DNA from: a virus
Strand: one strand, 5' to 3'
DNA length: 58,454 bases
IMG/VR virus record: IMGVR_UViG_3300034105_001504
Location: 1 to 58,454 of that record
Made by a program: the position numbers and the translations under genes. Below are positions 1 through 58,454 of the stretch, in pieces. The notes below the pieces were generated by a model. That model was given only the letters and a program-made list of their open reading frames with translations, had not been told where the DNA came from and searched no databases. The stretch's first letter is position 1. Every line of letters begins with the position of its first letter.

Positions 1-2514
1 GCATTAGAAGTTGGAAGTAATATATCTACCATAATAACAACCGCTAAATTAAACGAAAGTAATACTGGAAGTTTTAAAGTTAGTGGTGATATCTCAGCAT
101 CTGGAAATTTATTTATAAGTGGTAATGCTAGAATTGTAGGTAATTTAACATTCGGTGATAGTGATGCGTTAGATACGGTTACGGTTGTTGCAAACTTTGG
201 TTCAGATTTAATACCATCCCAATCAAATCAATATAATTTAGGTAGTACATCAAAATATTGGAAAAATGGATATATAACATCATTGACTGGTTCACTAAGT
301 GGTTCGGTTAATGGTATAGATATAACACCATTCTCTACATCAGTAGATAGTAGATTAGATAGTTTAGAAATAGCAACAACATCAGATGATACTAGATTAG
401 ATAATTTAGAACAACATAGTGGTAGTGTTAATTCATTTACCGCATCTATTACATCATCTTATAATGCAACTTCACAATCTTTGAATAGTGTAAGTTCATC
501 TTTATTTAATGTAAGTAGTTCGTATATTGCAACTTCCCAATCTTTAAATAATGTAAGTGCATCTTTATTAACGTTTAGTTCATCACAATATAAAAACGAT
601 AGTAGTTCATTTGATAGTAGATTAGATTTAGTAGAATCAACCGCAAGTGTATTAACATTATTTAGTGCAAGTGTTTCAACATCAGTAGGATTATTACAAA
701 CATTTAGTAGTTCTCAATATAATTCAGATAGCACTTCATTTGATGGTAGATTAGATTCAATTGAAAATTATACATCTTCTTTAAAAACTGCAATAGAATT
801 AACCGGTTCATCCGTTACAATTCAAGGTGATTTATTAGTAAGAGGTACAACTACAACAATTAATGCAACAACTATAAATTTATCTGCAAGTGTAATACAA
901 GTAGATGCAGGTGGAGCAGTAAATGGTGGTATTGAAGTAACTGATAAAATTGGTGCAAGTAACGAAACCGGTTCTTTAATATGGGATGTAACAAATGATA
1001 TATGGAAAGCCGGTAAAAAGGGAAGTGAAATACAAGTAGGTACAACAACAGATATATCTAATCTAAGTTCATCTTTATATTTTACAGATACTACTCAAAG
1101 TGTATCTCATTCAATAGTAAGCGCAAGTGCATGGGGAGCATTTCAAAGTGCATCATCTTATAGTGCTAGTTTTTATACAACAATTAATAATACAACTCAA
1201 AGTGTATTAATTAATTCTCAGAGTGCATGGGGAGCATTCCAAAGTGCATCTTCATATTCGGCATCAATTTATACAAGAGATGCAAATCAAGATACAAACA
1301 TAACAGAAGCAAGTGCATCAGCATGGGGAGCATTCCAAAGTGCAAGTTCGTATAGTAGCTCATTCAGTTCTTCATTAAGTTTAGTAAGTGCAAGTTTACA
1401 AAGTTCTTCAATATATTATAGTTCTTCAATTAGTGGAACAATAAATGTATTTAGTTCTTCATATAAAGTAGATAGTTCTTCATTTGATACAAGAATTAGT
1501 GCAAGTACATTAACTTATAACGATACTAACGGACAAACCGGAATTGATTTTACACATATAGGAACACAAGTTAGTGCAATTGCAAGTGGATTAACAACTG
1601 GTTCATCCGTTAAATTTGCAAGTATTACATCCTCTACACATATTAGTGCAAGCGGAACAATAACATGTGATACATTAGTAGCAACAACATTAGTAGGTGC
1701 AACTTTACCTGTATTAGAATATGAAACAAATGGTACTTTAGGAAATATCTTAATTAAAGGTGCAACTTCTAAAAGTATTCAAGTTGTTGATAGTATTACA
1801 TTTACTGGATTAACACAAAACGGTTTAGACCAATATAGTGCAACTGCATTATTAATAACAGGTTCAATCACCGCATCATTAGGATTTAGTGGTAGTATAA
1901 ATGGTATAGGTAATGTAACGGAATATTCAACATCAGTAGATAATAGAATAATTATAAACTCTCAAAGTGCATGGGGAGCATTCCAAAGTGCATCTTCGTA
2001 TAGTTCTTCATTAGCAACATCAATAAGTGCAAGTAATTATAATATTACAAATAATAGTAGTAGTTTTGCAACATCAATAAGTGCAAGTAATGCAGCAGCA
2101 ACTTCTTATAGTGCAAGTGCAGATACAACCTATGCTAAATTAGGTGTAGAAAATACATTTACACAAAATCAAATCATAAGTGGTTCGTTAAATGTGACAG
2201 GAGATGTAGTAGCATACTCAACATCAGATGAAAGATTAAAAGATAACATTCAATTAATTTCTAACCCTATTGAAAAAGTACAACAATTAAGAGGTGTTGA
2301 ATTTGATTGGAACGATAAATCTATGTTTAAAGCAGGTAAACATGATTATGGTGTGATAGCACAAGATGTTGAAAAAGTATTACCGGCATTAGTAAAAGAA
2401 TCACATACTGGATATTTAGGTGTTGATTATGATAAGATTATAGGTTTATTAATTGAGGTAGTAAAAGAACAAGAAAAAAGAATAAAAGATTTAGAAAATA
2501 AAGTAGGTTCTTAA
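1..2514 (+). CDS. Long tail fibre with C-terminal S74 chaperone domain (5' truncated)
   Basis: The frame is open from the first base of the window, so the N-terminus lies upstream; the first internal ATG is at 283. The protein is Ser/Thr/Ala-rich with a beta-helix-like repetitive shaft, including four copies of a SAWGAFQSAS motif. The last ~95 residues (from SDERLKDNI to the end) match the Peptidase_S74 intramolecular chaperone: SDERLKDNI, GVIAQDVEKVLPALV and LGVDYDKIIGLLIEVVKEQ followed by a terminal coiled coil. In this family the domain trimerises the fibre and then cleaves itself off at the Ser before Asp. Role by family: host receptor binding. It is paralogous to the next gene. I am sure of the S74 domain; the exact fibre type is inferred. 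Confidence 0.88.
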   Translation, partial: ALEVGSNISTIITTAKLNESNTGSFKVSGDISASGNLFISGNARIVGNLTFGDSDALDTVTVVANFGSDLIPSQSNQYNLGSTSKYWKNGYITSLTGSLSGSVNGIDITPFSTSVDSRLDSLEIATTSDDTRLDNLEQHSGSVNSFTASITSSYNATSQSLNSVSSSLFNVSSSYIATSQSLNNVSASLLTFSSSQYKNDSSSFDSRLDLVESTASVLTLFSASVSTSVGLLQTFSSSQYNSDSTSFDGRLDSIENYTSSLKTAIELTGSSVTIQGDLLVRGTTTTINATTINLSASVIQVDAGGAVNGGIEVTDKIGASNETGSLIWDVTNDIWKAGKKGSEIQVGTTTDISNLSSSLYFTDTTQSVSHSIVSASAWGAFQSASSYSASFYTTINNTTQSVLINSQSAWGAFQSASSYSASIYTRDANQDTNITEASASAWGAFQSASSYSSSFSSSLSLVSASLQSSSIYYSSSISGTINVFSSSYKVDSSSFDTRISASTLTYNDTNGQTGIDFTHIGTQVSAIASGLTTGSSVKFASITSSTHISASGTITCDTLVATTLVGATLPVLEYETNGTLGNILIKGATSKSIQVVDSITFTGLTQNGLDQYSATALLITGSITASLGFSGSINGIGNVTEYSTSVDNRIIINSQSAWGAFQSASSYSSSLATSISASNYNITNNSSSFATSISASNAAATSYSASADTTYAKLGVENTFTQNQIISGSLNVTGDVVAYSTSDERLKDNIQLISNPIEKVQQLRGVEFDWNDKSMFKAGKHDYGVIAQDVEKVLPALVKESHTGYLGVDYDKIIGLLIEVVKEQEKRIKDLENKVGS

Positions 2515-2523
2515 TAAGAATAC

Positions 2524-2534
2524 TATATTTATTA
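2524..2534 (+). promoter_or_regulatory. Late-type TATATTTATT box
   Basis: TATATTTATTA lies ~70 bp before the second fibre gene with no TTTG box at the usual upstream distance. Similar lone boxes precede other virion genes in this window, so a phage late promoter is inferred. Confidence 0.4.
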
Positions 2535-2601
2535 CTATACAATACAATAAAGTTTACATCAATGTCTCTAATGATAAATACAAAACAAACAAAAACAAAC
2601 A

Positions 2602-4788
2602 ATGGGATTAAAATTTAGACGTGGTACGACCGCACAGAAATCAGGTTCGTTAGCATTTGGTGAACCATATGTAAATACAGATTTAGGAACTTTACAAATT
2701 GGTGGTGCAAGTGGTGATATTACATTGGGTTCATCCGGAACAGGAAGTGCAGGTTCATTCTCTGGTATTTCGGGTTCTTCATTAGACATTACAGGAAACG
2801 CAAAAATTGATGGTAACTTAATATTAGGTGGAGCAATTACAATTGGTGATAATGTAAGTGATACTGTTAACGTTGTAGCATCTTTAAGTTCTTCATTAAT
2901 CCCATCAACAACTAATACGTTTGATTTGGGTTCTACAACTAAAGTTTGGAAAGATTTATATATTTCAACTGGTTCAATTAAATTTGTAGAAGGTAGTACA
3001 GTAGTTTCAACTTTAACCGAACATGCATTTAGTGCAATTTCTGGTGGATACATTACATTTTCTGCGATGTTAAATGATGGTAGAATTGCAACTACCGATA
3101 ATAGTAAAACAAATAAATTTACAGGTTCTCAATTCATAAATGGTGATATAAATATAACAGGTTCAATTGTACCTGGAGTAAGTAATACATATGATTTAGG
3201 TTCGGTAGATAAATTTTTCAGAGATTTATATATTTCAACCGGTTCAATCAAAATGGTATCTAATGGTGTAGTAGTTTCTACATTATCAAATACCGGAAAC
3301 GGAATGATAATGGATCAGGGTTTAACTGCAAAAGGTGATAGTTCATTTGGTACTTCATCTGCAGCAGTAACCGCAGTAACTGGTTCATTAAAAGTTAGTG
3401 GTTCAATATCATTAATTGGTACATTAAGTGCATCAACAATAACAGGTATAGGAAATGTATCTTTATATAGTACATCAGTAGATAGTAGATTAGTAGCAGC
3501 AGAAGCATTTAGTTCTTCATTGGATACAACATTTGCAACAGATGCAAGTGTAACGATTGTAAGTGCAAGTGCATGGGGAGCATTCCAAAGTGCATCATCA
3601 TATAGTAGTTCATTAGCAACTTCAATTAGTGCAAGCAAAGCAGAGTATACTTCATTTAGTGCATCAAATGCATCAACTGATAATACTCAAACAACAAATA
3701 TAACTGCAAATAGTGCAAGTGCATGGGGAGCATTCCAAAGTGCATCGGCATACTCTGCAAGTGCAGCAACTGAATTTAGTGCTTCAAATGCAGCAAGAGT
3801 AGCATTAAGTGCATCGGTAGCAGCAAGTGGATTCGCAGTAAGTAGTTCAGTAGCATCAGCAACAGCAACATCAATAACCGCATTAAGTAGTTCAGTTAAA
3901 GCAGTAACCGATACGTTTGCAACTTCTGCAAGTGTAGCAAGTGCAACGGCAACTTCTATAACTTCATTAAGTTCAAGTGTTAAAGCAGTAACCGATACGT
4001 TTGCAACTTCTGCAAGTGTAGCAAGTGCAACTGCAACTTCTATAACTTCATTGAGTAGTTCAGTTAAAGCAGTAACCGATACTTTTGCAACTTCTGCAAG
4101 TGTAGCAAGTGCAACTGCAACTTCTATATCAACAATAAGTGGTTCAGTTAAAACTGTAACAGATGCATTAAGTGGTAGAGTAACAACATTGGAAGGAAAA
4201 GATATTTCAATTACGTTAACAGGTGATGTAACAGGTACTGGTACAATAACAGATTTAGCTAACGTATCATTTGCAACTACAATCGCTGCTAATTCAGTAG
4301 CATTGGGAACTGATACAACCGGTGATTACGTTGCAAGTTTAGTACAAGGAACTGGTGTTACAATCACAAACAATAGTGGTGAAGGTGCAACTCCAACAAT
4401 TTCAATTGGACAAGCGGTAGCAACAAACTCAGCAGTAGCATTCGCAAGTGTATCTGCAACGGGTGATATCGTAGCGTTCTCAGGTTCAGATAGAAGATTA
4501 AAAAATAACATCGTAAACATTTCAGATGCATTAAATAAAGTTAAACAATTAAATGGTGTAACTTGGGAATGGAATGAAGATGCAAATGAAGTAACTAAAA
4601 CCGCACCTTCAACTGGTTTAATCGCACAAGAAGTGCAAGAAGTTTTACCAGAAGTAGTAAAAGAAAGAGAAGATGGATATTTAGGTATCGATTACTCTAA
4701 GATGGTTGGTTTATTAGTAGAAGCAATTAAAGAGCAACAAACACAAATAGCTGAATTAAAAGCAGAAGTAGAAGCTCTAAAAAAATAA
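2602..4788 (+). CDS. Second long tail fibre with S74 chaperone domain
   Basis: This 728-aa protein begins MGLKFRRGTTAQ, a start typical of phage fibres of this type. The shaft is Ser/Ala/Thr-rich, has two SAWGAFQSAS copies and contains an 84-bp tandem repeat (28-residue unit, residues ~416-520). The C-terminal ~100 residues are an S74 autocleaving chaperone: SDRRLKNNI, GLIAQEVQEVLPEVV and LGIDYSKMVGLLVEAIKEQ, then a coiled coil. It shares whole blocks with the upstream fibre, which implies duplication and probably recombination between them. Role by family: trimeric receptor-binding fibre. No Shine-Dalgarno is visible; the leader is A-rich. Confidence 0.9.
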   Translation: MGLKFRRGTTAQKSGSLAFGEPYVNTDLGTLQIGGASGDITLGSSGTGSAGSFSGISGSSLDITGNAKIDGNLILGGAITIGDNVSDTVNVVASLSSSLIPSTTNTFDLGSTTKVWKDLYISTGSIKFVEGSTVVSTLTEHAFSAISGGYITFSAMLNDGRIATTDNSKTNKFTGSQFINGDINITGSIVPGVSNTYDLGSVDKFFRDLYISTGSIKMVSNGVVVSTLSNTGNGMIMDQGLTAKGDSSFGTSSAAVTAVTGSLKVSGSISLIGTLSASTITGIGNVSLYSTSVDSRLVAAEAFSSSLDTTFATDASVTIVSASAWGAFQSASSYSSSLATSISASKAEYTSFSASNASTDNTQTTNITANSASAWGAFQSASAYSASAATEFSASNAARVALSASVAASGFAVSSSVASATATSITALSSSVKAVTDTFATSASVASATATSITSLSSSVKAVTDTFATSASVASATATSITSLSSSVKAVTDTFATSASVASATATSISTISGSVKTVTDALSGRVTTLEGKDISITLTGDVTGTGTITDLANVSFATTIAANSVALGTDTTGDYVASLVQGTGVTITNNSGEGATPTISIGQAVATNSAVAFASVSATGDIVAFSGSDRRLKNNIVNISDALNKVKQLNGVTWEWNEDANEVTKTAPSTGLIAQEVQEVLPEVVKEREDGYLGIDYSKMVGLLVEAIKEQQTQIAELKAEVEALKK
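3847..4170 (+). repeat. 84-bp tandem repeat in fibre shaft
   Basis: Three full 84-bp units start at 3847, 3931 and 4015, and a degraded fourth starts at 4099. Each encodes a 28-residue unit beginning SVASATATSI and ending TDTFATSA. Copies differ mainly at synonymous or A/S/T positions, as expected for recent slippage or unequal recombination. Confidence 0.9.
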
Positions 4789-4794
4789 TAAAAA

Positions 4795-5799
4795 ATGTAT
4801 GATGTATATTATACAACAGGTTTCGGAAATAAAGTAGGTGCTGGTAGTGATGTTTGGGTGAATAACTTTGTAGAATACGTTGTTCCTCACTTAAAAGTAA
4901 AACCTATCCTACTTATACATAGAAAGAAACCAGATGATTTTGAGGGGGTGAAATTCCCCCTCGAAATTTATTGGCAAGTGGATGATAAAGATAAGTTCGA
5001 TGAACTTATAAATAGTGCTCGGCGAATACACATACTACACGGACACTATTACCCTAACTCAGCAATCCTAAACAATTTGGACAAGATTGAAAGTTATGTA
5101 ATGCATAATTCAATTGATATGTCTCTCAAAGCTGGATTATTTTCAGAAGCACCTGGTATGCAACATTATGGAGCAGACTCGGAATGGGAAAATAATATAA
5201 TTAAATCAGCTAAGAAACGAATTTGGATAGGATTATTTCAAACTCCAAAGCATGCAGAGTATGAGTTCATTGATATTCCTAATTATTATGATTTTACTCA
5301 TAATTTAGAATGTAGTGATAGTACAAAAGTAGGATTTGCAGCGAGAACTGAAACAAGAAAAAGAGTTTGGTATTTAGAAAATATAGATTGTTATTTATTT
5401 ACAACACTAAAAGTTCTAAATGATGTGTGGGAGAAGGGATATGGGGTGAATTTCAAAAGAGCTAAACGATATATGTTTGATTATAGTAAGTTAGATTGGT
5501 TTTATCGTTTAGATTGGGGAATTTCACATAGTTGTTTTAATTATGAACCATTTGGATATTCAATATTTCAAGCGGTTGATTACGGAAAACTACCTATATT
5601 AAGTAAAGAATGGATGAAAGATTGGGTATATCCTTTTAGAGCAGATACTAAAACTGAATTTGAAGGAACAATACAATGGATTAAGAATAGTGATTACGAA
5701 TATAAAAAACATTGGTTCAACAAAATAAAAGAATATATGTTGGAGTATTCGGATAGAAACAAATGGGTTAATAGTTTATTAGATATTTATAATAGTTAA
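4795..5799 (+). CDS. Glycosyltransferase-like protein (GT-B, GT4-like)
   Basis: A 334-aa protein. The N-terminal half has a GT-B-like beginning (TTGFGNKVGAGSDVWVNNFV) and an HGHYYPNSA segment; the C-terminal half has YEPFGYSIFQAVDYGKLPILS, which resembles the E-x(7)-E donor-binding region of GT4 enzymes, although the second acidic residue is not conserved. It sits between fibre genes and the Hint-LamG protein, starting 6 bp after the fibre stop, so it may glycosylate a virion surface protein or the host envelope. The donor and acceptor cannot be read from the sequence. Fold-level assignment is moderately sure; catalytic activity is inferred. Confidence 0.6.
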   Translation: MYDVYYTTGFGNKVGAGSDVWVNNFVEYVVPHLKVKPILLIHRKKPDDFEGVKFPLEIYWQVDDKDKFDELINSARRIHILHGHYYPNSAILNNLDKIESYVMHNSIDMSLKAGLFSEAPGMQHYGADSEWENNIIKSAKKRIWIGLFQTPKHAEYEFIDIPNYYDFTHNLECSDSTKVGFAARTETRKRVWYLENIDCYLFTTLKVLNDVWEKGYGVNFKRAKRYMFDYSKLDWFYRLDWGISHSCFNYEPFGYSIFQAVDYGKLPILSKEWMKDWVYPFRADTKTEFEGTIQWIKNSDYEYKKHWFNKIKEYMLEYSDRNKWVNSLLDIYNS

Positions 5800-5814
5800 A
5801 AGGAAAACAATAAT

Positions 5815-7476
5815 ATGGCAGCAAGTAATTTAAGTTTAGGAAATTTGTACAAAGCATGGAATGGTACAACTAGAAGTGGTTTAGTATCATCTTCATTAAA
5901 TGCAGCAAACGCATTGGCAGGAACACCTGTATCAATGAGTTCATTTATATATGGTAATGTAGCAGTAACACAACCATTTACTTATATAGTAGAAAGTACA
6001 TCAGAAAATTTAACATTTGCATTTACCGGACAAGGTTTAGCATTTGATAATAGAGTAAAGATACAAGCAGCTAATTATAGTGTGACTGTAAACGATAGTA
6101 CATATTTTACAATTGGTACAAATGGTGCAACAACTTCTATTAGTGCAAAAGCATTAGCAGCTTCAGTATTAAGTGGTAGTAATGCAACAACATTAACTGC
6201 ATATTATGATGATGGATATACTACAAACGGAACGGGAAATAGAGGAGCAGGTAATGCAAGTACAAAAACAATTTATTCAGTAGATTCATATAACTCAATC
6301 AATTCAGATGTTTTATGTGTAAGTACCGATACTGATATTTTATTAGCAGATGGTTCGACTGTAAAAGCAGGTGATTTATATGCGGGTGATATGATTAAAA
6401 CATTCGTACCAACAGATATGCCAGCATGGTTTCCGGCAAATGATGAAGGTGAATGGTATTGGTGGTATAACACAACGGGTTCTAATGGTGAAATTGTAAA
6501 TGCAGAAGTAAGTAATATTTATTTTTCATTTGCAGATTCATATGTTTCTATTAATGATGGTGCAATCAAAGCAACACACGCACATCCTTTCTTTGTATGG
6601 GATGCATTAACTGAAACTTATCAATTTACAAGAGCAGAAGATGTGGTAGAAGGTGATAAATTAGTTAAATATAATTCAGCAACCGGATTGGTAGAAGATG
6701 TATTAGTAGAATTAGTACAATTTGTAAATAAAACATTAGAAATTGCAACAATCACAGTAGATTCAGCACATACTTATTTAGCTAATGGATTTGTTTCACA
6801 TAATAAAGGAGCAGCAACTGCACCAATTCCTTGGACAAATTTAGTATGTTATTTAGAACCTCAATTTGCGGCATCTTATAACACAGCAGTTTCAACTACA
6901 AACTTTAATGATGTAGCAGGATATTCAACTGGTTTTAACTTAACCGGTGGAACTTCTAATCCGGCAATAGTAGCACCAACATTCAACGGAACTTCTCCAA
7001 AATCATTAACATTTGCAAGTGGTAAATATGGTATCAAAGAACAAGCATATAGTAGTGGTACTGGTAATGCAAACTTTAATACAACATCTGGAAATGGATA
7101 TACTATTATAGCGTTTGTAAATGCAAGCGGTGGTAATATATTAAGTAGAGGAACTGATTATACATTAAATGCAAGTTCAACAACTATCGCATTTACATCA
7201 ACACCGAATGGTAACACATCAGCAACAGGTCAAACTTTAACAGGTTGGAGAATGATTGCAGTTACAACAGGTGCTGGTACAACAAAGATATACAATAACA
7301 ACTCAGAAGTAGCATCGGCATCAACAACCGCAGCAGCAACTACTGGAACATCTGATATTTATTTAATGCAAAATAATACTGGTAATTTAGGTTCATTCTT
7401 TTTCTATCAAAGAGCATTAACTGCAACTGAAATAGGAAATGTTTGGAATAATTTAAAAGGAAGATACGGATTATAA
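5815..7476 (+). CDS. Virion surface protein with internal Hint (intein-like) domain and C-terminal LamG-like domain
   Basis: A 553-aa protein in three parts. Residues 1-167 are a Ser/Ala/Gly-rich beta region like a fibre base. Residues 168-330 are a Hint domain: it starts at Cys168 (CVSTDTDILLADGSTVKAGDL), has the block B-like THAHPFFV and ends with the TYLANGFVSHN block, and the next residue is Lys331. Residues ~331-553 resemble a concanavalin/LamG jelly roll (AFVNASG, LTGWRMIAVTT, FFYQRALTATEI). Position +1 is not Cys, Ser or Thr, as in bacterial intein-like (BIL) domains, so cleavage rather than standard splicing is expected. It follows the fibre and glycosyltransferase genes, which suggests surface adhesion. 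No endonuclease insert is present. Confidence 0.75.
   Translation: MAASNLSLGNLYKAWNGTTRSGLVSSSLNAANALAGTPVSMSSFIYGNVAVTQPFTYIVESTSENLTFAFTGQGLAFDNRVKIQAANYSVTVNDSTYFTIGTNGATTSISAKALAASVLSGSNATTLTAYYDDGYTTNGTGNRGAGNASTKTIYSVDSYNSINSDVLCVSTDTDILLADGSTVKAGDLYAGDMIKTFVPTDMPAWFPANDEGEWYWWYNTTGSNGEIVNAEVSNIYFSFADSYVSINDGAIKATHAHPFFVWDALTETYQFTRAEDVVEGDKLVKYNSATGLVEDVLVELVQFVNKTLEIATITVDSAHTYLANGFVSHNKGAATAPIPWTNLVCYLEPQFAASYNTAVSTTNFNDVAGYSTGFNLTGGTSNPAIVAPTFNGTSPKSLTFASGKYGIKEQAYSSGTGNANFNTTSGNGYTIIAFVNASGGNILSRGTDYTLNASSTTIAFTSTPNGNTSATGQTLTGWRMIAVTTGAGTTKIYNNNSEVASASTTAAATTGTSDIYLMQNNTGNLGSFFFYQRALTATEIGNVWNNLKGRYGL
6316..6804 (+). other. Hint/BIL self-processing domain
   Basis: Codons for Cys168 to Asn330 of the surrounding gene. 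N-terminal Cys, a central THAH block and a C-terminal His-Asn dipeptide are all present in 163 residues, the size of a mini-intein without a homing endonuclease. Confidence 0.8.
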
Positions 7477-7497
7477 TATCGTTTGAGTAAAAAAATA

Positions 7498-7507
7498 TAT
7501 ATTTATA
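7498..7507 (+). promoter_or_regulatory. Late-type TATATTTATA box
   Basis: A perfect TATATTTATA lies 26 bp upstream of the next ATG, with no upstream TTTG box. It matches the boxes before the sheath and the 10755 gene. Confidence 0.5.
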
Positions 7508-7532
7508 TATAGAACAAATAAAATAAAAAACT

Positions 7533-7784
7533 ATGGCACAACTAAAACCAGAGCAGTTACAAAAATTAAGTGAATTAAAAGGTAAATTTAATGAGTTAAC
7601 ATTCATTATAGGACAAACACAAATTCAACAAAGACAACTTCAAGCAGATGAACAAAGTATGTTTGCAGAGCTTGACAGATTAGCATTAGAAGAACAAACT
7701 TTCTTAGGTGAACTTCAAAAGGAATATGGTGATGGAGATTTAGATACCACAACTGGAGAATTTATACCAAAAGAGCAACAATAA
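7533..7784 (+). CDS. Small coiled-coil protein, unknown function
   Basis: An 83-aa acidic protein almost entirely alpha-helical in character: heptad-like Leu/Gln spacing from residue ~5 to 68 (PEQLQKLSELKGKF, QQRQLQADEQ, LEEQTFLGELQKEY), then a short polar tail. It has its own late-type box and stands directly before the sheath gene. Small coiled-coil proteins of this type recur in T4-like phages next to structural genes, but I do not recognise a specific family. It could be an assembly factor or minor virion protein. Confidence 0.6.
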   Translation: MAQLKPEQLQKLSELKGKFNELTFIIGQTQIQQRQLQADEQSMFAELDRLALEEQTFLGELQKEYGDGDLDTTTGEFIPKEQQ

Positions 7785-7806
7785 TATATTTTTACAACAA
7801 ATATTG

Positions 7807-7816
7807 TATATTTATA
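7807..7816 (+). promoter_or_regulatory. Late-type TATATTTATA box before the tail sheath gene
   Basis: TATATTTATA lies 40 bp upstream of the sheath ATG. A strong AAGGAG ribosome-binding site follows at about 7841-7846, one of few in this window, as fits an abundant virion protein. Confidence 0.55.
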
Positions 7817-7856
7817 TTAGAATATTATAACATAATTTATAAGGAGAACAAATAAA

Positions 7857-10136
7857 ATGGCTGAAAAATTAGTATCGCCGGGTGTATTTACAAGAGAAAA
7901 CGATTTATCATTCATAGCACAAGGAGTTGGAGCTATTGGTGGAGCAATCGTAGGACCTTTCAAACAAGGACCGGCGTTTAAACCAACAATCGTAACATCA
8001 CCATCTGAGTTAGAAGATATCTTCGGTGCAGCTGATGGTACATATTATACAGAATTAACCGCTCAAAATTATTTAAGAGAGACAGGTTTAGTAACTATTT
8101 GTAGAGTAGCAGGTATCGGTGGATATACTGAAACAGCTCCTATTGTATTAACAGCAACAAGTGGTGCAGTATCTGCATCAATTGGTATTGTATTTAATGC
8201 AAGTAGTGCTTCTAATGCAGGATTTACTGGAACAACATTAACAACAAATACTAGTGGTGATTTCTTCATTTCAGGTTCAACTATCGGACAATATAGTGCA
8301 TCAGTTGATCCAGTGGATAATATGGATATAGAAGATGTATTCGGAACATCACCATTTGGTTCTAAAAAAGCATATGTATATGGTTTATTTAAGAATCATG
8401 GTATTACATTTGATGCAAATACAACTGTAACTGCATCAGTAATTGCAAATCAAGACTTTACAAATGATGCAACTTACGCTTCTACACCATGGATTCAATC
8501 TCAATTGATTGGTGGTAGTAGATTTAATTTAGTTAAGTTTCATACTTTAGCTGATGGTAATGTAGAAAATACAAGATTTAAAATTACAATTAGTAATGTT
8601 AAAGCAGCGGGTGATATCAATGGTTCTGATTTCGGAACATTCACCATAGTTGTAAGAGATTTTAACGATACAGATAAAAGAAAAACAATTTTAGAGCAAT
8701 TTAATAATGTAAATTTAGATCCATCATCAACTAATTTTATTGGTAGAGTAATCGGTGATAGTTATACAACAATCGCATCTGATGGAAAGGTAACAGAATT
8801 AGGTGATTGGGGAAATAAATCTAAATATGTAAGAGTAGAAGTTGATGGTGCAGCTCCAATTGTAGCAGTTCCATTCGGACATGATGCTTATACGTTACCA
8901 ATCGCAACAACAAGTACAATTTCTAATAGAATTCCAGCAGTTACTTATACAACAGCTTCATTGAGTTCTTCGGTATATGCAAGTGGTATTGATTTAGAAG
9001 GAAATACTGATAATAGTATTTATTTAAAACCATTACCTGAAAGTGCTTTGACTGGTGCAAATGTTGCATTCGGTTTAGATTCACAAGTTGGATTAACATT
9101 ATTAACAGCAACTCAAATTACAGATTTAGGATTATCAGTAGCTGCAGTTCAATCATGGAGAACATTTACGGTAGCATTTCAAGGTGGATTTGATGGTATG
9201 AGTGCAGCAACACCAATTTATAAAGGTGCAGATATTAGTTCAACAAATGTTCAAGGATTTAACTTATCAACTTCTGCAGCAAGTGGTTCAGTAGCATATA
9301 AAAAATGTTTAGATGCATTATCAAATGTAGATGAGTGGGATATTAACTTATTAGTATTACCTGGTGTTAATCATAACGACCATAGTAATGTAACTCAATA
9401 CGCAATGGATATATGTGAGAATAGAGCTGATACATTCTATATTATGGATGCAGCAGGACAAAGTGCTGGTATCGCAACGGTAGTAGGTGTAGCAGAAAGT
9501 TTAGATACTAACTATGCAGCGGTTTACTATCCTTGGGTTAAAACAATTGATACAAACACAAACAAATTAATAACAGTTCCACCTTCGGTTTTATTACCTA
9601 GAGTTTATGCAGCTAACGATGCTACATCAGCTGAGTGGTTCGCACCAGCAGGTTTGAATAGAGGTGGTATCACCGGTGCAGTAGCAGTATTAGATAGATT
9701 AACTCATTCTGATAGAGATACTTTATATGAAGGAAAAGTAAATCCAATCGCTCAGTTCCCTGGACAAGGTATCGTAGCATTTGGACAAAAAACCTTACAA
9801 GCTAGACCATCAGCATTAGATAGAATTAATGTTAGAAGATTACTTATCACAGTTAAGAAGTATATTGCTTCAACTAGTAGATATTTAATATTTGAACAAA
9901 ACACAACAGATACAAGAACTAAATTCTTAAATACAGTTAACCCTTATTTAGAGAACATTCAACAAAGACAAGGTTTATACGCATTCAAAGTTGTAATGGA
10001 TGAAACAAACAACACTCCAGACGTAATCGATAGAAACATCTTAAAAGGTGCAATATTCTTACAACCAACTAAAACTGCAGAATTCATTCAAATTGATTTC
10101 AATGTTTTACCAACTGGGGCAACTTTTAACGCATAA
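7857..10136 (+). CDS. Contractile tail sheath protein (T4 gp18-like)
   Basis: A 759-aa protein of typical sheath length. The N-terminus VSPGVFTRENDLS followed by GAIVGPFKQGPAFKP is the hallmark start of the family. The C-terminal part contains NRGGITGAVAV, RDTLYEGKVNPIAQFPGQG, FGQKTLQ and the RINVRRLLITVKKYI / YLIFEQN / FLNTVNPYLENIQ blocks that form the conserved sheath core. A variable surface domain lies between. It forms the contractile outer cylinder of the tail. The tube gene follows 43 bp downstream. It has a real Shine-Dalgarno and a late-type box, consistent with very high late expression. Confidence 0.96.
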   Translation: MAEKLVSPGVFTRENDLSFIAQGVGAIGGAIVGPFKQGPAFKPTIVTSPSELEDIFGAADGTYYTELTAQNYLRETGLVTICRVAGIGGYTETAPIVLTATSGAVSASIGIVFNASSASNAGFTGTTLTTNTSGDFFISGSTIGQYSASVDPVDNMDIEDVFGTSPFGSKKAYVYGLFKNHGITFDANTTVTASVIANQDFTNDATYASTPWIQSQLIGGSRFNLVKFHTLADGNVENTRFKITISNVKAAGDINGSDFGTFTIVVRDFNDTDKRKTILEQFNNVNLDPSSTNFIGRVIGDSYTTIASDGKVTELGDWGNKSKYVRVEVDGAAPIVAVPFGHDAYTLPIATTSTISNRIPAVTYTTASLSSSVYASGIDLEGNTDNSIYLKPLPESALTGANVAFGLDSQVGLTLLTATQITDLGLSVAAVQSWRTFTVAFQGGFDGMSAATPIYKGADISSTNVQGFNLSTSAASGSVAYKKCLDALSNVDEWDINLLVLPGVNHNDHSNVTQYAMDICENRADTFYIMDAAGQSAGIATVVGVAESLDTNYAAVYYPWVKTIDTNTNKLITVPPSVLLPRVYAANDATSAEWFAPAGLNRGGITGAVAVLDRLTHSDRDTLYEGKVNPIAQFPGQGIVAFGQKTLQARPSALDRINVRRLLITVKKYIASTSRYLIFEQNTTDTRTKFLNTVNPYLENIQQRQGLYAFKVVMDETNNTPDVIDRNILKGAIFLQPTKTAEFIQIDFNVLPTGATFNA

Positions 10137-10179
10137 TTAAAAAAAGATATACTTATAATAAGTAAAGGAGAAATAAACA

Positions 10180-10668
10180 ATGGCTGACGTATTATCATTT
10201 GATAAGATATTTTATACAAACTTTGAACCAAAGTTAGCAAATCGTTTCATCATGGAAATCGATGGTATTCCATCATTCATGATTAAAACAGCAAACAGAC
10301 CTAAGTTAGAAAGTGAAGTTGTAGAATTAGACCATATCAATTTAAAAAGAAAGATTAAGGGTAAATCAAATTGGACTGATATCACTATCACTCTATATGA
10401 CCCAATTGTACCGAGTGGCGCACAATCAGTAATGGAATGGATTAGAAGTGGACACGAATCTATCACTGGTAGAGATGGATATGCAGATTTCTATAAAAAG
10501 AATATTGATTTCTATATGTTAGGACCTGTGGGTGATAAAGTAGAACAATGGAAAATTGTTGGTGCTTTTATTTCTTCGGCAGAGTTTGGTGATGTAGATT
10601 GGAGTTCAAACGATCCAGTTATGATATCATTAACTTTAACTTACGATTACGCAATCTTAGAATTCTAA
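10180..10668 (+). CDS. Tail tube protein (T4 gp19-like)
   Basis: A 162-aa protein of the usual size for gp19-type tubes. It reads FEPKLANRFIMEIDGIPSFM near the N-terminus, then LKRKIKGKSNWTDITITLYDP and MISLTLTYDYAILEF at the end, all typical of the tube fold. It builds the inner tail conduit through which DNA passes. It is preceded by an AAAGGAG site and by a TATACTTATA variant of the late box, and is followed by a strong terminator, so sheath and tube may be the most heavily expressed unit. Confidence 0.95.
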   Translation: MADVLSFDKIFYTNFEPKLANRFIMEIDGIPSFMIKTANRPKLESEVVELDHINLKRKIKGKSNWTDITITLYDPIVPSGAQSVMEWIRSGHESITGRDGYADFYKKNIDFYMLGPVGDKVEQWKIVGAFISSAEFGDVDWSSNDPVMISLTLTYDYAILEF

Positions 10669-10688
10669 TCTAAAGAAAAATATAAAAG

Positions 10689-10719
10689 AAAAGGGAGACA
10701 TTATTTGTTTCCCTTTTTT
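10689..10719 (+). terminator. Rho-independent terminator after tail tube gene
   Basis: A stem of about 9-11 bp (AAGGGAGAC pairing with GTTTCCCTT, one G-U pair) with loop ATTATTT, followed by a T run. Confidence 0.85.
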
Positions 10720-10727
10720 ATTTTCGT

Positions 10728-10737
10728 TATATTTATA
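10728..10737 (+). promoter_or_regulatory. Late-type TATATTTATA box
   Basis: A perfect TATATTTATA directly after the tube terminator, 18 bp before the next ATG. The terminator-box pair restarts transcription for the baseplate genes. Confidence 0.55.
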
Positions 10738-10754
10738 TATACAAATATATAGTT

Positions 10755-11219
10755 ATGACATCAAAAGAATTTACACTTTGGTTAAAAGGATTTACAGATG
10801 GGGTACATGAATACAACATTACTCCAAAACAATGGGATTTATTAAAAGATAAATTAGCAGAGGTTAAAGATGAAACACCAATAGGATTTCCATTTGGAGT
10901 TCCAAACACTGCACCAATACAAACATTACCATTTATCCAACCATATGACCCATACAACCCATATAAAATAAATTGTGGAGATACCAATGGTACAACGATT
11001 ACAACAACACCTGGTAGTGGTTCTATTACAATAGCTAATCCACAATTTGGATTTGGAAGTACATCAACTACATACGGATATCCCAGTGGTTCTAATTGGA
11101 GTTATACAACCTATCAACCAACTAATATTACAACTCATAAAAAAAATAATTTTAAAAAAAGAAAAGCAAAATCGGTAAAAGAGTGGGAAGACCATTTTGA
11201 TTTAGGTGGTGAAGATTAA
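10755..11219 (+). CDS. Hypothetical protein, Pro/Tyr/Thr-rich with basic tail
   Basis: A 154-aa protein. Residues 1-45 are an amphipathic helical region (FTLWLKGFTDGVHEY, PKQWDLLKDKLAEVKDE). Residues ~50-130 are low-complexity and rich in Pro, Gly, Thr and Tyr. The end is strongly basic (KKNNFKKRKAK) followed by an acidic VKEWEDHFDLGGED. The N-terminal region resembles short phage proteins of unknown function that mention of a 'LWLKGF' helix fits, but I cannot name a family. It lies between tube and baseplate genes and has its own late box. The start has the AAATATATAGTTATG context common here. Confidence 0.55.
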   Translation: MTSKEFTLWLKGFTDGVHEYNITPKQWDLLKDKLAEVKDETPIGFPFGVPNTAPIQTLPFIQPYDPYNPYKINCGDTNGTTITTTPGSGSITIANPQFGFGSTSTTYGYPSGSNWSYTTYQPTNITTHKKNNFKKRKAKSVKEWEDHFDLGGED

Positions 11220-11265
11220 AAATTAAAAAAACAAATAGTTATATAAAACAAAACAAAAAGTTATT

Positions 11266-12096
11266 ATGGAAGAAAACATAAACATCCAAAGAGGTGGAAC
11301 ACCCGTTCAAACACAACCTCAAACAACAACATCAACATTTAATTTCCCAACACAAGTTATATCATTACCATCAGAAGGTAAGGTATATGCGGAAAGTAAT
11401 CCATTGAGTAAAGGTACATTAGAAATTAAATACCTTACTGCAAGAGAAGAAGATATTTTAGCAGATAGTAACTTAATTAATAAAGGTGTGGTATTAGATA
11501 AATTATTAGAATCAGTTGTAGTTCAAGTCGGTGTTAATGCAGATGATTTGGTTACGGGTGATAAAAATGCAGTTTATTTAGCAGCAAGAGTATTAGGATA
11601 TGGTCCTGAATATGATGTAGAAATTACAGACCCTTTTAGTGGTGAAAAACAAAAAGTATCAATTGATTTAACAAAGATTCAAACTAAAGATATTGACTAT
11701 TCTGTATTAAATACTGAGAATAGATACGCATTTGTATTACCATCTCAAACTAAAATCATATTTAAGTTATTAACTCACAAAGATGAAAAAGATATTACCA
11801 ATGAAATCAATGCATTAGCAAGATTAACAAAGGGAAAAACCAATTCATCGGAAGTTACAACTAGATTAAAATATATGATACTATCTGTTAACGACAATTC
11901 AGATAGAGGATATGTAAACAATTGGGTAGTTAATCAATTCTTAGCAAAAGATATTCAAGCATTTAGAGCATATGTAAAAAGTATATCTCCGGATTTAAAT
12001 ATGAAATTTGAGTTCATATCGGATTTGACGGGTGAAACGGAGGCACTTGATATTCCTTTTGGAATCAACTTTTTTTACCCTGCCACCGGATTATAA
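11266..12096 (+). CDS. Baseplate hub/assembly protein, T4 gp26-like
   Basis: A 276-aa protein. After a Gln/Thr-rich N-terminal tail (residues 1-30) come FPTQVISLPSEGKVY, LEIKYLTAREEDILADSNLI and GDKNAVYLAARVLGYGPEYDVEITDP, the pattern of the T4 baseplate protein family that includes gp26 of T4-like phages. It ends FGINFFYPATGL. The 3' end overlaps the next gene in the +1 frame across a run of seven T. In related genomes gp26-like and gp51-like functions lie next to each other. Family assignment is moderately sure; placement in the hub follows from the family. Confidence 0.65.
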   Translation: MEENINIQRGGTPVQTQPQTTTSTFNFPTQVISLPSEGKVYAESNPLSKGTLEIKYLTAREEDILADSNLINKGVVLDKLLESVVVQVGVNADDLVTGDKNAVYLAARVLGYGPEYDVEITDPFSGEKQKVSIDLTKIQTKDIDYSVLNTENRYAFVLPSQTKIIFKLLTHKDEKDITNEINALARLTKGKTNSSEVTTRLKYMILSVNDNSDRGYVNNWVVNQFLAKDIQAFRAYVKSISPDLNMKFEFISDLTGETEALDIPFGINFFYPATGL

Positions 12097-12274
12097 AAAA
12101 GGATTATACGAAGAATTATTTTTCTTGGTATTTCATGGTGGAGGATTTACATTTAGTGATGTATACAATTTACCACTACATATCAGACGAATGTATGCAA
12201 ATATGTTAATTGATATAAAAAAGAAAGAAAACGAACAAATACAAAAAGCAAATAGTAAAGTTAGGAGAAGATAA
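12032..12274 (+). CDS. Small overlapping baseplate assembly protein (gp51-like?) or frameshift extension
   Basis: The +1-frame reading starts at a GTG (12032) inside the gp26-like gene and gives 80 aa. The first ~17 residues overlap the other frame. The conserved-looking part begins only where the overlap ends: LPPDYKKGLYEELFFLVFHG, then GGFTFSDVYNLPLHIRRMYA and a basic C-terminus. That helical core resembles short gp51/assembly-chaperone-like proteins of T4-like phages. The overlap contains AACTTTTTTTACC, so the product may be made by +1 frameshifting as a gp26 extension. The stop lies in the loop of a terminator. Confidence 0.55.
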   Translation: MKRRHLIFLLESTFFTLPPDYKKGLYEELFFLVFHGGGFTFSDVYNLPLHIRRMYANMLIDIKKKENEQIQKANSKVRRR

Positions 12275-12291
12275 AAAACTCCTAACTTTTT
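12257..12291 (+). terminator. Rho-independent terminator overlapping a stop codon
   Basis: An 11-bp stem (AAAGTTAGGAG / CTCCTAACTTT) whose loop carries the TAA stop of the gene above, followed by TTTTTG. Confidence 0.88.
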
Positions 12292-12301
12292 GTTTTATAT
12301 G

Positions 12302-12310
12302 ATATTTATA
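12302..12310 (+). promoter_or_regulatory. Late-type ATATTTATA box
   Basis: GATATTTATA directly after the terminator and 18 bp before the next ATG, the same terminator-then-box arrangement as at 10.7 kb. Confidence 0.45.
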
Positions 12311-12327
12311 ATTAAACTATATAGATT

Positions 12328-12528
12328 ATGGCAGAGATAAAAATAAGTGAAAACATTATTGACAATTGGGTTAATAACATTTTTAATAGAATTTACAAAA
12401 ACCAAGAAGATGAAGCGATGAGACAAATTCGCAAATCAGATATAGATAAAGGTTTAAAAGCACGTTTGGCAAAATACGTTGAAGATAGTAAACAAATCAG
12501 AAAAGATTTAGAATCGGGTAGATATTAA
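12328..12528 (+). CDS. Small helical protein of the tail operon, unknown function
   Basis: A 66-aa basic protein (MAEIKISENIIDNWVNNIFN, then IRKSDIDKGLKARLAKYVED) that appears all-helical. It ends 15 bp before the tape-measure gene and follows a terminator and a late-type box, so it opens the tape-measure/baseplate transcript. Small proteins just before tape measures are often tail assembly chaperones, but there is no family motif I recognise and no frameshift partner. It is real by position and coding character; function unknown. Confidence 0.55.
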   Translation: MAEIKISENIIDNWVNNIFNRIYKNQEDEAMRQIRKSDIDKGLKARLAKYVEDSKQIRKDLESGRY

Positions 12529-12542
12529 TACAATTTATTTTA

Positions 12543-15500
12543 ATGGGACTAAAAAAAGATACATTCGGTAAAACAAAAGAATCTAAAACTGATTTTACTT
12601 TAGCAAGTAGGGATGCCAAATTGCAGGCTGAATATGTCAAAAATCAAGAACAAAGAAATAAGTTACATGAAGAAGAAAATAAATTATTATCTAAAAAAGG
12701 TAAAATATCGGCAGAGGATGAAAAACGATTAGGTAGAATACAGGCAGCATATAGTAAAACAGTTCAAAAAGCAAATGAATTATATGCAGTAGCAAAACAA
12801 TTAGATACTACACAAGATAATATCAAACGAAATGCAGAATCTCAAGTTGATTCGTGGGGTAGTTTAAGTGAAATATATAAACATAGCAAAGAAGAATTAC
12901 AAGCAATTGCATTAAAAAGTGTTAGATTAAAAGATGTATCATCATCTATTGCAGCAAACGAAACACTTACTGTTAAACAAAGACAAGGAGCATTAAATCA
13001 AATTTCCAAATTCTCAGATGGAATGGCATCTATTAGCACTAAAGCAGCCGAATTAGCGGGATTAACCTCTGATGATGTAGAAAAAAGAGCAATATTAAAA
13101 TCTAGAATTAATGATGAAATAGCAGCTCACCAACAACAACTTGCTCAAATGCAAAAAGCAGGTACATATTCACAAGAATCATTAGATATACTACAAGAAA
13201 CAATACAAGGTAAACAAGACGAATTAAATATAGCAGACAAAATATCGTCTCAATCTAAATTGCAAAAGCACGTACAAGAAGAACTACATGAAGAGTTAGA
13301 AAGTATACAAAAAACATTATTAAAAATAAGAAGTGGCGTTACTATGTTATTTAGTGGGTGGCAAGGTGCACTATCTTTAATAGCATTTGGTGCATCAGAA
13401 GTAGCAGAACATTTTGGGGAGATGGGTAAAAAGATTGGTGTTGGAATGACACAAATGATAGGGCTTAAAACACAAGTAGGATTGGTTGGTGCAATATTAG
13501 GTGAAGAAGCGGGTGAGGCTGCGTTGGATTTAGCTAAAGATTTGGGTGATTCACATCATCTAACAACTGCAATGGCAGTAGATGCAGGTTTATTAGCAGC
13601 TAATTATGGTTTAAGTGGAAAACAAGCAGCATTCATGTCTACGGCGTTTGGTGAATTAAGTGGAAAAAGTTATGAGACCGGTAAAAATACAGGCGAATAT
13701 GTTAAGCAATTGGCAATGGCAAATGGGGTAGCACCAACTCAAGTAATGCAAGATGTGGCAGATAATGCAGAATTCTTTGCATTATATAGTAAAGATGGTG
13801 GAAAAAACATTGGTGATGCAGCAGTAGCAGCCGCAAAATTAGGAGTAGGATTAGGAACGGCAGCAAAAGTAGCAGACCATTTATTAGATTACCAATCATC
13901 AGTACAAGATGAAATGGAAGCATCGGTTTTATTAGGTAGAGATATGAACCTTAGTAAAGCAAGAGAATTAGCATATAATGGAGATATAGCAGGTGCATTG
14001 AAAGAAGGGTTAGAAGCAGCGGGAGGTATTGCTGCTTACAATGCAATGGACCCATATCAAAGAGCAGCAACTGCTAAAGCAATTGGTGTTTCAAATGCAG
14101 AAATGCAACAAATGGTAGCACATGAAGAAACCTTAAATGGTATGCATGGTGTGGGTAATCAAATATATAGTCAAACATCTGAGATATTACAGAATATGGG
14201 CAATAGCCTAACTGGTAAAATATTCAAAGGAATGGGTGGATTGATAATTGGGGCAGGAGAATTGAATAAAGGATTGTCTGCAATGGGAACATCAATTGGT
14301 GGAATGGCAAGAGGAACAAAGCAAATGTTAAAAAATCTATTTGCAATGATAGCACCTAGTAAAATAATAGGTAAACTAAAACAATTTGGCGGAGCAATTG
14401 CAAATTCAAAAGTAGGTTCAGCAATAGGTGGTGTAGCAGGAAAAGCAAAAGATTATATAGCAGAAAAGGCAGGTGGGCTTAAAGATAAATTAATGGATAA
14501 AGTTGATTTTAGTGGTAAGGCCGAAGAAATGGTAGCGGAAAAGAAAGATGCGGTTGTAGATAGTATTAAAGATAAAGTAAATCCAGAAAAAGTAACAGAG
14601 GGGGCAAACGAAGCAGCAAAAGGAGACGATGGTTCTGCGTTTAAAACAAAAGCAGAAAATATTGCAGCTGGTTTAAAATCATTTGCAAGTGGAAAAGTAG
14701 TATTAGGTGCATTAGCATTAATTCCAGTAGGTATCGGATTATTAGGATTACTACCTGGATTACCTACATTATTTTTTATGGGTAAAATGAATTTTGGAAA
14801 TGTATTAATGGGATTTGAAAATATAGCATTAGGATTAGGTGCAATGGGTACAGGTAATGTATTATTAGGAGCGTTTTCTTTATTAGTAACATCAATAGCA
14901 CTTATAGCTATGTTACCTGGATTGGCAGTTTTAGCATTAATGGGAGCCATGGCACCATTAATTACATTAGGATTTGGAGCATTAACGGCTGGATTAACTG
15001 CATTGGGTGGAGCGGCACCATTGGCAGGAATAGGAGTTGCAATATTAATGGGATTAGGATTAGCATTTGCATTTTTTGGTGCAGGTGTAATGATGGTGGG
15101 TATGGGTATTAAATTAGCAATGGATGGAATAAGTTCTATGGTTGCAGTATTACCACAATTAGCAGAAAATTTAGGACCATTAATTAGTATGATATTACCT
15201 ATATTTGGATTAGCAGCAGCAATTATGGCATTATCATTATCGTTAATGATGTTAGGAACAATGGGTATGATAGCATTACCCGTATTATTAGCATTAGGTG
15301 CATTAGGTGCAGTGGCTGGTGGATTAATCGGAGGTGGTGGCGAAGGTGGAGGTAGTAACGATGAAATGATAGCAATTTTGAAATCAATAGATAGTAAAGT
15401 AGGCGGAGCACCAGCAATTAATATGGATAGTAAAAAAATAACAGCCGCTTCAAATGATGGAGCAGCACGTAGAGGTGATTCAGGAGGAACTAAATACTAA
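12543..15500 (+). CDS. Tail tape measure protein
   Basis: A 985-aa protein and the longest gene here. Residues 1-270 are charged and helical (KNQEQRNKLHEEENKLLSKK, then long coiled coil). Residues ~270-700 are Ala/Gly-rich helical. Residues ~700-960 contain about six to eight hydrophobic membrane-like segments (VLGALALIPVGIGLLGLLPG, LAFAFFGAGVMMVGMGI, LMMLGTMGMIALPVLLALG). The mix of coiled coil and hydrophobic helices after the tube genes is typical of tape measures, which set tail length and take part in membrane passage. The stop overlaps the next start (TAATG), so the genes are translationally coupled. Confidence 0.8.
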   Translation: MGLKKDTFGKTKESKTDFTLASRDAKLQAEYVKNQEQRNKLHEEENKLLSKKGKISAEDEKRLGRIQAAYSKTVQKANELYAVAKQLDTTQDNIKRNAESQVDSWGSLSEIYKHSKEELQAIALKSVRLKDVSSSIAANETLTVKQRQGALNQISKFSDGMASISTKAAELAGLTSDDVEKRAILKSRINDEIAAHQQQLAQMQKAGTYSQESLDILQETIQGKQDELNIADKISSQSKLQKHVQEELHEELESIQKTLLKIRSGVTMLFSGWQGALSLIAFGASEVAEHFGEMGKKIGVGMTQMIGLKTQVGLVGAILGEEAGEAALDLAKDLGDSHHLTTAMAVDAGLLAANYGLSGKQAAFMSTAFGELSGKSYETGKNTGEYVKQLAMANGVAPTQVMQDVADNAEFFALYSKDGGKNIGDAAVAAAKLGVGLGTAAKVADHLLDYQSSVQDEMEASVLLGRDMNLSKARELAYNGDIAGALKEGLEAAGGIAAYNAMDPYQRAATAKAIGVSNAEMQQMVAHEETLNGMHGVGNQIYSQTSEILQNMGNSLTGKIFKGMGGLIIGAGELNKGLSAMGTSIGGMARGTKQMLKNLFAMIAPSKIIGKLKQFGGAIANSKVGSAIGGVAGKAKDYIAEKAGGLKDKLMDKVDFSGKAEEMVAEKKDAVVDSIKDKVNPEKVTEGANEAAKGDDGSAFKTKAENIAAGLKSFASGKVVLGALALIPVGIGLLGLLPGLPTLFFMGKMNFGNVLMGFENIALGLGAMGTGNVLLGAFSLLVTSIALIAMLPGLAVLALMGAMAPLITLGFGALTAGLTALGGAAPLAGIGVAILMGLGLAFAFFGAGVMMVGMGIKLAMDGISSMVAVLPQLAENLGPLISMILPIFGLAAAIMALSLSLMMLGTMGMIALPVLLALGALGAVAGGLIGGGGEGGGSNDEMIAILKSIDSKVGGAPAINMDSKKITAASNDGAARRGDSGGTKY

Positions 15501-17527
15501 TGGGAAAATCATTATTAGAATTATTACAAACATTTCCGTTTGAACCTAGCTTAAATCCAAATAAACAAACGGATAATATGCTTAATCCTGACCCGAGTAG
15601 TGCGTTTGATACTAATATAAAACAATCTAAAGCTTGGTTAAAAGCAACTCCTAAATTATATGGAGCAGATATTGTTCGTATAATGAGTCAAGGACAAGTA
15701 GATACTAAAAAAATAAAAAAAGCAGCAGTAAAAGTAGCATCAAACTTAGCATCAAAAATTCCTATTGTGGGTGGTGTAGTAGGCGGTGCTATTTCTCAAT
15801 TAACAAATCCAAAATTACCAGGAGATTTATATACAGGTACAAGTGAATTTGAACCTGAGCATATGGTAACTAGTTTATATACTGATTTATTATATGGTAG
15901 AATAAGAAACGATAAAGGAGCATTAGGAAATTTTTTAAAAGATAATACTAGTTTAAAAAACTTAGGACAAAATTTAAAAAATGTAGCAGTTAGTGCAGCA
16001 ATTGGTGGTGCAACTAAAGTAGCAGCAGCTGGTTTAGATGCATTAATTAATAAAAAGAAATTTTCACTAAAAAAGAAAAAATTACCAGCGGTTAAAGCAC
16101 CATTAGGGGAATTACAACCTGATAATTTTCCATCAACTTTCGCATTTCAATCGGGTGTAACCGACAGGATTGCAGTAAATCAAAGTCAATTTACAAATAG
16201 ACCAGGTGTATTGGGTGGAACATTTGGAGCGGGATATGAATTAGGAAAAGAACAAAGTAAAATAAAAGTTACTAGATTATCTAACAATCCTACACAAGAT
16301 GGGTTAATTAAAGGAACATCAAATAGATTAAATGATTTTTATAAATCAAACTATAAAAGATTAGAAGGTAATTTAGATGGGTTTGTACCATCATTTAATC
16401 TATGGGAAGCAAGTGATGGAAAAAACGGAAATGCATACAATTATTCTAAAGTAAATACAACAGGAAATAGTTTATATCTTGGAACAGATACTACATTAGA
16501 TATAACGGCTACCTTATCTCAAAACTTTGGTGCAAATACAACTAATTTAATAAAAATAGTTAAAGGTAAAAATGATTATACGTTTGATGTAAAAACGGAT
16601 AATGGTAGTAACAAATTTATTGGAAACATTAAAGGTGGTGAAGATTACATATATACAAAAAGTGAATTAAAAATAAATACATTAACTACCGATGAACAAA
16701 GTAGATTCATAGATGGTGGTATAGCTGATTTAGGTGAATCTAAATTAATAAAAGGAATGGGTGCTCAAAATGTAGAAACCCAGGTAGGACAACTATTTGG
16801 AAATGCATTTATAGCAGTAGATATTGATACTAAAAAACCAGAAGAATATAAGTATCCATTTAGAACAATAGGACAAATGGATACGGTTGCTAGGTGGAAT
16901 ACCAAAGATGCTAAGTTTAGTGATAACGTTAAAACAATAACAGATAACGATACTAATTTTTTAAATACAGCACTTCAAACACAAACTAACACTTCTTTAA
17001 ATATAAATCCATATTTACATAGCAAACGAGATGTATTAAAAGATAATGTAGAAGATGGCATAGTTAAGGTGAATATAGGTGGAATTAATTTTTTATCAAC
17101 TATAACAAACTTATCAGACAAAAGTGCAGCAAGTTGGGATAGTGTAAAACCAATTGGTTCAGGTGTTAATTTTTATTTATTTAACGTTTGGGAAAGAGAT
17201 ATATCATTTGATTTAAAATTATATGCAGAAAACAAAACACAATTAGACCAAATATGGAAAAAAGTGGAATCGTTATCTTTATATACAAAAGGAAAAACAA
17301 CTAATAGTGTAAAGGGTGTATTTGGTAGAATTATTGGTTTAGAAATTGGTGATTTAATATCAGCGCAAGGATTTTTAAGTGATATAACAATGAGTGTAGA
17401 TGATGCAACCCCATGGGAAATTACAAAAGGGTCACAAGCACCAATGATATGTTCAATTAGTATATCATTTAAAGTAGTTACAAATGGTGAAGCTAATTAT
17501 TCATTTTATAATACATTAAAAGCATAG
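15500..17527 (+). CDS. Baseplate/tail-tube junction structural protein (tentative)
   Basis: A 675-aa protein. The N-terminal 200 residues include a short glycine-rich hydrophobic stretch (SKIPIVGGVVGGAISQL) and a Lys-rich block. The middle is beta-rich. The C-terminal ~130 residues (VWERDISFDLKLYAENKTQL, IIGLEIGDLISAQGFLSDIT, DDATPWEITKGSQAPMICSI) look like the beta domain of tail/baseplate proteins that cap or initiate tubes. It lies between the tape measure and a gp53/LysM-like protein and overlaps the former by 1 bp. A gp48/gp54-type role is an inference from position and fold style; no signature proves it. Confidence 0.5.
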   Translation: MGKSLLELLQTFPFEPSLNPNKQTDNMLNPDPSSAFDTNIKQSKAWLKATPKLYGADIVRIMSQGQVDTKKIKKAAVKVASNLASKIPIVGGVVGGAISQLTNPKLPGDLYTGTSEFEPEHMVTSLYTDLLYGRIRNDKGALGNFLKDNTSLKNLGQNLKNVAVSAAIGGATKVAAAGLDALINKKKFSLKKKKLPAVKAPLGELQPDNFPSTFAFQSGVTDRIAVNQSQFTNRPGVLGGTFGAGYELGKEQSKIKVTRLSNNPTQDGLIKGTSNRLNDFYKSNYKRLEGNLDGFVPSFNLWEASDGKNGNAYNYSKVNTTGNSLYLGTDTTLDITATLSQNFGANTTNLIKIVKGKNDYTFDVKTDNGSNKFIGNIKGGEDYIYTKSELKINTLTTDEQSRFIDGGIADLGESKLIKGMGAQNVETQVGQLFGNAFIAVDIDTKKPEEYKYPFRTIGQMDTVARWNTKDAKFSDNVKTITDNDTNFLNTALQTQTNTSLNINPYLHSKRDVLKDNVEDGIVKVNIGGINFLSTITNLSDKSAASWDSVKPIGSGVNFYLFNVWERDISFDLKLYAENKTQLDQIWKKVESLSLYTKGKTTNSVKGVFGRIIGLEIGDLISAQGFLSDITMSVDDATPWEITKGSQAPMICSISISFKVVTNGEANYSFYNTLKA

Positions 17528-17529
17528 TA

Positions 17530-17823
17530 ATGGATAATAGATACGAAAATATAAAAACAATATTAAAAACAGGCAAAGGTAAAGTATATGATTCTACATT
17601 ATTATCATATGTAGAACCAACCGATACTGATATTGTTATATTAACTACAATGGGTGATAGATTAGATTTATTAGCAAATGAATATTATAGTGATAGTACA
17701 ATGTGGTGGGTTATTGCATTAAAAAATAACCTAACTGATATTGATTTAACGATGCAAGGTGGTATTAAACTTAGAATACCAAGTACACAAGAAGCAGCAG
17801 AACTTAAAAATTCAATTAAATAA
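17530..17823 (+). CDS. Baseplate wedge protein, gp53/LysM-like
   Basis: A 97-aa protein. It contains GDRLDLLANEYYSDSTMWWVI followed by ALKNNLTDIDLTMQGGIKLRIPS, the pattern shared by T4 gp53-type wedge proteins and tail LysM-like proteins: G-x-R-x-D, then YYxDxxxWWxIAxxN and a terminal L-x-IP. It is much shorter than T4 gp53 and represents only this module. It starts 2 bp after the upstream stop and its TAATG overlaps the next gene. By family it clamps baseplate wedges or binds glycan. Confidence is good for the fold and moderate for the gp53 name. Confidence 0.75.
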   Translation: MDNRYENIKTILKTGKGKVYDSTLLSYVEPTDTDIVILTTMGDRLDLLANEYYSDSTMWWVIALKNNLTDIDLTMQGGIKLRIPSTQEAAELKNSIK

Positions 17824-19901
17824 TGAGTAGGTTTCCATTTGTATCAGGACTAGAGGATAGTATTGTTAAAGCAATTACTAATACTGATAAAACTTTATTT
17901 TCGGGTACTAAAGCATTTGCATTTTTACAATGTTTTATGGGAGAAAATAATGTTGATGGTATTATTGGTAATGCGTCATATACAAAATTTAATATTTCAA
18001 AAAATGTAAATGGTCTTGTTAAAAAAATACCTCCAATGCTAAAATCAATTGAGGTAAAGACAACCGGTAATATGGGTGCTATTAAAATGGCAACCGCTAC
18101 AATCCAATTTTCCGATATGGATGAGGTTAAGGCAAATAGAGGATTTATGTTTATTGGAAAAACACAATTATTAGTGTGGGGATGGGCAAAAGGTAGAAGT
18201 GGAAAGCAAGTAAATGTAGCATCGGGAATGGATACGGCACTTAACGCAATAAACATACTACAACATAATAAATTTGTAACAGGACAAGATTTTGATATTT
18301 TTGCTGGAATACTAACTAATTTTGATATTAAAGTAAATGCAAATCTTACAGTAGATGTTCAAGTAGAATTATCATCACCATCAGATGTTCCGGCGTTTTT
18401 GGCATTAAGTAAAAAAAATGAATCAGTAGCAGATAGTTCAGATGATAAAAAAGCAAAAGCAACTATTATGGCAACACAAGCAGCCAAAATAGATCCAGAT
18501 ACAAGTGATGCTGCTATTTTTACTGCATTAAAAGGATATACAATAAACATTGAAACTGAAATTTTAGATTGGACATATGGAAATACTGACTCGGCATATA
18601 TGCAACTTGGATTTGTTATAAAAACTGTATGTAATAAAGGAAAAGATAGTACAATGAATGGTGGAATGCCAGTAGATGTTCAAATTGATGATGCAGTTGC
18701 ATGTGCTAGACCTATGATGATTAGTTGTTCAGAAAATGTAATTATACCAGCTGCACAAATACCCAAAACAGATGATACTAAAACTATAACATTTGGTGAA
18801 TCAACTATAAAAACAGTAAGATTAGATACCGCAAATCCAATAACATTTGGTCCATTTAATTTAGCAGAACCATTTCAATTTCCAACACCAACTGATACTA
18901 CATTATATAGTGGGGTGACATTAAAAGGAAATGAACATGGTCATATACGAAATTTATTTTTATCAGCAGATTTTTTAAAAGAAGCAGCAAGAGGGATTGA
19001 CAACAATAAAGAGTTTTTAGAAAAAATTATTGCAGAATTGAATGTAGCAGGTGCTGGATTATGGAATCTTGGCTTAAGAGATATAGAAGGACCTCATGGA
19101 TTTATGCAATATACAATTGTTGATTATAATTTATCAAATGAAAATGATGCAATTCCTTCATTGAATTTATTTTCTGAATCCTCTACAATTACAAATATAG
19201 ATTTAAATGCAGATATGCCAAAGGAAGTAGCGGGGCAAGCAATGCTAGGTGATGAGGGTAAAACATCAAAAGTACAATCATCAACTCATCCAGTAGGAGA
19301 TTTTCTATTTAAAACATCAGCACCTGATGCAGTAACTGGTGCATTAAAAACTCCGGCGGCGAACTATAAACCAGCACATGGTGCAGCAACTGAAAATAGT
19401 GGTACACCAGCAGCCCCGGCAGAATTAACGTTTAGTGACAAAGTAGCTTTAAAGTGGAACGCGGCGGTAGATGGTGTAAAAGGAGCGGTTGGTGCGGTTG
19501 CAGATGGTGCGGCATATGTGGCACAACAAGCAATGGCAGCACTTTCGGGAATGTTAAATGCACCCGGAGAACTTAGAGTTAAATTAAATACAGCACCTTA
19601 TTATAGTGGTAGTGAAAGTAGTTATTTTGTAGTAGTAAAAGATGCAGGTATAGTAAAGAATTTATATTTCCCAGAGAGTGGAGGGAAAGCATCGGATGTA
19701 TTGTTACCAACTAAATTAACATTTACAACATTGGGTGTGGGTGGATTTGTAATTGGTAAAAGTGTAAAAATAAATGAAATACCTTGGTTGACACCTGATA
19801 AAGGATATTGGCAAATAACTGATATCACTCAAAAAATAGATGATTCAAAATGGGAAATAGATGTTGAATTAAGATTTAGAGTAAAAAGAGGAGGGGAATA
19901 A
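17823..19901 (+). CDS. Large baseplate protein, possibly hub (tentative)
   Basis: A 692-aa protein. Residues ~1-200 are beta-rich with MGAIKMATATIQFSDMDEVK and FIGKTQLLVWGWAKGRSG, reminiscent of hub/spike-base beta domains. A central region includes GAGLWNLGLRDIEGPHGFMQ. Residues ~480-580 form an Ala/Pro-rich linker (DAVTGALKTPAANYKPAHG). The final domain (PGELRVKLNTAPYYSGSESS, YFPESGGK, KGYWQITDITQKIDDSKWEI) is beta-rich. It sits in an unbroken operon of tail genes, overlapping both neighbours by a few bases. Hub function (gp27-like) is inferred from size and position only. Confidence 0.45.
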   Translation: MSRFPFVSGLEDSIVKAITNTDKTLFSGTKAFAFLQCFMGENNVDGIIGNASYTKFNISKNVNGLVKKIPPMLKSIEVKTTGNMGAIKMATATIQFSDMDEVKANRGFMFIGKTQLLVWGWAKGRSGKQVNVASGMDTALNAINILQHNKFVTGQDFDIFAGILTNFDIKVNANLTVDVQVELSSPSDVPAFLALSKKNESVADSSDDKKAKATIMATQAAKIDPDTSDAAIFTALKGYTINIETEILDWTYGNTDSAYMQLGFVIKTVCNKGKDSTMNGGMPVDVQIDDAVACARPMMISCSENVIIPAAQIPKTDDTKTITFGESTIKTVRLDTANPITFGPFNLAEPFQFPTPTDTTLYSGVTLKGNEHGHIRNLFLSADFLKEAARGIDNNKEFLEKIIAELNVAGAGLWNLGLRDIEGPHGFMQYTIVDYNLSNENDAIPSLNLFSESSTITNIDLNADMPKEVAGQAMLGDEGKTSKVQSSTHPVGDFLFKTSAPDAVTGALKTPAANYKPAHGAATENSGTPAAPAELTFSDKVALKWNAAVDGVKGAVGAVADGAAYVAQQAMAALSGMLNAPGELRVKLNTAPYYSGSESSYFVVVKDAGIVKNLYFPESGGKASDVLLPTKLTFTTLGVGGFVIGKSVKINEIPWLTPDKGYWQITDITQKIDDSKWEIDVELRFRVKRGGE

Positions 19902-20266
19902 TGCAAATTAATCAAACTATAATAGATAGATATAATACTATAAATAAAAAAAAGGTGTATAAACAACCTGTATTATCACCCTACGAACCAAAGTTAATAG
20001 AAAGGGATTATCAGATTGGATTTATTTATAGATACTTTATTAGAAAACGAAACGAAGTGAATGGAACTATATTTGAAATTAATATAGATACACACACAAA
20101 ATATAAAAATGACCCATTATTCATAATAACACGTATTAGATGGAAAATAAGTGGTGAACAATACGAAATAGAAACTGCAAATAGAAAATCAATTAATTTA
20201 GGAAAATTAGATATTTCTAATTTAGATACCTATTTAAAAAATCTTACCCTATTTTCAAAAATCTGA
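19901..20266 (+). CDS. Conserved-looking small tail-operon protein, unknown
   Basis: A 121-aa basic protein rich in Tyr, Ile and Lys (FIYRYFIRKRNEVNGTIFEI, IITRIRWKISGEQYEIE) that appears to form a beta-sandwich-like pattern. Its ATG overlaps the stop of the baseplate protein (TAATG), so it is the last member of the tail operon. The ITRIRWKISG segment suggests a structural role, for example a wedge or hub accessory subunit, but I recognise no family. It ends in TGA, rare in this window. Confidence 0.55.
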   Translation: MQINQTIIDRYNTINKKKVYKQPVLSPYEPKLIERDYQIGFIYRYFIRKRNEVNGTIFEINIDTHTKYKNDPLFIITRIRWKISGEQYEIETANRKSINLGKLDISNLDTYLKNLTLFSKI

Positions 20267-20283
20267 TAAAAGTCATATTATTA

Positions 20284-20315
20284 TTTGGTTAGTAAAAAAT
20301 AATAGATTATATTTA
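20284..20315 (+). promoter_or_regulatory. Bacteroidetes-type promoter for the PhyH gene
   Basis: TTTG (20284-20287), a 20-bp spacer and TATATTTA (20308-20315). TTTGGTTAG resembles the TTTGGTAG of other promoters here. The ATG is 20 bp downstream. Confidence 0.65.
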
Positions 20316-20335
20316 TAATAAATAAAACAAGTTAT

Positions 20336-21145
20336 ATGGCAAAATTAAAACATCTTAGTGAAGAAGAAGTTCAACAAATTACATTTGATTGGAGATACAA
20401 AGGATTCACAATATTAGATTTATTAACAGAAGAAGAGTGTGATGAAATTAACGCAGAGTTAGAAACACTTCGTCAACAAAGAATCGGCACTACTACCGAA
20501 GATGGTAAAGAGTGGGGAGATTGGGACCCGTTTTCATATCCACATAAAATTTCAGCTAAATTAGAAAAACTATTTTGTCATCCAAAAGTTTTGGAAGCAG
20601 TAGAATATTTAATGGAAGGGGAAGCAGAAGGAATGCAAACGTGGTGTTACTTTAAACCACCTGGACAATTAGGTAGAGACCAGCATCAAAATGCATTTTA
20701 CACAGGTTGTAAACACAACGAAATCATCAACACTTCTTTGGCATTAGATAATCACGATCCTGAAAACGGAGCAGTGTGGGTTTACGAAGGTTCGCATAGA
20801 TTACCAATTTTACCAATTGAAGTAGACGAGGAAAGAACAAAAACCAATCCTACTTTTTGGAGAAATGAAAGAGGTAAACCGTGTGTTATGCCCGAAGGAC
20901 ATGACTTTAGAAAAATCGAAGGACATTGCAGAAAGGGTCAAGTAGTTTTGTTACATTCACACAACATTCATGGTTCGGAGGCAAATACCTCAAATCGATT
21001 CCGTAGGAACTTTTTGGGGGGTTACTTAAAAAAGGGTGCAAACTTTAACAAAGGTGGGCATATGAAACGAGAACCAATTGATTTACACGCTTTAAAAGCG
21101 AAACATTGGACAGAATCTGATGAAAAAAATTACGGTGGTTTCTAA
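20336..21145 (+). CDS. Phytanoyl-CoA dioxygenase-like Fe(II)/2-oxoglutarate oxygenase
   Basis: A 269-aa protein of the PhyH family. It has the family start (FDWRYKGFTILDLLTEEECD), the proximal metal motif region GRDQHQNAFYTG at residue ~115, NTSLALDNHDPENGAVWVYE and GSHRLP, and the distal His with the 2OG-binding Arg in LLHSHNIHGSEANTSNRFRR. The classical H-x-D is H-x-N here, which could weaken or alter metal binding. It is a single-gene unit: its own promoter upstream and a terminator directly after. Such oxygenases are common in aquatic T4-like phages; the substrate is unknown. Confidence 0.85.
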   Translation: MAKLKHLSEEEVQQITFDWRYKGFTILDLLTEEECDEINAELETLRQQRIGTTTEDGKEWGDWDPFSYPHKISAKLEKLFCHPKVLEAVEYLMEGEAEGMQTWCYFKPPGQLGRDQHQNAFYTGCKHNEIINTSLALDNHDPENGAVWVYEGSHRLPILPIEVDEERTKTNPTFWRNERGKPCVMPEGHDFRKIEGHCRKGQVVLLHSHNIHGSEANTSNRFRRNFLGGYLKKGANFNKGGHMKREPIDLHALKAKHWTESDEKNYGGF

Positions 21146-21154
21146 TCACAAACG

Positions 21155-21182
21155 AAAGGAGAGTTTAATTACTCTCCTTTTT
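21155..21182 (+). terminator. Rho-independent terminator after PhyH gene
   Basis: A perfect 10-bp stem (AAAGGAGAGT / ACTCTCCTTT), loop TTAATT, followed by T residues. Confidence 0.92.
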
Positions 21183-21184
21183 AT

Positions 21185-21215
21185 TTTGTATTATAACCAA
21201 AATGTATTATCTTTG
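21185..21215 (+). promoter_or_regulatory. Bacteroidetes-type promoter, near-leaderless
   Basis: TTTG (21185-21188), a 19-bp spacer and TATCTTTG (21208-21215), an exact TAnnTTTG match. The ATG at 21221 is only 5 bp after the box, so the mRNA should be leaderless or nearly so. Confidence 0.72.
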
Positions 21216-21220
21216 GATAT

Positions 21221-22567
21221 ATGGTATTTGTAGAAGATAAATTTGATTTTGAAAGTTTCTTAATAGAATATAGAAAACACACTAATTTAATATACGTTAG
21301 ATTATCAGATGAAGAAAAGCATGTGATGAACAATCGTATATCATTTATCTATATTAAATCAAAAACCAATGAGTGGGTTATAAATGTAAACAATGGTGAT
21401 GGATTAGGAATTAAAATAGAAGCATTGGGGCAATTATTAGATACACAACATCCTCAGTTAATTTTTAATTACAAATCAATTTCACAAATATTAAATTTTA
21501 CTAAAGGATTTGATGTAGATTTAGCTAAATTTATTGAGTATGGTTATCATGATATTGAATTGAGCGACAATCAATTAAATCAATTTTACAAATCAAAGTT
21601 TAAAGGTGAACCATTTTTGAATGATAGTATTCCAATGGTTAAACAAATAGAACTTATACAACAATATGTTTCTAAGTTTTCACTTAACGTAAACAAAAAT
21701 TCAATTAAATATATAGATGATGCAACAAAGGCATTTAGTTATATTGAAAGTAGTGGATTAAAGGTAGATGGGGATTACGTTTTAACGTACAATCCAGTTC
21801 ATTTAACGAAGGATAATATGGTTTATACTCAATATAACCTAATGACATCTACACTCCGACCATCGAACCGATATGGTGGTGTAAACTATGCTGCACTTAA
21901 AAAGGATACCGGTGAAAGAAAAGCATTTATAAGTAGATTTGAAGGTGGTGAATTGATTAGTTGTGATTATGAAGCGTATCATCCTAGATTATTGATGGAT
22001 ATTATTTATCAAATGAAACTTAATTCAAAAGCAGATGTAAAAGAAATGCAATGGATTAAAGATTTCTATGGTAGTGGGTTAGATTTTTACACATGGATTG
22101 GTAATCAAATCGGTATTGATGATAGAAACGAAGTAAAACTTTTAATATTCCAAAATTTATATGGTGGGATTAGAAGTGAGTTATTAGATATTCAATATTT
22201 TAAAGAGATACAACACCTTACTGATTTATTATCTGAAACAATTGTAAAAAATAAAGCAATATTTACACATTCATACCATATTCAGTTTGGTATTGAAAGA
22301 TTAGAACCTATAACTCCTGCAAAAGTGCTTAATTATTATATTCAGGCATACGAAACCGAAAGAAATATAACAAAAATATTGAAAATAAAAGAGAAATTAG
22401 AAGGAAAACAAACAAAATTGATATTATATACTTACGATGCATTTGTATTTGATGTTTATCCGACAGAAAAACAATATTTATATAGTGATATAATACCTAT
22501 ATTAAAAGGTGGACATGGTAGATATCAAATAAAAACAACCACCGGTAAAAATTATGATGAACTTTAA
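21221..22567 (+). CDS. Family-A DNA polymerase-like protein, reduced
   Basis: A 448-aa protein. Its second half follows the PolA palm/fingers order: TSTLRPSNRYGGVNYAAL (template-primer region), ELISCDYEAYHPRLLMDI at ~247 (motif A, catalytic Asp), KLLIFQNLYGG at ~305 (O-helix K-x(3)-F-x(2)-YG) and YTYDAFVFDV at ~404 (motif C). Motif C reads YDAF in place of HDE, keeping the Asp. The first ~180 residues do not look like a 3'-5' exonuclease. It is far from the replication genes, beside tail genes, while the phage also encodes a full PolB. It could be an accessory, priming or repair polymerase. The fold is likely; activity is uncertain. Confidence 0.7.
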   Translation: MVFVEDKFDFESFLIEYRKHTNLIYVRLSDEEKHVMNNRISFIYIKSKTNEWVINVNNGDGLGIKIEALGQLLDTQHPQLIFNYKSISQILNFTKGFDVDLAKFIEYGYHDIELSDNQLNQFYKSKFKGEPFLNDSIPMVKQIELIQQYVSKFSLNVNKNSIKYIDDATKAFSYIESSGLKVDGDYVLTYNPVHLTKDNMVYTQYNLMTSTLRPSNRYGGVNYAALKKDTGERKAFISRFEGGELISCDYEAYHPRLLMDIIYQMKLNSKADVKEMQWIKDFYGSGLDFYTWIGNQIGIDDRNEVKLLIFQNLYGGIRSELLDIQYFKEIQHLTDLLSETIVKNKAIFTHSYHIQFGIERLEPITPAKVLNYYIQAYETERNITKILKIKEKLEGKQTKLILYTYDAFVFDVYPTEKQYLYSDIIPILKGGHGRYQIKTTTGKNYDEL

Positions 22568-25022
22568 TTTAGAAAATCTTAGTGAAATTATTGATGATGT
22601 TTTAACAGAATTTTGTGTTACATATCCAATTCCAAACTTTGATAACAAAGAACAATTAGAACACTTACGTTCAGTATTAGAACAATTCGGTGCAGAAACA
22701 TTTACAGATATTGAATTAATGGAAGCTATAAGTTTATCACCAAAGAAATTTACATTAGAAGCACCCAAGAAAGATGGTACTGACCCTAAGTTAGCAGCAA
22801 TTTTAAAAAAGAAAGTAAAAAATGCAGATACAGGTAGAGATGTAACCGTAGCATCAGCATTAAATTATAAAGACCAAAAAGGTAGTGGAGCAAGGTCGGC
22901 ATATCACGCAGCAGCTGCAATGTTAAAAGGGGCTGGTTATAGTGAAAAAAATGTGGATATGATTGATGACCCTAATCCGGAAGAACCACAATACTATGCT
23001 AAGCAAAAACCACAAGAAAAACCAAATTCTAAAGTAGCACCACAACAAAAATCAACTAAATCAGGTCCAATTATTGATGACCCTAAATTAGCAAAAGCTA
23101 CTATTAGTGCAGCAAATAAAGAATTGGCTAAGATAATCAAAGCCGGAGGAATACCTACAAAAGATGGCGTAGGAATTATAACAGCATTAACAAAGACATT
23201 AAATGGTCAAAACTTAAATGCAAAAGAAAAACAAATTTCAGCAAATTATTTGAGAGTTAAAGATAATCCAACAGATGCGGCGGTTTATATTGTATATCCT
23301 CCAGGAAAAGCAACTAAACATATTAAAGTTAAAGTTGGTAATAAAAACTTAGATAAATTAGTTCAATACGGAAAGAATAATTTTGGAAATAGTAATGATG
23401 GGAACTCTAGTTCAGGACCAGCAACTCCACCAGTTCCAAAGAAAGGTGTTACTGCAATGAGTATTAATCCAAATAGTGTTGATACTCCAATTAAACACGA
23501 TGGTAATTCATTTCAATTCGGAAATGGACAAAAGATAGAAAAAGTAAATCTACCAAAAAGAGATGAATTGGTTAAATCATTTATCAAAAACCAGAAGATG
23601 TCTGCGGAAGAAGCAAATAAACAAGCAGATAAATTAATAATAGCAGCGGAACAAAACAATGGTGTAGTTGATTATTTTTCAAAAGGTGGTAATAATATAA
23701 AAATGATTGATTGGGGAGCTGAGCCTACAACAAACGAAGGTAGAAATACTATTTTAAAAAATGTAAAAGAAAAAAGTATTAAGAAATTTGAATCTTTTTT
23801 TAGAAAAGCAAATAAAGGTCAACTAAGACCAGAAGAAGCTCAAATATTAAAATTTTATAATGATACAAAATCTCCATACGAAACTCCAAATTTTGATAAA
23901 TTACCACCGGAGCAACAAAAAAAATTAAGAGATGAGTATGTTGGTAAGATAGAGCATTTAATGGAACTTATGGTAAAGAGTCCATCATTTAGACAAGGTG
24001 TTCCTGATTTTGTTGAGGTACTACGATATTCGGCGTATTTAGGACAAGGATATGAAGCATATTTACCAGCAGATAGTACATTTCAAATTTCAGACATTAT
24101 AGTATTTGCACCTAGAGATATTTTAAAACAAAATACACAAGGAAAAGATTTAGCAGAACAAATAACAGGTAAAGTATCTAACATTATTGAAAGTTTAGTA
24201 TTTACAGGCGGCGTATCTGAAAAATTTTTAGAAGGTGGTGCAAGTAGTGGTATTGAGAGGGTTTTACAATCTGAATTTTTTGGTGGTAAAGATGGTAAAT
24301 TTAAAACAAAAGATAGAACATTGGAAATGATGAATACTTACACATTTGCATTTAGAAATAAAGATAGGTTTGCAAAACAAAATCCAAGATTAGAAGGATT
24401 TGATAAAGATTATAAAGCAGCAATTAAGGTAGGTAAAACAGAAGAAGAAGCAACCGAATATGCTAAAAAAGAAGCAAGTAAACGATGGACTAAATTATCA
24501 AAAGAAGAACAAAGTAAAAAATTAGGAGAATACGAAGATATTATAAATCAATTACCAGACGATAAGGAAATTGATAAACAAGAAAAAATGATTGAATCAT
24601 ATATAGATGATGCAGTTAAAAGTGGTATCATTTCTAAAGAAGAAGCATTTAAAATTAGAAAAGAAGGTCAACATCAAGGTGATTTAATTGCAGGTAAGGT
24701 TGATAAAAAAGGAGCGGGGAATTGTTTAGATAAAAAAGGAAAAGATAAATATAAAAGAATGGTTAGTTTATGGGCAAGAATGGGGGCAGCAGTAGAGCAA
24801 ATTTATAATAAAGATTTAAAATATACTTTATTTAAAAATAGTAGAGAATTATTTGATGGTAAAGGTAATTTCAAAAAGAATCAATTGTTAAATAAATGTG
24901 GAATGAGTTGGAGTTATGATCCAGGAATTGCAGCAACTGCAAATGTACAAAATGGACCAAAAGGATGTATGTCATTAGCAATGAATAATCCAAATTCATC
25001 ACATATTATTTCATTAGATTAG
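22554..25022 (+). CDS. 822-aa protein of unknown function with NADTGR/AL motif near N-terminus
   Basis: The gene overlaps the polymerase-like gene by 14 bp. Residues ~75-140 contain LKKKVKNADTGRDVTVASAL followed by a helical AYHAAAAMLKGAGY, similar in style to the small 'NPDTGR..SALSY' modules seen in large aquatic virus proteins. A Pro/Lys/Gln-rich linker follows, then a long, highly charged helical region (residues ~300-760) and a C-terminal block containing NKCGMSWSYDPGIAATANVQ. No catalytic motif is evident. The size and lysine richness would suit an internal head or DNA-associated protein, or a scaffold. I do not recognise it. Confidence 0.6.
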   Translation: MMNFNLENLSEIIDDVLTEFCVTYPIPNFDNKEQLEHLRSVLEQFGAETFTDIELMEAISLSPKKFTLEAPKKDGTDPKLAAILKKKVKNADTGRDVTVASALNYKDQKGSGARSAYHAAAAMLKGAGYSEKNVDMIDDPNPEEPQYYAKQKPQEKPNSKVAPQQKSTKSGPIIDDPKLAKATISAANKELAKIIKAGGIPTKDGVGIITALTKTLNGQNLNAKEKQISANYLRVKDNPTDAAVYIVYPPGKATKHIKVKVGNKNLDKLVQYGKNNFGNSNDGNSSSGPATPPVPKKGVTAMSINPNSVDTPIKHDGNSFQFGNGQKIEKVNLPKRDELVKSFIKNQKMSAEEANKQADKLIIAAEQNNGVVDYFSKGGNNIKMIDWGAEPTTNEGRNTILKNVKEKSIKKFESFFRKANKGQLRPEEAQILKFYNDTKSPYETPNFDKLPPEQQKKLRDEYVGKIEHLMELMVKSPSFRQGVPDFVEVLRYSAYLGQGYEAYLPADSTFQISDIIVFAPRDILKQNTQGKDLAEQITGKVSNIIESLVFTGGVSEKFLEGGASSGIERVLQSEFFGGKDGKFKTKDRTLEMMNTYTFAFRNKDRFAKQNPRLEGFDKDYKAAIKVGKTEEEATEYAKKEASKRWTKLSKEEQSKKLGEYEDIINQLPDDKEIDKQEKMIESYIDDAVKSGIISKEEAFKIRKEGQHQGDLIAGKVDKKGAGNCLDKKGKDKYKRMVSLWARMGAAVEQIYNKDLKYTLFKNSRELFDGKGNFKKNQLLNKCGMSWSYDPGIAATANVQNGPKGCMSLAMNNPNSSHIISLD

Positions 25023-25035
25023 GAAAATAAAATAA

Positions 25036-25434
25036 ATGAAGACACAATTACTTTGTACTTTTAGTACAAAAACAGATGTAGAAAATCACTTAGAATTAAT
25101 TAAAAGCAATTATACATTAGCCTATAACTACATCTATGTTCTTCAAAACAAAAACATTCCAAATGAATTGTTTATAACTTACAATGTAGTGGTAGAAAAT
25201 ACACAACCAAATTTAGAAATAAAAACTATTTTGGTTCATAGAAAAAAACAAAGTAATACATTATACACAATTAATGCATTGAACAATGTTATTATGGAAG
25301 CAACCGGTGGACAATTAGATAATAAGTTTGAAGTGGATTGGGAAAAATATAGAAATTGTATATTGGTTACAAATACCGAAGGTGTTAAAAAAATATACAC
25401 TAGAGTATTTGATGTTATAGATTTGACAAAATAA
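25036..25434 (+). CDS. Small protein before APS kinase, unknown
   Basis: A 132-aa alpha/beta protein (MKTQLLCTFSTKTDVENHLE, YNYIYVLQNKNIPNELFITY, NTLYTINALNNVIMEATGG, RNCILVTNTEGVKKIYTRVF). Proteins with this FITYNV / TLYTINALN layout are frequent hypothetical proteins of T4-like phages. It starts 13 bp after the upstream stop and ends 6 bp before cysC, so it is probably co-transcribed with the sulfate-activation-like genes. Function unknown. Confidence 0.6.
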   Translation: MKTQLLCTFSTKTDVENHLELIKSNYTLAYNYIYVLQNKNIPNELFITYNVVVENTQPNLEIKTILVHRKKQSNTLYTINALNNVIMEATGGQLDNKFEVDWEKYRNCILVTNTEGVKKIYTRVFDVIDLTK

Positions 25435-25440
25435 ATAGTT

Positions 25441-25878
25441 ATGATATATTGGTTTACAGGACAACCTGGTAGTGGAAAAACTACTATGGCTAATTGGCTG
25501 GAAGCTCATTTAATACATAAAGTTATCACTATTGATGGTGATGATATTAGAGATGTATTTCAAAACAAAGATTATTCAGAAGAAGGTCGCAGAAAGAATA
25601 TAACTAATGCACAAACATTGGCTAAGTTCTTACAACACAAAGGCTATAACGTAGTGGTATCATTAGTTTCACCATATAAAGACCAAAGAGATAAATTCAA
25701 ACAAGAAATGGGTGATAACCTAATAGAAATTTATGTTCATACTTCAAACGAAAGAGGTAGAGAAAGTTTCCATGTTTCTAACTACGAAGCACCTACTGAA
25801 TTTTATATTGATTTAGATACTACAAATGAAAAAGAAATAGATACTTTCAAAAAACTTCGTAAAGATTTGGGAATTTAA
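25441..25878 (+). CDS. cysC: Adenylylsulfate (APS) kinase-like protein
   Basis: A 145-aa protein, somewhat short against the ~180-200 aa of bacterial CysC. It has a Walker A GQPGSGKTT at residue ~7, TIDGDDIRDVFQNKDYSEEG (the ID-x-D-x-(I/L)R signature), GRRKNITNAQTLAKFLQ and NVVVSLVSPYKDQRDKF, all in family order. Known reaction: phosphorylation of APS by ATP to PAPS. It lies directly before a nucleotidyltransferase and a DUF2061 protein. In a phage the PAPS could feed sulfation or host sulfur metabolism, or the kinase could act on another nucleotide. The ATG follows AAATAGTT, the usual start context here. Confidence 0.85.
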   Translation: MIYWFTGQPGSGKTTMANWLEAHLIHKVITIDGDDIRDVFQNKDYSEEGRRKNITNAQTLAKFLQHKGYNVVVSLVSPYKDQRDKFKQEMGDNLIEIYVHTSNERGRESFHVSNYEAPTEFYIDLDTTNEKEIDTFKKLRKDLGI

Positions 25879-25897
25879 TAAATAAATTGTATATTAG
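25866..25897 (+). promoter_or_regulatory. Possible promoter for the HxGH nucleotidyltransferase
   Basis: TTTG (25866-25869), a 20-bp spacer and TATATTAG (25890-25897), with the ATG 5 bp beyond. The geometry equals that of the near-leaderless promoters, but the -7 box is imperfect and the -33 box lies in cysC coding DNA. Confidence 0.4.
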
Positions 25898-25902
25898 GAT
25901 AT

Positions 25903-26286
25903 ATGAAAAAATACGCATTATTCATCGGAAGATGGCAAACGTGGCACAAAGGACATGAATGGTTAATTAATCAGCAGTTAGAAAAAGGTAAAAATGTTTG
26001 GGTGGCAATTAGAGATGTTCCACAAGATGTGAACAATCCTAAAACCGCACAACAGGTTTTAAAAGAATTATCAAACGAACCATTCTTTACAAACAATTTT
26101 GATAAAATTTTATTATCAATCATACCAGATATTGAAAGTGTAAACTATGGTAGAGCAGTTGGATATAATGTTATCTATCATGAACCACCAAAAGATATTG
26201 AAGAAATAAGTGGTACTGCAATTAGAAATAAATATATAGATACAAATGGTGATGAAATTGTATACAACATAGAAGCAGATAAGTAA
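25903..26286 (+). CDS. HxGH-type nucleotidyltransferase
   Basis: A 127-aa protein of the cytidylyltransferase-like superfamily. The N-terminus ALFIGRWQTWHKGHEWLINQ carries the HxGH motif (HKGH) and the C-terminal part has EISGTAIRNKYI, the ISGT-x-IR motif. These motifs suit NadM-like or related adenylyl/cytidylyltransferases. ATP sulfurylases belong to the same superfamily, so its place between cysC and a DUF2061 gene leaves open a sulfate-activating role, although it is much smaller than Sat enzymes. Its stop overlaps the next start (TAATG). Confidence 0.78.
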   Translation: MKKYALFIGRWQTWHKGHEWLINQQLEKGKNVWVAIRDVPQDVNNPKTAQQVLKELSNEPFFTNNFDKILLSIIPDIESVNYGRAVGYNVIYHEPPKDIEEISGTAIRNKYIDTNGDEIVYNIEADK

Positions 26287-26495
26287 TGGTAGTAGAAAGA
26301 AAGAGACACATTGCAAAAACTATCTCATATCGAATTGTAAGTACCTTAATTGGATTCTTATTGATGTGGTTGATAAGTGGTTCAATTAAAGTAGGTGCCG
26401 CATTTGGAGTAGCAGAATTGATTTATAAACCTATTCAGTATTATCTACATGAAAGAGTTTGGTATAAATGGATTAAGTACGGATTAAAAAAATAA
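26286..26495 (+). CDS. DUF2061 small membrane protein
   Basis: A 69-aa protein. It reads RHIAKTISYRIVSTLIGFLL, then a hydrophobic membrane segment (FLLMWLISGSIKVGAAFGVA), then EHIYKPIQYYLHER-like ELIYKPIQYYLHERVWYKWI. The KTISYR-(R/I)...E(L/I)-x-KP-x-x-YY-x-HER-x-W pattern is DUF2061. The gene overlaps the nucleotidyltransferase by 1 bp. DUF2061 genes are seen near sulfate-assimilation genes in bacteria, which fits the cysC neighbour; the molecular function is not known. Confidence 0.8.
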   Translation: MVVERKRHIAKTISYRIVSTLIGFLLMWLISGSIKVGAAFGVAELIYKPIQYYLHERVWYKWIKYGLKK

Positions 26496-26500
26496 GTTAT

Positions 26501-26731
26501 ATGTCGGATATAAAAGAAGCAGTAAACGGACCAGCATATTATGGTGGTATCGATAACCCATATGAAGTAATTAAAGTATGTGAAGCATGGGGATTAGACA
26601 AAGATGCATACCTATTCAATGTAGCAAAATACATAGCAAGGGCCGGAAAGAAGGACCCAGCAAAGGAACTAGAGGATTTAAAGAAAGCAGTTTTTTACCT
26701 AGAAAGAAGGATAAAATTACTCTCTAAATAA
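26501..26731 (+). CDS. DUF3310 (SaV-like) phage protein
   Basis: A 76-aa protein matching DUF3310: NPYEVIKVCEAWGLDKDAYL, FNVAKYIARAGKKD, then EDLKKAVFYLERRI. These small proteins are frequent in phages near nucleotide metabolism or replication genes and have sometimes been annotated as nucleotide kinase-like, without proof. It stands at the end of the cysC cluster, 5 bp after the DUF2061 stop, and just before the gp32 promoter. The AAGTTATATG start context is typical of this genome. Confidence 0.85.
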   Translation: MSDIKEAVNGPAYYGGIDNPYEVIKVCEAWGLDKDAYLFNVAKYIARAGKKDPAKELEDLKKAVFYLERRIKLLSK

Positions 26732-26763
26732 TTTGGTAGTTTCAATAAATTATCGTATCTTTA
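26732..26763 (+). promoter_or_regulatory. Bacteroidetes-type promoter for gp32
   Basis: TTTGGTAG with TTTG at 26732-26735, a 20-bp spacer and TATCTTTA (26756-26763). The transcript would carry a ~95-nt leader, the longest of any coding promoter here. Confidence 0.72.
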
Positions 26764-26799
26764 TTGTATAGGAATTAAGAAAATCGATATTTATACGTG

Positions 26800-26857
26800 A
26801 GATTAAATCGCGATAATCTTAAAACTTAAAAACAAATTTTTAAAACTTAAAAACAAA
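26800..26857 (+). promoter_or_regulatory. gp32 leader: hairpin plus duplicated A-rich tract (possible autogenous operator)
   Basis: A 6-bp hairpin (AGATTA / TAATCT, 26800-26819) is followed by two identical 18-nt copies of TTAAAACTTAAAAACAAA at 26819-26836 and 26840-26857, just before the gp32 ATG. T4 gp32 represses its own translation by nucleating at a pseudoknot and spreading over an unstructured leader; this layout is analogous, though not homologous in sequence. Confidence 0.5.
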
Positions 26858-26862
26858 ACAGC

Positions 26863-27711
26863 ATGAACATTAATGCAATCAAGCAACGTCTTAATTCGTT
26901 GCAAAACACTTCGAAGAAAACGGACTCATTGTGGAAAACCAAACCTGGAAAGTACCAAGTTCGTATCGTACCTTACAAATTCAATAAGGAAAATCCTTTC
27001 ATTGAATTATTATTTCACTACAACATTAACAACAAAACTTATTTGAGTCCAGCTTCCTTTGGAAGACCTGACCCAATTTTAGAGTTCGCAGAAAAACTTA
27101 AGAAATTAGGTGATACTGAGAATTGGAAAGCGGGTAAGAAAATGGAGCCTAAATTAAGAACTTTCGCACCTGTGGTAATCAGAGGTCAAGAAAACGAAGG
27201 TGTTAAATTTTGGGGATTTGGTAAAACTGTTTATCAAGAGATTTTAGCTATCGTAGCTGATCCTGATTACGGCGATATTACCGATGAAACAAATGGTAGA
27301 GATATTGTTATTGAAATAGTAGAGGAAGCAGGTAAAACATATCCTGAAACTCGAATTAGAGTAAAACCAAATGTATCGTTATTACATGATACTCCGGCAA
27401 CTGCGGCTAAATTGTTAGATGAGCAAACTGATATTACAGACATCTATTCAGAATTATCTTATGCAGAATTAAAGACTGTGTTAGAGAATTGGTTGAATCC
27501 AACGGCGGCAGTTGAAGAAGAAAATCCAACTCCTTCCGTAACTCAACAAACATTAGCTCCTCAACCAAAGAAAGTTGAAGAACAATTGACTGAAATTCCA
27601 GGTGTAGGTATTGGTTCATTACCAAATGATTTACCTTGGGATGATGAGACAGCAGCACCAGCACCTAAAGTAGATGTGGCAGCAGCATTTGATGATTTAT
27701 TTAATTCATAA
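26863..27711 (+). CDS. 32: Single-stranded DNA-binding protein (T4 gp32-like)
   Basis: A 282-aa protein. A basic N-terminal segment (INAIKQRLNSLQNTSKK) suits the cooperativity region. A core OB-fold region follows (SLWKTKPGKYQVRIVPYKFN, FIELLFHYNINNKTYLSP, VKFWGFGKTVYQEI), then an acidic C-terminal tail ending in PWDDE and DDLFNS for partner binding. Unlike T4 gp32 it has no cysteines, so there is no zinc site. It heads the recombination/replication cluster gp32-UvsX-RNase H-gp41 and has its own promoter and a structured leader. Role: coats ssDNA during replication and recombination. Confidence 0.92.
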   Translation: MNINAIKQRLNSLQNTSKKTDSLWKTKPGKYQVRIVPYKFNKENPFIELLFHYNINNKTYLSPASFGRPDPILEFAEKLKKLGDTENWKAGKKMEPKLRTFAPVVIRGQENEGVKFWGFGKTVYQEILAIVADPDYGDITDETNGRDIVIEIVEEAGKTYPETRIRVKPNVSLLHDTPATAAKLLDEQTDITDIYSELSYAELKTVLENWLNPTAAVEEENPTPSVTQQTLAPQPKKVEEQLTEIPGVGIGSLPNDLPWDDETAAPAPKVDVAAAFDDLFNS

Positions 27712-27716
27712 TTTTT

Positions 27717-28838
27717 ATGGCAAAAGTAGACTTAGCAAATCAAATTGCCGATAGTCTTAACAAAAAGTGGAAAGACCAAAAGGTAGCTTTCTTCTTGGAT
27801 GATGATTCCGATGGAGCCCCAACCAATGTACCAGGTTGGGTTTCCACTGGAACAGCGATGTTAGACGTAGCAATTTCGAACAGACCTTATGGGGGATTAC
27901 CCGTAGGAAGAATTACCGAAATCACCGGTTTAGAACAAAGTGGTAAATCGCTTTTAGCAGCACACGTGTTAGCGGAAACGCAAAGACAAGGTGGGGTAGC
28001 AGTATTAATTGATACTGAAACTGCGGTAAGTAGAGAGTTCTTTGATGCAATTGGAGTAGATGTTTCCAAACTATTATACGTTTCAGTAGACACAGTTGAG
28101 GATATTTTTGAAACAATTGATACAATCATTGAGCAAGTTCGTAAAGGTGATAAGGATAGATTAGTTACAATCGTAGTCGATTCAGTAGCAGCGGCATCAA
28201 CTAAAAAGGAGATGGATGCTGATTATGATAAAGATGGTTACGCAACTGATAAGGCAATTATCATTTCAAAAGCAATGAGAAAGATTACAAATGTAATTGG
28301 TAGACAAAAAATCTCCGTTGTATTTACTAATCAACTTAGGCAGAAATTAGGTGTGATGTTTGGTGACCCTTGGACTACATCGGGTGGTAAAGCATTAGCA
28401 TTCCACGCTTCGGTTCGTATTCGTTTAAAGAATATGGGGCAGATTAAAGCAGGTGAGAGAATTATTGGTATCAAAGTAAGAGCACAGGTTATTAAGAATA
28501 GATTAGGACCGCCATTACGTTCAGCAGATTTCGATATATTCTTTGATAGAGGTATTGATAATTTTGGTGGATGGTTAAAGGTGATGAAAGATAATAAATT
28601 AGTTAAGCAAGGCGGTGCATGGTACGAATACATTGACACTGATACCGGTGAAGTTATTAAATTTCAATCTAAAGATTTTATTCAGATGATGGGAGTTAAG
28701 GATGAGTTAAGAGACCAAATTTATAGAAAGATTTGTGAAGCAACAATCTTACAATATAAAAAAGAAGGAATCGATCCGGATGAAATTACATATGATAACG
28801 GAGGGCAAGAGCCTGAACCGGATATCGATACTGAATAA
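27717..28838 (+). CDS. uvsX: RecA-like recombinase UvsX
   Basis: A 373-aa protein. The Walker A region GLEQSGKSLLAAHVLAETQR is at ~70; VAVLIDTETAVSREFFDAIG and DRLVTIVVDSVAAASTKKEM (Walker B) follow; VVFTNQLRQKLGVMFGDPWT then GGKALAFHASVRIRL forms loop L2 and its flank. The length and motif order match UvsX of T4-like phages. It drives strand exchange and recombination-dependent replication together with gp32. It starts 5 bp after the gp32 stop, so the two are co-transcribed. The acidic C-terminus (EPEPDIDTE) is typical. Confidence 0.94.
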   Translation: MAKVDLANQIADSLNKKWKDQKVAFFLDDDSDGAPTNVPGWVSTGTAMLDVAISNRPYGGLPVGRITEITGLEQSGKSLLAAHVLAETQRQGGVAVLIDTETAVSREFFDAIGVDVSKLLYVSVDTVEDIFETIDTIIEQVRKGDKDRLVTIVVDSVAAASTKKEMDADYDKDGYATDKAIIISKAMRKITNVIGRQKISVVFTNQLRQKLGVMFGDPWTTSGGKALAFHASVRIRLKNMGQIKAGERIIGIKVRAQVIKNRLGPPLRSADFDIFFDRGIDNFGGWLKVMKDNKLVKQGGAWYEYIDTDTGEVIKFQSKDFIQMMGVKDELRDQIYRKICEATILQYKKEGIDPDEITYDNGGQEPEPDIDTE

Positions 28839-28860
28839 GGTTACAAACAAATAAAGGTTT

Positions 28861-29889
28861 ATGAACGAAACATATAAAAAGTTACTAAACGAAGTAGAAA
28901 AAGACTATCAGCAATTAGGAAAAGAAAAAGTATTAATTGTTGATGGTCTTAATACTTTTATACGAAGCTGGACAGTAAATCCTACAATGGATGATAATGG
29001 TGACCACATTGGTGGTATAGTAGGTACATTAAAAGGTATCGGTTATGCTATCAGAGAATATAATGCAACTCGTTGTATAATTGTATTCGATGGTAAGGGT
29101 GGTTCTAAAAGTAGAAAGGATTTATATAGTGGTTACAAAGAGAATAGAGGTAACAATCGTTTTAGAGTGAATAGAGCCTACGCAGATTTGATGAACAAAG
29201 AAGAAGAAGGTGTATCTATGAAACGACAAATGATTGGTTTAATCGAACTACTAGAGTATCTACCTGTGGAAATAATGTTATACGATAGCATCGAAGCAGA
29301 TGATGTTATGGGCTATATTGCCTCACAATTATTAAAAGAGGAAGAAAGTGCGGTCATAATGAGTGCAGATAAAGACTTCTTACAATTAGTAAATGATAAA
29401 GTTAAAGTATATTCTCCGACTAAAAAGAAGTTATATGATAAAGAATTGGTTATTACTGAGTATGGTGTACATCCTGCAAATTTTATGGTCTATCGCACTC
29501 TTGATGGTGATAAGTCCGATAACATTGATGGTATTGCTGGTTGTGGTCTTAAAACTATCATTAAGCGGTTTCCTGAGATTGTTGATTCGAAAGAAATTAC
29601 AATTGATGCGATGTTTGAATTGTGTGAAGAACGAAAAGCACAAAACGGAATCTACGAAAAGATATTAAATCAAAAAAAGTTAGTTGAAAGAAACTATAAG
29701 TTGATGCAATTATTCGATCCGGAAATTCCAACAAACAAAAAGCTAACAATTAACCAAAAATATTTGGATAATTCAGCAAAATTGGATAAATTAGGATTCA
29801 TAAAGAAAGCAATGGGAATGAAAGTTATTAATTCATTTGGTGATGTTAATAGCTGGATTCAAACTACTTTCGCAAAATTACATAAATAA
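28861..29889 (+). CDS. rnh: 5'-3' exonuclease / RNase H of the FEN family
   Basis: A 342-aa FEN-type nuclease. The metal-binding acidic residues lie in LIVDGLNTFIRSW, CIIVFDGKGGSKSRKDLYSG, LYDSIEADDVMGYIASQLL and AVIMSADKDFLQLV, and the helix-hairpin-helix region is DGDKSDNIDGIAGCGLKTII. The layout equals T4 RNase H, which removes RNA primers and flaps from lagging strands. It lies between uvsX and the gp41 helicase, as in a replication operon. Confidence 0.92.
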   Translation: MNETYKKLLNEVEKDYQQLGKEKVLIVDGLNTFIRSWTVNPTMDDNGDHIGGIVGTLKGIGYAIREYNATRCIIVFDGKGGSKSRKDLYSGYKENRGNNRFRVNRAYADLMNKEEEGVSMKRQMIGLIELLEYLPVEIMLYDSIEADDVMGYIASQLLKEEESAVIMSADKDFLQLVNDKVKVYSPTKKKLYDKELVITEYGVHPANFMVYRTLDGDKSDNIDGIAGCGLKTIIKRFPEIVDSKEITIDAMFELCEERKAQNGIYEKILNQKKLVERNYKLMQLFDPEIPTNKKLTINQKYLDNSAKLDKLGFIKKAMGMKVINSFGDVNSWIQTTFAKLHK

Positions 29890-29920
29890 CAATTAAAAAC
29901 AAACACGGAGGAAACAACCT

Positions 29921-30076
29921 ATGAAGTGTCTTAAAAGCAACAAAACCGGAAACATTATTAGAGTAAGTGATAAAGATGCTTACAACGCAACGAGTGAATG
30001 GAAATTTATTCCTAAATCGGAGTGGAAAGAATATAAAAATCCTAAGAAAGAAACAAAAGAAAAAGAGAGTAAATAA
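29921..30076 (+). CDS. Small basic protein upstream of gp41 helicase
   Basis: A 51-aa reading frame: MKCLKSNKTGNIIRVSDKDA, then EWKFIPKSEWKEYKNPKK and a Lys/Glu tail. A clear GGAGG Shine-Dalgarno (about 29907-29911) precedes it, which is rare in this genome, and its stop overlaps the helicase start (TAATG), so it is very likely translated. The 'C..SN..G.I.RV...A......W..I.KS.WK' pattern resembles short hypothetical proteins in Bacteroidetes phages. Function unknown. Confidence 0.7.
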   Translation: MKCLKSNKTGNIIRVSDKDAYNATSEWKFIPKSEWKEYKNPKKETKEKESK

Positions 30077-31434
30077 TGAACGCAGTAGATACATTAGAAA
30101 AATTTGGTGAATCATACCAATCTAAAGTGATAGCTGCATTATTATCAGATTTACCTTTTCTTAATCAAGTTTCTGAAATTACAAACAAAGATTATTTTGA
30201 GAGTGAGCAAGATAAGTGGATTGTAGAATCGATATTAGATTATCAAGCAAAACAATTCGCCGCACCAACATTAGACGTATTCAAAGTTAAGTTGGCATCA
30301 TTGGGAACTGATACTCAAAAAAAACAAATCATAGAAAGGATAAAACAAATCTATGATGTATTCGGTAGTGAAGATATGGATTTTGTTAAAACAGAATTCA
30401 TTAAGTTCTCAAAGTTTCAGAAGTTAAAAGCCGCAATATTTCAATCAGTAGACCTAATCAAATCCGAAAAGAGTTGGGATGAGATAGGAGTTGTAGTTCA
30501 AAACGCATTAAAAGCGGGAATGGAAAACAATTTAGGTCATGATTACTATAAGGATATTGCGATGAGGATGGAAGAAACAAAAAGAAATTCAGTACCTACG
30601 GGATGGAAACCTATCAATGATTTAATGGATGGAGGATTAGGACCAGGTGAATTAGGAGTAATCGTAGCACCGAGTGGAGTTGGTAAGACTTGGGTATTAT
30701 GTAAGATAGCAGCCGATGCCGTAAGGCAAGGTTACAATGTAATGCATTATACATTAGAATTATCAGAAATCTATGCAGGTACTAGATACGATACTATTAT
30801 GACGGGTATTCCATCTAACGAATTGAAAGATAGAAAAGAAGAAGTAGTAGCTAAACTTAAAAACCACAAAGCAAATTTGATGGTTAAGTATTATCCACCT
30901 AGAGGAGCAAGTACAAAAACAATTAAAGCACATTTAGATAAGTACAAAGGATTCGGATTTAAACCGGATTTAATTATTATTGATTATGCAGATTTATTAA
31001 AGCCCGTAAACAAACGAGATAGTACCTATGCAGAATTAGGTGGAGTGTACGAAGAAATCAGAGGTTTAAGTGGTGAGTTAGGTGTTCCAATTTGGACAGC
31101 ATCACAAACCAATCGTTCAGCAATTGATTTTGAAGTTATACAAGCCGATTCGATTGCAGATTCTTATGCAAAAGTAATGACATCGGATTTCATTATGAGT
31201 GTAAGTAGAAAAGCAAAAGATAAGTTAAGTAATACTGCACGATTCCACGTTATGAAAAATAGATTTGGAGCAGATGGTTTAACATTTCCAGCAAAAATGG
31301 ATACTATGATTGGATTAATAGATGTATTTGAACCATTATCGGCAGATGGTGTGATGACACAAAAAGAATCTAACAATGGTGGGAACTTAGAAAAGAAACT
31401 TTTACATAAAAAATATATAGAAAATATGGGTTAA
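30076..31434 (+). CDS. 41: Replicative DNA helicase (DnaB-like, T4 gp41-like)
   Basis: A 452-aa protein. The N-terminal DnaB-like domain ends near residue 165. The RecA-like domain has PGELGVIVAPSGVGKTWVLC (Walker A at ~200), VMHYTLELSEIYAGTRYDTI, LIIIDYADLLKPVNKRDSTY (Walker B) and PIWTASQTNRSAIDF (motif H4), then HVMKNRFG (arginine finger region). This is the hexameric fork helicase. It is coupled to the preceding 51-aa protein. A primase (gp61) gene is not adjacent in this window. Confidence 0.93.
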   Translation: MNAVDTLEKFGESYQSKVIAALLSDLPFLNQVSEITNKDYFESEQDKWIVESILDYQAKQFAAPTLDVFKVKLASLGTDTQKKQIIERIKQIYDVFGSEDMDFVKTEFIKFSKFQKLKAAIFQSVDLIKSEKSWDEIGVVVQNALKAGMENNLGHDYYKDIAMRMEETKRNSVPTGWKPINDLMDGGLGPGELGVIVAPSGVGKTWVLCKIAADAVRQGYNVMHYTLELSEIYAGTRYDTIMTGIPSNELKDRKEEVVAKLKNHKANLMVKYYPPRGASTKTIKAHLDKYKGFGFKPDLIIIDYADLLKPVNKRDSTYAELGGVYEEIRGLSGELGVPIWTASQTNRSAIDFEVIQADSIADSYAKVMTSDFIMSVSRKAKDKLSNTARFHVMKNRFGADGLTFPAKMDTMIGLIDVFEPLSADGVMTQKESNNGGNLEKKLLHKKYIENMG

Positions 31435-31452
31435 TAAGTATATAACTTGTGG

Positions 31453-31483
31453 AAAAAAAAACTTATCAAAAGTGTGTTTTTTT
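31453..31483 (+). terminator. Possible weak terminator after gp41
   Basis: An A-run and CTT pair with AAG and a seven-T run, with a TGTG bulge. The stem is AT-only apart from two pairs. It is followed by GTCGTATCTATA, a possible degenerate promoter for the reductase gene (no good TTTG box). Confidence 0.3.
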
Positions 31484-31592
31484 CTTTCAAAAGTCGTATC
31501 TATATATGAATATACTAATAGTTATTGGTACATTTCATACTTTTATCGAAAAAAGTTTTATTTATTAATCTTACAAAAAATACAAAAAAACA

Positions 31593-33449
31593 ATGGACAT
31601 TTCAACAAGAATCCTATCAGAAATTACGGTGTACATGAAGTACGCAAAATACAAACCAGAATTAAAAAGAAGAGAGACGTGGCAGGAGTTGGTTACTAGA
31701 AATATGGATATGCATATAAAAACATATCCAAATTTAGAAGCAGAAATCAGAGAGAACTATAAGTTTGTGTATGATAAGAAAGTTTTACCTTCAATGCGTT
31801 CAATGCAGTTCGCAGGTAAACCAATTGAAATTAGTCCAAATAGAATTTACAATTGTGCATTCGCGCCGATTGATGATTGGAGAGTATTTTCTGAAATTAT
31901 GTTCTTACTTTTAGGTGGAACCGGTGTAGGATATTCAGTACAATCACATCATGTTGATGCATTACCTGAAATTAGAAAACCAAATGCAGATAAGACACGA
32001 AGATTCCTTATTGGAGATTCTATTGAAGGATGGGCAGATTCAATTTCAGTATTAGTAAAATCATATTTCTTCGGTGGTTCAAAGCCAGTATTTGATTTTA
32101 GAGATATTAGAGCTAAGGGTGCACGATTAATTACAAGTGGTGGTAAAGCACCAGGTCCTCAACCCCTAAAAGAATGCTTAATTAAGATTGACGGTATTTT
32201 TGATGCTAAAAAAGATGGTGATAAATTAAATCCAATTGAAGTACATGATATTGTTTGTCATATTGCTGATGCAGTATTAGCAGGTGGTATTCGTAGAGCA
32301 GCATTAATTTGTTTGTTCTCTGCAAGTGACGAACAAATGATTAGTTGTAAGAGTGGTGCATGGTGGGAAACAAATCCACAAAGAGGTAGAGCAAATAATT
32401 CAGCAGTTTTAATGAGACATAAAATTACAAAAGAATATTTCTTAGAACTTTGGAAAAGAATTGAAGCAAGTGGAGCAGGTGAACCTGGTATCTACTTATC
32501 AAACGACAAAGATTGGGGAACTAATCCATGTTGTGAGATTGCATTAAGACCTTTCCAATTCTGTAATTTATGTGAGGTGAATGTGAGTGATGTAGTAGAC
32601 CAAGACGATTTGAATGCAAGAGTAAAAGCAGCATCATTCATCGGAACATTGCAAGCAGGTTATACTGATTTCCATTACCTTCGCCCAATTTGGCAAAGAA
32701 CAACTGAAAAGGATGCACTTATTGGTGTATCTATGACTGGTATTGGTAGTGGTGCAGTTTTGAAATTAGATATGAAAGAATCTGCAAAAGTGGTTAAGAC
32801 AGAAAATAGAAGGGTAGCAGAAATATTAAAAATAAATGTTTCAGCAAGAACAACAACGGTTAAACCCGCAGGAACTACATCATTAACATTAGGAACAAGT
32901 AGTGGTATTCACGCTTGGCATAATGATTACTATATTCGTAGAGTAAGAGTTGGTAAGAATGAATCAATGTATTCTCACTTATTAATTAATCATCCTGAAT
33001 TAATTGAAGATGAATATTTCAGACCACATGATACTGCAGTAATTGGTATTCCACAAAAAGCACCTGATAATGCAATTTTTAGAACCGAATCTCCAATTCA
33101 ATTATTAGAGAGAGTTAAGAAAGTACATGGCGAGTGGATTAAACCGGGTCATAGAAACGGAAATAATTCTCATAATGTATCAGCAACTATATCTATTAGA
33201 GAGCATGAGTGGAAAGCAGTTGGAGAATGGATGTGGGAAAACAAAGAGTTCTATAATGGACTTTCAGTATTGCCTTACGATGGTGGAACTTACATTCAAG
33301 CACCATTTGAAGATTGTACTAAAGAAAGATATGAAGAATTACTTAAAACACTAAGCGATGTTGATTTATCCAAAGTTATTGAAACCGAAGATATGACTGA
33401 TTTAAGTGGTGAGTTAGCTTGTGCTGGTGGTGCGTGTGAGGTTAAGTAA
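31593..33449 (+). CDS. nrdJ: Ribonucleotide reductase, class II (adenosylcobalamin-dependent) type
   Basis: A 618-aa protein. The N-terminus contains SMRSMQFAGKPIEISPNRIY then NCAFAPIDDW. LLLGGTGVGYSVQ, GGIRRAALICLFSASDEQM, GAGEPGIYLSNDKDWGTNPC-CEIAL and a QFCNLCEVNVSD segment follow. VKPAGTTSLTLGTSSGIH and the C-terminal redox pair CAGGACEVK close it. The arrangement matches monomeric B12-dependent reductases rather than NrdA, and no NrdB is seen in the window. It supplies dNTPs, with the encoded thioredoxin a likely reductant. Cobalamin must come from the host or environment. Confidence 0.88.
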   Translation: MDISTRILSEITVYMKYAKYKPELKRRETWQELVTRNMDMHIKTYPNLEAEIRENYKFVYDKKVLPSMRSMQFAGKPIEISPNRIYNCAFAPIDDWRVFSEIMFLLLGGTGVGYSVQSHHVDALPEIRKPNADKTRRFLIGDSIEGWADSISVLVKSYFFGGSKPVFDFRDIRAKGARLITSGGKAPGPQPLKECLIKIDGIFDAKKDGDKLNPIEVHDIVCHIADAVLAGGIRRAALICLFSASDEQMISCKSGAWWETNPQRGRANNSAVLMRHKITKEYFLELWKRIEASGAGEPGIYLSNDKDWGTNPCCEIALRPFQFCNLCEVNVSDVVDQDDLNARVKAASFIGTLQAGYTDFHYLRPIWQRTTEKDALIGVSMTGIGSGAVLKLDMKESAKVVKTENRRVAEILKINVSARTTTVKPAGTTSLTLGTSSGIHAWHNDYYIRRVRVGKNESMYSHLLINHPELIEDEYFRPHDTAVIGIPQKAPDNAIFRTESPIQLLERVKKVHGEWIKPGHRNGNNSHNVSATISIREHEWKAVGEWMWENKEFYNGLSVLPYDGGTYIQAPFEDCTKERYEELLKTLSDVDLSKVIETEDMTDLSGELACAGGACEVK

Positions 33450-33518
33450 ATGGTACATGATAGCGTAGTTCAAAACATTATTAATGGGATATACCATCCT
33501 ATTAGGACAAACAGATGA
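33450..33518 (+). CDS. Possible 22-aa micro-ORF between nrdJ and the DUF5522 gene
   Basis: ATG follows the nrdJ stop directly and the TGA overlaps the next ATG (ATGA), so it would be translationally coupled to both. The peptide is MVHDSVVQNIINGIYHPIRT plus two residues. It may be only a coupling leader. Confidence 0.35.
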   Translation: MVHDSVVQNIINGIYHPIRTNR

Positions 33519-33715
33519 AATTAAAAAAAGAAAATGAAAAGTTATACTATTTGGAACAAGGTAAGGTGGTTTTTACTCCAGAGTATCATATGGCAAGAGG
33601 TTATTGCTGTGGTAATAAGTGCCGCCATTGTCCGTATGAACCAAACCATATAAAAGATAATACTCAATTAGAAACGTTATGGCAGAAAACCAATCAACAA
33701 AACATAAAGAATTGA
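33515..33715 (+). CDS. DUF5522 Cys-rich small protein
   Basis: A 66-aa protein. KLYYLEQGKVVFTPEYHMAR followed by GYCCGNKCRHCPYEP is the DUF5522 pattern: Y-(H/Y)-x-x-R-G-x-CCG-x-x-CRHCP. The four clustered cysteines could bind zinc or an Fe-S cluster. The family is common in Bacteroidetes genomes, which supports the host guess. The C-terminal 12 residues overlap the start of the phoH gene in another frame. Function unknown. Confidence 0.8.
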   Translation: MKLKKENEKLYYLEQGKVVFTPEYHMARGYCCGNKCRHCPYEPNHIKDNTQLETLWQKTNQQNIKN

Positions 33716-34401
33716 CAGAGAAAATTAAAGAAGAAAAGCAAAAAGAAAAAGGACCTATTAAGTTTCAAATTCAATTGAATGAAGAACAAAAAGAGGCAAA
33801 AGATAAAATTTTAAATAACGCAATCACAATCCTAAGTGGTAAAGCGGGAAGTGGTAAAACACTTTTAGCTTGTCAAATTGCATTAGATATGTTATTTAAA
33901 AAAACGGTTAGTAAAATTATTATTACAAGACCGACAGTAAGTAAAGAAGAAATTGGATTCTTACCAGGAGACCTTAGAGAAAAGATGGAACCTTGGATGC
34001 AACCAATCTATTCGAACTTCTATCTACTTTATAACAGAGAAAAAATAGATGAGATATTAACCAACGGACAAGTTGAAATTGTGCCGGTAGCATTTATGAG
34101 AGGTAGAACTTTCTTAGACGCATTTGTAATTGTGGATGAAGCTCAGAATTGCACACATGACCAAATGGAAATGATTGTAAGTAGACTGGGTATTAGAAGT
34201 AAGATGGTAGTATGTGGCGATACTGCTCAGGTAGATTTAAAACAAAAAGGAGAAAGTGGATTTGGATTTTTACTTAGGGTAGCTAACAAAGTAAAAGAGA
34301 TGGCATCGATGACATTATTAGTAAATCATAGACATTCAGTAGTTGATGCCCTATTAGAAGAATATGAAGATTTTAAAAACAAAAAAAATGGTAACAGTTA
34401 A
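33679..34401 (+). CDS. phoH: PhoH-like ATPase
   Basis: A 240-aa protein. AITILSGKAGSGKTLLACQI (Walker A at ~53), IIITRPTVSKEEIGFLPGDL, EIVPVAFMRGRTFLDAFVIV-DEAQN (Walker B), and SKMVVCGDTAQVDL followed by NHRHSVVDALLEEYEDF are in PhoH order. PhoH proteins are frequent in phages of many hosts; the biochemical role (ATPase, possibly RNA helicase) is unsettled. It overlaps both neighbours, forming a tight nrdJ-DUF5522-phoH-thioredoxin operon. Confidence 0.93.
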   Translation: MAENQSTKHKELTEKIKEEKQKEKGPIKFQIQLNEEQKEAKDKILNNAITILSGKAGSGKTLLACQIALDMLFKKTVSKIIITRPTVSKEEIGFLPGDLREKMEPWMQPIYSNFYLLYNREKIDEILTNGQVEIVPVAFMRGRTFLDAFVIVDEAQNCTHDQMEMIVSRLGIRSKMVVCGDTAQVDLKQKGESGFGFLLRVANKVKEMASMTLLVNHRHSVVDALLEEYEDFKNKKNGNS

Positions 34402-34651
34402 AAAATTTAGTGCAGTGTGGTGTGGACCATGCAGAGCATTAGCCCCGGTTATGACCGAGATTAAAGGACAATTTTCAAATGTAAAGTTTGAAGATTATGA
34501 TGTGGATGATTACAACGAAGAAGTTACAAAATATAATGTAACATCAGTTCCAACAATCATCATAGAAAAAAATGGTGAAGTGGTAGAGAGATTTACCGGA
34601 TTGAGTTCTAAAATGGCGTATGTAAATGCTATAAATGAAGCTATAAAATAA
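34388..34651 (+). CDS. Thioredoxin-like protein
   Basis: An 87-aa compact thioredoxin fold. MVTVKKFSAVWCGPCRALAP carries the WCGPC active site, followed by FEDYDVDDYNEEVTKYNVTS with the cis-Pro in VPTIIIEKNGE, and ERFTGLSSKM. The ATG at 34388 follows an A8 run and gives the standard N-terminus; an upstream ATG at 34364 would add eight Lys-rich residues inside phoH. It is the probable electron donor for the class II ribonucleotide reductase encoded upstream. Confidence 0.9.
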   Translation: MVTVKKFSAVWCGPCRALAPVMTEIKGQFSNVKFEDYDVDDYNEEVTKYNVTSVPTIIIEKNGEVVERFTGLSSKMAYVNAINEAIK

Positions 34652-34688
34652 TAGGTTTTATTAAATAAGTTTCGTAAATTAGTTATAT

Positions 34689-36146
34689 ATGTGTGGAATA
34701 ATAGGTGGTAACTGGTTTACATCTAAAGAGCAAACCTTTACCCAATTAAATAAAATAATTCATAGAGGCAGAGATGCTTCTCAAGTAGATGTTGTAGATG
34801 ATTTTTATATCGGACACAACCGCCTTTCAATACAAGATTTATCGTCATCTGCAAATCAACCAATGTGGAATGACGATAAATCAGTTTGTATTGTGTACAA
34901 TGGTGAGTTATGGGAAAGTGATTACACAAAAAAATTAGAGGAAAAAATTTCACTCCCTAGAAAAACAAAATCAGATACAGAAATAATTTTAAATGCATAC
35001 TTACAATTTGGAGTTGAATCATTCATTGAATTGGATGGTATGTTTTCTTTTTGTATAGTCGATAGTAGAATTAATACTGCATTTATTGTAAGAGATTATG
35101 TTGGTGAATTACCTTTGTGGTATGCAATTGATAATGATGGTAAGTTAGTATTCGCATCAGAAAAAAAAGGATTACCAACCGCAGATTTATACGAAAAACA
35201 AGTTAAGACAGTTTATCCTGGAACTTATATAGAATACAATTATAAAACATTAGAGAATAGTATTAAAACATACTACACTTTACCAACTGAAATTATAAAT
35301 GATGATAGAGAAACTATTATTAAAAATATTAGGAAACAATTAGATGAAGCGGTAAAAGTAAAAATGGTTTCTGATGTTCCTATTTGTACAATTCTTAGCG
35401 GTGGTATTGATAGTGTAATTATAACCTACTTACTTTCTAAAATAAAACCTGATATAGAAGCGTTTGTGGTATCAATGGGTGATGGTAATACAATAAACGA
35501 TGATATTAAATACGCAAGAATTGCAGCTAAAGAATTTAATGTAAAACTACATGAAATTATATTAACAGAAGATGATGTTATAAATGCAATTGATGAAACT
35601 CTTTATGTTATTGAACAAGACCGTTGGCAAAACTTAGGTAGTGCAATTGCTCAAGTTGCATTAGGAAAAAAGATAGACGAGTTGGGATTCAAAGTAGTAT
35701 TCAGCGGAGATTTATCAGATGAGATTTGGGGAAGTTATGGTCACATCCAAGCATTTCATTATAAGCCGGATGATTATGATAAGGCAAGGCGGAAATTAGT
35801 AGAGGATGTGCATAAAACAAATTTCTTAACTACCAATCAATCTATAATGTGGGGTGGGACAGTTGAAGTTCGTACACCATATAGTTGGAGACCATTTGTA
35901 GAATATAGTTTAAACATCCCACCATTATATCAGAAAGAAAAAGGACATATGAAACCACTTTTAAGAGCAGCTTTTAGTGGCGAAATTAGTGATGAACTAC
36001 TTTGGAGACCTAAAGTTTTTTTTGCAAAGGGAGCAAGGACGGGTGAATTGATAGAAAGCCGTAAGGATATTTTGAAATCTAAACTAAAAGAGTTATATTT
36101 GTATAAAGACACTCTAAACCTAAATAAATTTTTTGAATATGCTTAA
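34689..36146 (+). CDS. asnB: Asparagine synthase (glutamine-hydrolysing)
   Basis: A 485-aa protein with both AsnB domains. The glutaminase domain has catalytic Cys2 (MCGIIGGNW), HRGRDASQVD, GHNRLSIQDL and VYNGELWESD. The synthetase domain has the PP-loop CTILSGGIDSVIITYLL at ~235, VFSGDLSDEIWGSYGH and VEVRTPYSWRPFVEYSLNIP. Known reaction: Asp plus Gln plus ATP to Asn. In phages AsnB-like enzymes may instead amidate a sugar, peptidoglycan or DNA precursor. GNAT, methylase and SGNH genes follow with overlaps or tiny gaps, suggesting one modification pathway. Confidence 0.9.
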   Translation: MCGIIGGNWFTSKEQTFTQLNKIIHRGRDASQVDVVDDFYIGHNRLSIQDLSSSANQPMWNDDKSVCIVYNGELWESDYTKKLEEKISLPRKTKSDTEIILNAYLQFGVESFIELDGMFSFCIVDSRINTAFIVRDYVGELPLWYAIDNDGKLVFASEKKGLPTADLYEKQVKTVYPGTYIEYNYKTLENSIKTYYTLPTEIINDDRETIIKNIRKQLDEAVKVKMVSDVPICTILSGGIDSVIITYLLSKIKPDIEAFVVSMGDGNTINDDIKYARIAAKEFNVKLHEIILTEDDVINAIDETLYVIEQDRWQNLGSAIAQVALGKKIDELGFKVVFSGDLSDEIWGSYGHIQAFHYKPDDYDKARRKLVEDVHKTNFLTTNQSIMWGGTVEVRTPYSWRPFVEYSLNIPPLYQKEKGHMKPLLRAAFSGEISDELLWRPKVFFAKGARTGELIESRKDILKSKLKELYLYKDTLNLNKFFEYA

Positions 36147-36660
36147 CTTTGTAAAAGCAGAACGAGGTACAAATGAAATGATTGTAGCCACAAATCAGGC
36201 TATGGCAATTATAGATTTGTATCCAGAAATATTTCCACACTTATATAAGCAAGGTTATAAACTTGAAAAATATATTAAGAAAGGTAATATTATATTGCAA
36301 GATGGGGTTGTAATTACATTTAGTAAATACAAAGGACATGGTAAGATGAGTAGAAACGCAACCACTTATAAAAAAAGTGGTGATTTTATTTTACATCAAA
36401 TTGCAAATATCGACCAACACAATGGAAATGCTAAAAAGATTTTATTTGAGTTTATAGAATATTGTAAATCACAATACGCAGAAAATTTATTTCTGACAGT
36501 TAGAAAATATAATGATAAAGCAGTTAACTTTTATTATAGAAATGGATTTGTAAAAGATTCAGATATAGTTTGGACAAGTAAAAAAGATGGTATCATCCCT
36601 GGAATAGTTTTTAGATTAAGACTAGTTGCAGACAAAAACATAGAAACAATATGTATTTAG
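36139..36660 (+). CDS. GNAT-family acetyltransferase-like protein
   Basis: A 173-aa protein. The ATG at 36139 overlaps the asnB stop by 8 bp; an upstream TTG is less likely. It contains LHQIANIDQHNGNAKKILFE (acetyl-CoA loop region with helix), FIEYCKSQYAENLFLTVRKY and NDKAVNFYYRNGFVKDSD, the last being the GNAT 'N..A..fYek.GF' motif. The canonical Q/R-x-x-G-x-G/A is replaced by QHNGNA. Substrate unknown. It sits inside the asnB-methylase cluster. Confidence 0.7.
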   Translation: MLNFVKAERGTNEMIVATNQAMAIIDLYPEIFPHLYKQGYKLEKYIKKGNIILQDGVVITFSKYKGHGKMSRNATTYKKSGDFILHQIANIDQHNGNAKKILFEFIEYCKSQYAENLFLTVRKYNDKAVNFYYRNGFVKDSDIVWTSKKDGIIPGIVFRLRLVADKNIETICI

Positions 36661-37883
36661 ATTATTTCGACCAGTTTAAAAATATGAAACCATATTTGCA
36701 TATTAATGCAGAACAATGGAAACATATTCAAACCACATTTGAGAAAGCAGATGTGTGTGAATCCTTAGCAAAATTAGCTATGGAATATCCTCTACCTTAT
36801 CAAGAAATTAGTGAAGATGATGCTCGTAAAGAATATTTAGCATTAAAGAAAACGAGATGGAACGAATTATTAAAAGATGATGAATGGTTTATTCGTAAAG
36901 CAGGTGATAGTAGATTTGGATTAGGTATAGAAGGTAAACAATTATATTTTAGACGAGTTAATACCGGAAACCAGGCATCAAACTATTTTCAACAAGCAAA
37001 TAGATGGGGTGTAGATGGGACGGTATCTCCTGGTCCAGATAGAACTTGGAGAACATATGAATTTATGGTTACACTAATGGGTGCAATGTATACTTTAAAG
37101 TTTGATGAAATTAATAGAGGTAGTTTAAGAGTAGCATTATCATTAAGAAAATATATTTGTTCTCAGTTTAAACCAAATGTAGCAAAAGCTTTATATGATT
37201 ACTTTAAAGCAGAAACTATTTTAGATTTTGCAGCAGGTTGGGGTGATAGAATGTGTGGGTTCTACGCAAGTGAAACTGGAAAGCATTATGTAGGTATTGA
37301 CCCGCGTAAAGAAAACCATCCTATTTATAGACAACAAGCAGAATTCTATGAAAAGAACAATGGATTTTTTGAAGTGGAGAAGCGAGCTGATTTTGTCGAA
37401 TCTCCTGCAGAGGATTTCGACTATGCTGGGTACGATAATTATTTTGATATTGCTTTTACCTCTCCTCCTTATTTTTCGGTTGAAAGGTATTCCTATGATG
37501 ATACACAAAGTTGGGTTAGATATAAAACGATTGATGAATGGAATGAACAATTCTTACACAAAGCATTAGGAAAGATTTGGAAAACACTTAAAAAAGGTGG
37601 TGTTCTAATTGTAAACATTGCCGATGTATATGCTTCATCAAAAGGAACGGATAAAGGTTATAGAGCAATCACTACTCCTATGAACGAATACCTTGAGAAA
37701 CAAGAGGGTGCAGAATACTTAGGCTGTATGGGTATGGAAATGGCAAAAAGACCTGGTAGTGCAGGTGCTGGGGCAATCATAGAGGGTGACGAGAGTAGAT
37801 ATACAGATGAAGCATTAGCAAAAGCAGCAGAAGCGGGTGATAAAACTTTTTGTGAACCAATGTGGGTATGGAGAAAAAACTAA
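36651..37883 (+). CDS. DNA methyltransferase-like protein with SPPYF motif
   Basis: A 410-aa protein. Residues 1-180 are an unknown helical domain (HINAEQWKHIQTTFEKADVC). The Rossmann methylase domain follows: ILDFAAGWGDRMCGFYASET (motif I at ~190), VGIDPRKENHPIYRQQ, and IAFTSPPYFSVERYSYDDTQ (motif IV, N6-adenine/N4-cytosine type) at ~270, then LKKGGVLIVNIADVYASSKG. It is a clear paralogue in layout of the gene at 51490. Possible role: self-modification of phage DNA against restriction. The start overlaps the GNAT gene by 10 bp. Confidence 0.78.
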   Translation: MYLDYFDQFKNMKPYLHINAEQWKHIQTTFEKADVCESLAKLAMEYPLPYQEISEDDARKEYLALKKTRWNELLKDDEWFIRKAGDSRFGLGIEGKQLYFRRVNTGNQASNYFQQANRWGVDGTVSPGPDRTWRTYEFMVTLMGAMYTLKFDEINRGSLRVALSLRKYICSQFKPNVAKALYDYFKAETILDFAAGWGDRMCGFYASETGKHYVGIDPRKENHPIYRQQAEFYEKNNGFFEVEKRADFVESPAEDFDYAGYDNYFDIAFTSPPYFSVERYSYDDTQSWVRYKTIDEWNEQFLHKALGKIWKTLKKGGVLIVNIADVYASSKGTDKGYRAITTPMNEYLEKQEGAEYLGCMGMEMAKRPGSAGAGAIIEGDESRYTDEALAKAAEAGDKTFCEPMWVWRKN

Positions 37884-37889
37884 ATACAA

Positions 37890-38630
37890 ATGAAAGTATT
37901 ATATACAAATGGGGATTCAGTTAGTTGGGGTTCAGAACTAAAAGATAGAACTAATCGTTTCTCTACATTGTTAGCCAAAGAAAAAGGATTGGTAGATTTT
38001 AATGTAGCAAGTAGTGGTATATCCAATGATAGAATTTATAGAAATACTTTACGAGATTTATGTAAGTTTGTTAATGGTGAGCCAATTTACAATGAAGAAT
38101 TAGGATATGTTAAAGTAGATGAGATGTTTGTATTGATTTCATTCACCGCACCTACTAGATTTGATTATTTTGATGGTGATGTGTTTATAAATGAAAGATT
38201 ATGGACACATAAAGATAAATGGGGTACAATTGATGAGACAAGATTAACAGATAGTAAGTATGTAATTCATCAAACACACTTAACTCCTTCATTACTAAGG
38301 GTATTTCATCAGATAATTTCTCTTAAATCATTTTGTGAAGCAAATAAAATACCTTATCTTTATGTAAATGCATTCTTTGAGTATGATGGGGATGAAATTA
38401 TGGTTCTAAATAAAGATATCAATACTGAAAAAGTAGCAAAACAATTTGATGATACGGATGATTACTTTGGGTTAGTAGATTTATGGAAACAAATTCCAAA
38501 AAGTTTTAAAGATATAAACCTAACAAAATATCTAAAAGGATTTAAGGATGATGGTATGTTTGAGGAAAGAGGACATCCATCACCAAAAGGACATAAAGAA
38601 ATAGTAGAATTATTAAAAAATAAAATTTAA
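37890..38630 (+). CDS. SGNH/GDSL hydrolase-like protein
   Basis: A 246-aa protein. The N-terminus VLYTNGDSVSWGSELKDRTN holds the GDS block with the catalytic Ser, DFNVASSGISNDRIYRNTLR the Gly block, and the C-terminus MFEERGHPSPKGHKEIVELL the catalytic His block; a preceding Asp/Glu is plausible. The family includes esterases and acetylhydrolases for sugars. It belongs to the asnB-GNAT-methylase group (6-bp gap). Two further SGNH-like proteins are encoded in the RNA region. The substrate may be host polysaccharide or a phage modification. Confidence 0.72.
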   Translation: MKVLYTNGDSVSWGSELKDRTNRFSTLLAKEKGLVDFNVASSGISNDRIYRNTLRDLCKFVNGEPIYNEELGYVKVDEMFVLISFTAPTRFDYFDGDVFINERLWTHKDKWGTIDETRLTDSKYVIHQTHLTPSLLRVFHQIISLKSFCEANKIPYLYVNAFFEYDGDEIMVLNKDINTEKVAKQFDDTDDYFGLVDLWKQIPKSFKDINLTKYLKGFKDDGMFEERGHPSPKGHKEIVELLKNKI

Positions 38631-38634
38631 ATAA

Positions 38635-39759
38635 ATGTTACATAAAGAGCAATACAAATTATATTCACCGGCACATGGTAGTGAGTTTCCTTCGGAGAAA
38701 TACATTTCAGAAAAGACAGGTAAATCTATTAATGTAGCATACTTTTCAAACAATGTAATATTTGATGATAGCGTTATACCATATCTGAAAGAGAAAGGAT
38801 TAACGTGTATACATGAAAAAAGGACATACTATGAACCAACTGATTATAGTATTACTGCAGTATATGAATATGTGAATAATGATGATTTAATATTAATTGG
38901 ATTTTCAAATAGGAACGATTCATATCCGGGTGACGAGGTAGATGATGATGAAGCGATTTTAAAAGCAAAACAAGCACCTTTGAAATTATGGATTCAATCA
39001 ACTTGTGAATTAGCATTGGTGTTTGAAATATTTCCTGAATTGAACAATTTTGCTAAGAAGGATATGAAAGGTAAGATTCATTTATTGAAATCTACATCAT
39101 ACGGATTTGAAACCGAAGCATTTGATTTGGGTAAACCTACAATTGATTTAGATTTGAATTATGGAACAGGTTTTAGTGATATGCATAATAATATTGTTGA
39201 TACTATACAAGGTAAGAATGATAATAATGCAAAGTTAGTTCTATTGCATGGACTAGCGGGGACAGGCAAAACAACTTATCTAAAATACTTAGCACATGAA
39301 TTAGGTAAGAAGGTTTTATTTTTACCACCTGTTATGGCAGAAAGTATTGTAAACCCAGATTTTGTTCCTTTCTTAATGGAGAACAAAGATTGTGTTTTGA
39401 TTATTGAAGATGCTGAGAAAGTAATCGGTGATAGACAAAATAGTGGTAGTTCAGTTGGTGTATCTAATCTATTGAATTTAAGTGATGGTATATTAGGTGA
39501 TATCCTAAATATCTATATAATAGCAACTTTCAATATGGATAAAGAAAAAATTGATAGTGCTTTATTAAGGAAAGGTAGATTGATTGCTGAACACAAATTT
39601 GGTAAGTTATCTTTTGAAGATACTAAAACTTTGTTAAAGAAGTTGAATAAACAAACCGAAGCTAAAGAAGGATTAACATTAGCGGAGATTTATAACATTG
39701 ATAATCAGCAAGATAAGACCAAAGATGAAAGGGTAACGATTGGTTTTACAAGATATTAA
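38635..39759 (+). CDS. AAA+ ATPase
   Basis: A 374-aa protein. Residues ~1-190 form an unknown N-terminal region with an acidic DEVDDDEAIL stretch. The AAA domain has KLVLLHGLAGTGKTTYLKYL (Walker A at ~205), CVLIIEDAEKVIGDRQNSGS (Walker B, IIEDAE), SNLLNLSDGILGDILNIYII and a sensor-1/arginine region (ATFNMDKEKIDSALLRKGRL). The LLRKGR-(L/M) ending resembles BCS1/FtsH-like AAA proteins. Its target is unknown. It is the last gene before the RNA region. Confidence 0.82.
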   Translation: MLHKEQYKLYSPAHGSEFPSEKYISEKTGKSINVAYFSNNVIFDDSVIPYLKEKGLTCIHEKRTYYEPTDYSITAVYEYVNNDDLILIGFSNRNDSYPGDEVDDDEAILKAKQAPLKLWIQSTCELALVFEIFPELNNFAKKDMKGKIHLLKSTSYGFETEAFDLGKPTIDLDLNYGTGFSDMHNNIVDTIQGKNDNNAKLVLLHGLAGTGKTTYLKYLAHELGKKVLFLPPVMAESIVNPDFVPFLMENKDCVLIIEDAEKVIGDRQNSGSSVGVSNLLNLSDGILGDILNIYIIATFNMDKEKIDSALLRKGRLIAEHKFGKLSFEDTKTLLKKLNKQTEAKEGLTLAEIYNIDNQQDKTKDERVTIGFTRY

Positions 39760-39809
39760 TATATATAACTGATTGATTATCAGCAAGTTATAACAAACTT
39801 CCTAAAATA

Positions 39810-39841
39810 TTTGGTAGATTGAAATAATTGTTGTATCTTTA
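39810..39841 (+). promoter_or_regulatory. Promoter for the tmRNA
   Basis: TTTGGTAG with TTTG at 39810-39813, a 20-bp spacer and TATCTTTA (39834-39841). The tmRNA 5' end lies 21 bp after the box, leaving a short leader for RNase P removal. Confidence 0.75.
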
Positions 39842-39861
39842 ATTAAGTTCATTGAAATAAT

Positions 39862-40235
39862 GGGGATGCTTTGGAATTGATTGCAATGAGAATTGTAGTA
39901 TCACACGTAGAGGTAAGTGCTAGAAACTCTTTAAAACTGCACAAAACAATAACTGACGAAATGTCAACTATGACCTTTGATTCCTTAATGGATTTCATCG
40001 GTGCCGATTACGCTGTAGCAGCATAATTACTCCCGTACACATCATGGGACAATTAAATAGAATGTGAAATCGTTTTCTTTGTTATTTCAAAACAAAGTGG
40101 TGGACCGTTGTACTAACCATACAGCCTCAATTCTTTTGAAAAGTTAGTAAGATTAAAACTTTATTCTAAACGTGTGACATGCTGGTATTATGATTACTTT
40201 GTAAGACAAGGGTTCGACTCCCTTCATCTCCACCA
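39862..40235 (+). ncRNA. ssrA: Transfer-messenger RNA (tmRNA) encoded by the phage
   Basis: A 374-nt gene. The acceptor is GGGGATG (39862-39868) paired with CATCTCC, followed by an encoded ACCA ending at 40235. The T arm is AAGGG-TTCGACT-CCCTT. An internal tag frame ends ...GCC GAT TAC GCT GTA GCA GCA TAA (stop 40024-40026), giving a C-terminal ADYAVAA that closely resembles the canonical ...NYALAA degron. By alignment with the Bacteroidetes 'AACTGGCGAA' resume site, translation probably resumes at GAC (39955), so the tag would have about 23 residues beginning DEMSTM. A small hairpin follows the stop. It has its own promoter. Role: trans-translation, tagging stalled products for proteolysis. 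Confidence 0.93.
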
Positions 40236-40239
40236 ATAT

Positions 40240-40312
40240 CGCGATGTAGTAGCAGAGGTAGCTCGCTAGGCTCATAACCTAGAGGTCGGAAGTTCGAATC
40301 TTTCCATCGCAA
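40240..40312 (+). tRNA. tRNA-Met(CAT), initiator-like
   Basis: The anticodon loop is CTCATAA on the stem CTAGG/CCTAG. The acceptor CGCGATG pairs with CATCGCA except for C1 x A72, the mismatch that marks bacterial initiator tRNA. Only two of the three initiator G-C pairs are present in the anticodon stem. The D stem is GAGC-like with one bulged T. The T arm is GGAAG-TTCGAAT-CTTTC. No CCA is encoded. Confidence 0.85.
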
Positions 40313-40316
40313 CAAA

Positions 40317-40394
40317 TGTTAGGGTTGAAGCCATCAACTAATAAAACCGATTGAGTGAGGTGTTCGACACCGAAGAAAGCCGGATATCCTAACA
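40317..40394 (+). ncRNA. Compact structured RNA, unknown class
   Basis: A perfect 7-bp closing helix (TGTTAGG / CCTAACA) encloses two perfect hairpins: GTTGA-AGCCA-TCAAC and GGTGT-TCG-ACACC. The length (78 nt) and acceptor-like helix suggest a tRNA-derived RNA, but no anticodon arm or T arm exists. It could be a decayed type II tRNA or a separate RNA class. Confidence 0.5.
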
Positions 40395-40414
40395 AAATAA
40401 AAAACCCAAAGAAA

Positions 40415-40446
40415 TTTGGTAGATTGAAAAACTTATCGTATCTTTA
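40415..40446 (+). promoter_or_regulatory. Bacteroidetes-type promoter in RNA region
   Basis: TTTGGTAG with TTTG at 40415-40418, a 20-bp spacer and TATCTTTA (40439-40446). The expected start (about +4) falls at the foot of the small hairpin RNA below. Confidence 0.7.
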
Positions 40447-40451
40447 ATTTA

Positions 40452-40499
40452 TAAGATTGGAACTTATAGGTGATGAAAGATACTCGGTATTCAATCTTA
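40452..40499 (+). ncRNA. Small hairpin RNA directly after a promoter
   Basis: A perfect 8-bp closing helix (TAAGATTG / CAATCTTA) contains a small ATAC-TCG-GTAT hairpin. It begins 6 bp after the -7 box, so it would form the very 5' end of the transcript. It may be a stability cap or a leader of the large RNA downstream; no terminator follows. Confidence 0.45.
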
Positions 40500-40519
40500 G
40501 GAAAAAAAGTTTACAAATA

Positions 40520-40551
40520 TTTGGTACTTTGAAAAAATTATCGTATATTTA
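40520..40551 (+). promoter_or_regulatory. Promoter of the large ornate RNA
   Basis: TTTGGTAC with TTTG at 40520-40523, a 20-bp spacer and TATATTTA (40544-40551). It drives a ~1-kb stretch without a credible protein gene. Confidence 0.72.
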
Positions 40552-40557
40552 TAAAAC

Positions 40558-41597
40558 AATAGGGTAACACCTAAAAAGTTCTTTACATTATTGAAAATAT
40601 TTCACATAGTAAGTTTATCTTACATAGTGAATAACGGCCGCATATGGTCGGTAAATAAACTTGGAAACAAGGATAAAGTGGGTGTATTAAGTGATACATC
40701 TGCGGTTACTTTCCCCGTAAGGAGAGACTAACTCAAGTATGCAAGTGGGATATTATTTAGGCTTTGTACGAAAGGGTAACACTATATCGGAACAGTCAGA
40801 ATAATTGGGGTATTATAGATACTCTAATTGAGGTGGGAACACCAATAAGAATAACCCATAGAATATCAGTAAGAAATGTAGACTTAATCCCTCTACATCA
40901 TTGCGGTATTCATTATCAGAGTGGTCTTAACATCAAACCATCCGAAAGGACGTAAGATAAGACTGTGTACAGGTGGTGCTGTTACTATCCTTTGAACTAG
41001 TTTACCAAAACTACTCAATGAAGATGACTCAAAATAACGCAGTAGGGATATTGCATCGGGTAGTTTAGTATTCTCTCGACCAAAAGTTGGGGGAGCTAGT
41101 GGTAAACCACTACCTGAATAATTCTATAAACTAAAACTCAATTTTTACTTCGGTGTAAAAACTACAATTTAAAAATTAAGCTTAAGTGTTTACCAGTTGC
41201 AGGTGAAAGGTGTGTACATAGTTAAGAGCTGTTCTTAGCCACGATACTTCCGCAAGAAGTCTGTGATTCTATCGAAAGGTTTCTAATTCCGCAAGAATTA
41301 ATTAGGCTGCGAGGCTTGAAGAAAATGATTAAGTAGAGAGTAATCGGCAACTTAAAGACTGATAGTCTTAAATCATCCACATTGAATTGGTACTACTCAA
41401 AAGGTAGTGGAAACGGAAGGAACTAATAATCTTTCTAAAGCTGGTTCACAATATGGAGTATTCTCATCCCTATTTTATTTTATCATAATGGTTAATGTTG
41501 GTTCGATTCCAATAATGATAGCAGAGTAATTCATCGAGGCTAGTATTAACCGGAGCATGACTTGACGTGGCGTATTTTGAAGATTGATTACTTTTTT
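40558..41597 (+). ncRNA. Large (~1.04 kb) ornate structured non-coding RNA
   Basis: The stretch has its own promoter, no convincing protein gene and dense helices. Examples: AAGTTTAT 40611 / ATAAACTT 40655 around CGGCC/GGTCG; GGTGTAT/ATACATC (40681-40700); GGTG-GGAA-CACC (40832-40843); ATGTAGA/TCTACAT (40876-40898); GTCTTA/TAAGAC (40924-40963) around TCC-GAAA-GGA; TTTTTAC-TTCGGT-GTAAAAA (41142-41161); two CGCAA-loop hairpins (41246-41260, 41284-41300); AAGACT-GAT-AGTCTT (41355-41369). GTTTACC 41000 / GGTAAAC 41101 and GGTAGT 41059 / ACTACC 41109 interlock as a pseudoknot. AGTAAT 41525 / ATTACT 41587 closes the end before a T run. Size, tetraloops, pseudoknot and tRNA-cluster position in a phage resemble the GOLLD and ROOL classes; I cannot assign it to either by sequence. 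Confidence 0.72.
41481..41520 (+). other. tRNA-like minihelix (acceptor plus T arm) inside the large RNA
   Basis: TATCAT (41481) pairs with ATGATA (41515-41520) around a perfect T-arm hairpin TTGG-TTCGATT-CCAA (41498-41512). TTCGATT is a canonical T loop and also occurs in several tRNAs of this cluster. There is no D or anticodon arm. Confidence 0.6.
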
Positions 41598-41605
41598 AAT
41601 TCGAT

Positions 41606-41615
41606 TATATTTATA
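41606..41615 (+). promoter_or_regulatory. Late-type TATATTTATA box
   Basis: A perfect lone box after the end of the large RNA and 5 bp before a short ATG frame; it could drive the tRNA array late in infection. Confidence 0.45.
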
Positions 41616-41619
41616 ACAA

Positions 41620-41688
41620 ATGAAAGCATTGACATTACATACACTTTGTAGCACACCGAATCAGATTTGGGGTAGCAGAGATATGTAA
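41620..41688 (+). CDS. Possible 22-aa leaderless ORF
   Basis: MKALTLHTLCSTPNQIWGSR plus two residues, starting 5 bp after a TATATTTATA box, the same spacing as leaderless genes here. There is no other support; it may be chance. Confidence 0.25.
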   Translation: MKALTLHTLCSTPNQIWGSRDM

Positions 41689-41719
41689 AGTTAGGCTAGA
41701 TTTATATTAAGAATTTTAG

Positions 41720-41751
41720 AAAACCCTGACTTTAATTAGTTGGGGTTTTTT
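41720..41751 (+). terminator. Strong terminator between the large RNA and the tRNA array
   Basis: A 12-bp stem (AAAACCCTGACT / AGTTGGGGTTTT with two wobble pairs), loop TTAATT, followed by T6 and a further T5. Confidence 0.9.
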
Positions 41752-41757
41752 GTTTTT

Positions 41758-41829
41758 GGGATGGTAGCTCAGCGGCAGAGCAGATGACTGTTAATCATCA
41801 GGTCGAGATATCGTAATTCTCCCTTCCCT
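41758..41829 (+). tRNA. tRNA-Asn(GTT)
   Basis: Anticodon arm GATGA-CTGTTAA-TCATC; D stem GCTC/GAGC; acceptor GGGATGG/CCTTCCC with one T-T mismatch. The T loop is ATCGTAA instead of TTCRA and the T stem has one mismatch, so the gene may be decaying. Trailer TCAA. Confidence 0.8.
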
Positions 41830-41847
41830 CAATTGTTTATTTGATAT

Positions 41848-41920
41848 GCAGATGTCGTATAATGGTTCATTACTCCTTCCTTCCAAGTAGGAGACGGAGG
41901 TTCGATTCCTCTCATCTGCT
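41848..41920 (+). tRNA. tRNA-Gly(TCC)
   Basis: Acceptor GCAGATG/CATCTGC is perfect; anticodon loop CTTCCAA on CCTTC/GTAGG with one T-T mismatch; T arm GGAGG-TTCGATT-CCTCT. No CCA; trailer CAAA. Confidence 0.88.
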
Positions 41921-41930
41921 CAAACGGTTA

Positions 41931-41996
41931 CCAATCCGGAACACGCCTGGAAGTTTAGTGTATTAGCACACCAGGAAATGGTGATAACAAAATTGG
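41931..41996 (+). ncRNA. tRNA-sized structured element without T arm, possibly decayed tRNA
   Basis: It fills the only large gap in the first tRNA run. CCAAT (41931) pairs with ATTGG (41992); CCTGG/CCAGG encloses a D-arm-like GTG-TATTAG-CAC. An AGGAAAT loop could be a former GAA (Phe) anticodon, but U33 and the T arm are missing. Confidence 0.4.
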
Positions 41997-42000
41997 AAAT

Positions 42001-42072
42001 TGTCGGATGGTGTAATTGGCAGCACAATAGATTTTGATTCTATTAGTTTTGGTTCAAGTCCAGGTCCGATAA
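42001..42072 (+). tRNA. tRNA-Gln(TTG)
   Basis: Anticodon arm ATAGA-TTTTGAT-TCTAT; acceptor TGTCGGA/TCCGATA; D stem GTG/CAC; T arm TTTGG-TTCAAGT-CCAGG. Trailer CAAAA after A73. Confidence 0.9.
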
Positions 42073-42077
42073 CAAAA

Positions 42078-42151
42078 TGGGAATTAGCGTAGTCCGGTAT
42101 CGCGCTAGCTTTGGGAGCTAGAGGCCGTAGGTTCGAATCCTGCATTCCCAA
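42078..42151 (+). tRNA. tRNA-Pro(TGG)
   Basis: Anticodon arm CTAGC-TTTGGGA-GCTAG; acceptor TGGGAAT/ATTCCCA is perfect; T arm GTAGG-TTCGAAT-CCTGC. Trailer CATA after A73. Confidence 0.93.
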
Positions 42152-42156
42152 CATAT

Positions 42157-42229
42157 AGGAATATAACTCAGCTGGTAGAGTGCTAATCTGATACGTTAGA
42201 TGTCACAAGTTCGAATCTTGTTATTCCTA
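42157..42229 (+). tRNA. tRNA-Ile(GAT)
   Basis: Anticodon arm CTAAT-CTGATAC-GTTAG; acceptor AGGAATA/TATTCCT; D stem ACTC/GAGT; T arm ACAAG-TTCGAAT-CTTGT. Trailer CAAA. Confidence 0.93.
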
Positions 42230-42232
42230 CAA

Positions 42233-42303
42233 ACGCGTGGTAGGCTATGGCAGCCAATTGGTCTCCAAAACCAAAGGAGAGGGTTCAATTCCTTCACTGC
42301 GTG
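42233..42303 (+). tRNA. tRNA-Trp(CCA)
   Basis: Anticodon arm TTGGT-CTCCAAA-ACCAA; T arm GAGGG-TTCAATT-CCTTC; G73 as usual for Trp. The acceptor ACGCGTG/ACTGCGT has two mismatches at its inner end. Trailer CAAA. Confidence 0.83.
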
Positions 42304-42308
42304 CAAAT

Positions 42309-42381
42309 AGTTTCATAGTGAAATGGATTATCACATAACACTACGGATGTTAGAGTGTAGGTTCGAATCCTACTGAAACTA
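42309..42381 (+). tRNA. tRNA-Arg(ACG)
   Basis: Anticodon arm TAACA-CTACGGA-TGTTA; acceptor AGTTTCA/TGAAACT; D stem GTGA/TCAC; T arm GTAGG-TTCGAAT-CCTAC. A34 is expected to be edited to inosine by host TadA. Trailer CAAA. Confidence 0.92.
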
Positions 42382-42386
42382 CAAAT

Positions 42387-42456
42387 GGTTAGTTAGGTCG
42401 TGGAGGCCGGTGGGACTGCAAATCTTACGGAGTTAGTTCGATTCTAACACTAACCT
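42387..42456 (+). tRNA. tRNA-Cys(GCA)
   Basis: Anticodon loop CTGCAAA; acceptor GGTTAGT/ACTAACC; T arm GTTAG-TTCGATT-CTAAC; T73 (U73) as usual for Cys. Trailer CAAA. Confidence 0.92.
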
Positions 42457-42461
42457 CAAAT

Positions 42462-42533
42462 GGTGTTTGAAGCTTTAAGGTGAAGCGCTAGTTTGTGGAG
42501 CTAGATAAGACGGTTCGATACCGTCCTTACACC
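42462..42533 (+). tRNA. tRNA-His(GTG)
   Basis: Anticodon loop TTGTGGA on CTAGT/GCTAG; D stem GCTT/AAGC; T arm GACGG-TTCGATA-CCGTC. An extra 5' G and C73 form the G-1:C73 pair diagnostic of His. The acceptor has two inner T-T mismatches. Trailer CAAA. Confidence 0.88.
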
Positions 42534-42537
42534 CAAA

Positions 42538-42622
42538 GGAAAGTTGGGTGAGTGGTTGAAACCAGCAGTTTACTAAACTGCCGACTGTTAAAGGTCCGTG
42601 AGTTCGAATCTCACACTTTCCG
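42538..42622 (+). tRNA. tRNA-Ser(ACT), unusual anticodon
   Basis: Anticodon arm GCAGT-TTACTAA-ACTGC; acceptor GGAAAGT/ACTTTCC; long variable arm as in type II tRNAs; T arm GTGAG-TTCGAAT-CTCAC; G73 fits Ser. The anticodon ACT (A34) is exceptional, since bacteria read AGY codons with GCT. Trailer CATAAA. Confidence 0.88.
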
Positions 42623-42629
42623 CATAAAT

Positions 42630-42704
42630 ACCGGTATGGCGGAATTGGCATACGCAGTGGTCTTAGAAGCCATACAATTATAGGTTCGAATCCTATTACC
42701 GGTA
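42630..42704 (+). tRNA. tRNA-Leu(TAG) with short variable loop
   Basis: Anticodon arm GTGGT-CTTAGAA-GCCAT; D arm GGCGGAATTGGCATACGC as in Leu tRNAs; acceptor ACCGGTA/TACCGGT; A73. The variable region is only about six nt, whereas bacterial Leu tRNAs have a long variable arm. Trailer CAAAA. Confidence 0.85.
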
Positions 42705-42762
42705 CAAAATGTACTTTTTTCACTTTTTACCAAAAGTCCGAAAATTTTTTTGAGGGTAATTT

Positions 42763-42794
42763 TTTGGTATATAGGGAAAATTATTGTATATTTA
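42763..42794 (+). promoter_or_regulatory. Bacteroidetes-type promoter inside the tRNA array
   Basis: TTTGGTAT with TTTG at 42763-42766, a 20-bp spacer and TATATTTA (42787-42794). The upstream TACCAAAA can pair with TTTTGGTA, so a weak terminator may overlap it. Confidence 0.65.
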
Positions 42795-42805
42795 ACATAT
42801 AAGGT

Positions 42806-42869
42806 TGATTGGGAAACAAAATGAGAAATCGTAGAGTGAGGGGGTTAAAAGCCAAAGTAAAGCCAATCA
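42806..42869 (+). ncRNA. Compact promoter-proximal RNA, unknown class
   Basis: A perfect 7-bp closing helix (TGATTGG / CCAATCA), 64 nt in all, starting 11 bp after a -7 box. The interior is purine-rich with no strong hairpin and no tRNA arms. It could be an independent small RNA or a leader for the Glu-Thr tRNA run. Confidence 0.4.
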
Positions 42870-42912
42870 TAAAAGTAATCGTCCACGCACCCATCTTTTA
42901 CTTTCCTTTAAC

Positions 42913-42984
42913 GCTCAGTTCGACTAAGGGTTAGGTCACATCCCTTTCACGGATGTAATACGGGTTCGAATCCCGTACTGAGTA
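42913..42984 (+). tRNA. tRNA-Glu(TTC)
   Basis: Anticodon arm CATCC-CTTTCAC-GGATG; acceptor GCTCAGT/ACTGAGT; T arm ACGGG-TTCGAAT-CCCGT. Trailer CAATA. Confidence 0.93.
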
Positions 42985-42992
42985 CAATATAA

Positions 42993-43065
42993 GCCTGGAT
43001 AGCTCAGTTGGTAGAGCAACTCATTTGTAATGAGTAGGTCGTCAGTTCGAATCTGACTCTGGGCT
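42993..43065 (+). tRNA. tRNA-Thr(TGT)
   Basis: Anticodon arm ACTCA-TTTGTAA-TGAGT; acceptor GCCTGGA/TCTGGGC; D stem GCTC/GAGC; T arm GTCAG-TTCGAAT-CTGAC. Trailer CAAA. Confidence 0.94.
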
Positions 43066-43067
43066 CA

Positions 43068-43167
43068 AAGATGAGAGTAGATGAAAGTGAGCATCCGTAA
43101 GCACGTGTCACTCGTGATGCAGCTAGTAGATACATTGATTAATTAGACGTAGTTAATCTCTCATCTT
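43068..43167 (+). ncRNA. 100-nt structured RNA closed by a perfect 10-bp helix
   Basis: AAGATGAGAG (43068-43077) pairs perfectly with CTCTCATCTT (43158-43167). Inside are a hairpin GCAT..CACG-TGTCACT-CGTG-ATGC (43091-43120) and a hairpin GATTAA..TTAATC (43137-43158), giving a three-way junction. There is no T arm or anticodon arm. It lies between tRNA-Thr and tRNA-Asp with gaps of 2 and 4 nt, so it is probably excised from the same precursor. Confidence 0.6.
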
Positions 43168-43171
43168 ATTT

Positions 43172-43242
43172 GGAGAGTTAGTTAATCGGTATAATGTCGC
43201 CTTGTCACGGCGATGTGACGGGTTCGATTCCCGTACTTTCCG
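43172..43242 (+). tRNA. tRNA-Asp(GTC)
   Basis: Anticodon arm TCGCC-TTGTCAC-GGCGA; acceptor GGAGAGT/ACTTTCC with one G-U; T arm ACGGG-TTCGATT-CCCGT; G73. Trailer CAAAA. Confidence 0.94.
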
Positions 43243-43251
43243 CAAAAAAGA

Positions 43252-43323
43252 GGTCTGTTAGTTAAATGGATATAACTCCTCACTTCTAATGAGGTGTTCG
43301 TGGTTCGATTCCACGACGGACTA
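43252..43323 (+). tRNA. tRNA-Arg(TCT)
   Basis: Anticodon arm CCTCA-CTTCTAA-TGAGG; acceptor GGTCTGT/ACGGACT with two G-U; T arm CGTGG-TTCGATT-CCACG. The trailer is CGAAA, the only one not starting CA. Confidence 0.92.
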
Positions 43324-43334
43324 CGAAATATGAT

Positions 43335-43937
43335 ATGGAAAAATTATTGATATGTGGTGATAGTTTTGCTGCAGATTGGACAGTTAAATATGAGGGTAAA
43401 GGTTGGCCAAATTTATTGAGTGATTATTTTGAAATTACAAATCTAGCACAAGCGGGGTGTAGTGAATACAAAATATATAAACAATTAACATCGGTAGACT
43501 TAACAAAGTATGATAGAATAATATTGTCACATACATCACCATATAGAATACCGATTGAAACACATCCGGTACATTATAAAGATAAATTACATAAAAATAG
43601 TGATTTGATTTATAATGATATTAAGGAGCATAGTAAAAAGAATAATAAATTAATATCTATTGTAGAGTTCTTTGAAAACTATTTTGATGTTGAGTATGCA
43701 ATTTTTACACATACTTTACTTTGTGAAAAAATAGATACCTTATTAAGACATGTTTCAGATAAAGTATTACATGTTACCAATATTGACTGGACAGATTTAT
43801 ATGAATTTCAACCAATGTTAAATTTTGAATTTTTATTTGACTCTAATAGAGGTTTATTAAATCACTATAATCAGGAAGGCAATAACATTGTATTTAAAAC
43901 AATATTAAATCAATGGGGGATTAGCTCAGTTGGCTAG
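43335..43937 (+). CDS. SGNH hydrolase-like protein overlapping tRNA-Ala
   Basis: A 200-aa protein. LLICGDSFAADWTVKYEGKG carries the GDS block, NLAQAGCSEYKIYKQL the Gly block and GLLNHYNQEGNNIVFKTILN a His block near the end. It resembles the two other SGNH-like proteins of the window. The last 23 bp of coding sequence, including the TAG stop in the D-arm region, lie within the tRNA-Ala gene, so translating the mRNA to the end and processing the tRNA exclude each other on one transcript. It is wedged between tRNAs, as expected for a mobile cargo gene. Confidence 0.72.
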   Translation: MEKLLICGDSFAADWTVKYEGKGWPNLLSDYFEITNLAQAGCSEYKIYKQLTSVDLTKYDRIILSHTSPYRIPIETHPVHYKDKLHKNSDLIYNDIKEHSKKNNKLISIVEFFENYFDVEYAIFTHTLLCEKIDTLLRHVSDKVLHVTNIDWTDLYEFQPMLNFEFLFDSNRGLLNHYNQEGNNIVFKTILNQWGISSVG

Positions 43938-43988
43938 AGCACTTCGCTTGCACCGAAGGGGTCACCGGTTCGAATCCGTTATCCTCCA
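43915..43988 (+). tRNA. tRNA-Ala(TGC)
   Basis: Anticodon arm CTTCG-CTTGCAC-CGAAG; acceptor GGGGGAT/ATCCTCC with one G-U; D stem GCTC/GAGC; T arm ACCGG-TTCGAAT-CCGTT with one mismatch. It overlaps the end of the upstream gene by 23 bp. Trailer CAAT. Confidence 0.92.
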
Positions 43989-44007
43989 CAATTGTAATGA
44001 TTCAGAA

Positions 44008-44103
44008 ATGAATGACGGAACAGACGCTATGTATGAAATGGAAACTTGGGCAAGCCCGGACACAAACCGTACAGACATTACAACCTTATTAAAAAACAAA
44101 TAG
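44008..44103 (+). CDS. Possible 31-aa small protein
   Basis: MNDGTDAMYEMETWASPDTN followed by an RTDITTLLKNK end. Its stop is 2 bp before the next ATG. The composition is protein-like and the spacing suits coupling, but there is no homologue I recognise. Confidence 0.4.
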   Translation: MNDGTDAMYEMETWASPDTNRTDITTLLKNK

Positions 44104-44105
44104 TT

Positions 44106-44234
44106 ATGAAATTAGAAGAATGGAAAACTCTATCCCAAGAAGAAAAACAAAAGTTTTGGGAAAATGAAAAAAACAAATTAGAAGCTGAGAAATTAAAATT
44201 GGCTGAAGCAATGGAGTTGGCTAAAGAAGATTAA
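44106..44234 (+). CDS. Small charged helical protein
   Basis: A 42-aa peptide MKLEEWKTLSQEEKQKFWEN followed by EKNKLEAEKLKLAEAMELAK and two acidic residues, almost certainly one long amphipathic helix. I chose the ATG at 44106 because it carries the AAATAGTTATG context shared by several genes here; an in-frame ATG at 44046 would add 20 residues overlapping the small ORF above. Unknown function. Confidence 0.5.
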   Translation: MKLEEWKTLSQEEKQKFWENEKNKLEAEKLKLAEAMELAKED

Positions 44235-44242
44235 AGAAATAT

Positions 44243-44355
44243 GCCGGAGTGGCGGAAAGAGCATTCCCTTTGGGTAGTAAACCTTGAGACGTGACTTTGT
44301 AAAAAGTTGATTAATCCGAAAGGAAATCGTGTAGGTAACCAACCCTACCTCCGGC
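44243..44355 (+). ncRNA. 113-nt structured RNA with tRNA-like acceptor and GNRA loops
   Basis: GCCGGAG (44243) pairs perfectly with CTCCGGC (44349-44355), and the 5' end GCCGGAGTGGCGGAA looks like a Leu/Ser tRNA. Inside are ACTTT-GTAA-AAAGT, GATT-aa-TCC-GAAA-GGA-AATC (44309-44328) and GTAGG/CCTAC at the place of a T arm but with loop TAACCAAC. No anticodon arm is visible. It is probably a tRNA-derived novel RNA. Confidence 0.55.
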
Positions 44356-44409
44356 ACCTTATGGGCTCGGTGATATAGCCAAAAGAGATTCAGATGTTTC
44401 TCATTCACT

Positions 44410-44445
44410 AAATAAGTAGGTGATTCCACACCTGCTTATTTTTTT
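44410..44445 (+). terminator. Strong terminator
   Basis: A 13-bp stem (AAATAAGTAGGTG / CACCTGCTTATTT, one T-G), loop ATTCCA, then TTTT. It ends the transcript that carries the 113-nt RNA. Confidence 0.92.
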
Positions 44446-44492
44446 ATCGTTGAAAGAAACGATATCAGATTTTATCGTTAGATTAAACGATA
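44445..44492 (+). repeat. Two tandem near-identical hairpins before tRNA-Met
   Basis: TATCGTT-(6)-AACGATA occurs at 44445-44464 and again at 44473-44492. Only the loops differ (GAAAGA, AGATTA). It could be a protein-binding operator or a processing signal. Confidence 0.65.
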
Positions 44493-44494
44493 CT

Positions 44495-44568
44495 GGGAAT
44501 GTAGCTCAGATGGTTAGAGCAGCGCACTCATAATGCGAAGGTCATTGGTTCAAATCCATTCTTTCCCA
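44495..44568 (+). tRNA. tRNA-Met(CAT), elongator or Ile2 type
   Basis: Anticodon loop CTCATAA on GCGCA/TGCGA; D stem GCTC/GAGC; acceptor GGGAATG/CTTTCCC with one T-T mismatch and a normal G1-C72 pair; T arm ATTGG-TTCAAAT-CCATT. Whether C34 becomes lysidine (Ile2) cannot be told. Trailer CAAA. Confidence 0.87.
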
Positions 44569-44584
44569 CAAATACTTTACTAAA

Positions 44585-44616
44585 TTTGGTAGTATAAATT
44601 ATTTTTTGTATATTTA
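44585..44616 (+). promoter_or_regulatory. Bacteroidetes-type promoter, near-leaderless
   Basis: TTTGGTAG with TTTG at 44585-44588, a 20-bp spacer and TATATTTA (44609-44616). The next ATG is 7 bp downstream. Confidence 0.7.
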
Positions 44617-44623
44617 ATGAACA

Positions 44624-44791
44624 ATGGAGATTACAAAAGAAAATATTGCAAAATTAGTAGGTAAAGAAGTGCATAGTTATGTGTTTATGCACGATAAGAA
44701 GACTGGTACTACCACAATTAAAGTAAATCCACATATAAACGAAGAAGCGGTAAAAATTAAAATTAAAACTATAAAAAATAAGTTATGTTAG
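44624..44791 (+). CDS. 55-aa small protein under its own promoter
   Basis: The peptide reads MEITKENIAKLVGKEVHSYV, then FMHDKKTGTTTIKVNPHINE and a Lys/Ile-rich end. The frame starts 7 bp after a consensus promoter box, so a leaderless mRNA is expected, and it overlaps the next gene by 7 bp. The regular beta-strand-like TTTIKV segment suggests a small folded domain. Unknown function. Confidence 0.6.
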   Translation: MEITKENIAKLVGKEVHSYVFMHDKKTGTTTIKVNPHINEEAVKIKIKTIKNKLC

Positions 44792-45051
44792 TTAGTTATT
44801 ATGTAATATGTGTTATATATTGTTTCTATCAGTTATACAAAAATTTAAACAAACGATATTCAAATGACCCTACGGGTGGTTCTCCTGAAATGGATACACT
44901 TATGGTGTTGGTTATGGCATGGGTATTAGCGCCTGTTGATGTATCATTGACTTGGATGCGTTGGTATAGAGAAGCAGAGGAAGCTAGAAGAAGACAAAGT
45001 AAAATAGATTTTAGAGAAACATTCAGAAATGAAGAAGCTCATATCTATTAG
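44785..45051 (+). CDS. Small membrane protein
   Basis: An 88-aa protein. An N-terminal hydrophobic segment (LVSYYVICVIYCFYQLY, residues 2-18) and a second one (TLMVLVMAWVLAPVDVSL, ~38-56) flank a short polar loop; the C-terminus is highly charged and helical (REAEEARRRQSKIDFRETFR). Two membrane spans with a cytoplasmic basic/acidic tail are predicted. The start overlaps the preceding gene, so they are coupled. It could be a holin-like, spanin-like or superinfection protein, but nothing proves this. Confidence 0.6.
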   Translation: MLVSYYVICVIYCFYQLYKNLNKRYSNDPTGGSPEMDTLMVLVMAWVLAPVDVSLTWMRWYREAEEARRRQSKIDFRETFRNEEAHIY

Positions 45052-45058
45052 TAGAATA

Positions 45059-45145
45059 GGAGGCTTGCCAGAGCGGTTGAATGGAACAGTCTTGAAAACT
45101 GTCATACTCGAAAGGGTATCTGGGGTTCGAATCCCTGAGCCTCCG
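45059..45145 (+). tRNA. tRNA-Ser(TGA)
   Basis: Anticodon arm ACAGT-CTTGAAA-ACTGT; acceptor GGAGGCT/AGCCTCC; long variable arm ACTCGAAAGGGT; T loop TTCGAAT; G73. Trailer CAAAA. Confidence 0.95.
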
Positions 45146-45168
45146 CAAAAAAGTTGATATTTATATGT

Positions 45169-45375
45169 ATGACACAAACAATGCTACAATTAAATCCTAC
45201 TATACCGATAGTTAGATTAAGTGATGGAATGAATGGTTATGCATTTGCTATGATTGATTACTCACAAGAACATTATGTATATTTTCTATGTGGGTTAGAT
45301 AATGGTGAAATATGGACTTTAAGTAATAAAGACGTAAGGTTACAAACTAATATTAGCTTGAGCCGAAAATTGTAA
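45169..45375 (+). CDS. Small conserved phage protein, probably leaderless
   Basis: A 68-aa protein: MTQTMLQLNPTIPIVRLSDG, MNGYAFAMIDYSQEHYVYFL and LDNGEIWTLSNKDVRLQTNI. The 'LNP.IP......GYAFA.IDYSQEHH..W....D.GEIW....VR...N...GR' layout recurs in hypothetical proteins of T4-like aquatic phages. The start is ambiguous: ATG 45169 lies 5 bp after a GATATTTA box, matching other leaderless genes, while 45181 (MLQLNPTIP) is the homologue-like start. Its TAA stop lies inside the acceptor of the following tRNA-like RNA. Confidence 0.68.
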   Translation: MTQTMLQLNPTIPIVRLSDGMNGYAFAMIDYSQEHYVYFLCGLDNGEIWTLSNKDVRLQTNISLSRKL

Positions 45376-45520
45376 GGTGTTGAAATTTGGCAGACATGTC
45401 CTCTCGTCTCGAGGATAGGGACATAGAAATAGAAAAGTAATATGGGGTTGACCACCAGCTTGCAAGCATCAATGTTACTTTCCGAATCTCCCTGTGGTGG
45501 TTCGAATCCATCCCTTACAG
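45371..45520 (+). ncRNA. tRNA-like RNA with a giant internal insert
   Basis: A 150-nt element. The acceptor TGTAAGG (45371) pairs perfectly with CCTTACA, G73 and trailer CAAA follow, and the T arm is canonical GGTGG-TTCGAAT-CCATC. A Leu/Ser-like D arm (TTGAAATTTGGCAGAC) follows the acceptor. In place of a normal anticodon arm are ATGTCC/GGACAT with CTCG-TCT-CGAG inside, then AAAGTAA/TTACTTT enclosing a GCTTGCAAGC hairpin. This topology (tRNA ends plus large insert) recalls tmRNA but has no tag frame. It is not a known class to me. Confidence 0.6.
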
Positions 45521-45532
45521 CAAATTAAAAGT

Positions 45533-46558
45533 ATGAAATATTTAATTACATCGGGTTGTTCATTTACATCATCGGCAAGGGTTAATTACCATCGTAGTGA
45601 TGATACATTTTTAAGAGATGATAAACAAATGTGGTACTATCCACATTGGTTACAAAGAATTTTACCGGAGCTCAAAATATACAACATGGGTAGTCCGGGT
45701 AATAATAATTCAATGATTGTTCGTTCTGCATTATACAAAGCTAAAGAACTAATAAAAAACGGAGTTGACCCAAAAGAAATCAGTATGATTATACAATGGT
45801 CATCTTATTTCAGACGTACTCATTTTATTTCAAAGGAACTTACTCCTTATATTGAATTTGAAAAACATAGTGATTTTGTAAACGATTATTTAAAAGAAAA
45901 AGAATATGCAGGCCAAAATGGATATTGGTTAAACTTAGCTATACCCGATATGAAATATTCTGCAATTGAAAGGGAAAGTCCGAGAGTATTTCAATATAAT
46001 CAATCCTATTTAGAAACATTGTATAATGATGAAAGTAGATATATAGAATGGTTAGAATATTTTGATTATTTAATTCAATTTTGTAAAGCAAATGGTATTG
46101 AATTAAAATGTTTCTTTATGCATAATTCATTTTCATTAAAATATGATTATGGTTTAATGCCAGGTGGATATCCTACTAAACAAAAAATGATTAAAGGTAT
46201 TTTTGAAGATAAAGATATTATAAATACTTGGAATGATACTAAACTTAGAGTAGATGATTATCCATATGCAAAATATCTATATGATTCAATTGATTGGGAT
46301 AAATATTGTTGGTTTTTTGAAGAGGAAGGATTACACAAATATGGTGGAGTATTCGAATGGACAATCAGAAATCAAATAAAAAGTACGGATATAGAGTTCA
46401 ATCCACTATGGATGGAATATCAACAATATGGTAGTCAGACTAAATTAGAAAACGCATTATTAACTGGAGAAATCGGACATACGGGACATGTTAGTAGTTG
46501 TAATTATAAAAAGTTTACAGAGGAAGTTATTTTAAAATGGGATATGTTCCAAAAATAG
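45533..46558 (+). CDS. SGNH-like protein (GCSFT type)
   Basis: A 341-aa protein from the ATG at 45533; a longer frame would run back into the RNA. MKYLITSGCSFTSSARVNYH has the G-C-S-F block typical of a phage branch of SGNH hydrolases, IYNMGSPGNNNSMIVRSALY the Gly/Asn block and ISMIIQWSSYFRRTHF a strand like that of related proteins; a late His block (GHTGHVSSCNYKKF) may hold the catalytic His. These proteins recur in T4-like aquatic phages with unknown substrates, often near DNA polymerase and clamp genes as here. Confidence 0.65.
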   Translation: MKYLITSGCSFTSSARVNYHRSDDTFLRDDKQMWYYPHWLQRILPELKIYNMGSPGNNNSMIVRSALYKAKELIKNGVDPKEISMIIQWSSYFRRTHFISKELTPYIEFEKHSDFVNDYLKEKEYAGQNGYWLNLAIPDMKYSAIERESPRVFQYNQSYLETLYNDESRYIEWLEYFDYLIQFCKANGIELKCFFMHNSFSLKYDYGLMPGGYPTKQKMIKGIFEDKDIINTWNDTKLRVDDYPYAKYLYDSIDWDKYCWFFEEEGLHKYGGVFEWTIRNQIKSTDIEFNPLWMEYQQYGSQTKLENALLTGEIGHTGHVSSCNYKKFTEEVILKWDMFQK

Positions 46559-46573
46559 TATATATTTATGAGT

Positions 46574-47125
46574 ATGAGAATAAAATTGTTTGTTGCATTA
46601 CCAAGTGAGTTTCCAAAAGGATTAGAACCAATGGGAGTGGATGTTATATACACCGGAGTTGGTAAAGTAAATGCAGCAATTAAAGCAACGGAAATATTAA
46701 AAGAGTTATCACCATCCGAAACTATTGTTATTAATTATGGTTCAGCGGGTTCATCTGATTATAAAATTGGTGAACTTATTAAATGTTTACAATTCCAACA
46801 AGGTGATATAGATACTAAACAATTTGCAAAAAAATACATTACTCCATTTGATGACTTAATTTATCCTAAATTAGAAGCGGGTACTTTAATATTTGGCAAT
46901 AGTGATGTATGTTTTACTACTGATACATTTCAAAGTAATACAAAACGTTCTATATGTGATATGGAAGCCTATTCAATTGCAAAAGTATGTAAGATTTACG
47001 GATTTGATTTTACATCATATAAATTTATTTCGGATAATGGTGATGCAAATGATTGGAAAAAAAATCATAACAAAGGTATTCAATTATTTTTACAAAAATT
47101 AAAAGAAGACTTTAAAGTAAGTTAA
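46574..47125 (+). CDS. Nucleoside phosphorylase / MTA-SAH nucleosidase-like protein
   Basis: A 183-aa protein. MRIKLFVALPSEFPKGLEPM, YTGVGKVNAAIKATEILKEL, IVINYGSAGSSDYKIGELIK and KRSICDMEAYSIAKVCKIYG followed by FISDNGD match the PNP/MTAN fold: phosphate or water loop, NYGSAG and the D-M-E substrate motif with the final catalytic-type Asp. I chose ATG 46574, 5 bp after TATATTTA (46561-46568); the ATG at 46568 overlaps that box. Probable role: nucleoside or SAH/MTA turnover, useful beside DNA methylases. Confidence 0.78.
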   Translation: MRIKLFVALPSEFPKGLEPMGVDVIYTGVGKVNAAIKATEILKELSPSETIVINYGSAGSSDYKIGELIKCLQFQQGDIDTKQFAKKYITPFDDLIYPKLEAGTLIFGNSDVCFTTDTFQSNTKRSICDMEAYSIAKVCKIYGFDFTSYKFISDNGDANDWKKNHNKGIQLFLQKLKEDFKVS

Positions 47126-47622
47126 TGTTAGTTAAGTTAAAATACGATAATATAGCATTTAATAATTTATTTAATGAATCATTAAATAGTAATTATATAC
47201 AATCACATATTAACCACAATGGAGTTAATGATTATATAAATGATTCTAATTTTTTAGAATCACATCCATTCTACAAAGATGCACGTGAATACTTTAATTC
47301 AATATTCACTTTACTAAATTTTAAACTACATTTTCAATCACCTAATAAAAATATAGATTGGCATGTAGATGACAACGATACTGATAAATTACGATTTATA
47401 ATGCCAATCATAACAAATGAATTGGTATTAAGTTATGTCGAAGAAATGAGTGCAGTATATGAATTTGTAATGTTTCCTGGATACATTTATCATTTTAGTA
47501 TACAAAACAAACATAAAGTAAATAATTTGGGAACTAAAAATAGAATTGCATTAATATTTGATATTGAAAATACAATGGAAAATAAAAAAATAATAAACGA
47601 TATGTTCGAAAAGGTAATATGA
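47125..47622 (+). CDS. Fe(II)/2OG oxygenase-like (aspartyl hydroxylase-like) protein
   Basis: A 165-aa double-stranded beta-helix protein. NIDWHVDDNDTDKLRFIMPI supplies an H-x-D metal pair with the following Arg/Phe strand, and FPGYIYHFSIQNKHKVNNLG then KNRIALIFDIE supplies the distal His and a possible 2OG-binding Arg. This is the layout of small aspartyl/asparaginyl beta-hydroxylase-like or prolyl hydroxylase-like proteins common in phages. The start overlaps the preceding stop (TAATG). Substrate unknown. Confidence 0.65.
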   Translation: MLVKLKYDNIAFNNLFNESLNSNYIQSHINHNGVNDYINDSNFLESHPFYKDAREYFNSIFTLLNFKLHFQSPNKNIDWHVDDNDTDKLRFIMPIITNELVLSYVEEMSAVYEFVMFPGYIYHFSIQNKHKVNNLGTKNRIALIFDIENTMENKKIINDMFEKVI

Positions 47623-48149
47623 TTAAGTTAAGAAAAATACTTAAAGAAATTAAAAACGGTCCTTACGAATATGGATGTGTAATGTTATACTTTGATTTTA
47701 ATGAAAGTCAACTTACCGGTATTATAGATGATAAAGATATTTACGAGGATGGTAGTGGTAAGTATGGTAAAGAAACAGAACCCCACGTCACTTTGTTATA
47801 TGGATTACATTCTAACGTAACTCCACAAATAGTTCAACAATTATTAGATAGGATTCATTTTGGGGATATACAACTAAGTAATGTTTCAGTTTTTGAAAGT
47901 GATAATTATGATGTATTAAAAATGGATGCGGTTGGTGATGGATTAGAAAAAGCACATCATCTATTAAGCAAACTACCAAACTCAAACGAATTTACAGATT
48001 ATAGGCCACATATGACAATTGCTTATTTAGAAAAACAAATGTGGCAATCATATACAAATAGAATGAGAGATTTACAATTTCAAGTAACGCCTATCTTTGC
48101 AGTATATTCAATCCCATCCGGAAAGAAATTCAAATTAAAGATTAAATAA
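47619..48149 (+). CDS. 2H phosphoesterase (LigT-like), possible anti-CBASS enzyme
   Basis: A 176-aa protein with the two signature H-x-T/S motifs: TEPHVTLLYGLHSN at ~55 and YRPHMTIAYLEKQM at ~129, about 74 residues apart as in the 2H family. It begins with a charged helix and has IIDDKDIYEDGSGKYGKETE before the first motif. Known 2H enzymes process 2'-5' or cyclic phosphodiesters of RNA; T4-type Acb1 of the same superfamily destroys cyclic-oligonucleotide defence signals. Either role is possible. It overlaps the upstream gene by 4 bp (ATGA). Confidence 0.8.
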   Translation: MIKLRKILKEIKNGPYEYGCVMLYFDFNESQLTGIIDDKDIYEDGSGKYGKETEPHVTLLYGLHSNVTPQIVQQLLDRIHFGDIQLSNVSVFESDNYDVLKMDAVGDGLEKAHHLLSKLPNSNEFTDYRPHMTIAYLEKQMWQSYTNRMRDLQFQVTPIFAVYSIPSGKKFKLKIK

Positions 48150-48150
48150 T

Positions 48151-48181
48151 TTTGTGGTTAGGATAATTTGTTGTATCTTTA
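48151..48181 (+). promoter_or_regulatory. Promoter of DNA polymerase, near-leaderless
   Basis: TTTG (48151-48154), a 19-bp spacer and TATCTTTA (48174-48181). The polymerase ATG at 48188 follows 6 bp later. Confidence 0.68.
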
Positions 48182-48187
48182 TAACAT

Positions 48188-50713
48188 ATGTATCAAAACG
48201 TCTACTTACAAAAAGGAAAGGATTTAGTTCATCTTTGGGATGATAAATTAGGGTATCAAACATTTCCATACAAAACATTCAATTACGCATACGCCCCGGC
48301 AGAGCGAGGACAATCAACGGCATTAGATGGTACAAAGGTTACTAAAATCTATGAGTTCCAAAAGGATGACCCGGCTTATTACGAAACTGATGTACCCGAA
48401 ACAACCCGTATCTTAGTAGATTTATATTCGGAAAGTGATTTACCATCGGAAGGACATGTGGTTCTTACTTTTGATATTGAGGTAGAAATGGAAAGCGGAT
48501 TGCCGGATGTAGAGAAAGCTGAAAATGAAATTACAGCAATTGCGGTGCACGATGGACCAACAAATACTTACTATGCATTAGTCTTAGATAAAGAAGGTAA
48601 GTTACAAAATACAATAAAAAAAGATAATCGTATTATTAAGGCATTTAGAAGTGAAAGAGAGTTACTTAATGCGTTCTTAACTATTTACGAACATATCAAT
48701 CCTACAATATTAACAGGATGGAATATAGATTTCTTTGATATTCCTTATTTATTCAATCGTTTAGTTAATGTATTGGGTAAGCAAAATGCGTATAGATTAT
48801 CACCAATTAGAGATGCGTTTTATTCACCATATAGAAAAAAATGGACGTTTGCGGGAGTTAGTATATTAGATTATATTACGTTGTATAAAAACTATAACTA
48901 TGGATTATCACCATCTTATACATTGAATTATATTGCAAAAAAAGAATTAGGTAGAGAGAAAGTTGAATATGCTGGAAGTTTAGATGATTTATTTAAAGAG
49001 GATTTAGAAAAGTTTATTGAGTATAATATTGTGGATGTTGAGTTGGTAGTAGAGATGGATAGAAAATTACAATTTATTGATTTATGTAGAGGTATATGTC
49101 ACGCTGGACACGTTCCATATGAGGATTACATTTATTCATCAAAGTATTTAGAGGGAGCGTGTTTGAACTATTTAAAGAAAAGAAACTTAGTAGCACCAAA
49201 TAAACCATCAGATAGAAGGGAACAAATGGAAGCCCTGAAAGAGAGTGGTGAACAGGGTTTCATTGGAGCATATGTAAAAGACCCGATACCAGGTAAGTAC
49301 GATTGGTTATATGATTTGGATTTAACATCACTATATCCATCAATTATTATGAGTTTGAATATATCACCAGAAACAAAGGTGGGTAAGATTGCAAACTTTG
49401 ATGCGGAAGCATTTGTTAAGGGGGATTATAGAGTATGGAATATTGAAAATACTGCACTTAATTATACTACCGAAGAACTTAGAAAAGAAATGAATGAAGA
49501 AAATCTATCAATATCATCTAATGGGGTTCTATATACACAAGATAAAGTTGGATTGATTGCCGATATATTAGATGAGTGGTTTCAACAAAGAGTAGAATAT
49601 CGTAAATTAGAAAAGAAATATGGTAAAGAAGGTGATACTGCAAAACACGCATTTTATGCTAAAAGACAATTGGTTCAAAAGATTTTACTTAACTCTTTAT
49701 ATGGAGTATTAGGATTACCTGCATTTCGTTTTTATGATGTGGATAATGCAGCGGCAGTAACCACTACGGGACAAACGGTAATTAAGAATACGGCAAAGAT
49801 GGTAAACATTAAGTACAACAAAGAGTTGGGTACTAATGAAGATTATAACATATACATTGATACGGATTCAGTATTCTTTTCAGCCCTACCATTAGTTAAA
49901 CATAGATTTCCCAATTGGGCAGAGTTTGATGATACTGCAATGACAGAAAAGATTGATGATATAGCAGGTGAGGTGCAGGATTTCTTAAATAAGTTCTATG
50001 ATATGATGGCAGATAAGTTCTTCAACATTAAGAAACATAGATTTGAAATTAAGAAAGAGTATATCAGTAAAGCAGGTATTTGGATTGCAAAAAAAAGATA
50101 TGCACAATGGATAGTTGCAGCGAATGGTTTACCGATGGATAAGTTAGATGTAAAAGGATTAGATGTAGTTCGTTCATCTTTTCCAAAAGCATTTCAAGAT
50201 TTTATGGCGAGAATGTTGAGAGATATTCTACAAGGTAAAACAAATGAAAGTGTAGATACTGAACTAGCAGAGTTTAAATTATCATTAGCTGGGTTAGATG
50301 TAGCACTTATTGCAAAGGGTGGGGCAGTTAAAGAAATTAGTAGATATGATAAAGGTGGTAAAAATAAACAATTGGGTGATTTTGAGAAAGGAACACCTGC
50401 ACATATTAAAGCAGGTATTACTTACAATAGATTACTTAAACATTTCAATTGCCCTTTCAAATATGCACCTATGAGAGATGGTGATAAGATTAAGTGGGTA
50501 TATCTAAAACAAAATCCATTAAGTTTAGAAACTGCAGCATTTAAGGGTTATCAAGACCCTCCTGAAATAATGGAGTTTATCCAAAAGTATATTGATGTGG
50601 ATAAAATATTTGAAGCAGAATTAGAAAATAAAATGGATGATTTCTATAATGCATTAGGGTGGGAAAAATCATCATTTAGTTCAAAGAAATTAGAGGAATT
50701 CTTTTCCTTCTAA
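48188..50713 (+). CDS. 43: Family-B DNA polymerase (T4 gp43-like)
   Basis: An 841-aa protein with all expected motifs. 3'-5' exonuclease: VVLTFDIEVEMESG (Exo I, ~95), LTGWNIDFFDIPYLFNRLVN (Exo II, ~176) and EYNIVDVELV (Exo III). Polymerase: DLDLTSLYPSIIMSLNISPE (motif A, ~377), KILLNSLYGVLGLPAFRFYD (motif B, ~500) and IYIDTDSVFF (motif C, ~556), then KKRYAQWIV (KxY). It is slightly shorter than T4 gp43 (898 aa). It is the replicative enzyme, followed by the clamp gene with its own promoter. Confidence 0.97.
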   Translation: MYQNVYLQKGKDLVHLWDDKLGYQTFPYKTFNYAYAPAERGQSTALDGTKVTKIYEFQKDDPAYYETDVPETTRILVDLYSESDLPSEGHVVLTFDIEVEMESGLPDVEKAENEITAIAVHDGPTNTYYALVLDKEGKLQNTIKKDNRIIKAFRSERELLNAFLTIYEHINPTILTGWNIDFFDIPYLFNRLVNVLGKQNAYRLSPIRDAFYSPYRKKWTFAGVSILDYITLYKNYNYGLSPSYTLNYIAKKELGREKVEYAGSLDDLFKEDLEKFIEYNIVDVELVVEMDRKLQFIDLCRGICHAGHVPYEDYIYSSKYLEGACLNYLKKRNLVAPNKPSDRREQMEALKESGEQGFIGAYVKDPIPGKYDWLYDLDLTSLYPSIIMSLNISPETKVGKIANFDAEAFVKGDYRVWNIENTALNYTTEELRKEMNEENLSISSNGVLYTQDKVGLIADILDEWFQQRVEYRKLEKKYGKEGDTAKHAFYAKRQLVQKILLNSLYGVLGLPAFRFYDVDNAAAVTTTGQTVIKNTAKMVNIKYNKELGTNEDYNIYIDTDSVFFSALPLVKHRFPNWAEFDDTAMTEKIDDIAGEVQDFLNKFYDMMADKFFNIKKHRFEIKKEYISKAGIWIAKKRYAQWIVAANGLPMDKLDVKGLDVVRSSFPKAFQDFMARMLRDILQGKTNESVDTELAEFKLSLAGLDVALIAKGGAVKEISRYDKGGKNKQLGDFEKGTPAHIKAGITYNRLLKHFNCPFKYAPMRDGDKIKWVYLKQNPLSLETAAFKGYQDPPEIMEFIQKYIDVDKIFEAELENKMDDFYNALGWEKSSFSSKKLEEFFSF

Positions 50714-50716
50714 AAA

Positions 50717-50748
50717 TTTGGTAGAATGGAATAAAAGTCGTATCTTTA
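50717..50748 (+). promoter_or_regulatory. Promoter of sliding clamp
   Basis: TTTGGTAG with TTTG at 50717-50720, a 20-bp spacer and TATCTTTA (50741-50748). The clamp ATG lies 22 bp downstream. Confidence 0.72.
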
Positions 50749-50770
50749 TTATATAATAAAACATAAAAAA

Positions 50771-51490
50771 ATGAACAAAACAAGAATTACACGCTTTATC
50801 AGCAAATACAATTTAGCTGGATTAGTTGAATCGGTTACATGGACTACCGATGGTCAAAAATTATCAACAAAGTTTATCGCAGATGACAAAACCGTATTAG
50901 GTGAAATCACATTAGATAACTTTAACTTTGAAAATGCAGAGTTAGGTATCTATACGACTTCTAATCTAAACAAAATGTTATCGGTATTAGGTGATGATGT
51001 TAATTTAGAAGTTCAAAAGGTTGAGGATAAATCAATCGCATTAGGTTTAGGTAGTGATGATATCAAAGCGGCTTATCAATTAGCAGATTTGAGTGTTATC
51101 CCAAATGTACCTGAACTAAAATCATTACCTCCATTTGATATCGAAATCGATTTAGATGGTAAGTTTATCGACAAATTCATCAAAGCTAAAAACGCATTGA
51201 GTGATGTTGATACATTTACAGTATTAACTGAGAAAGGTAATTTGAACATTGTTATGGGTTACTCTAATGTAAACTCAAACAGAATTACATTCAAAGCAGT
51301 AGAAAACTATGCAACTGATGTAAAAGCAATTTCATTCTCTGCAAAGTATTTGAAAGAGATTTTAACTGCAAACAAAGAAGCAACATCTGCTAAATTGTTA
51401 GTATCTTCAAAAGGATTAGCTCACATTAGTTTCATCATTGATGATTTCGTTTGTAAGTATTATTTAGTTGAAGTTCAGTTATCAGCATAA
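50771..51490 (+). CDS. 45: DNA polymerase sliding clamp (T4 gp45-like)
   Basis: A 239-aa protein of gp45 length. TTSNLNKMLSVLGDDVNLEV, DLSVIPNVPELKSLPPFDIE and AISFSAKYLKEILTANKEAT with the final FVCKYYLVEVQLSA follow the two-domain clamp pattern. It tethers gp43 to DNA and in T4 is also the activator of late transcription, which matters because lone late-type boxes occur here. Its stop overlaps the next gene's start (TAATG). Confidence 0.9.
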   Translation: MNKTRITRFISKYNLAGLVESVTWTTDGQKLSTKFIADDKTVLGEITLDNFNFENAELGIYTTSNLNKMLSVLGDDVNLEVQKVEDKSIALGLGSDDIKAAYQLADLSVIPNVPELKSLPPFDIEIDLDGKFIDKFIKAKNALSDVDTFTVLTEKGNLNIVMGYSNVNSNRITFKAVENYATDVKAISFSAKYLKEILTANKEATSAKLLVSSKGLAHISFIIDDFVCKYYLVEVQLSA

Positions 51491-53055
51491 TGAATTACGA
51501 AAAGAAATATTTTTACGAGAGAAGTGATTGGTTCTATGACCCGGAAATGAATCTCAAGTATGAGCAAGTACTTGAGATGTCATTCCCTGACTTCGAAAAG
51601 TGGGTAGCCAACTTTAAGAAAACTGCATTAAAGCAGTGGGATGAGACTGGTGCACCACCTAAGATTGGGGTTAATGAAGCAGAAATCATTGAGAACTTTT
51701 CTAAACTACAAGGTTATAAGATAACTAAGTTTGAGGAAAAGGATGATGATGGAAATGAAGTTATATTTAACTTTAATAAATTCGCTACTCCCGTAAATCA
51801 ATTCTTTCCGGCTATGTACAAAACTGCAATTGGTGGTAGTACATATGATAAACCAAAACCATCAATTCACGAAATCTTTTCATCGGATGATTATTTAGAG
51901 TTATTCACAAAGCAAATGAGAAGATTGACGAGACAAGATGGTATGTATCGTTTCTCTAAAACCCTACATAAAGATAATATAGAGTTTCATAATTCACACT
52001 TAGCAACAGGTAAGGAATGGATTGAGAAATGGCAAAGTGGAGATAGAGGAAATGGATTAGGATTCGCATTATCGCAAGCAGATAGTAGAATACCATCATT
52101 ACCCATTTCAGCAGAGGAAGTAAAAGTGTTATACAAAAGTGGTGTGTTAGAATATAAACATATCGCATCTTTGAAAACTGCAGATTGGGGTGAGAATATA
52201 GATAACTTAGTTGATTTACCTAAACAACCAATTCAAATCAGGGTGTACCCATTGGGTCAGAGAATATTTCCTGAAGCAACAGCCGCATTTAGAATTGGTA
52301 TGGGTTCTCAACCGGCGGTAAACTTTCCACCATTAACTGCAAAGTATTTATACGAAAGGTTTACTCAGCATATTAAAGGACAAGATAAGATTAATATCTA
52401 TGACCCTTCGGCGGGATGGGGTGGTAGAATATTAGGAGCATTGAGTGTGGGTGATAGAAATATTCACTACATTGGAAATGACCCTAATACTGAAAACCAA
52501 ATACCAGAGATAGGTAAGACTCGTTATGAATATTTAGCAGAGTTCTTTAATACACAAGTACCGGGTGTAGCTAATCCATTTTGGGGACATCAAAATACAT
52601 ATGAAATATTTACAACAGGTTCAGAGGTTATATCCGAAGACCCAAAATTTCAAAAGTATAAAGGGCAATTAGATTTTGTATTCACATCACCACCATACTT
52701 TGATAGAGAGAGATATTCGGATGATGAATCACAATCGTTTAAAAAGTTTAATTCATATGAAAGTTGGAGAGATGGTTTCTTAAAGCCAACACTAACAACC
52801 GCATTTGAATATCTTAAAAATGATAGATACATTTGCTGGAACATCGCAGATATTAAAGTGGGTAAAGATAAATGGTTTACCTTAGAGCAAGATAGTATTG
52901 ATGTACTTACAAGTTTAGGTATGGAATACAAAGGTAAACTTAGAATGACAATGAGCCCAATGACAGGTGTAGATTTAAGTGGTGTAAAGAACTCTATGAA
53001 ATTAGAAGGTACATTTTACAAATACGAACCAATTTTTATATTTTATAAACCATAA
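51490..53055 (+). CDS. DNA methyltransferase-like protein with SPPYF motif (second paralogue)
   Basis: A 521-aa protein. Residues 1-290 form an unknown helical domain (YDPEMNLKYEQVLEMSFPDF). The methylase domain has INIYDPSAGWGGRILGALSV (motif I, ~303), HYIGNDPNTENQIPEIGKTR, LDFVFTSPPYFDRERYSDDE (motif IV, ~397) and RYICWNIADIKVGKDKWF. It shares the AGWG-R motif I, the SPPYF-x-x-ERY-S-DD-x-QS block and IAD segment with the gene at 36651, so the two are homologues. Likely N6-adenine or N4-cytosine methylation; the target is unknown. It is embedded between the clamp and dUTPase. Confidence 0.78.
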   Translation: MNYEKKYFYERSDWFYDPEMNLKYEQVLEMSFPDFEKWVANFKKTALKQWDETGAPPKIGVNEAEIIENFSKLQGYKITKFEEKDDDGNEVIFNFNKFATPVNQFFPAMYKTAIGGSTYDKPKPSIHEIFSSDDYLELFTKQMRRLTRQDGMYRFSKTLHKDNIEFHNSHLATGKEWIEKWQSGDRGNGLGFALSQADSRIPSLPISAEEVKVLYKSGVLEYKHIASLKTADWGENIDNLVDLPKQPIQIRVYPLGQRIFPEATAAFRIGMGSQPAVNFPPLTAKYLYERFTQHIKGQDKINIYDPSAGWGGRILGALSVGDRNIHYIGNDPNTENQIPEIGKTRYEYLAEFFNTQVPGVANPFWGHQNTYEIFTTGSEVISEDPKFQKYKGQLDFVFTSPPYFDRERYSDDESQSFKKFNSYESWRDGFLKPTLTTAFEYLKNDRYICWNIADIKVGKDKWFTLEQDSIDVLTSLGMEYKGKLRMTMSPMTGVDLSGVKNSMKLEGTFYKYEPIFIFYKP

Positions 53056-53057
53056 TA

Positions 53058-53474
53058 ATGAAAGTACGCATTAAAAAATTAAATGAAAACGCAGTAATAC
53101 CAACCTATGCAAAAGAAGGTGATGCTGGTATGGATTTAGTTATCACCGATATTAAAGGTGAAAACAAATACGATATCACTTATGGATTTGGTATATCGAT
53201 GGAAATACCTGAAGGATTTATGGGACTTGTTTTTCCTCGTTCATCTATTCGTAAAACCGACTTAGTTCTTAGCAATTCGGTTGGTGTAATTGATAGTGGA
53301 TATAGAGGAGAAATACAAGTAACATTTAAAAAATCAGGTTTAAATAAATATGAAATTGGAGATAGAGGTGCACAGATTATAATTATCCCACATCCACCGG
53401 TACAATTTTTAGAAGTAAAAGAATTATCCGATACACTAAGAGGTGAAGGTGGATTCGGTTCAACAGGAAAATAA
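53058..53474 (+). CDS. dut: dUTPase
   Basis: A 138-aa trimeric dUTPase with its five motifs: EGDAGMDLVI (1), GLVFPRSSIRKTDLVLSNSV (2) running into GVIDSGYRGEI (3), GDRGAQIIIIPHPPV (4) and RGEGGFGSTGK (5, P-loop-like tail). It hydrolyses dUTP to dUMP, keeping uracil out of phage DNA and feeding dTMP synthesis. The gap to the methylase is 2 bp and the following ATG overlaps or abuts its stop. Confidence 0.95.
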   Translation: MKVRIKKLNENAVIPTYAKEGDAGMDLVITDIKGENKYDITYGFGISMEIPEGFMGLVFPRSSIRKTDLVLSNSVGVIDSGYRGEIQVTFKKSGLNKYEIGDRGAQIIIIPHPPVQFLEVKELSDTLRGEGGFGSTGK

Positions 53475-53475
53475 T

Positions 53476-54699
53476 ATGATTTATTTACATGGACCATTTG
53501 ATAGTTCAACCAATAGAGCATTATTTTATAATACAAAATGGTGGGATTTATATTATAGATTTTTAGTATTAGAACCATCACATGAAATTGGAGATGAACT
53601 AAGAAAAAACTTACATACCGAACAACGTGAGTTTTTCATAGATAGTGCTTTCATTCATGATAGAGAGTTTGAATTAGTATCAGAACCTGGTTATCATATT
53701 ATTCCTACAAATTTGATGGGATTACAATCTACAATTGCAGAAGCAATTAAAAATAATCCAAATAATAAATACTATATATTCGATACGGCAAATTTAGAAC
53801 CATATAATATTTTTGATAATATAGATTATGTTAGAAGTAATCCGAATTGTATTTTTTACACTACATTAAGAATTGTTGAACCTAATAAACTTTTTGATTT
53901 TGGATTTATATTACGAAAATTCATAGCAAATAGAATTGTATTACAACACTATCAATGTAATGATATTTTTAGGAATACTAAAAAAGAATATAGACTAGAT
54001 TTATCAGTTAGAAACTTTCCTCAAAAAGATGAAAGGGTTGAGTTACTAAAAGTATTACAAAATTATCAAAAAGATAATATTAATCTCAGAGTAAACGATT
54101 ACTATGTAAATAGAATGGAGCAGTTGTATGAATTTGCAACAAAATATAATAACGAAGATAAGTTAGACCAATACAAAAATGAATTTAAGTTATTAGATAG
54201 ATTGAAACAAAGTTTAGCACCAACTACTACATTAGTTGCCGGTCAACAAGAACATATTGGGGCAATGAAACTAATAGATGTAACATTTTCATCCGATATA
54301 CAAATTATGTTTGAATCTAATCAAAATGGATTATATAGATTGAGTGAAAAAGAATGGTGTAATATTACTGAAAAAACAATTGATAATTTATTGATAGGTA
54401 AACCATTTATAATTTGTAGTAAGGTGGCATATGATTTTTTAATACACTTTGGATTTGAAACATATGAAACCGAATTAGGTATAAATTATGATGAGATTTG
54501 GGAAAATCATGATTTTATAGTTAGAAATTTAACAAAGAATATAATCCGTATTTCAGAAATGAAACAAGATGAATATGATGTAATGTTAGATAAATGTTCA
54601 ATAGCAGCAGAAACAAATAGACAAAAATGTTTGGATTATATCGAAGAAAATAGTATCTTAGACAATATAATAAACGATTACAAAATAAATTTTAAATAA
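53476..54699 (+). CDS. 407-aa phage protein with EKT/GKPF motif, glycosyltransferase-like (tentative)
   Basis: I take the ATG at 53476 (MIYLHGPFDSSTNRALF), directly after the dut stop. The N-terminal half is unremarkable (YYIFDTANLEPYNIFDNIDY). The C-terminal part has WCNITEKTIDNLLIGKPFII, CSKVAYDFLIHFGFETYETE, GINYDEIWEN and a long helical end. The 'EKT...L..GKPF.....L...GF.T......YD' pattern is widespread in aquatic phage proteins annotated as putative glycosyltransferases. The start overlaps nothing; the stop overlaps the clamp-loader ATG (TAATG). Function unproven. Confidence 0.55.
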   Translation: MIYLHGPFDSSTNRALFYNTKWWDLYYRFLVLEPSHEIGDELRKNLHTEQREFFIDSAFIHDREFELVSEPGYHIIPTNLMGLQSTIAEAIKNNPNNKYYIFDTANLEPYNIFDNIDYVRSNPNCIFYTTLRIVEPNKLFDFGFILRKFIANRIVLQHYQCNDIFRNTKKEYRLDLSVRNFPQKDERVELLKVLQNYQKDNINLRVNDYYVNRMEQLYEFATKYNNEDKLDQYKNEFKLLDRLKQSLAPTTTLVAGQQEHIGAMKLIDVTFSSDIQIMFESNQNGLYRLSEKEWCNITEKTIDNLLIGKPFIICSKVAYDFLIHFGFETYETELGINYDEIWENHDFIVRNLTKNIIRISEMKQDEYDVMLDKCSIAAETNRQKCLDYIEENSILDNIINDYKINFK

Positions 54700-55646
54700 T
54701 GAGCTTTTTTGAAAAAGAATCCGTAAAAACGGAAAACACATTGTGGGTAGAAAAATATAGACCACAAACACTAAAAGATTATATAGGTAATGACCTTCTT
54801 AAAGAGAAAGTACAATCCTATTTAGATAATAATGATGTTCCGCATTTACTTTTATATGGTAAAGCTGGGACAGGCAAAACTACATTGGCTAAAATCATAG
54901 CACAAACAATTGAATGTGATATGATGATAATCAATGCATCAGATGAGAACAATGTTGAGACGGTAAGAAATAAGGTAAAAAACTTTGCAAGTGGAGCAGG
55001 GTTCAAAGGATTCAAAATTATCATATTAGATGAGTTTGATTATATGACACCAAATGCACAGGCAATCCTTCGTAATTTAATGGAAACATTCAGTAGGCAT
55101 ACTCGTTTTATCTTAACCTGTAACTATCATGAAAAAATTATCGAACCAATTTTATCGCGTTGTCAAACTTTTGCAGTAAATCCACCATCAAAGAAAGAAG
55201 TAGCAGTTCATGTTACGGAAATCTTAAATAAAGAAGGTATTAGATATGATGTTAAAGATGTAGCAGATATTATTAGTAGTTTCTATCCTGATATTAGAAG
55301 GGTTATGAATACCTGCCAACTACAATCATCTAAAGGTGAGTTAAAGGTAGATAAACAAACAATCTTACAAGCTGATTTTAAAAATAAGATTGTAGATTTA
55401 TTAGCGAGTGGTGAAGAAAAGAGAAACGCATATATGCAGATTAGACAAATAGTGGGTGATAATAAAGTGAATGATTTTGCAGAACTTTATACGGCACTAT
55501 ATGAAAGATTAGATGATTATGCAGCGGGTAATACTGCAAATGTAATCTTAGAATTAGCACAAGGACAATTTAGAGATGCCTTAGTAATAGATAAAGAAAT
55601 ATGTTTTATGGCAACAATCATCGCAATTATTAACATTATAAAATAA
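54699..55646 (+). CDS. 44: Clamp loader ATPase subunit (T4 gp44-like)
   Basis: A 315-aa RFC-type AAA+ protein. LWVEKYRPQTLKDYIGNDLL (RFC box II), HLLLYGKAGTGKTTLAKIIA (Walker A, ~53), FKIIILDEFDYMTPNAQAIL (Walker B), TRFILTCNYHEKIIEPILSR followed by CQTF (sensor 1 and the SRC motif) are all present, with IRRVMNTCQLQS (sensor 2) later. With the small subunit below it loads the gp45 clamp. It lies within the same late replication block. Confidence 0.95.
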   Translation: MSFFEKESVKTENTLWVEKYRPQTLKDYIGNDLLKEKVQSYLDNNDVPHLLLYGKAGTGKTTLAKIIAQTIECDMMIINASDENNVETVRNKVKNFASGAGFKGFKIIILDEFDYMTPNAQAILRNLMETFSRHTRFILTCNYHEKIIEPILSRCQTFAVNPPSKKEVAVHVTEILNKEGIRYDVKDVADIISSFYPDIRRVMNTCQLQSSKGELKVDKQTILQADFKNKIVDLLASGEEKRNAYMQIRQIVGDNKVNDFAELYTALYERLDDYAAGNTANVILELAQGQFRDALVIDKEICFMATIIAIINIIK

Positions 55647-55651
55647 ACATT

Positions 55652-55960
55652 ATGACAGAGAATTTTGAATTAGCAAAGCCGTTAGGCGACAGAGTATTAG
55701 TAACAATTGAATCAAAAGAAAAAACAATTGGTGGAATAATTATCCCAGATTCAGTTAAGACGGGTGATAATAAAATAGCAGTTGTAGTTTCAACCGGAGA
55801 TGGTGTTTACACACATAGTGGGGCTAAAATTCCAATGACAGTAAAACCAGGTGATAAAGTATTATTACCAATGGGTGAAATGAGTGTACAAAAAATTAAA
55901 TTAGGAGATAAAGATTATTTCTTATGTAGAGAAATGGATTTATTAATGGTAATCAGATAA
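55652..55960 (+). CDS. groES: GroES-like co-chaperonin (Cpn10)
   Basis: A 102-aa protein. AKPLGDRVLVTIESKEKTIG and GIIIPDSVK form the Cpn10 N-terminal strand and mobile loop, VKPGDKVLLPMGE the roof-adjacent strand, and KDYFLCREMDLLMVIR the C-terminal strand. It looks like a genuine bacterial-type GroES rather than the divergent T4 gp31, yet likely has the same job: pairing with host GroEL to fold capsid or other phage proteins. It lies between the two clamp-loader genes. Confidence 0.92.
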   Translation: MTENFELAKPLGDRVLVTIESKEKTIGGIIIPDSVKTGDNKIAVVVSTGDGVYTHSGAKIPMTVKPGDKVLLPMGEMSVQKIKLGDKDYFLCREMDLLMVIR

Positions 55961-55971
55961 AATAAATAGTT

Positions 55972-56226
55972 ATGCAACCAATGGATTTAAGTAATTTAGG
56001 ACAAAGTTCGGCAGGACCGGATTTAAGTAAAACAACTGCAATGGAATGCAAATGTGGCGGACAATTTTTCTCACCAGGATTACACTTTAGAAAATCAAGT
56101 GCATTAGCAAGTTCGACCGGTAAAGCAGAAATCACTCCTGTTGAAATTTATCTATGTATTGAATGTGGTGAAGTGTTTGAAGACCTATTACCAAAAGAAC
56201 TAAGACCCGAAGATGACAAAAATTAA
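55972..56226 (+). CDS. Small zinc-ribbon protein
   Basis: An 84-aa protein. AMECKCGGQFFSPGLHFRKS supplies C-x-C, and VEIYLCIECGEVFEDLLPKE supplies C-x2-C, forming a likely zinc ribbon. The N-terminal 25 residues are Ser/Gly/Pro-rich. Such proteins are often found beside clamp-loader genes in T4-like phages of aquatic bacteria; function unknown. The start has AAATAGTTATG context and the end overlaps gp62 by 14 bp. Confidence 0.72.
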   Translation: MQPMDLSNLGQSSAGPDLSKTTAMECKCGGQFFSPGLHFRKSSALASSTGKAEITPVEIYLCIECGEVFEDLLPKELRPEDDKN

Positions 56227-56698
56227 AAAAAATCCGGATAAAGAAGTAAAGAGATTAGGTTTGTTCGACCATATCTCTGCTGTGACTGAGTATCAAGACC
56301 CACACTATTGGGACAAAATTTCCGATGATGATAAGAAAACCTTTGGTAATTTTATTATTCAAAGGTATATATCTATGAATCCTGATTGGATAGAGTGGAT
56401 AGCAGAAGTGCAACCATATGTACAATCACTACCCAACGAATATTTTTATAGATTTTTTAGTGATATGATTCCACCAAAAAAATATTATCTAAAATATATC
56501 AAAGGTAAGAGAGCAAATGACTACGAAGATTGGGTAGTTGAATTAGTAGTTAAAGAATATACGTGTTCTACAAAGCACGCAAACGAATACTTAGATATTC
56601 TATACACAACCAAAGAAGGCAAAGAACAAATTAAAGGTATGTGTGAAAAATATGGTATTGATAAAAAATTAATAACTTCATTGAAATTAAAAATTTAG
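56213..56698 (+). CDS. 62: Clamp loader small subunit (T4 gp62-like)
   Basis: A 161-aa protein. KRLGLFDHISAVTEYQDPHY, WDKISDDDKKTFGNFIIQRY and ISMNPDWIEWIAEVQPYVQS, then the YYLKYIKGKRANDYEDWVVE region, follow the gp62 family layout (LFDH-I-x-I ... YWD-LSD-DKK-x-(W/F)-xN-x-M-x-RF-LSMNPD). It joins gp44 in the clamp loader. It is separated from gp44 by GroES and a zinc-ribbon gene, an insertion not seen in T4. Confidence 0.85.
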   Translation: MTKIKKNPDKEVKRLGLFDHISAVTEYQDPHYWDKISDDDKKTFGNFIIQRYISMNPDWIEWIAEVQPYVQSLPNEYFYRFFSDMIPPKKYYLKYIKGKRANDYEDWVVELVVKEYTCSTKHANEYLDILYTTKEGKEQIKGMCEKYGIDKKLITSLKLKI

Positions 56699-56715
56699 TT
56701 TAGACGAGACTTTTA

Positions 56716-56725
56716 TATATTTATT
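56716..56725 (+). promoter_or_regulatory. Late-type TATATTTATT box
   Basis: A lone TATATATTTATT just after gp62, 19 bp before the next ATG, with an AAAGGGG ribosome-binding site between. Confidence 0.45.
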
Positions 56726-56744
56726 AGCATAAAGGGGTAAATAT

Positions 56745-57398
56745 ATGAAAGCGAAGTTATTAAACTTAAGCCAAACTATTGGCGAAAAAATCGCGCTAGG
56801 ATTTCTAAGTCTAGCGCTTGTATGGGTTGTATGTGCAATTTTATTTGCAGGTTTTATGACCTACTTGGAATTAGCAGGTAAATCTGAAATGACAAGAGAT
56901 ATTGCAAATTGGATTGAATGGAGAATCGATGGTACATTCAAAAATTCACCGGAAAACATTTGGTATGATGCTGATAAACAAGTAACAATTGAATCAGTAA
57001 CAAACGAAGTAAAAATCGGTAAGTTAGCAGGAAATCGTAAATTAGAGTTTGGAGTTAAGAATATTTTAGAAGAGTATCTACAAGATAAAGGATATAACTT
57101 ATCTTCATCGGCACCAAACAAATTATCAGTTCAAATTATATTTTTAGATGTTCTTACTACAAAAAAGAACATATCAGTATTCCATAGTGGAGAAGAAGAA
57201 GTTGTAATTCGTTTACGAGGTATTCTTAAATCAGAAGGAAAGAAAGACAAAGTAGTTATAATAGAAGAGTCCTCCTCAGAAATATCAATAAGTACATTGA
57301 TAATTGGTGAAGGTGGTGGTTTTAATCAAACAAGTTTAAGTAATGCACTTAAAAAAGGTTGTGATAGACTAATCACCAAACTATTTGAGGAAAAATAA
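56745..57398 (+). CDS. Single-span membrane protein, unknown
   Basis: A 217-aa protein. Residues ~14-42 form a strong transmembrane helix (IALGFLSLALVWVVCAILFA). The rest is a soluble domain with an alpha/beta repeat (LEFGVKNILEEYLQDKGYNL, LSVQIIFLDVLTTKKNISVF, VIRLRGILKSEGKKDKVVII, LSNALKKGCDRLITKLFEE) resembling the fold of outer-membrane lipoprotein-like domains such as YajG or LptE-type, but there is no lipobox. With the next secreted protein it may form an envelope-directed pair. Late box and Shine-Dalgarno are present. Confidence 0.6.
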   Translation: MKAKLLNLSQTIGEKIALGFLSLALVWVVCAILFAGFMTYLELAGKSEMTRDIANWIEWRIDGTFKNSPENIWYDADKQVTIESVTNEVKIGKLAGNRKLEFGVKNILEEYLQDKGYNLSSSAPNKLSVQIIFLDVLTTKKNISVFHSGEEEVVIRLRGILKSEGKKDKVVIIEESSSEISISTLIIGEGGGFNQTSLSNALKKGCDRLITKLFEEK

Positions 57399-57399
57399 A

Positions 57400-58454
57400 A
57401 TGAAGAAATTCTTTATGACGATAGGGATAGTTATACTATCTCTATTAACATTGACAGTAAACGCACAATTAACAATCAACCAATCAGTAACCCCTACAAC
57501 AGGGTTAAAAGTTGGTGACACAATTTCAGTAAAGTATACAGTTGCAAGAGGTACAACTACACCAAGATATTTTTGGTTGAGATATCAATTCAACAATAAA
57601 GCATTGGCATATGTTTCAACCACATTCTCACAAGGAACATCGGTACAAACATATTATACAAGTTGGACATCGTATAAATTTACAGCAAGTACGGCAAATA
57701 GTATTACGGCTAAAGATTTATATGCACAATATTTAATAAATCCATGGGGTTACGCAACTAACGCAGATTGGAATGTTGGACAATTGACTGTACAAAGAAC
57801 CGATGCATCAATCAACGGAGACATTGCTACTCAAAAATATACAATCAAAGATTTGGGTGTATATACCGATATTCACAAATTAGACTTATCATATTCAATA
57901 GATGCAGCAAGTGCATACATTACTCCAATTACAACCGACCCAGGTACAATGTCATTAACAAATGTAACGGGTAACACATCTCAATTCAAAGTAAGAGTTT
58001 TATACCCATCAGGATACGATATTACTGCACATAGTGTTGCATTATTTCCAATACAATCAAATGGTACTATTAATTTTACAGGAACTCCAATTGCAACAAA
58101 AGTATTAGACGCAAGTGGAGAAGCAACATTTACAACGGAAGTTAAAGTGGGTGATAGTTTGGCAGTTTGGATGTATGGTGCTACTGGAAAAACTTTTATG
58201 AATAACATCATTACAGTATCGGACGCATATAAATCATTTTTAGGTATCTCACAAACCAATATCAATGGTACTGCTACATATTTTACAAGACCTGTATTAG
58301 AAAAAAATATAGGACAAATTACAAAGAATAAAAGTGTATTTAGTGAAAGTGATTCATATTACGCATTTGCATATGTAATGGGTATTGCTAATGTAAAAGA
58401 TAGTGCATGGATTCCATTGAGTACAAATAGTGGATTATATAAATGGTTTAGTGG
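57400..58454 (+). CDS. Secreted protein with signal peptide (3' end outside window)
   Basis: The frame runs from the ATG at 57400, 1 bp after the preceding stop, to the end of the window (about 351 codons, open). The N-terminus MKKFFMTIGIVILSLLTLTV then NA-Q is a textbook Sec signal peptide with Ala-x-Ala-like cleavage (TVNA|Q). The mature part is Thr/Ser-rich and beta-type (VTPTTGLKVGDTISVKYTV, TPRYFWLRYQFNNKAL, GEATFTTEVKVGDSLAVWM), like Ig-like domains of Bacteroidetes extracellular proteins. Secreted proteins of this sort are unusual in phages and could be host-derived. Confidence 0.72.
   Translation, partial: MKKFFMTIGIVILSLLTLTVNAQLTINQSVTPTTGLKVGDTISVKYTVARGTTTPRYFWLRYQFNNKALAYVSTTFSQGTSVQTYYTSWTSYKFTASTANSITAKDLYAQYLINPWGYATNADWNVGQLTVQRTDASINGDIATQKYTIKDLGVYTDIHKLDLSYSIDAASAYITPITTDPGTMSLTNVTGNTSQFKVRVLYPSGYDITAHSVALFPIQSNGTINFTGTPIATKVLDASGEATFTTEVKVGDSLAVWMYGATGKTFMNNIITVSDAYKSFLGISQTNINGTATYFTRPVLEKNIGQITKNKSVFSESDSYYAFAYVMGIANVKDSAWIPLSTNSGLYKWFS

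Follow-up and report, generated by a model that had tools for sequence, protein, structure and literature searches.

A T4-like phage carries an ordinary, full-scoring GOLLD RNA of the known class, complete with its 5' domain, and a covarying mini-tRNA is tied to the 3' border of this RNA. We consider it quite probable that RNase P cuts at the mini-tRNA to form the 3' end of this phage GOLLD and that the RNA forms a cage. The window, i.e., the whole stretch of virus DNA that was analysed (58,454 nucleotides of a virus record), holds a GOLLD neighbourhood with a tmRNA and 19 tRNAs; one tRNA lies between the tmRNA and GOLLD, and 18 more lie downstream of GOLLD. Its tail sheath protein shares 41% identity with the counterpart in Flavobacterium phage immuto and 47% with the one in Microcystis phage Mel-JY01. 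The features referred to below, all on the + strand, are as follows.

39862-40235, +, tmRNA gene, upstream of GOLLD
40240-40313, +, tRNA-Met between tmRNA and GOLLD
40520-40551, +, Bacteroidota-type promoter TTTG-N20-TATATTTA, called from its motif sequence and kept in relatives
40605-41054, +, GOLLD 5' domain, outside the Rfam model, from covariation and similarity to other GOLLD loci
41056-41470, +, GOLLD 3' domain, matching the complete Rfam RF02032 model (positions 1-416)
41056-41117, +, first 3'-domain helix (41056-41064 pairing with 41109-41117), from covariation
41101-41194, +, true pseudoknot helix (41101-41107 with 41188-41194), from covariation
41480-41522, +, mini-tRNA-like element, from model R1, acceptor covariation and its position behind GOLLD
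41525-41600, +, structured element with a T run at its end, conserved in 17 distinct related sequences
41620-41688, +, tiny ORF MKALTLHTLCSTPNQIWGSRDM, from translations, its start MKxLxLHT conserved in relatives
41717-41752, +, intrinsic terminator before the tRNA array, from sequence

A two-domain GOLLD RNA with a linker pseudoknot

Scanning the window with Infernal against Rfam 15 (cmscan), a check that the earlier note had proposed, yielded GOLLD and not ROOL: RF02032 matched at 41056-41470 with 283.4 bits (E = 6.5e-80), against a curated cut-off of 150 bits. The ROOL covariance model gave no match at its gathering threshold, nor at any E up to 10 over 40300-41770, and no other Rfam family besides GOLLD matched in that interval, where the 5' half was matched by no model at all. 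The earlier suggestion of a divergent GOLLD or ROOL member or of a new class thus survives in its naming of GOLLD, while divergence, ROOL and novelty fall away. The ornate helices and CGCAA loops that had been described are present and agree with the GOLLD covariance model.

To place the 5' half, we drew on a search pattern from the conserved 3' part, which returned more than 118 GOLLD loci among the IMG/VR matches listed; these viral contigs are fragments, and the alignments made from them are sequence-based. Similarity to window positions 40571-41056 was found in 89 of 99 full-length GOLLD loci. Consensus folding of 35 sequences with RNAalifold mapped 134 pairs of the 5' half to the window, with 92.9% of cells paired, and both-side changes were observed among the 35 homologues at 95 of these pairs. 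Because the 5' half shows both sequence similarity and covariation with other GOLLD loci, the whole stretch is one GOLLD RNA. The absence of a credible protein gene was likewise borne out, as the longest internal ORF encodes 63 aa and, in the window as well as in eight relatives, each frame over ~900 nt contains 15-29 stops, with no open run exceeding 64 codons.

Covariation in homologues strongly supports the structure, although it rejects one pairing that had been named. The first helix of the 3' domain (41056-64 with 41109-17) was paired in 99.7% of cells among 35 homologues, with both-side changes at five of its nine pairs, and interlocking with it we found the helix 41101-07/41188-94, which was paired in 99.2% of cells, and changed on both sides at six of seven pairs (58 cells versus a shuffled mean of 18). 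The interlocking pseudoknot reported earlier therefore exists, and it closes the variable linker (about 41118-41187), but the partner of 41101-07 is 41188-94 and not 41000-06: the latter pairing was present in 66.8% of cells of the 35 homologues, within the range of shuffled controls (mean 63.9%, maximum 67.2%). The GTTT of 41000-03 forms part of a local hairpin.

The promoter claimed upstream of the RNA is present at 40520-40551, where TTTG at 40520 is followed, after a 20-nt spacer, by TATATTTA at 40544-40551, a spacing that we take to be that of a Bacteroidota-type promoter. Exact matches to TTTGGNANNNTGAAA occur at 39810, 40415 and 40520 and precede both the tmRNA and GOLLD. A scan for sigma-70 promoters gave 8 matches versus 5.7 in shuffles, no better than shuffled sequence, and a strict promoter pattern with 3 mismatches allowed gave zero matches. 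Since the sigma-70 scan stayed at shuffle level, the promoter call rests on the repetition of the Bacteroidota-type motif before the tmRNA and GOLLD. The predicted transcription start lies near 40557, and, given these Bacteroidota-type promoters, the phage probably infects a member of the Bacteroidota.

A covarying mini-tRNA in the slot behind GOLLD

Ten nucleotides after the end of GOLLD (~41470) begins a 43-base element, UUAUCAU-AAUGGUUAAU-GUUGG-UUCGAUU-CCAAU-A-AUGAUAG-C, which we refer to as a mini-tRNA. It consists of a 7-bp acceptor (UUAUCAU/AUGAUAG), a D-loop-like AAUGGUU within AAUGGUUAAU, and a T-arm (GUUGG-UUCGAUU-CCAAU) of 5 bp with the canonical 7-nt T-loop UUCGAUU. It has neither a D-stem nor an anticodon arm, no CCA is encoded after the acceptor, and an A-A mismatch or bulged A sits between the stems. 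Neither ARAGORN nor Rfam (RF00005) called a tRNA at 41480-41522, which lacks a four-arm cloverleaf. The earlier note had passed over this covarying element.

The association with GOLLD was evident from a search of IMG/VR with a pattern restricted to the D-loop and T-arm. Among the matches listed, 24 contigs carried it, and in 23 of them it lay directly 3' of GOLLD, starting 8-13 nt past the last conserved UCUCA of the RNA; the 24th had no acceptor stem. In the 16 distinct sequences, 99% of mini-tRNA cells were paired and four of the seven acceptor pairs showed both-side changes, with variants such as UUAUCAU/AUGAUAG, UUAUCUA/UAGAUAA, CUUUCUC/GAGAGAG and UUUUUAC/GUAAAAG, among others. The acceptor covariation amounted to 0.492, compared with 0.195 ± 0.026 after shuffling and no more than 0.165 after sliding. 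From these 16 sequences we built a covariance model (R1), which matched the window with 70.3 bits (E = 6.2e-13) as the sole match at E<=1, and scanning 12 GOLLD-linked records whole (up to 287 kb) returned exactly one R1 match in each, namely the mini-tRNA.

In other GOLLDs, the same slot is occupied by different elements. Within a non-redundant, unbiased set of 95 GOLLD loci, an ARAGORN tRNA starts within 30 nt in 22, a mini-tRNA is found in 4 and an intrinsic terminator in 42; among the 27 others, of which two are truncated contigs, several show degenerate or missed tRNAs by eye. Full slot tRNAs usually start 9-19 nt downstream of GOLLD: in 114 loci, the 10-19 nt bin holds the starts of 21 of 23 such tRNAs, although the overall density (211 tRNAs per downstream kb over the 114 loci) predicts ~2 there, and 17 of the 23 are tRNA-Met. 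As related loci are not independent, these slot counts describe a pattern and not a probability. In Mycobacterium alsense (L177), GOLLD ends at 2317 and a tRNA starts at 2330, 13 nt on, and the slot rule thus crosses phyla; the linker of this GOLLD also holds a tRNA (1953-2025; the locus with both tRNAs spans 1868-2402). Only four of 16 genome-contig matches to the GOLLD pattern were GOLLD, the rest being chance matches.

Some loci depart from this arrangement. Degenerate slot tRNAs with a damaged T-loop were seen in L016, L028, L097 and L119, and neither a tRNA nor a clear terminator in L008, L031, L070 and L083. Hairpins after GOLLD in L003, L045, L094, L108 and L114, and in L019 and L095, were rejected as mini-tRNAs on account of a non-canonical T-loop and no clear covariation. 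The first five share a two-tier hairpin, CGCAA-GTTGGACATTTT-AGAGG-TTCGTTT-CCTCT-A-TTGCG, which may be a diverged mini-tRNA.

Formation of the GOLLD 3' end

The likeliest role of the mini-tRNA, judging from its sequence, is the release of the GOLLD 3' end by RNase P. Transcription would start near 40557 at the host-type promoter. The transcript has two folded domains, a variable one on the 5' side and a conserved one, with the linker pseudoknot, on the 3' side. Host RNase P would recognise the acceptor and T-arm of the mini-tRNA at 41480-41522 and cut at about 41479/41480, yielding a mature RNA of ~920 nt with no terminator involved. More generally, RNase P would form the 3' end wherever a tRNA or mini-tRNA follows GOLLD, and transcription termination would do so elsewhere. 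Rising expression during lysis is a trait of the GOLLD class. By analogy to one GOLLD (env-38), the RNA should self-assemble late in infection into a hollow homo-oligomeric cage, for which we favour a role as a late-infection RNA container or scaffold; env-38 was resolved by cryo-EM as a hollow homo-oligomeric 14-mer cage (PMC12286853).

Some RNase P enzymes cleave less well when an encoded CCA is missing, as it is here, which counts against the proposal, as do the A-A mismatch or bulged A, the degenerate slot tRNAs, and the loci with neither tRNA nor terminator. RNase P is proposed as the maker of the 3' end because the mini-tRNA has the parts of a minimal substrate (7 + 5 bp and a canonical 7-nt T-loop, its cleavage being a prediction): the classical minimal substrate of RNase P consists of an acceptor stem and a T-arm, and natural non-tRNA substrates include the phage M3 and C4 RNAs (PMC11143913). 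The closest likeness is to the AT1/pMini substrate, which shares the acceptor, T-stem, T-loop and ~12 bp from the T-loop to the expected cut (PMC11143913); the mini-tRNA differs in being natural and phage-encoded, in keeping the D-loop-like AAUGGUU and in encoding no CCA, and its cleavage is predicted. C4 antisense RNA and M3 RNA resemble it as phage non-tRNA RNAs cut by host RNase P (PMC11143913), an event predicted here.

Comparison with other large RNAs places the locus further. In eukaryotes, RNase P forms the 3' end of the long noncoding RNA MALAT1 at a tRNA-like structure, mascRNA. The GOLLD arrangement would work in a similar way, with a long noncoding RNA followed directly by a tRNA-like processing element, but the two are not homologous, and mascRNA is larger and cloverleaf-like. 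Like known GOLLDs (RF02032; env-38, PMC12286853), this one has a conserved 3' domain, a less-conserved 5' domain and a variable linker, here short and without a tRNA, and lies adjacent to tRNAs in a phage; it differs in the covarying mini-tRNA at its 3' border, of which our literature search found no description. ROOL is similarly a large, tRNA-adjacent phage RNA that forms an RNA cage, but has no match in the window.

A considerably less probable reading is that the mini-tRNA stays attached to the 3' end of GOLLD and mimics a tRNA, serving end protection, CCA acceptance, or docking of the cage to ribosomes or tRNA-handling enzymes. Its D-loop/T-loop core is indeed conserved beyond the needs of a bare hairpin, and ribosome binding of GOLLD in pull-downs is reported in work that PMC12286853 cites. 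A mimic of this kind would, however, have no anticodon and no encoded CCA, and full tRNAs or terminators substitute for it in other GOLLDs, so an interchangeable end signal fits better than a specific docking part. It seems improbable that the mini-tRNA is a functionless, decaying relic of an array tRNA gene: tRNA arrays do lose and gain genes, and in tight relatives (L028, L087) a tRNA, either full or degenerate, occupies this slot, but the acceptor pairs change in concert and unrelated phages share the compact architecture with its invariant D-loop and T-loop.

We find it still harder to credit that the RNA ends further downstream, with the mini-tRNA embedded in a longer transcript. A helix followed by a T run (41590-41598) and a terminator, which had been claimed at 41720 and is real at 41717-41752, could both provide such an end, and the earlier note had placed the 3' end at 41597 on the basis of the closing helix and T run. 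GOLLD, however, ends at ~41470, and that helix belongs to a separate element (41525-41600), which stands at varying distances from GOLLD among 17 distinct related sequences (e.g., L097, L106, L125, L146) and goes with the tiny ORF. This element, GAGGCTnnTATTAACCnGAGCATGACTTG... closed by AGTAATT/AATTACT and then a T run, has no Rfam match and is possibly a cis-regulatory leader of the ORF. In some relatives (L106 at about 2150-2370, L097, L125 and L040), a conserved stretch of ~200 nt, TTCGTAGTGGTTTA...GTATGGTTTTCCGTAGGGGATTTT...CCACCCTACAA, lies between the mini-tRNA and the GAGGCT element and looks like another structured RNA. That the RNA belongs to a different or new large class can be practically dismissed, for although Rfam covers just the 3' 416 nt and no model matches the 5' half, the 3' match is full-length at 283 bits and the 5' half has homologues at other GOLLD loci, with which it covaries.

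Mini-tRNAs beyond GOLLD

A wider form of the mini-tRNA, with an acceptor of 6-7 bp, AATGGTT and a T-arm GTTCGATTC, was found with the looser pattern AATGGTT N3-10 GTTCGATTC, which together with the earlier loci gave 145 distinct contexts among the matches listed. The acceptor was not used for this selection, yet at least five of six acceptor pairs formed in the tRNA register in 68 of the 145 contexts (57 perfect), compared with 1-11 contexts when the register was shifted by two to four bases; a shift of one base gave 23-24, which are probably true length variants. This register histogram is the unbiased acceptor test, as the A3 sequences were chosen by acceptor pairing and their paired percentage is not independent. 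All four Watson-Crick pairs were seen at each of the six acceptor positions. GOLLD linkage was present in only 17 of the 68 acceptor-pairing contexts, and frames of at least 150 codons covered 10% of mini-tRNA sites versus 52% of random sites in the same loci. No Rfam match fell on the mini-tRNA in 11 loci scanned.

Intergenic mini-tRNAs occur in phages without GOLLD (L139 and L190-L305, e.g., L227, L246, L301, L292). L227 carries six in tandem with A-rich unstructured spacers (about 8990-9650, read on the minus strand), and L139 has three between small ORFs. Mini-tRNA-like elements were also noted upstream of terminase genes in a Streptococcus temperate phage (L209, about 3070-3112) and in Streptococcus phage Javan169 (MK448690, 16402-16444), there outside annotated genes.

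We lean slightly toward the view that many kinds of phage encode anticodon-less mini-tRNAs of a class not described before (~42 nt, with a freely covarying 6-7 bp acceptor, an invariant AAUGGUU and a T-arm with UUCGAUU) and use them as RNase P punctuation marks, placed in intergenic positions, in tandem arrays and, to release its 3' end, behind GOLLD. Neither phage mini-tRNAs nor RNase P at GOLLD came up in our literature searches, the founding GOLLD and Mycobacterium GOLLD papers lying outside the search, and an earlier description of mini-tRNAs or of tRNA-based GOLLD 3' processing is possible.

The ends of GOLLD determine what molecule goes into the cage; a tRNA, mini-tRNA or terminator at one GOLLD border offers a simple, testable rule. 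The intergenic family reaches beyond the GOLLD finding and is perhaps the most novel thing to follow from it. Should mini-tRNAs serve as RNase P signals, phages would process RNA with a minimal, natural counterpart of the synthetic RNase P substrate known from textbooks, a signal that standard tRNA finders miss.
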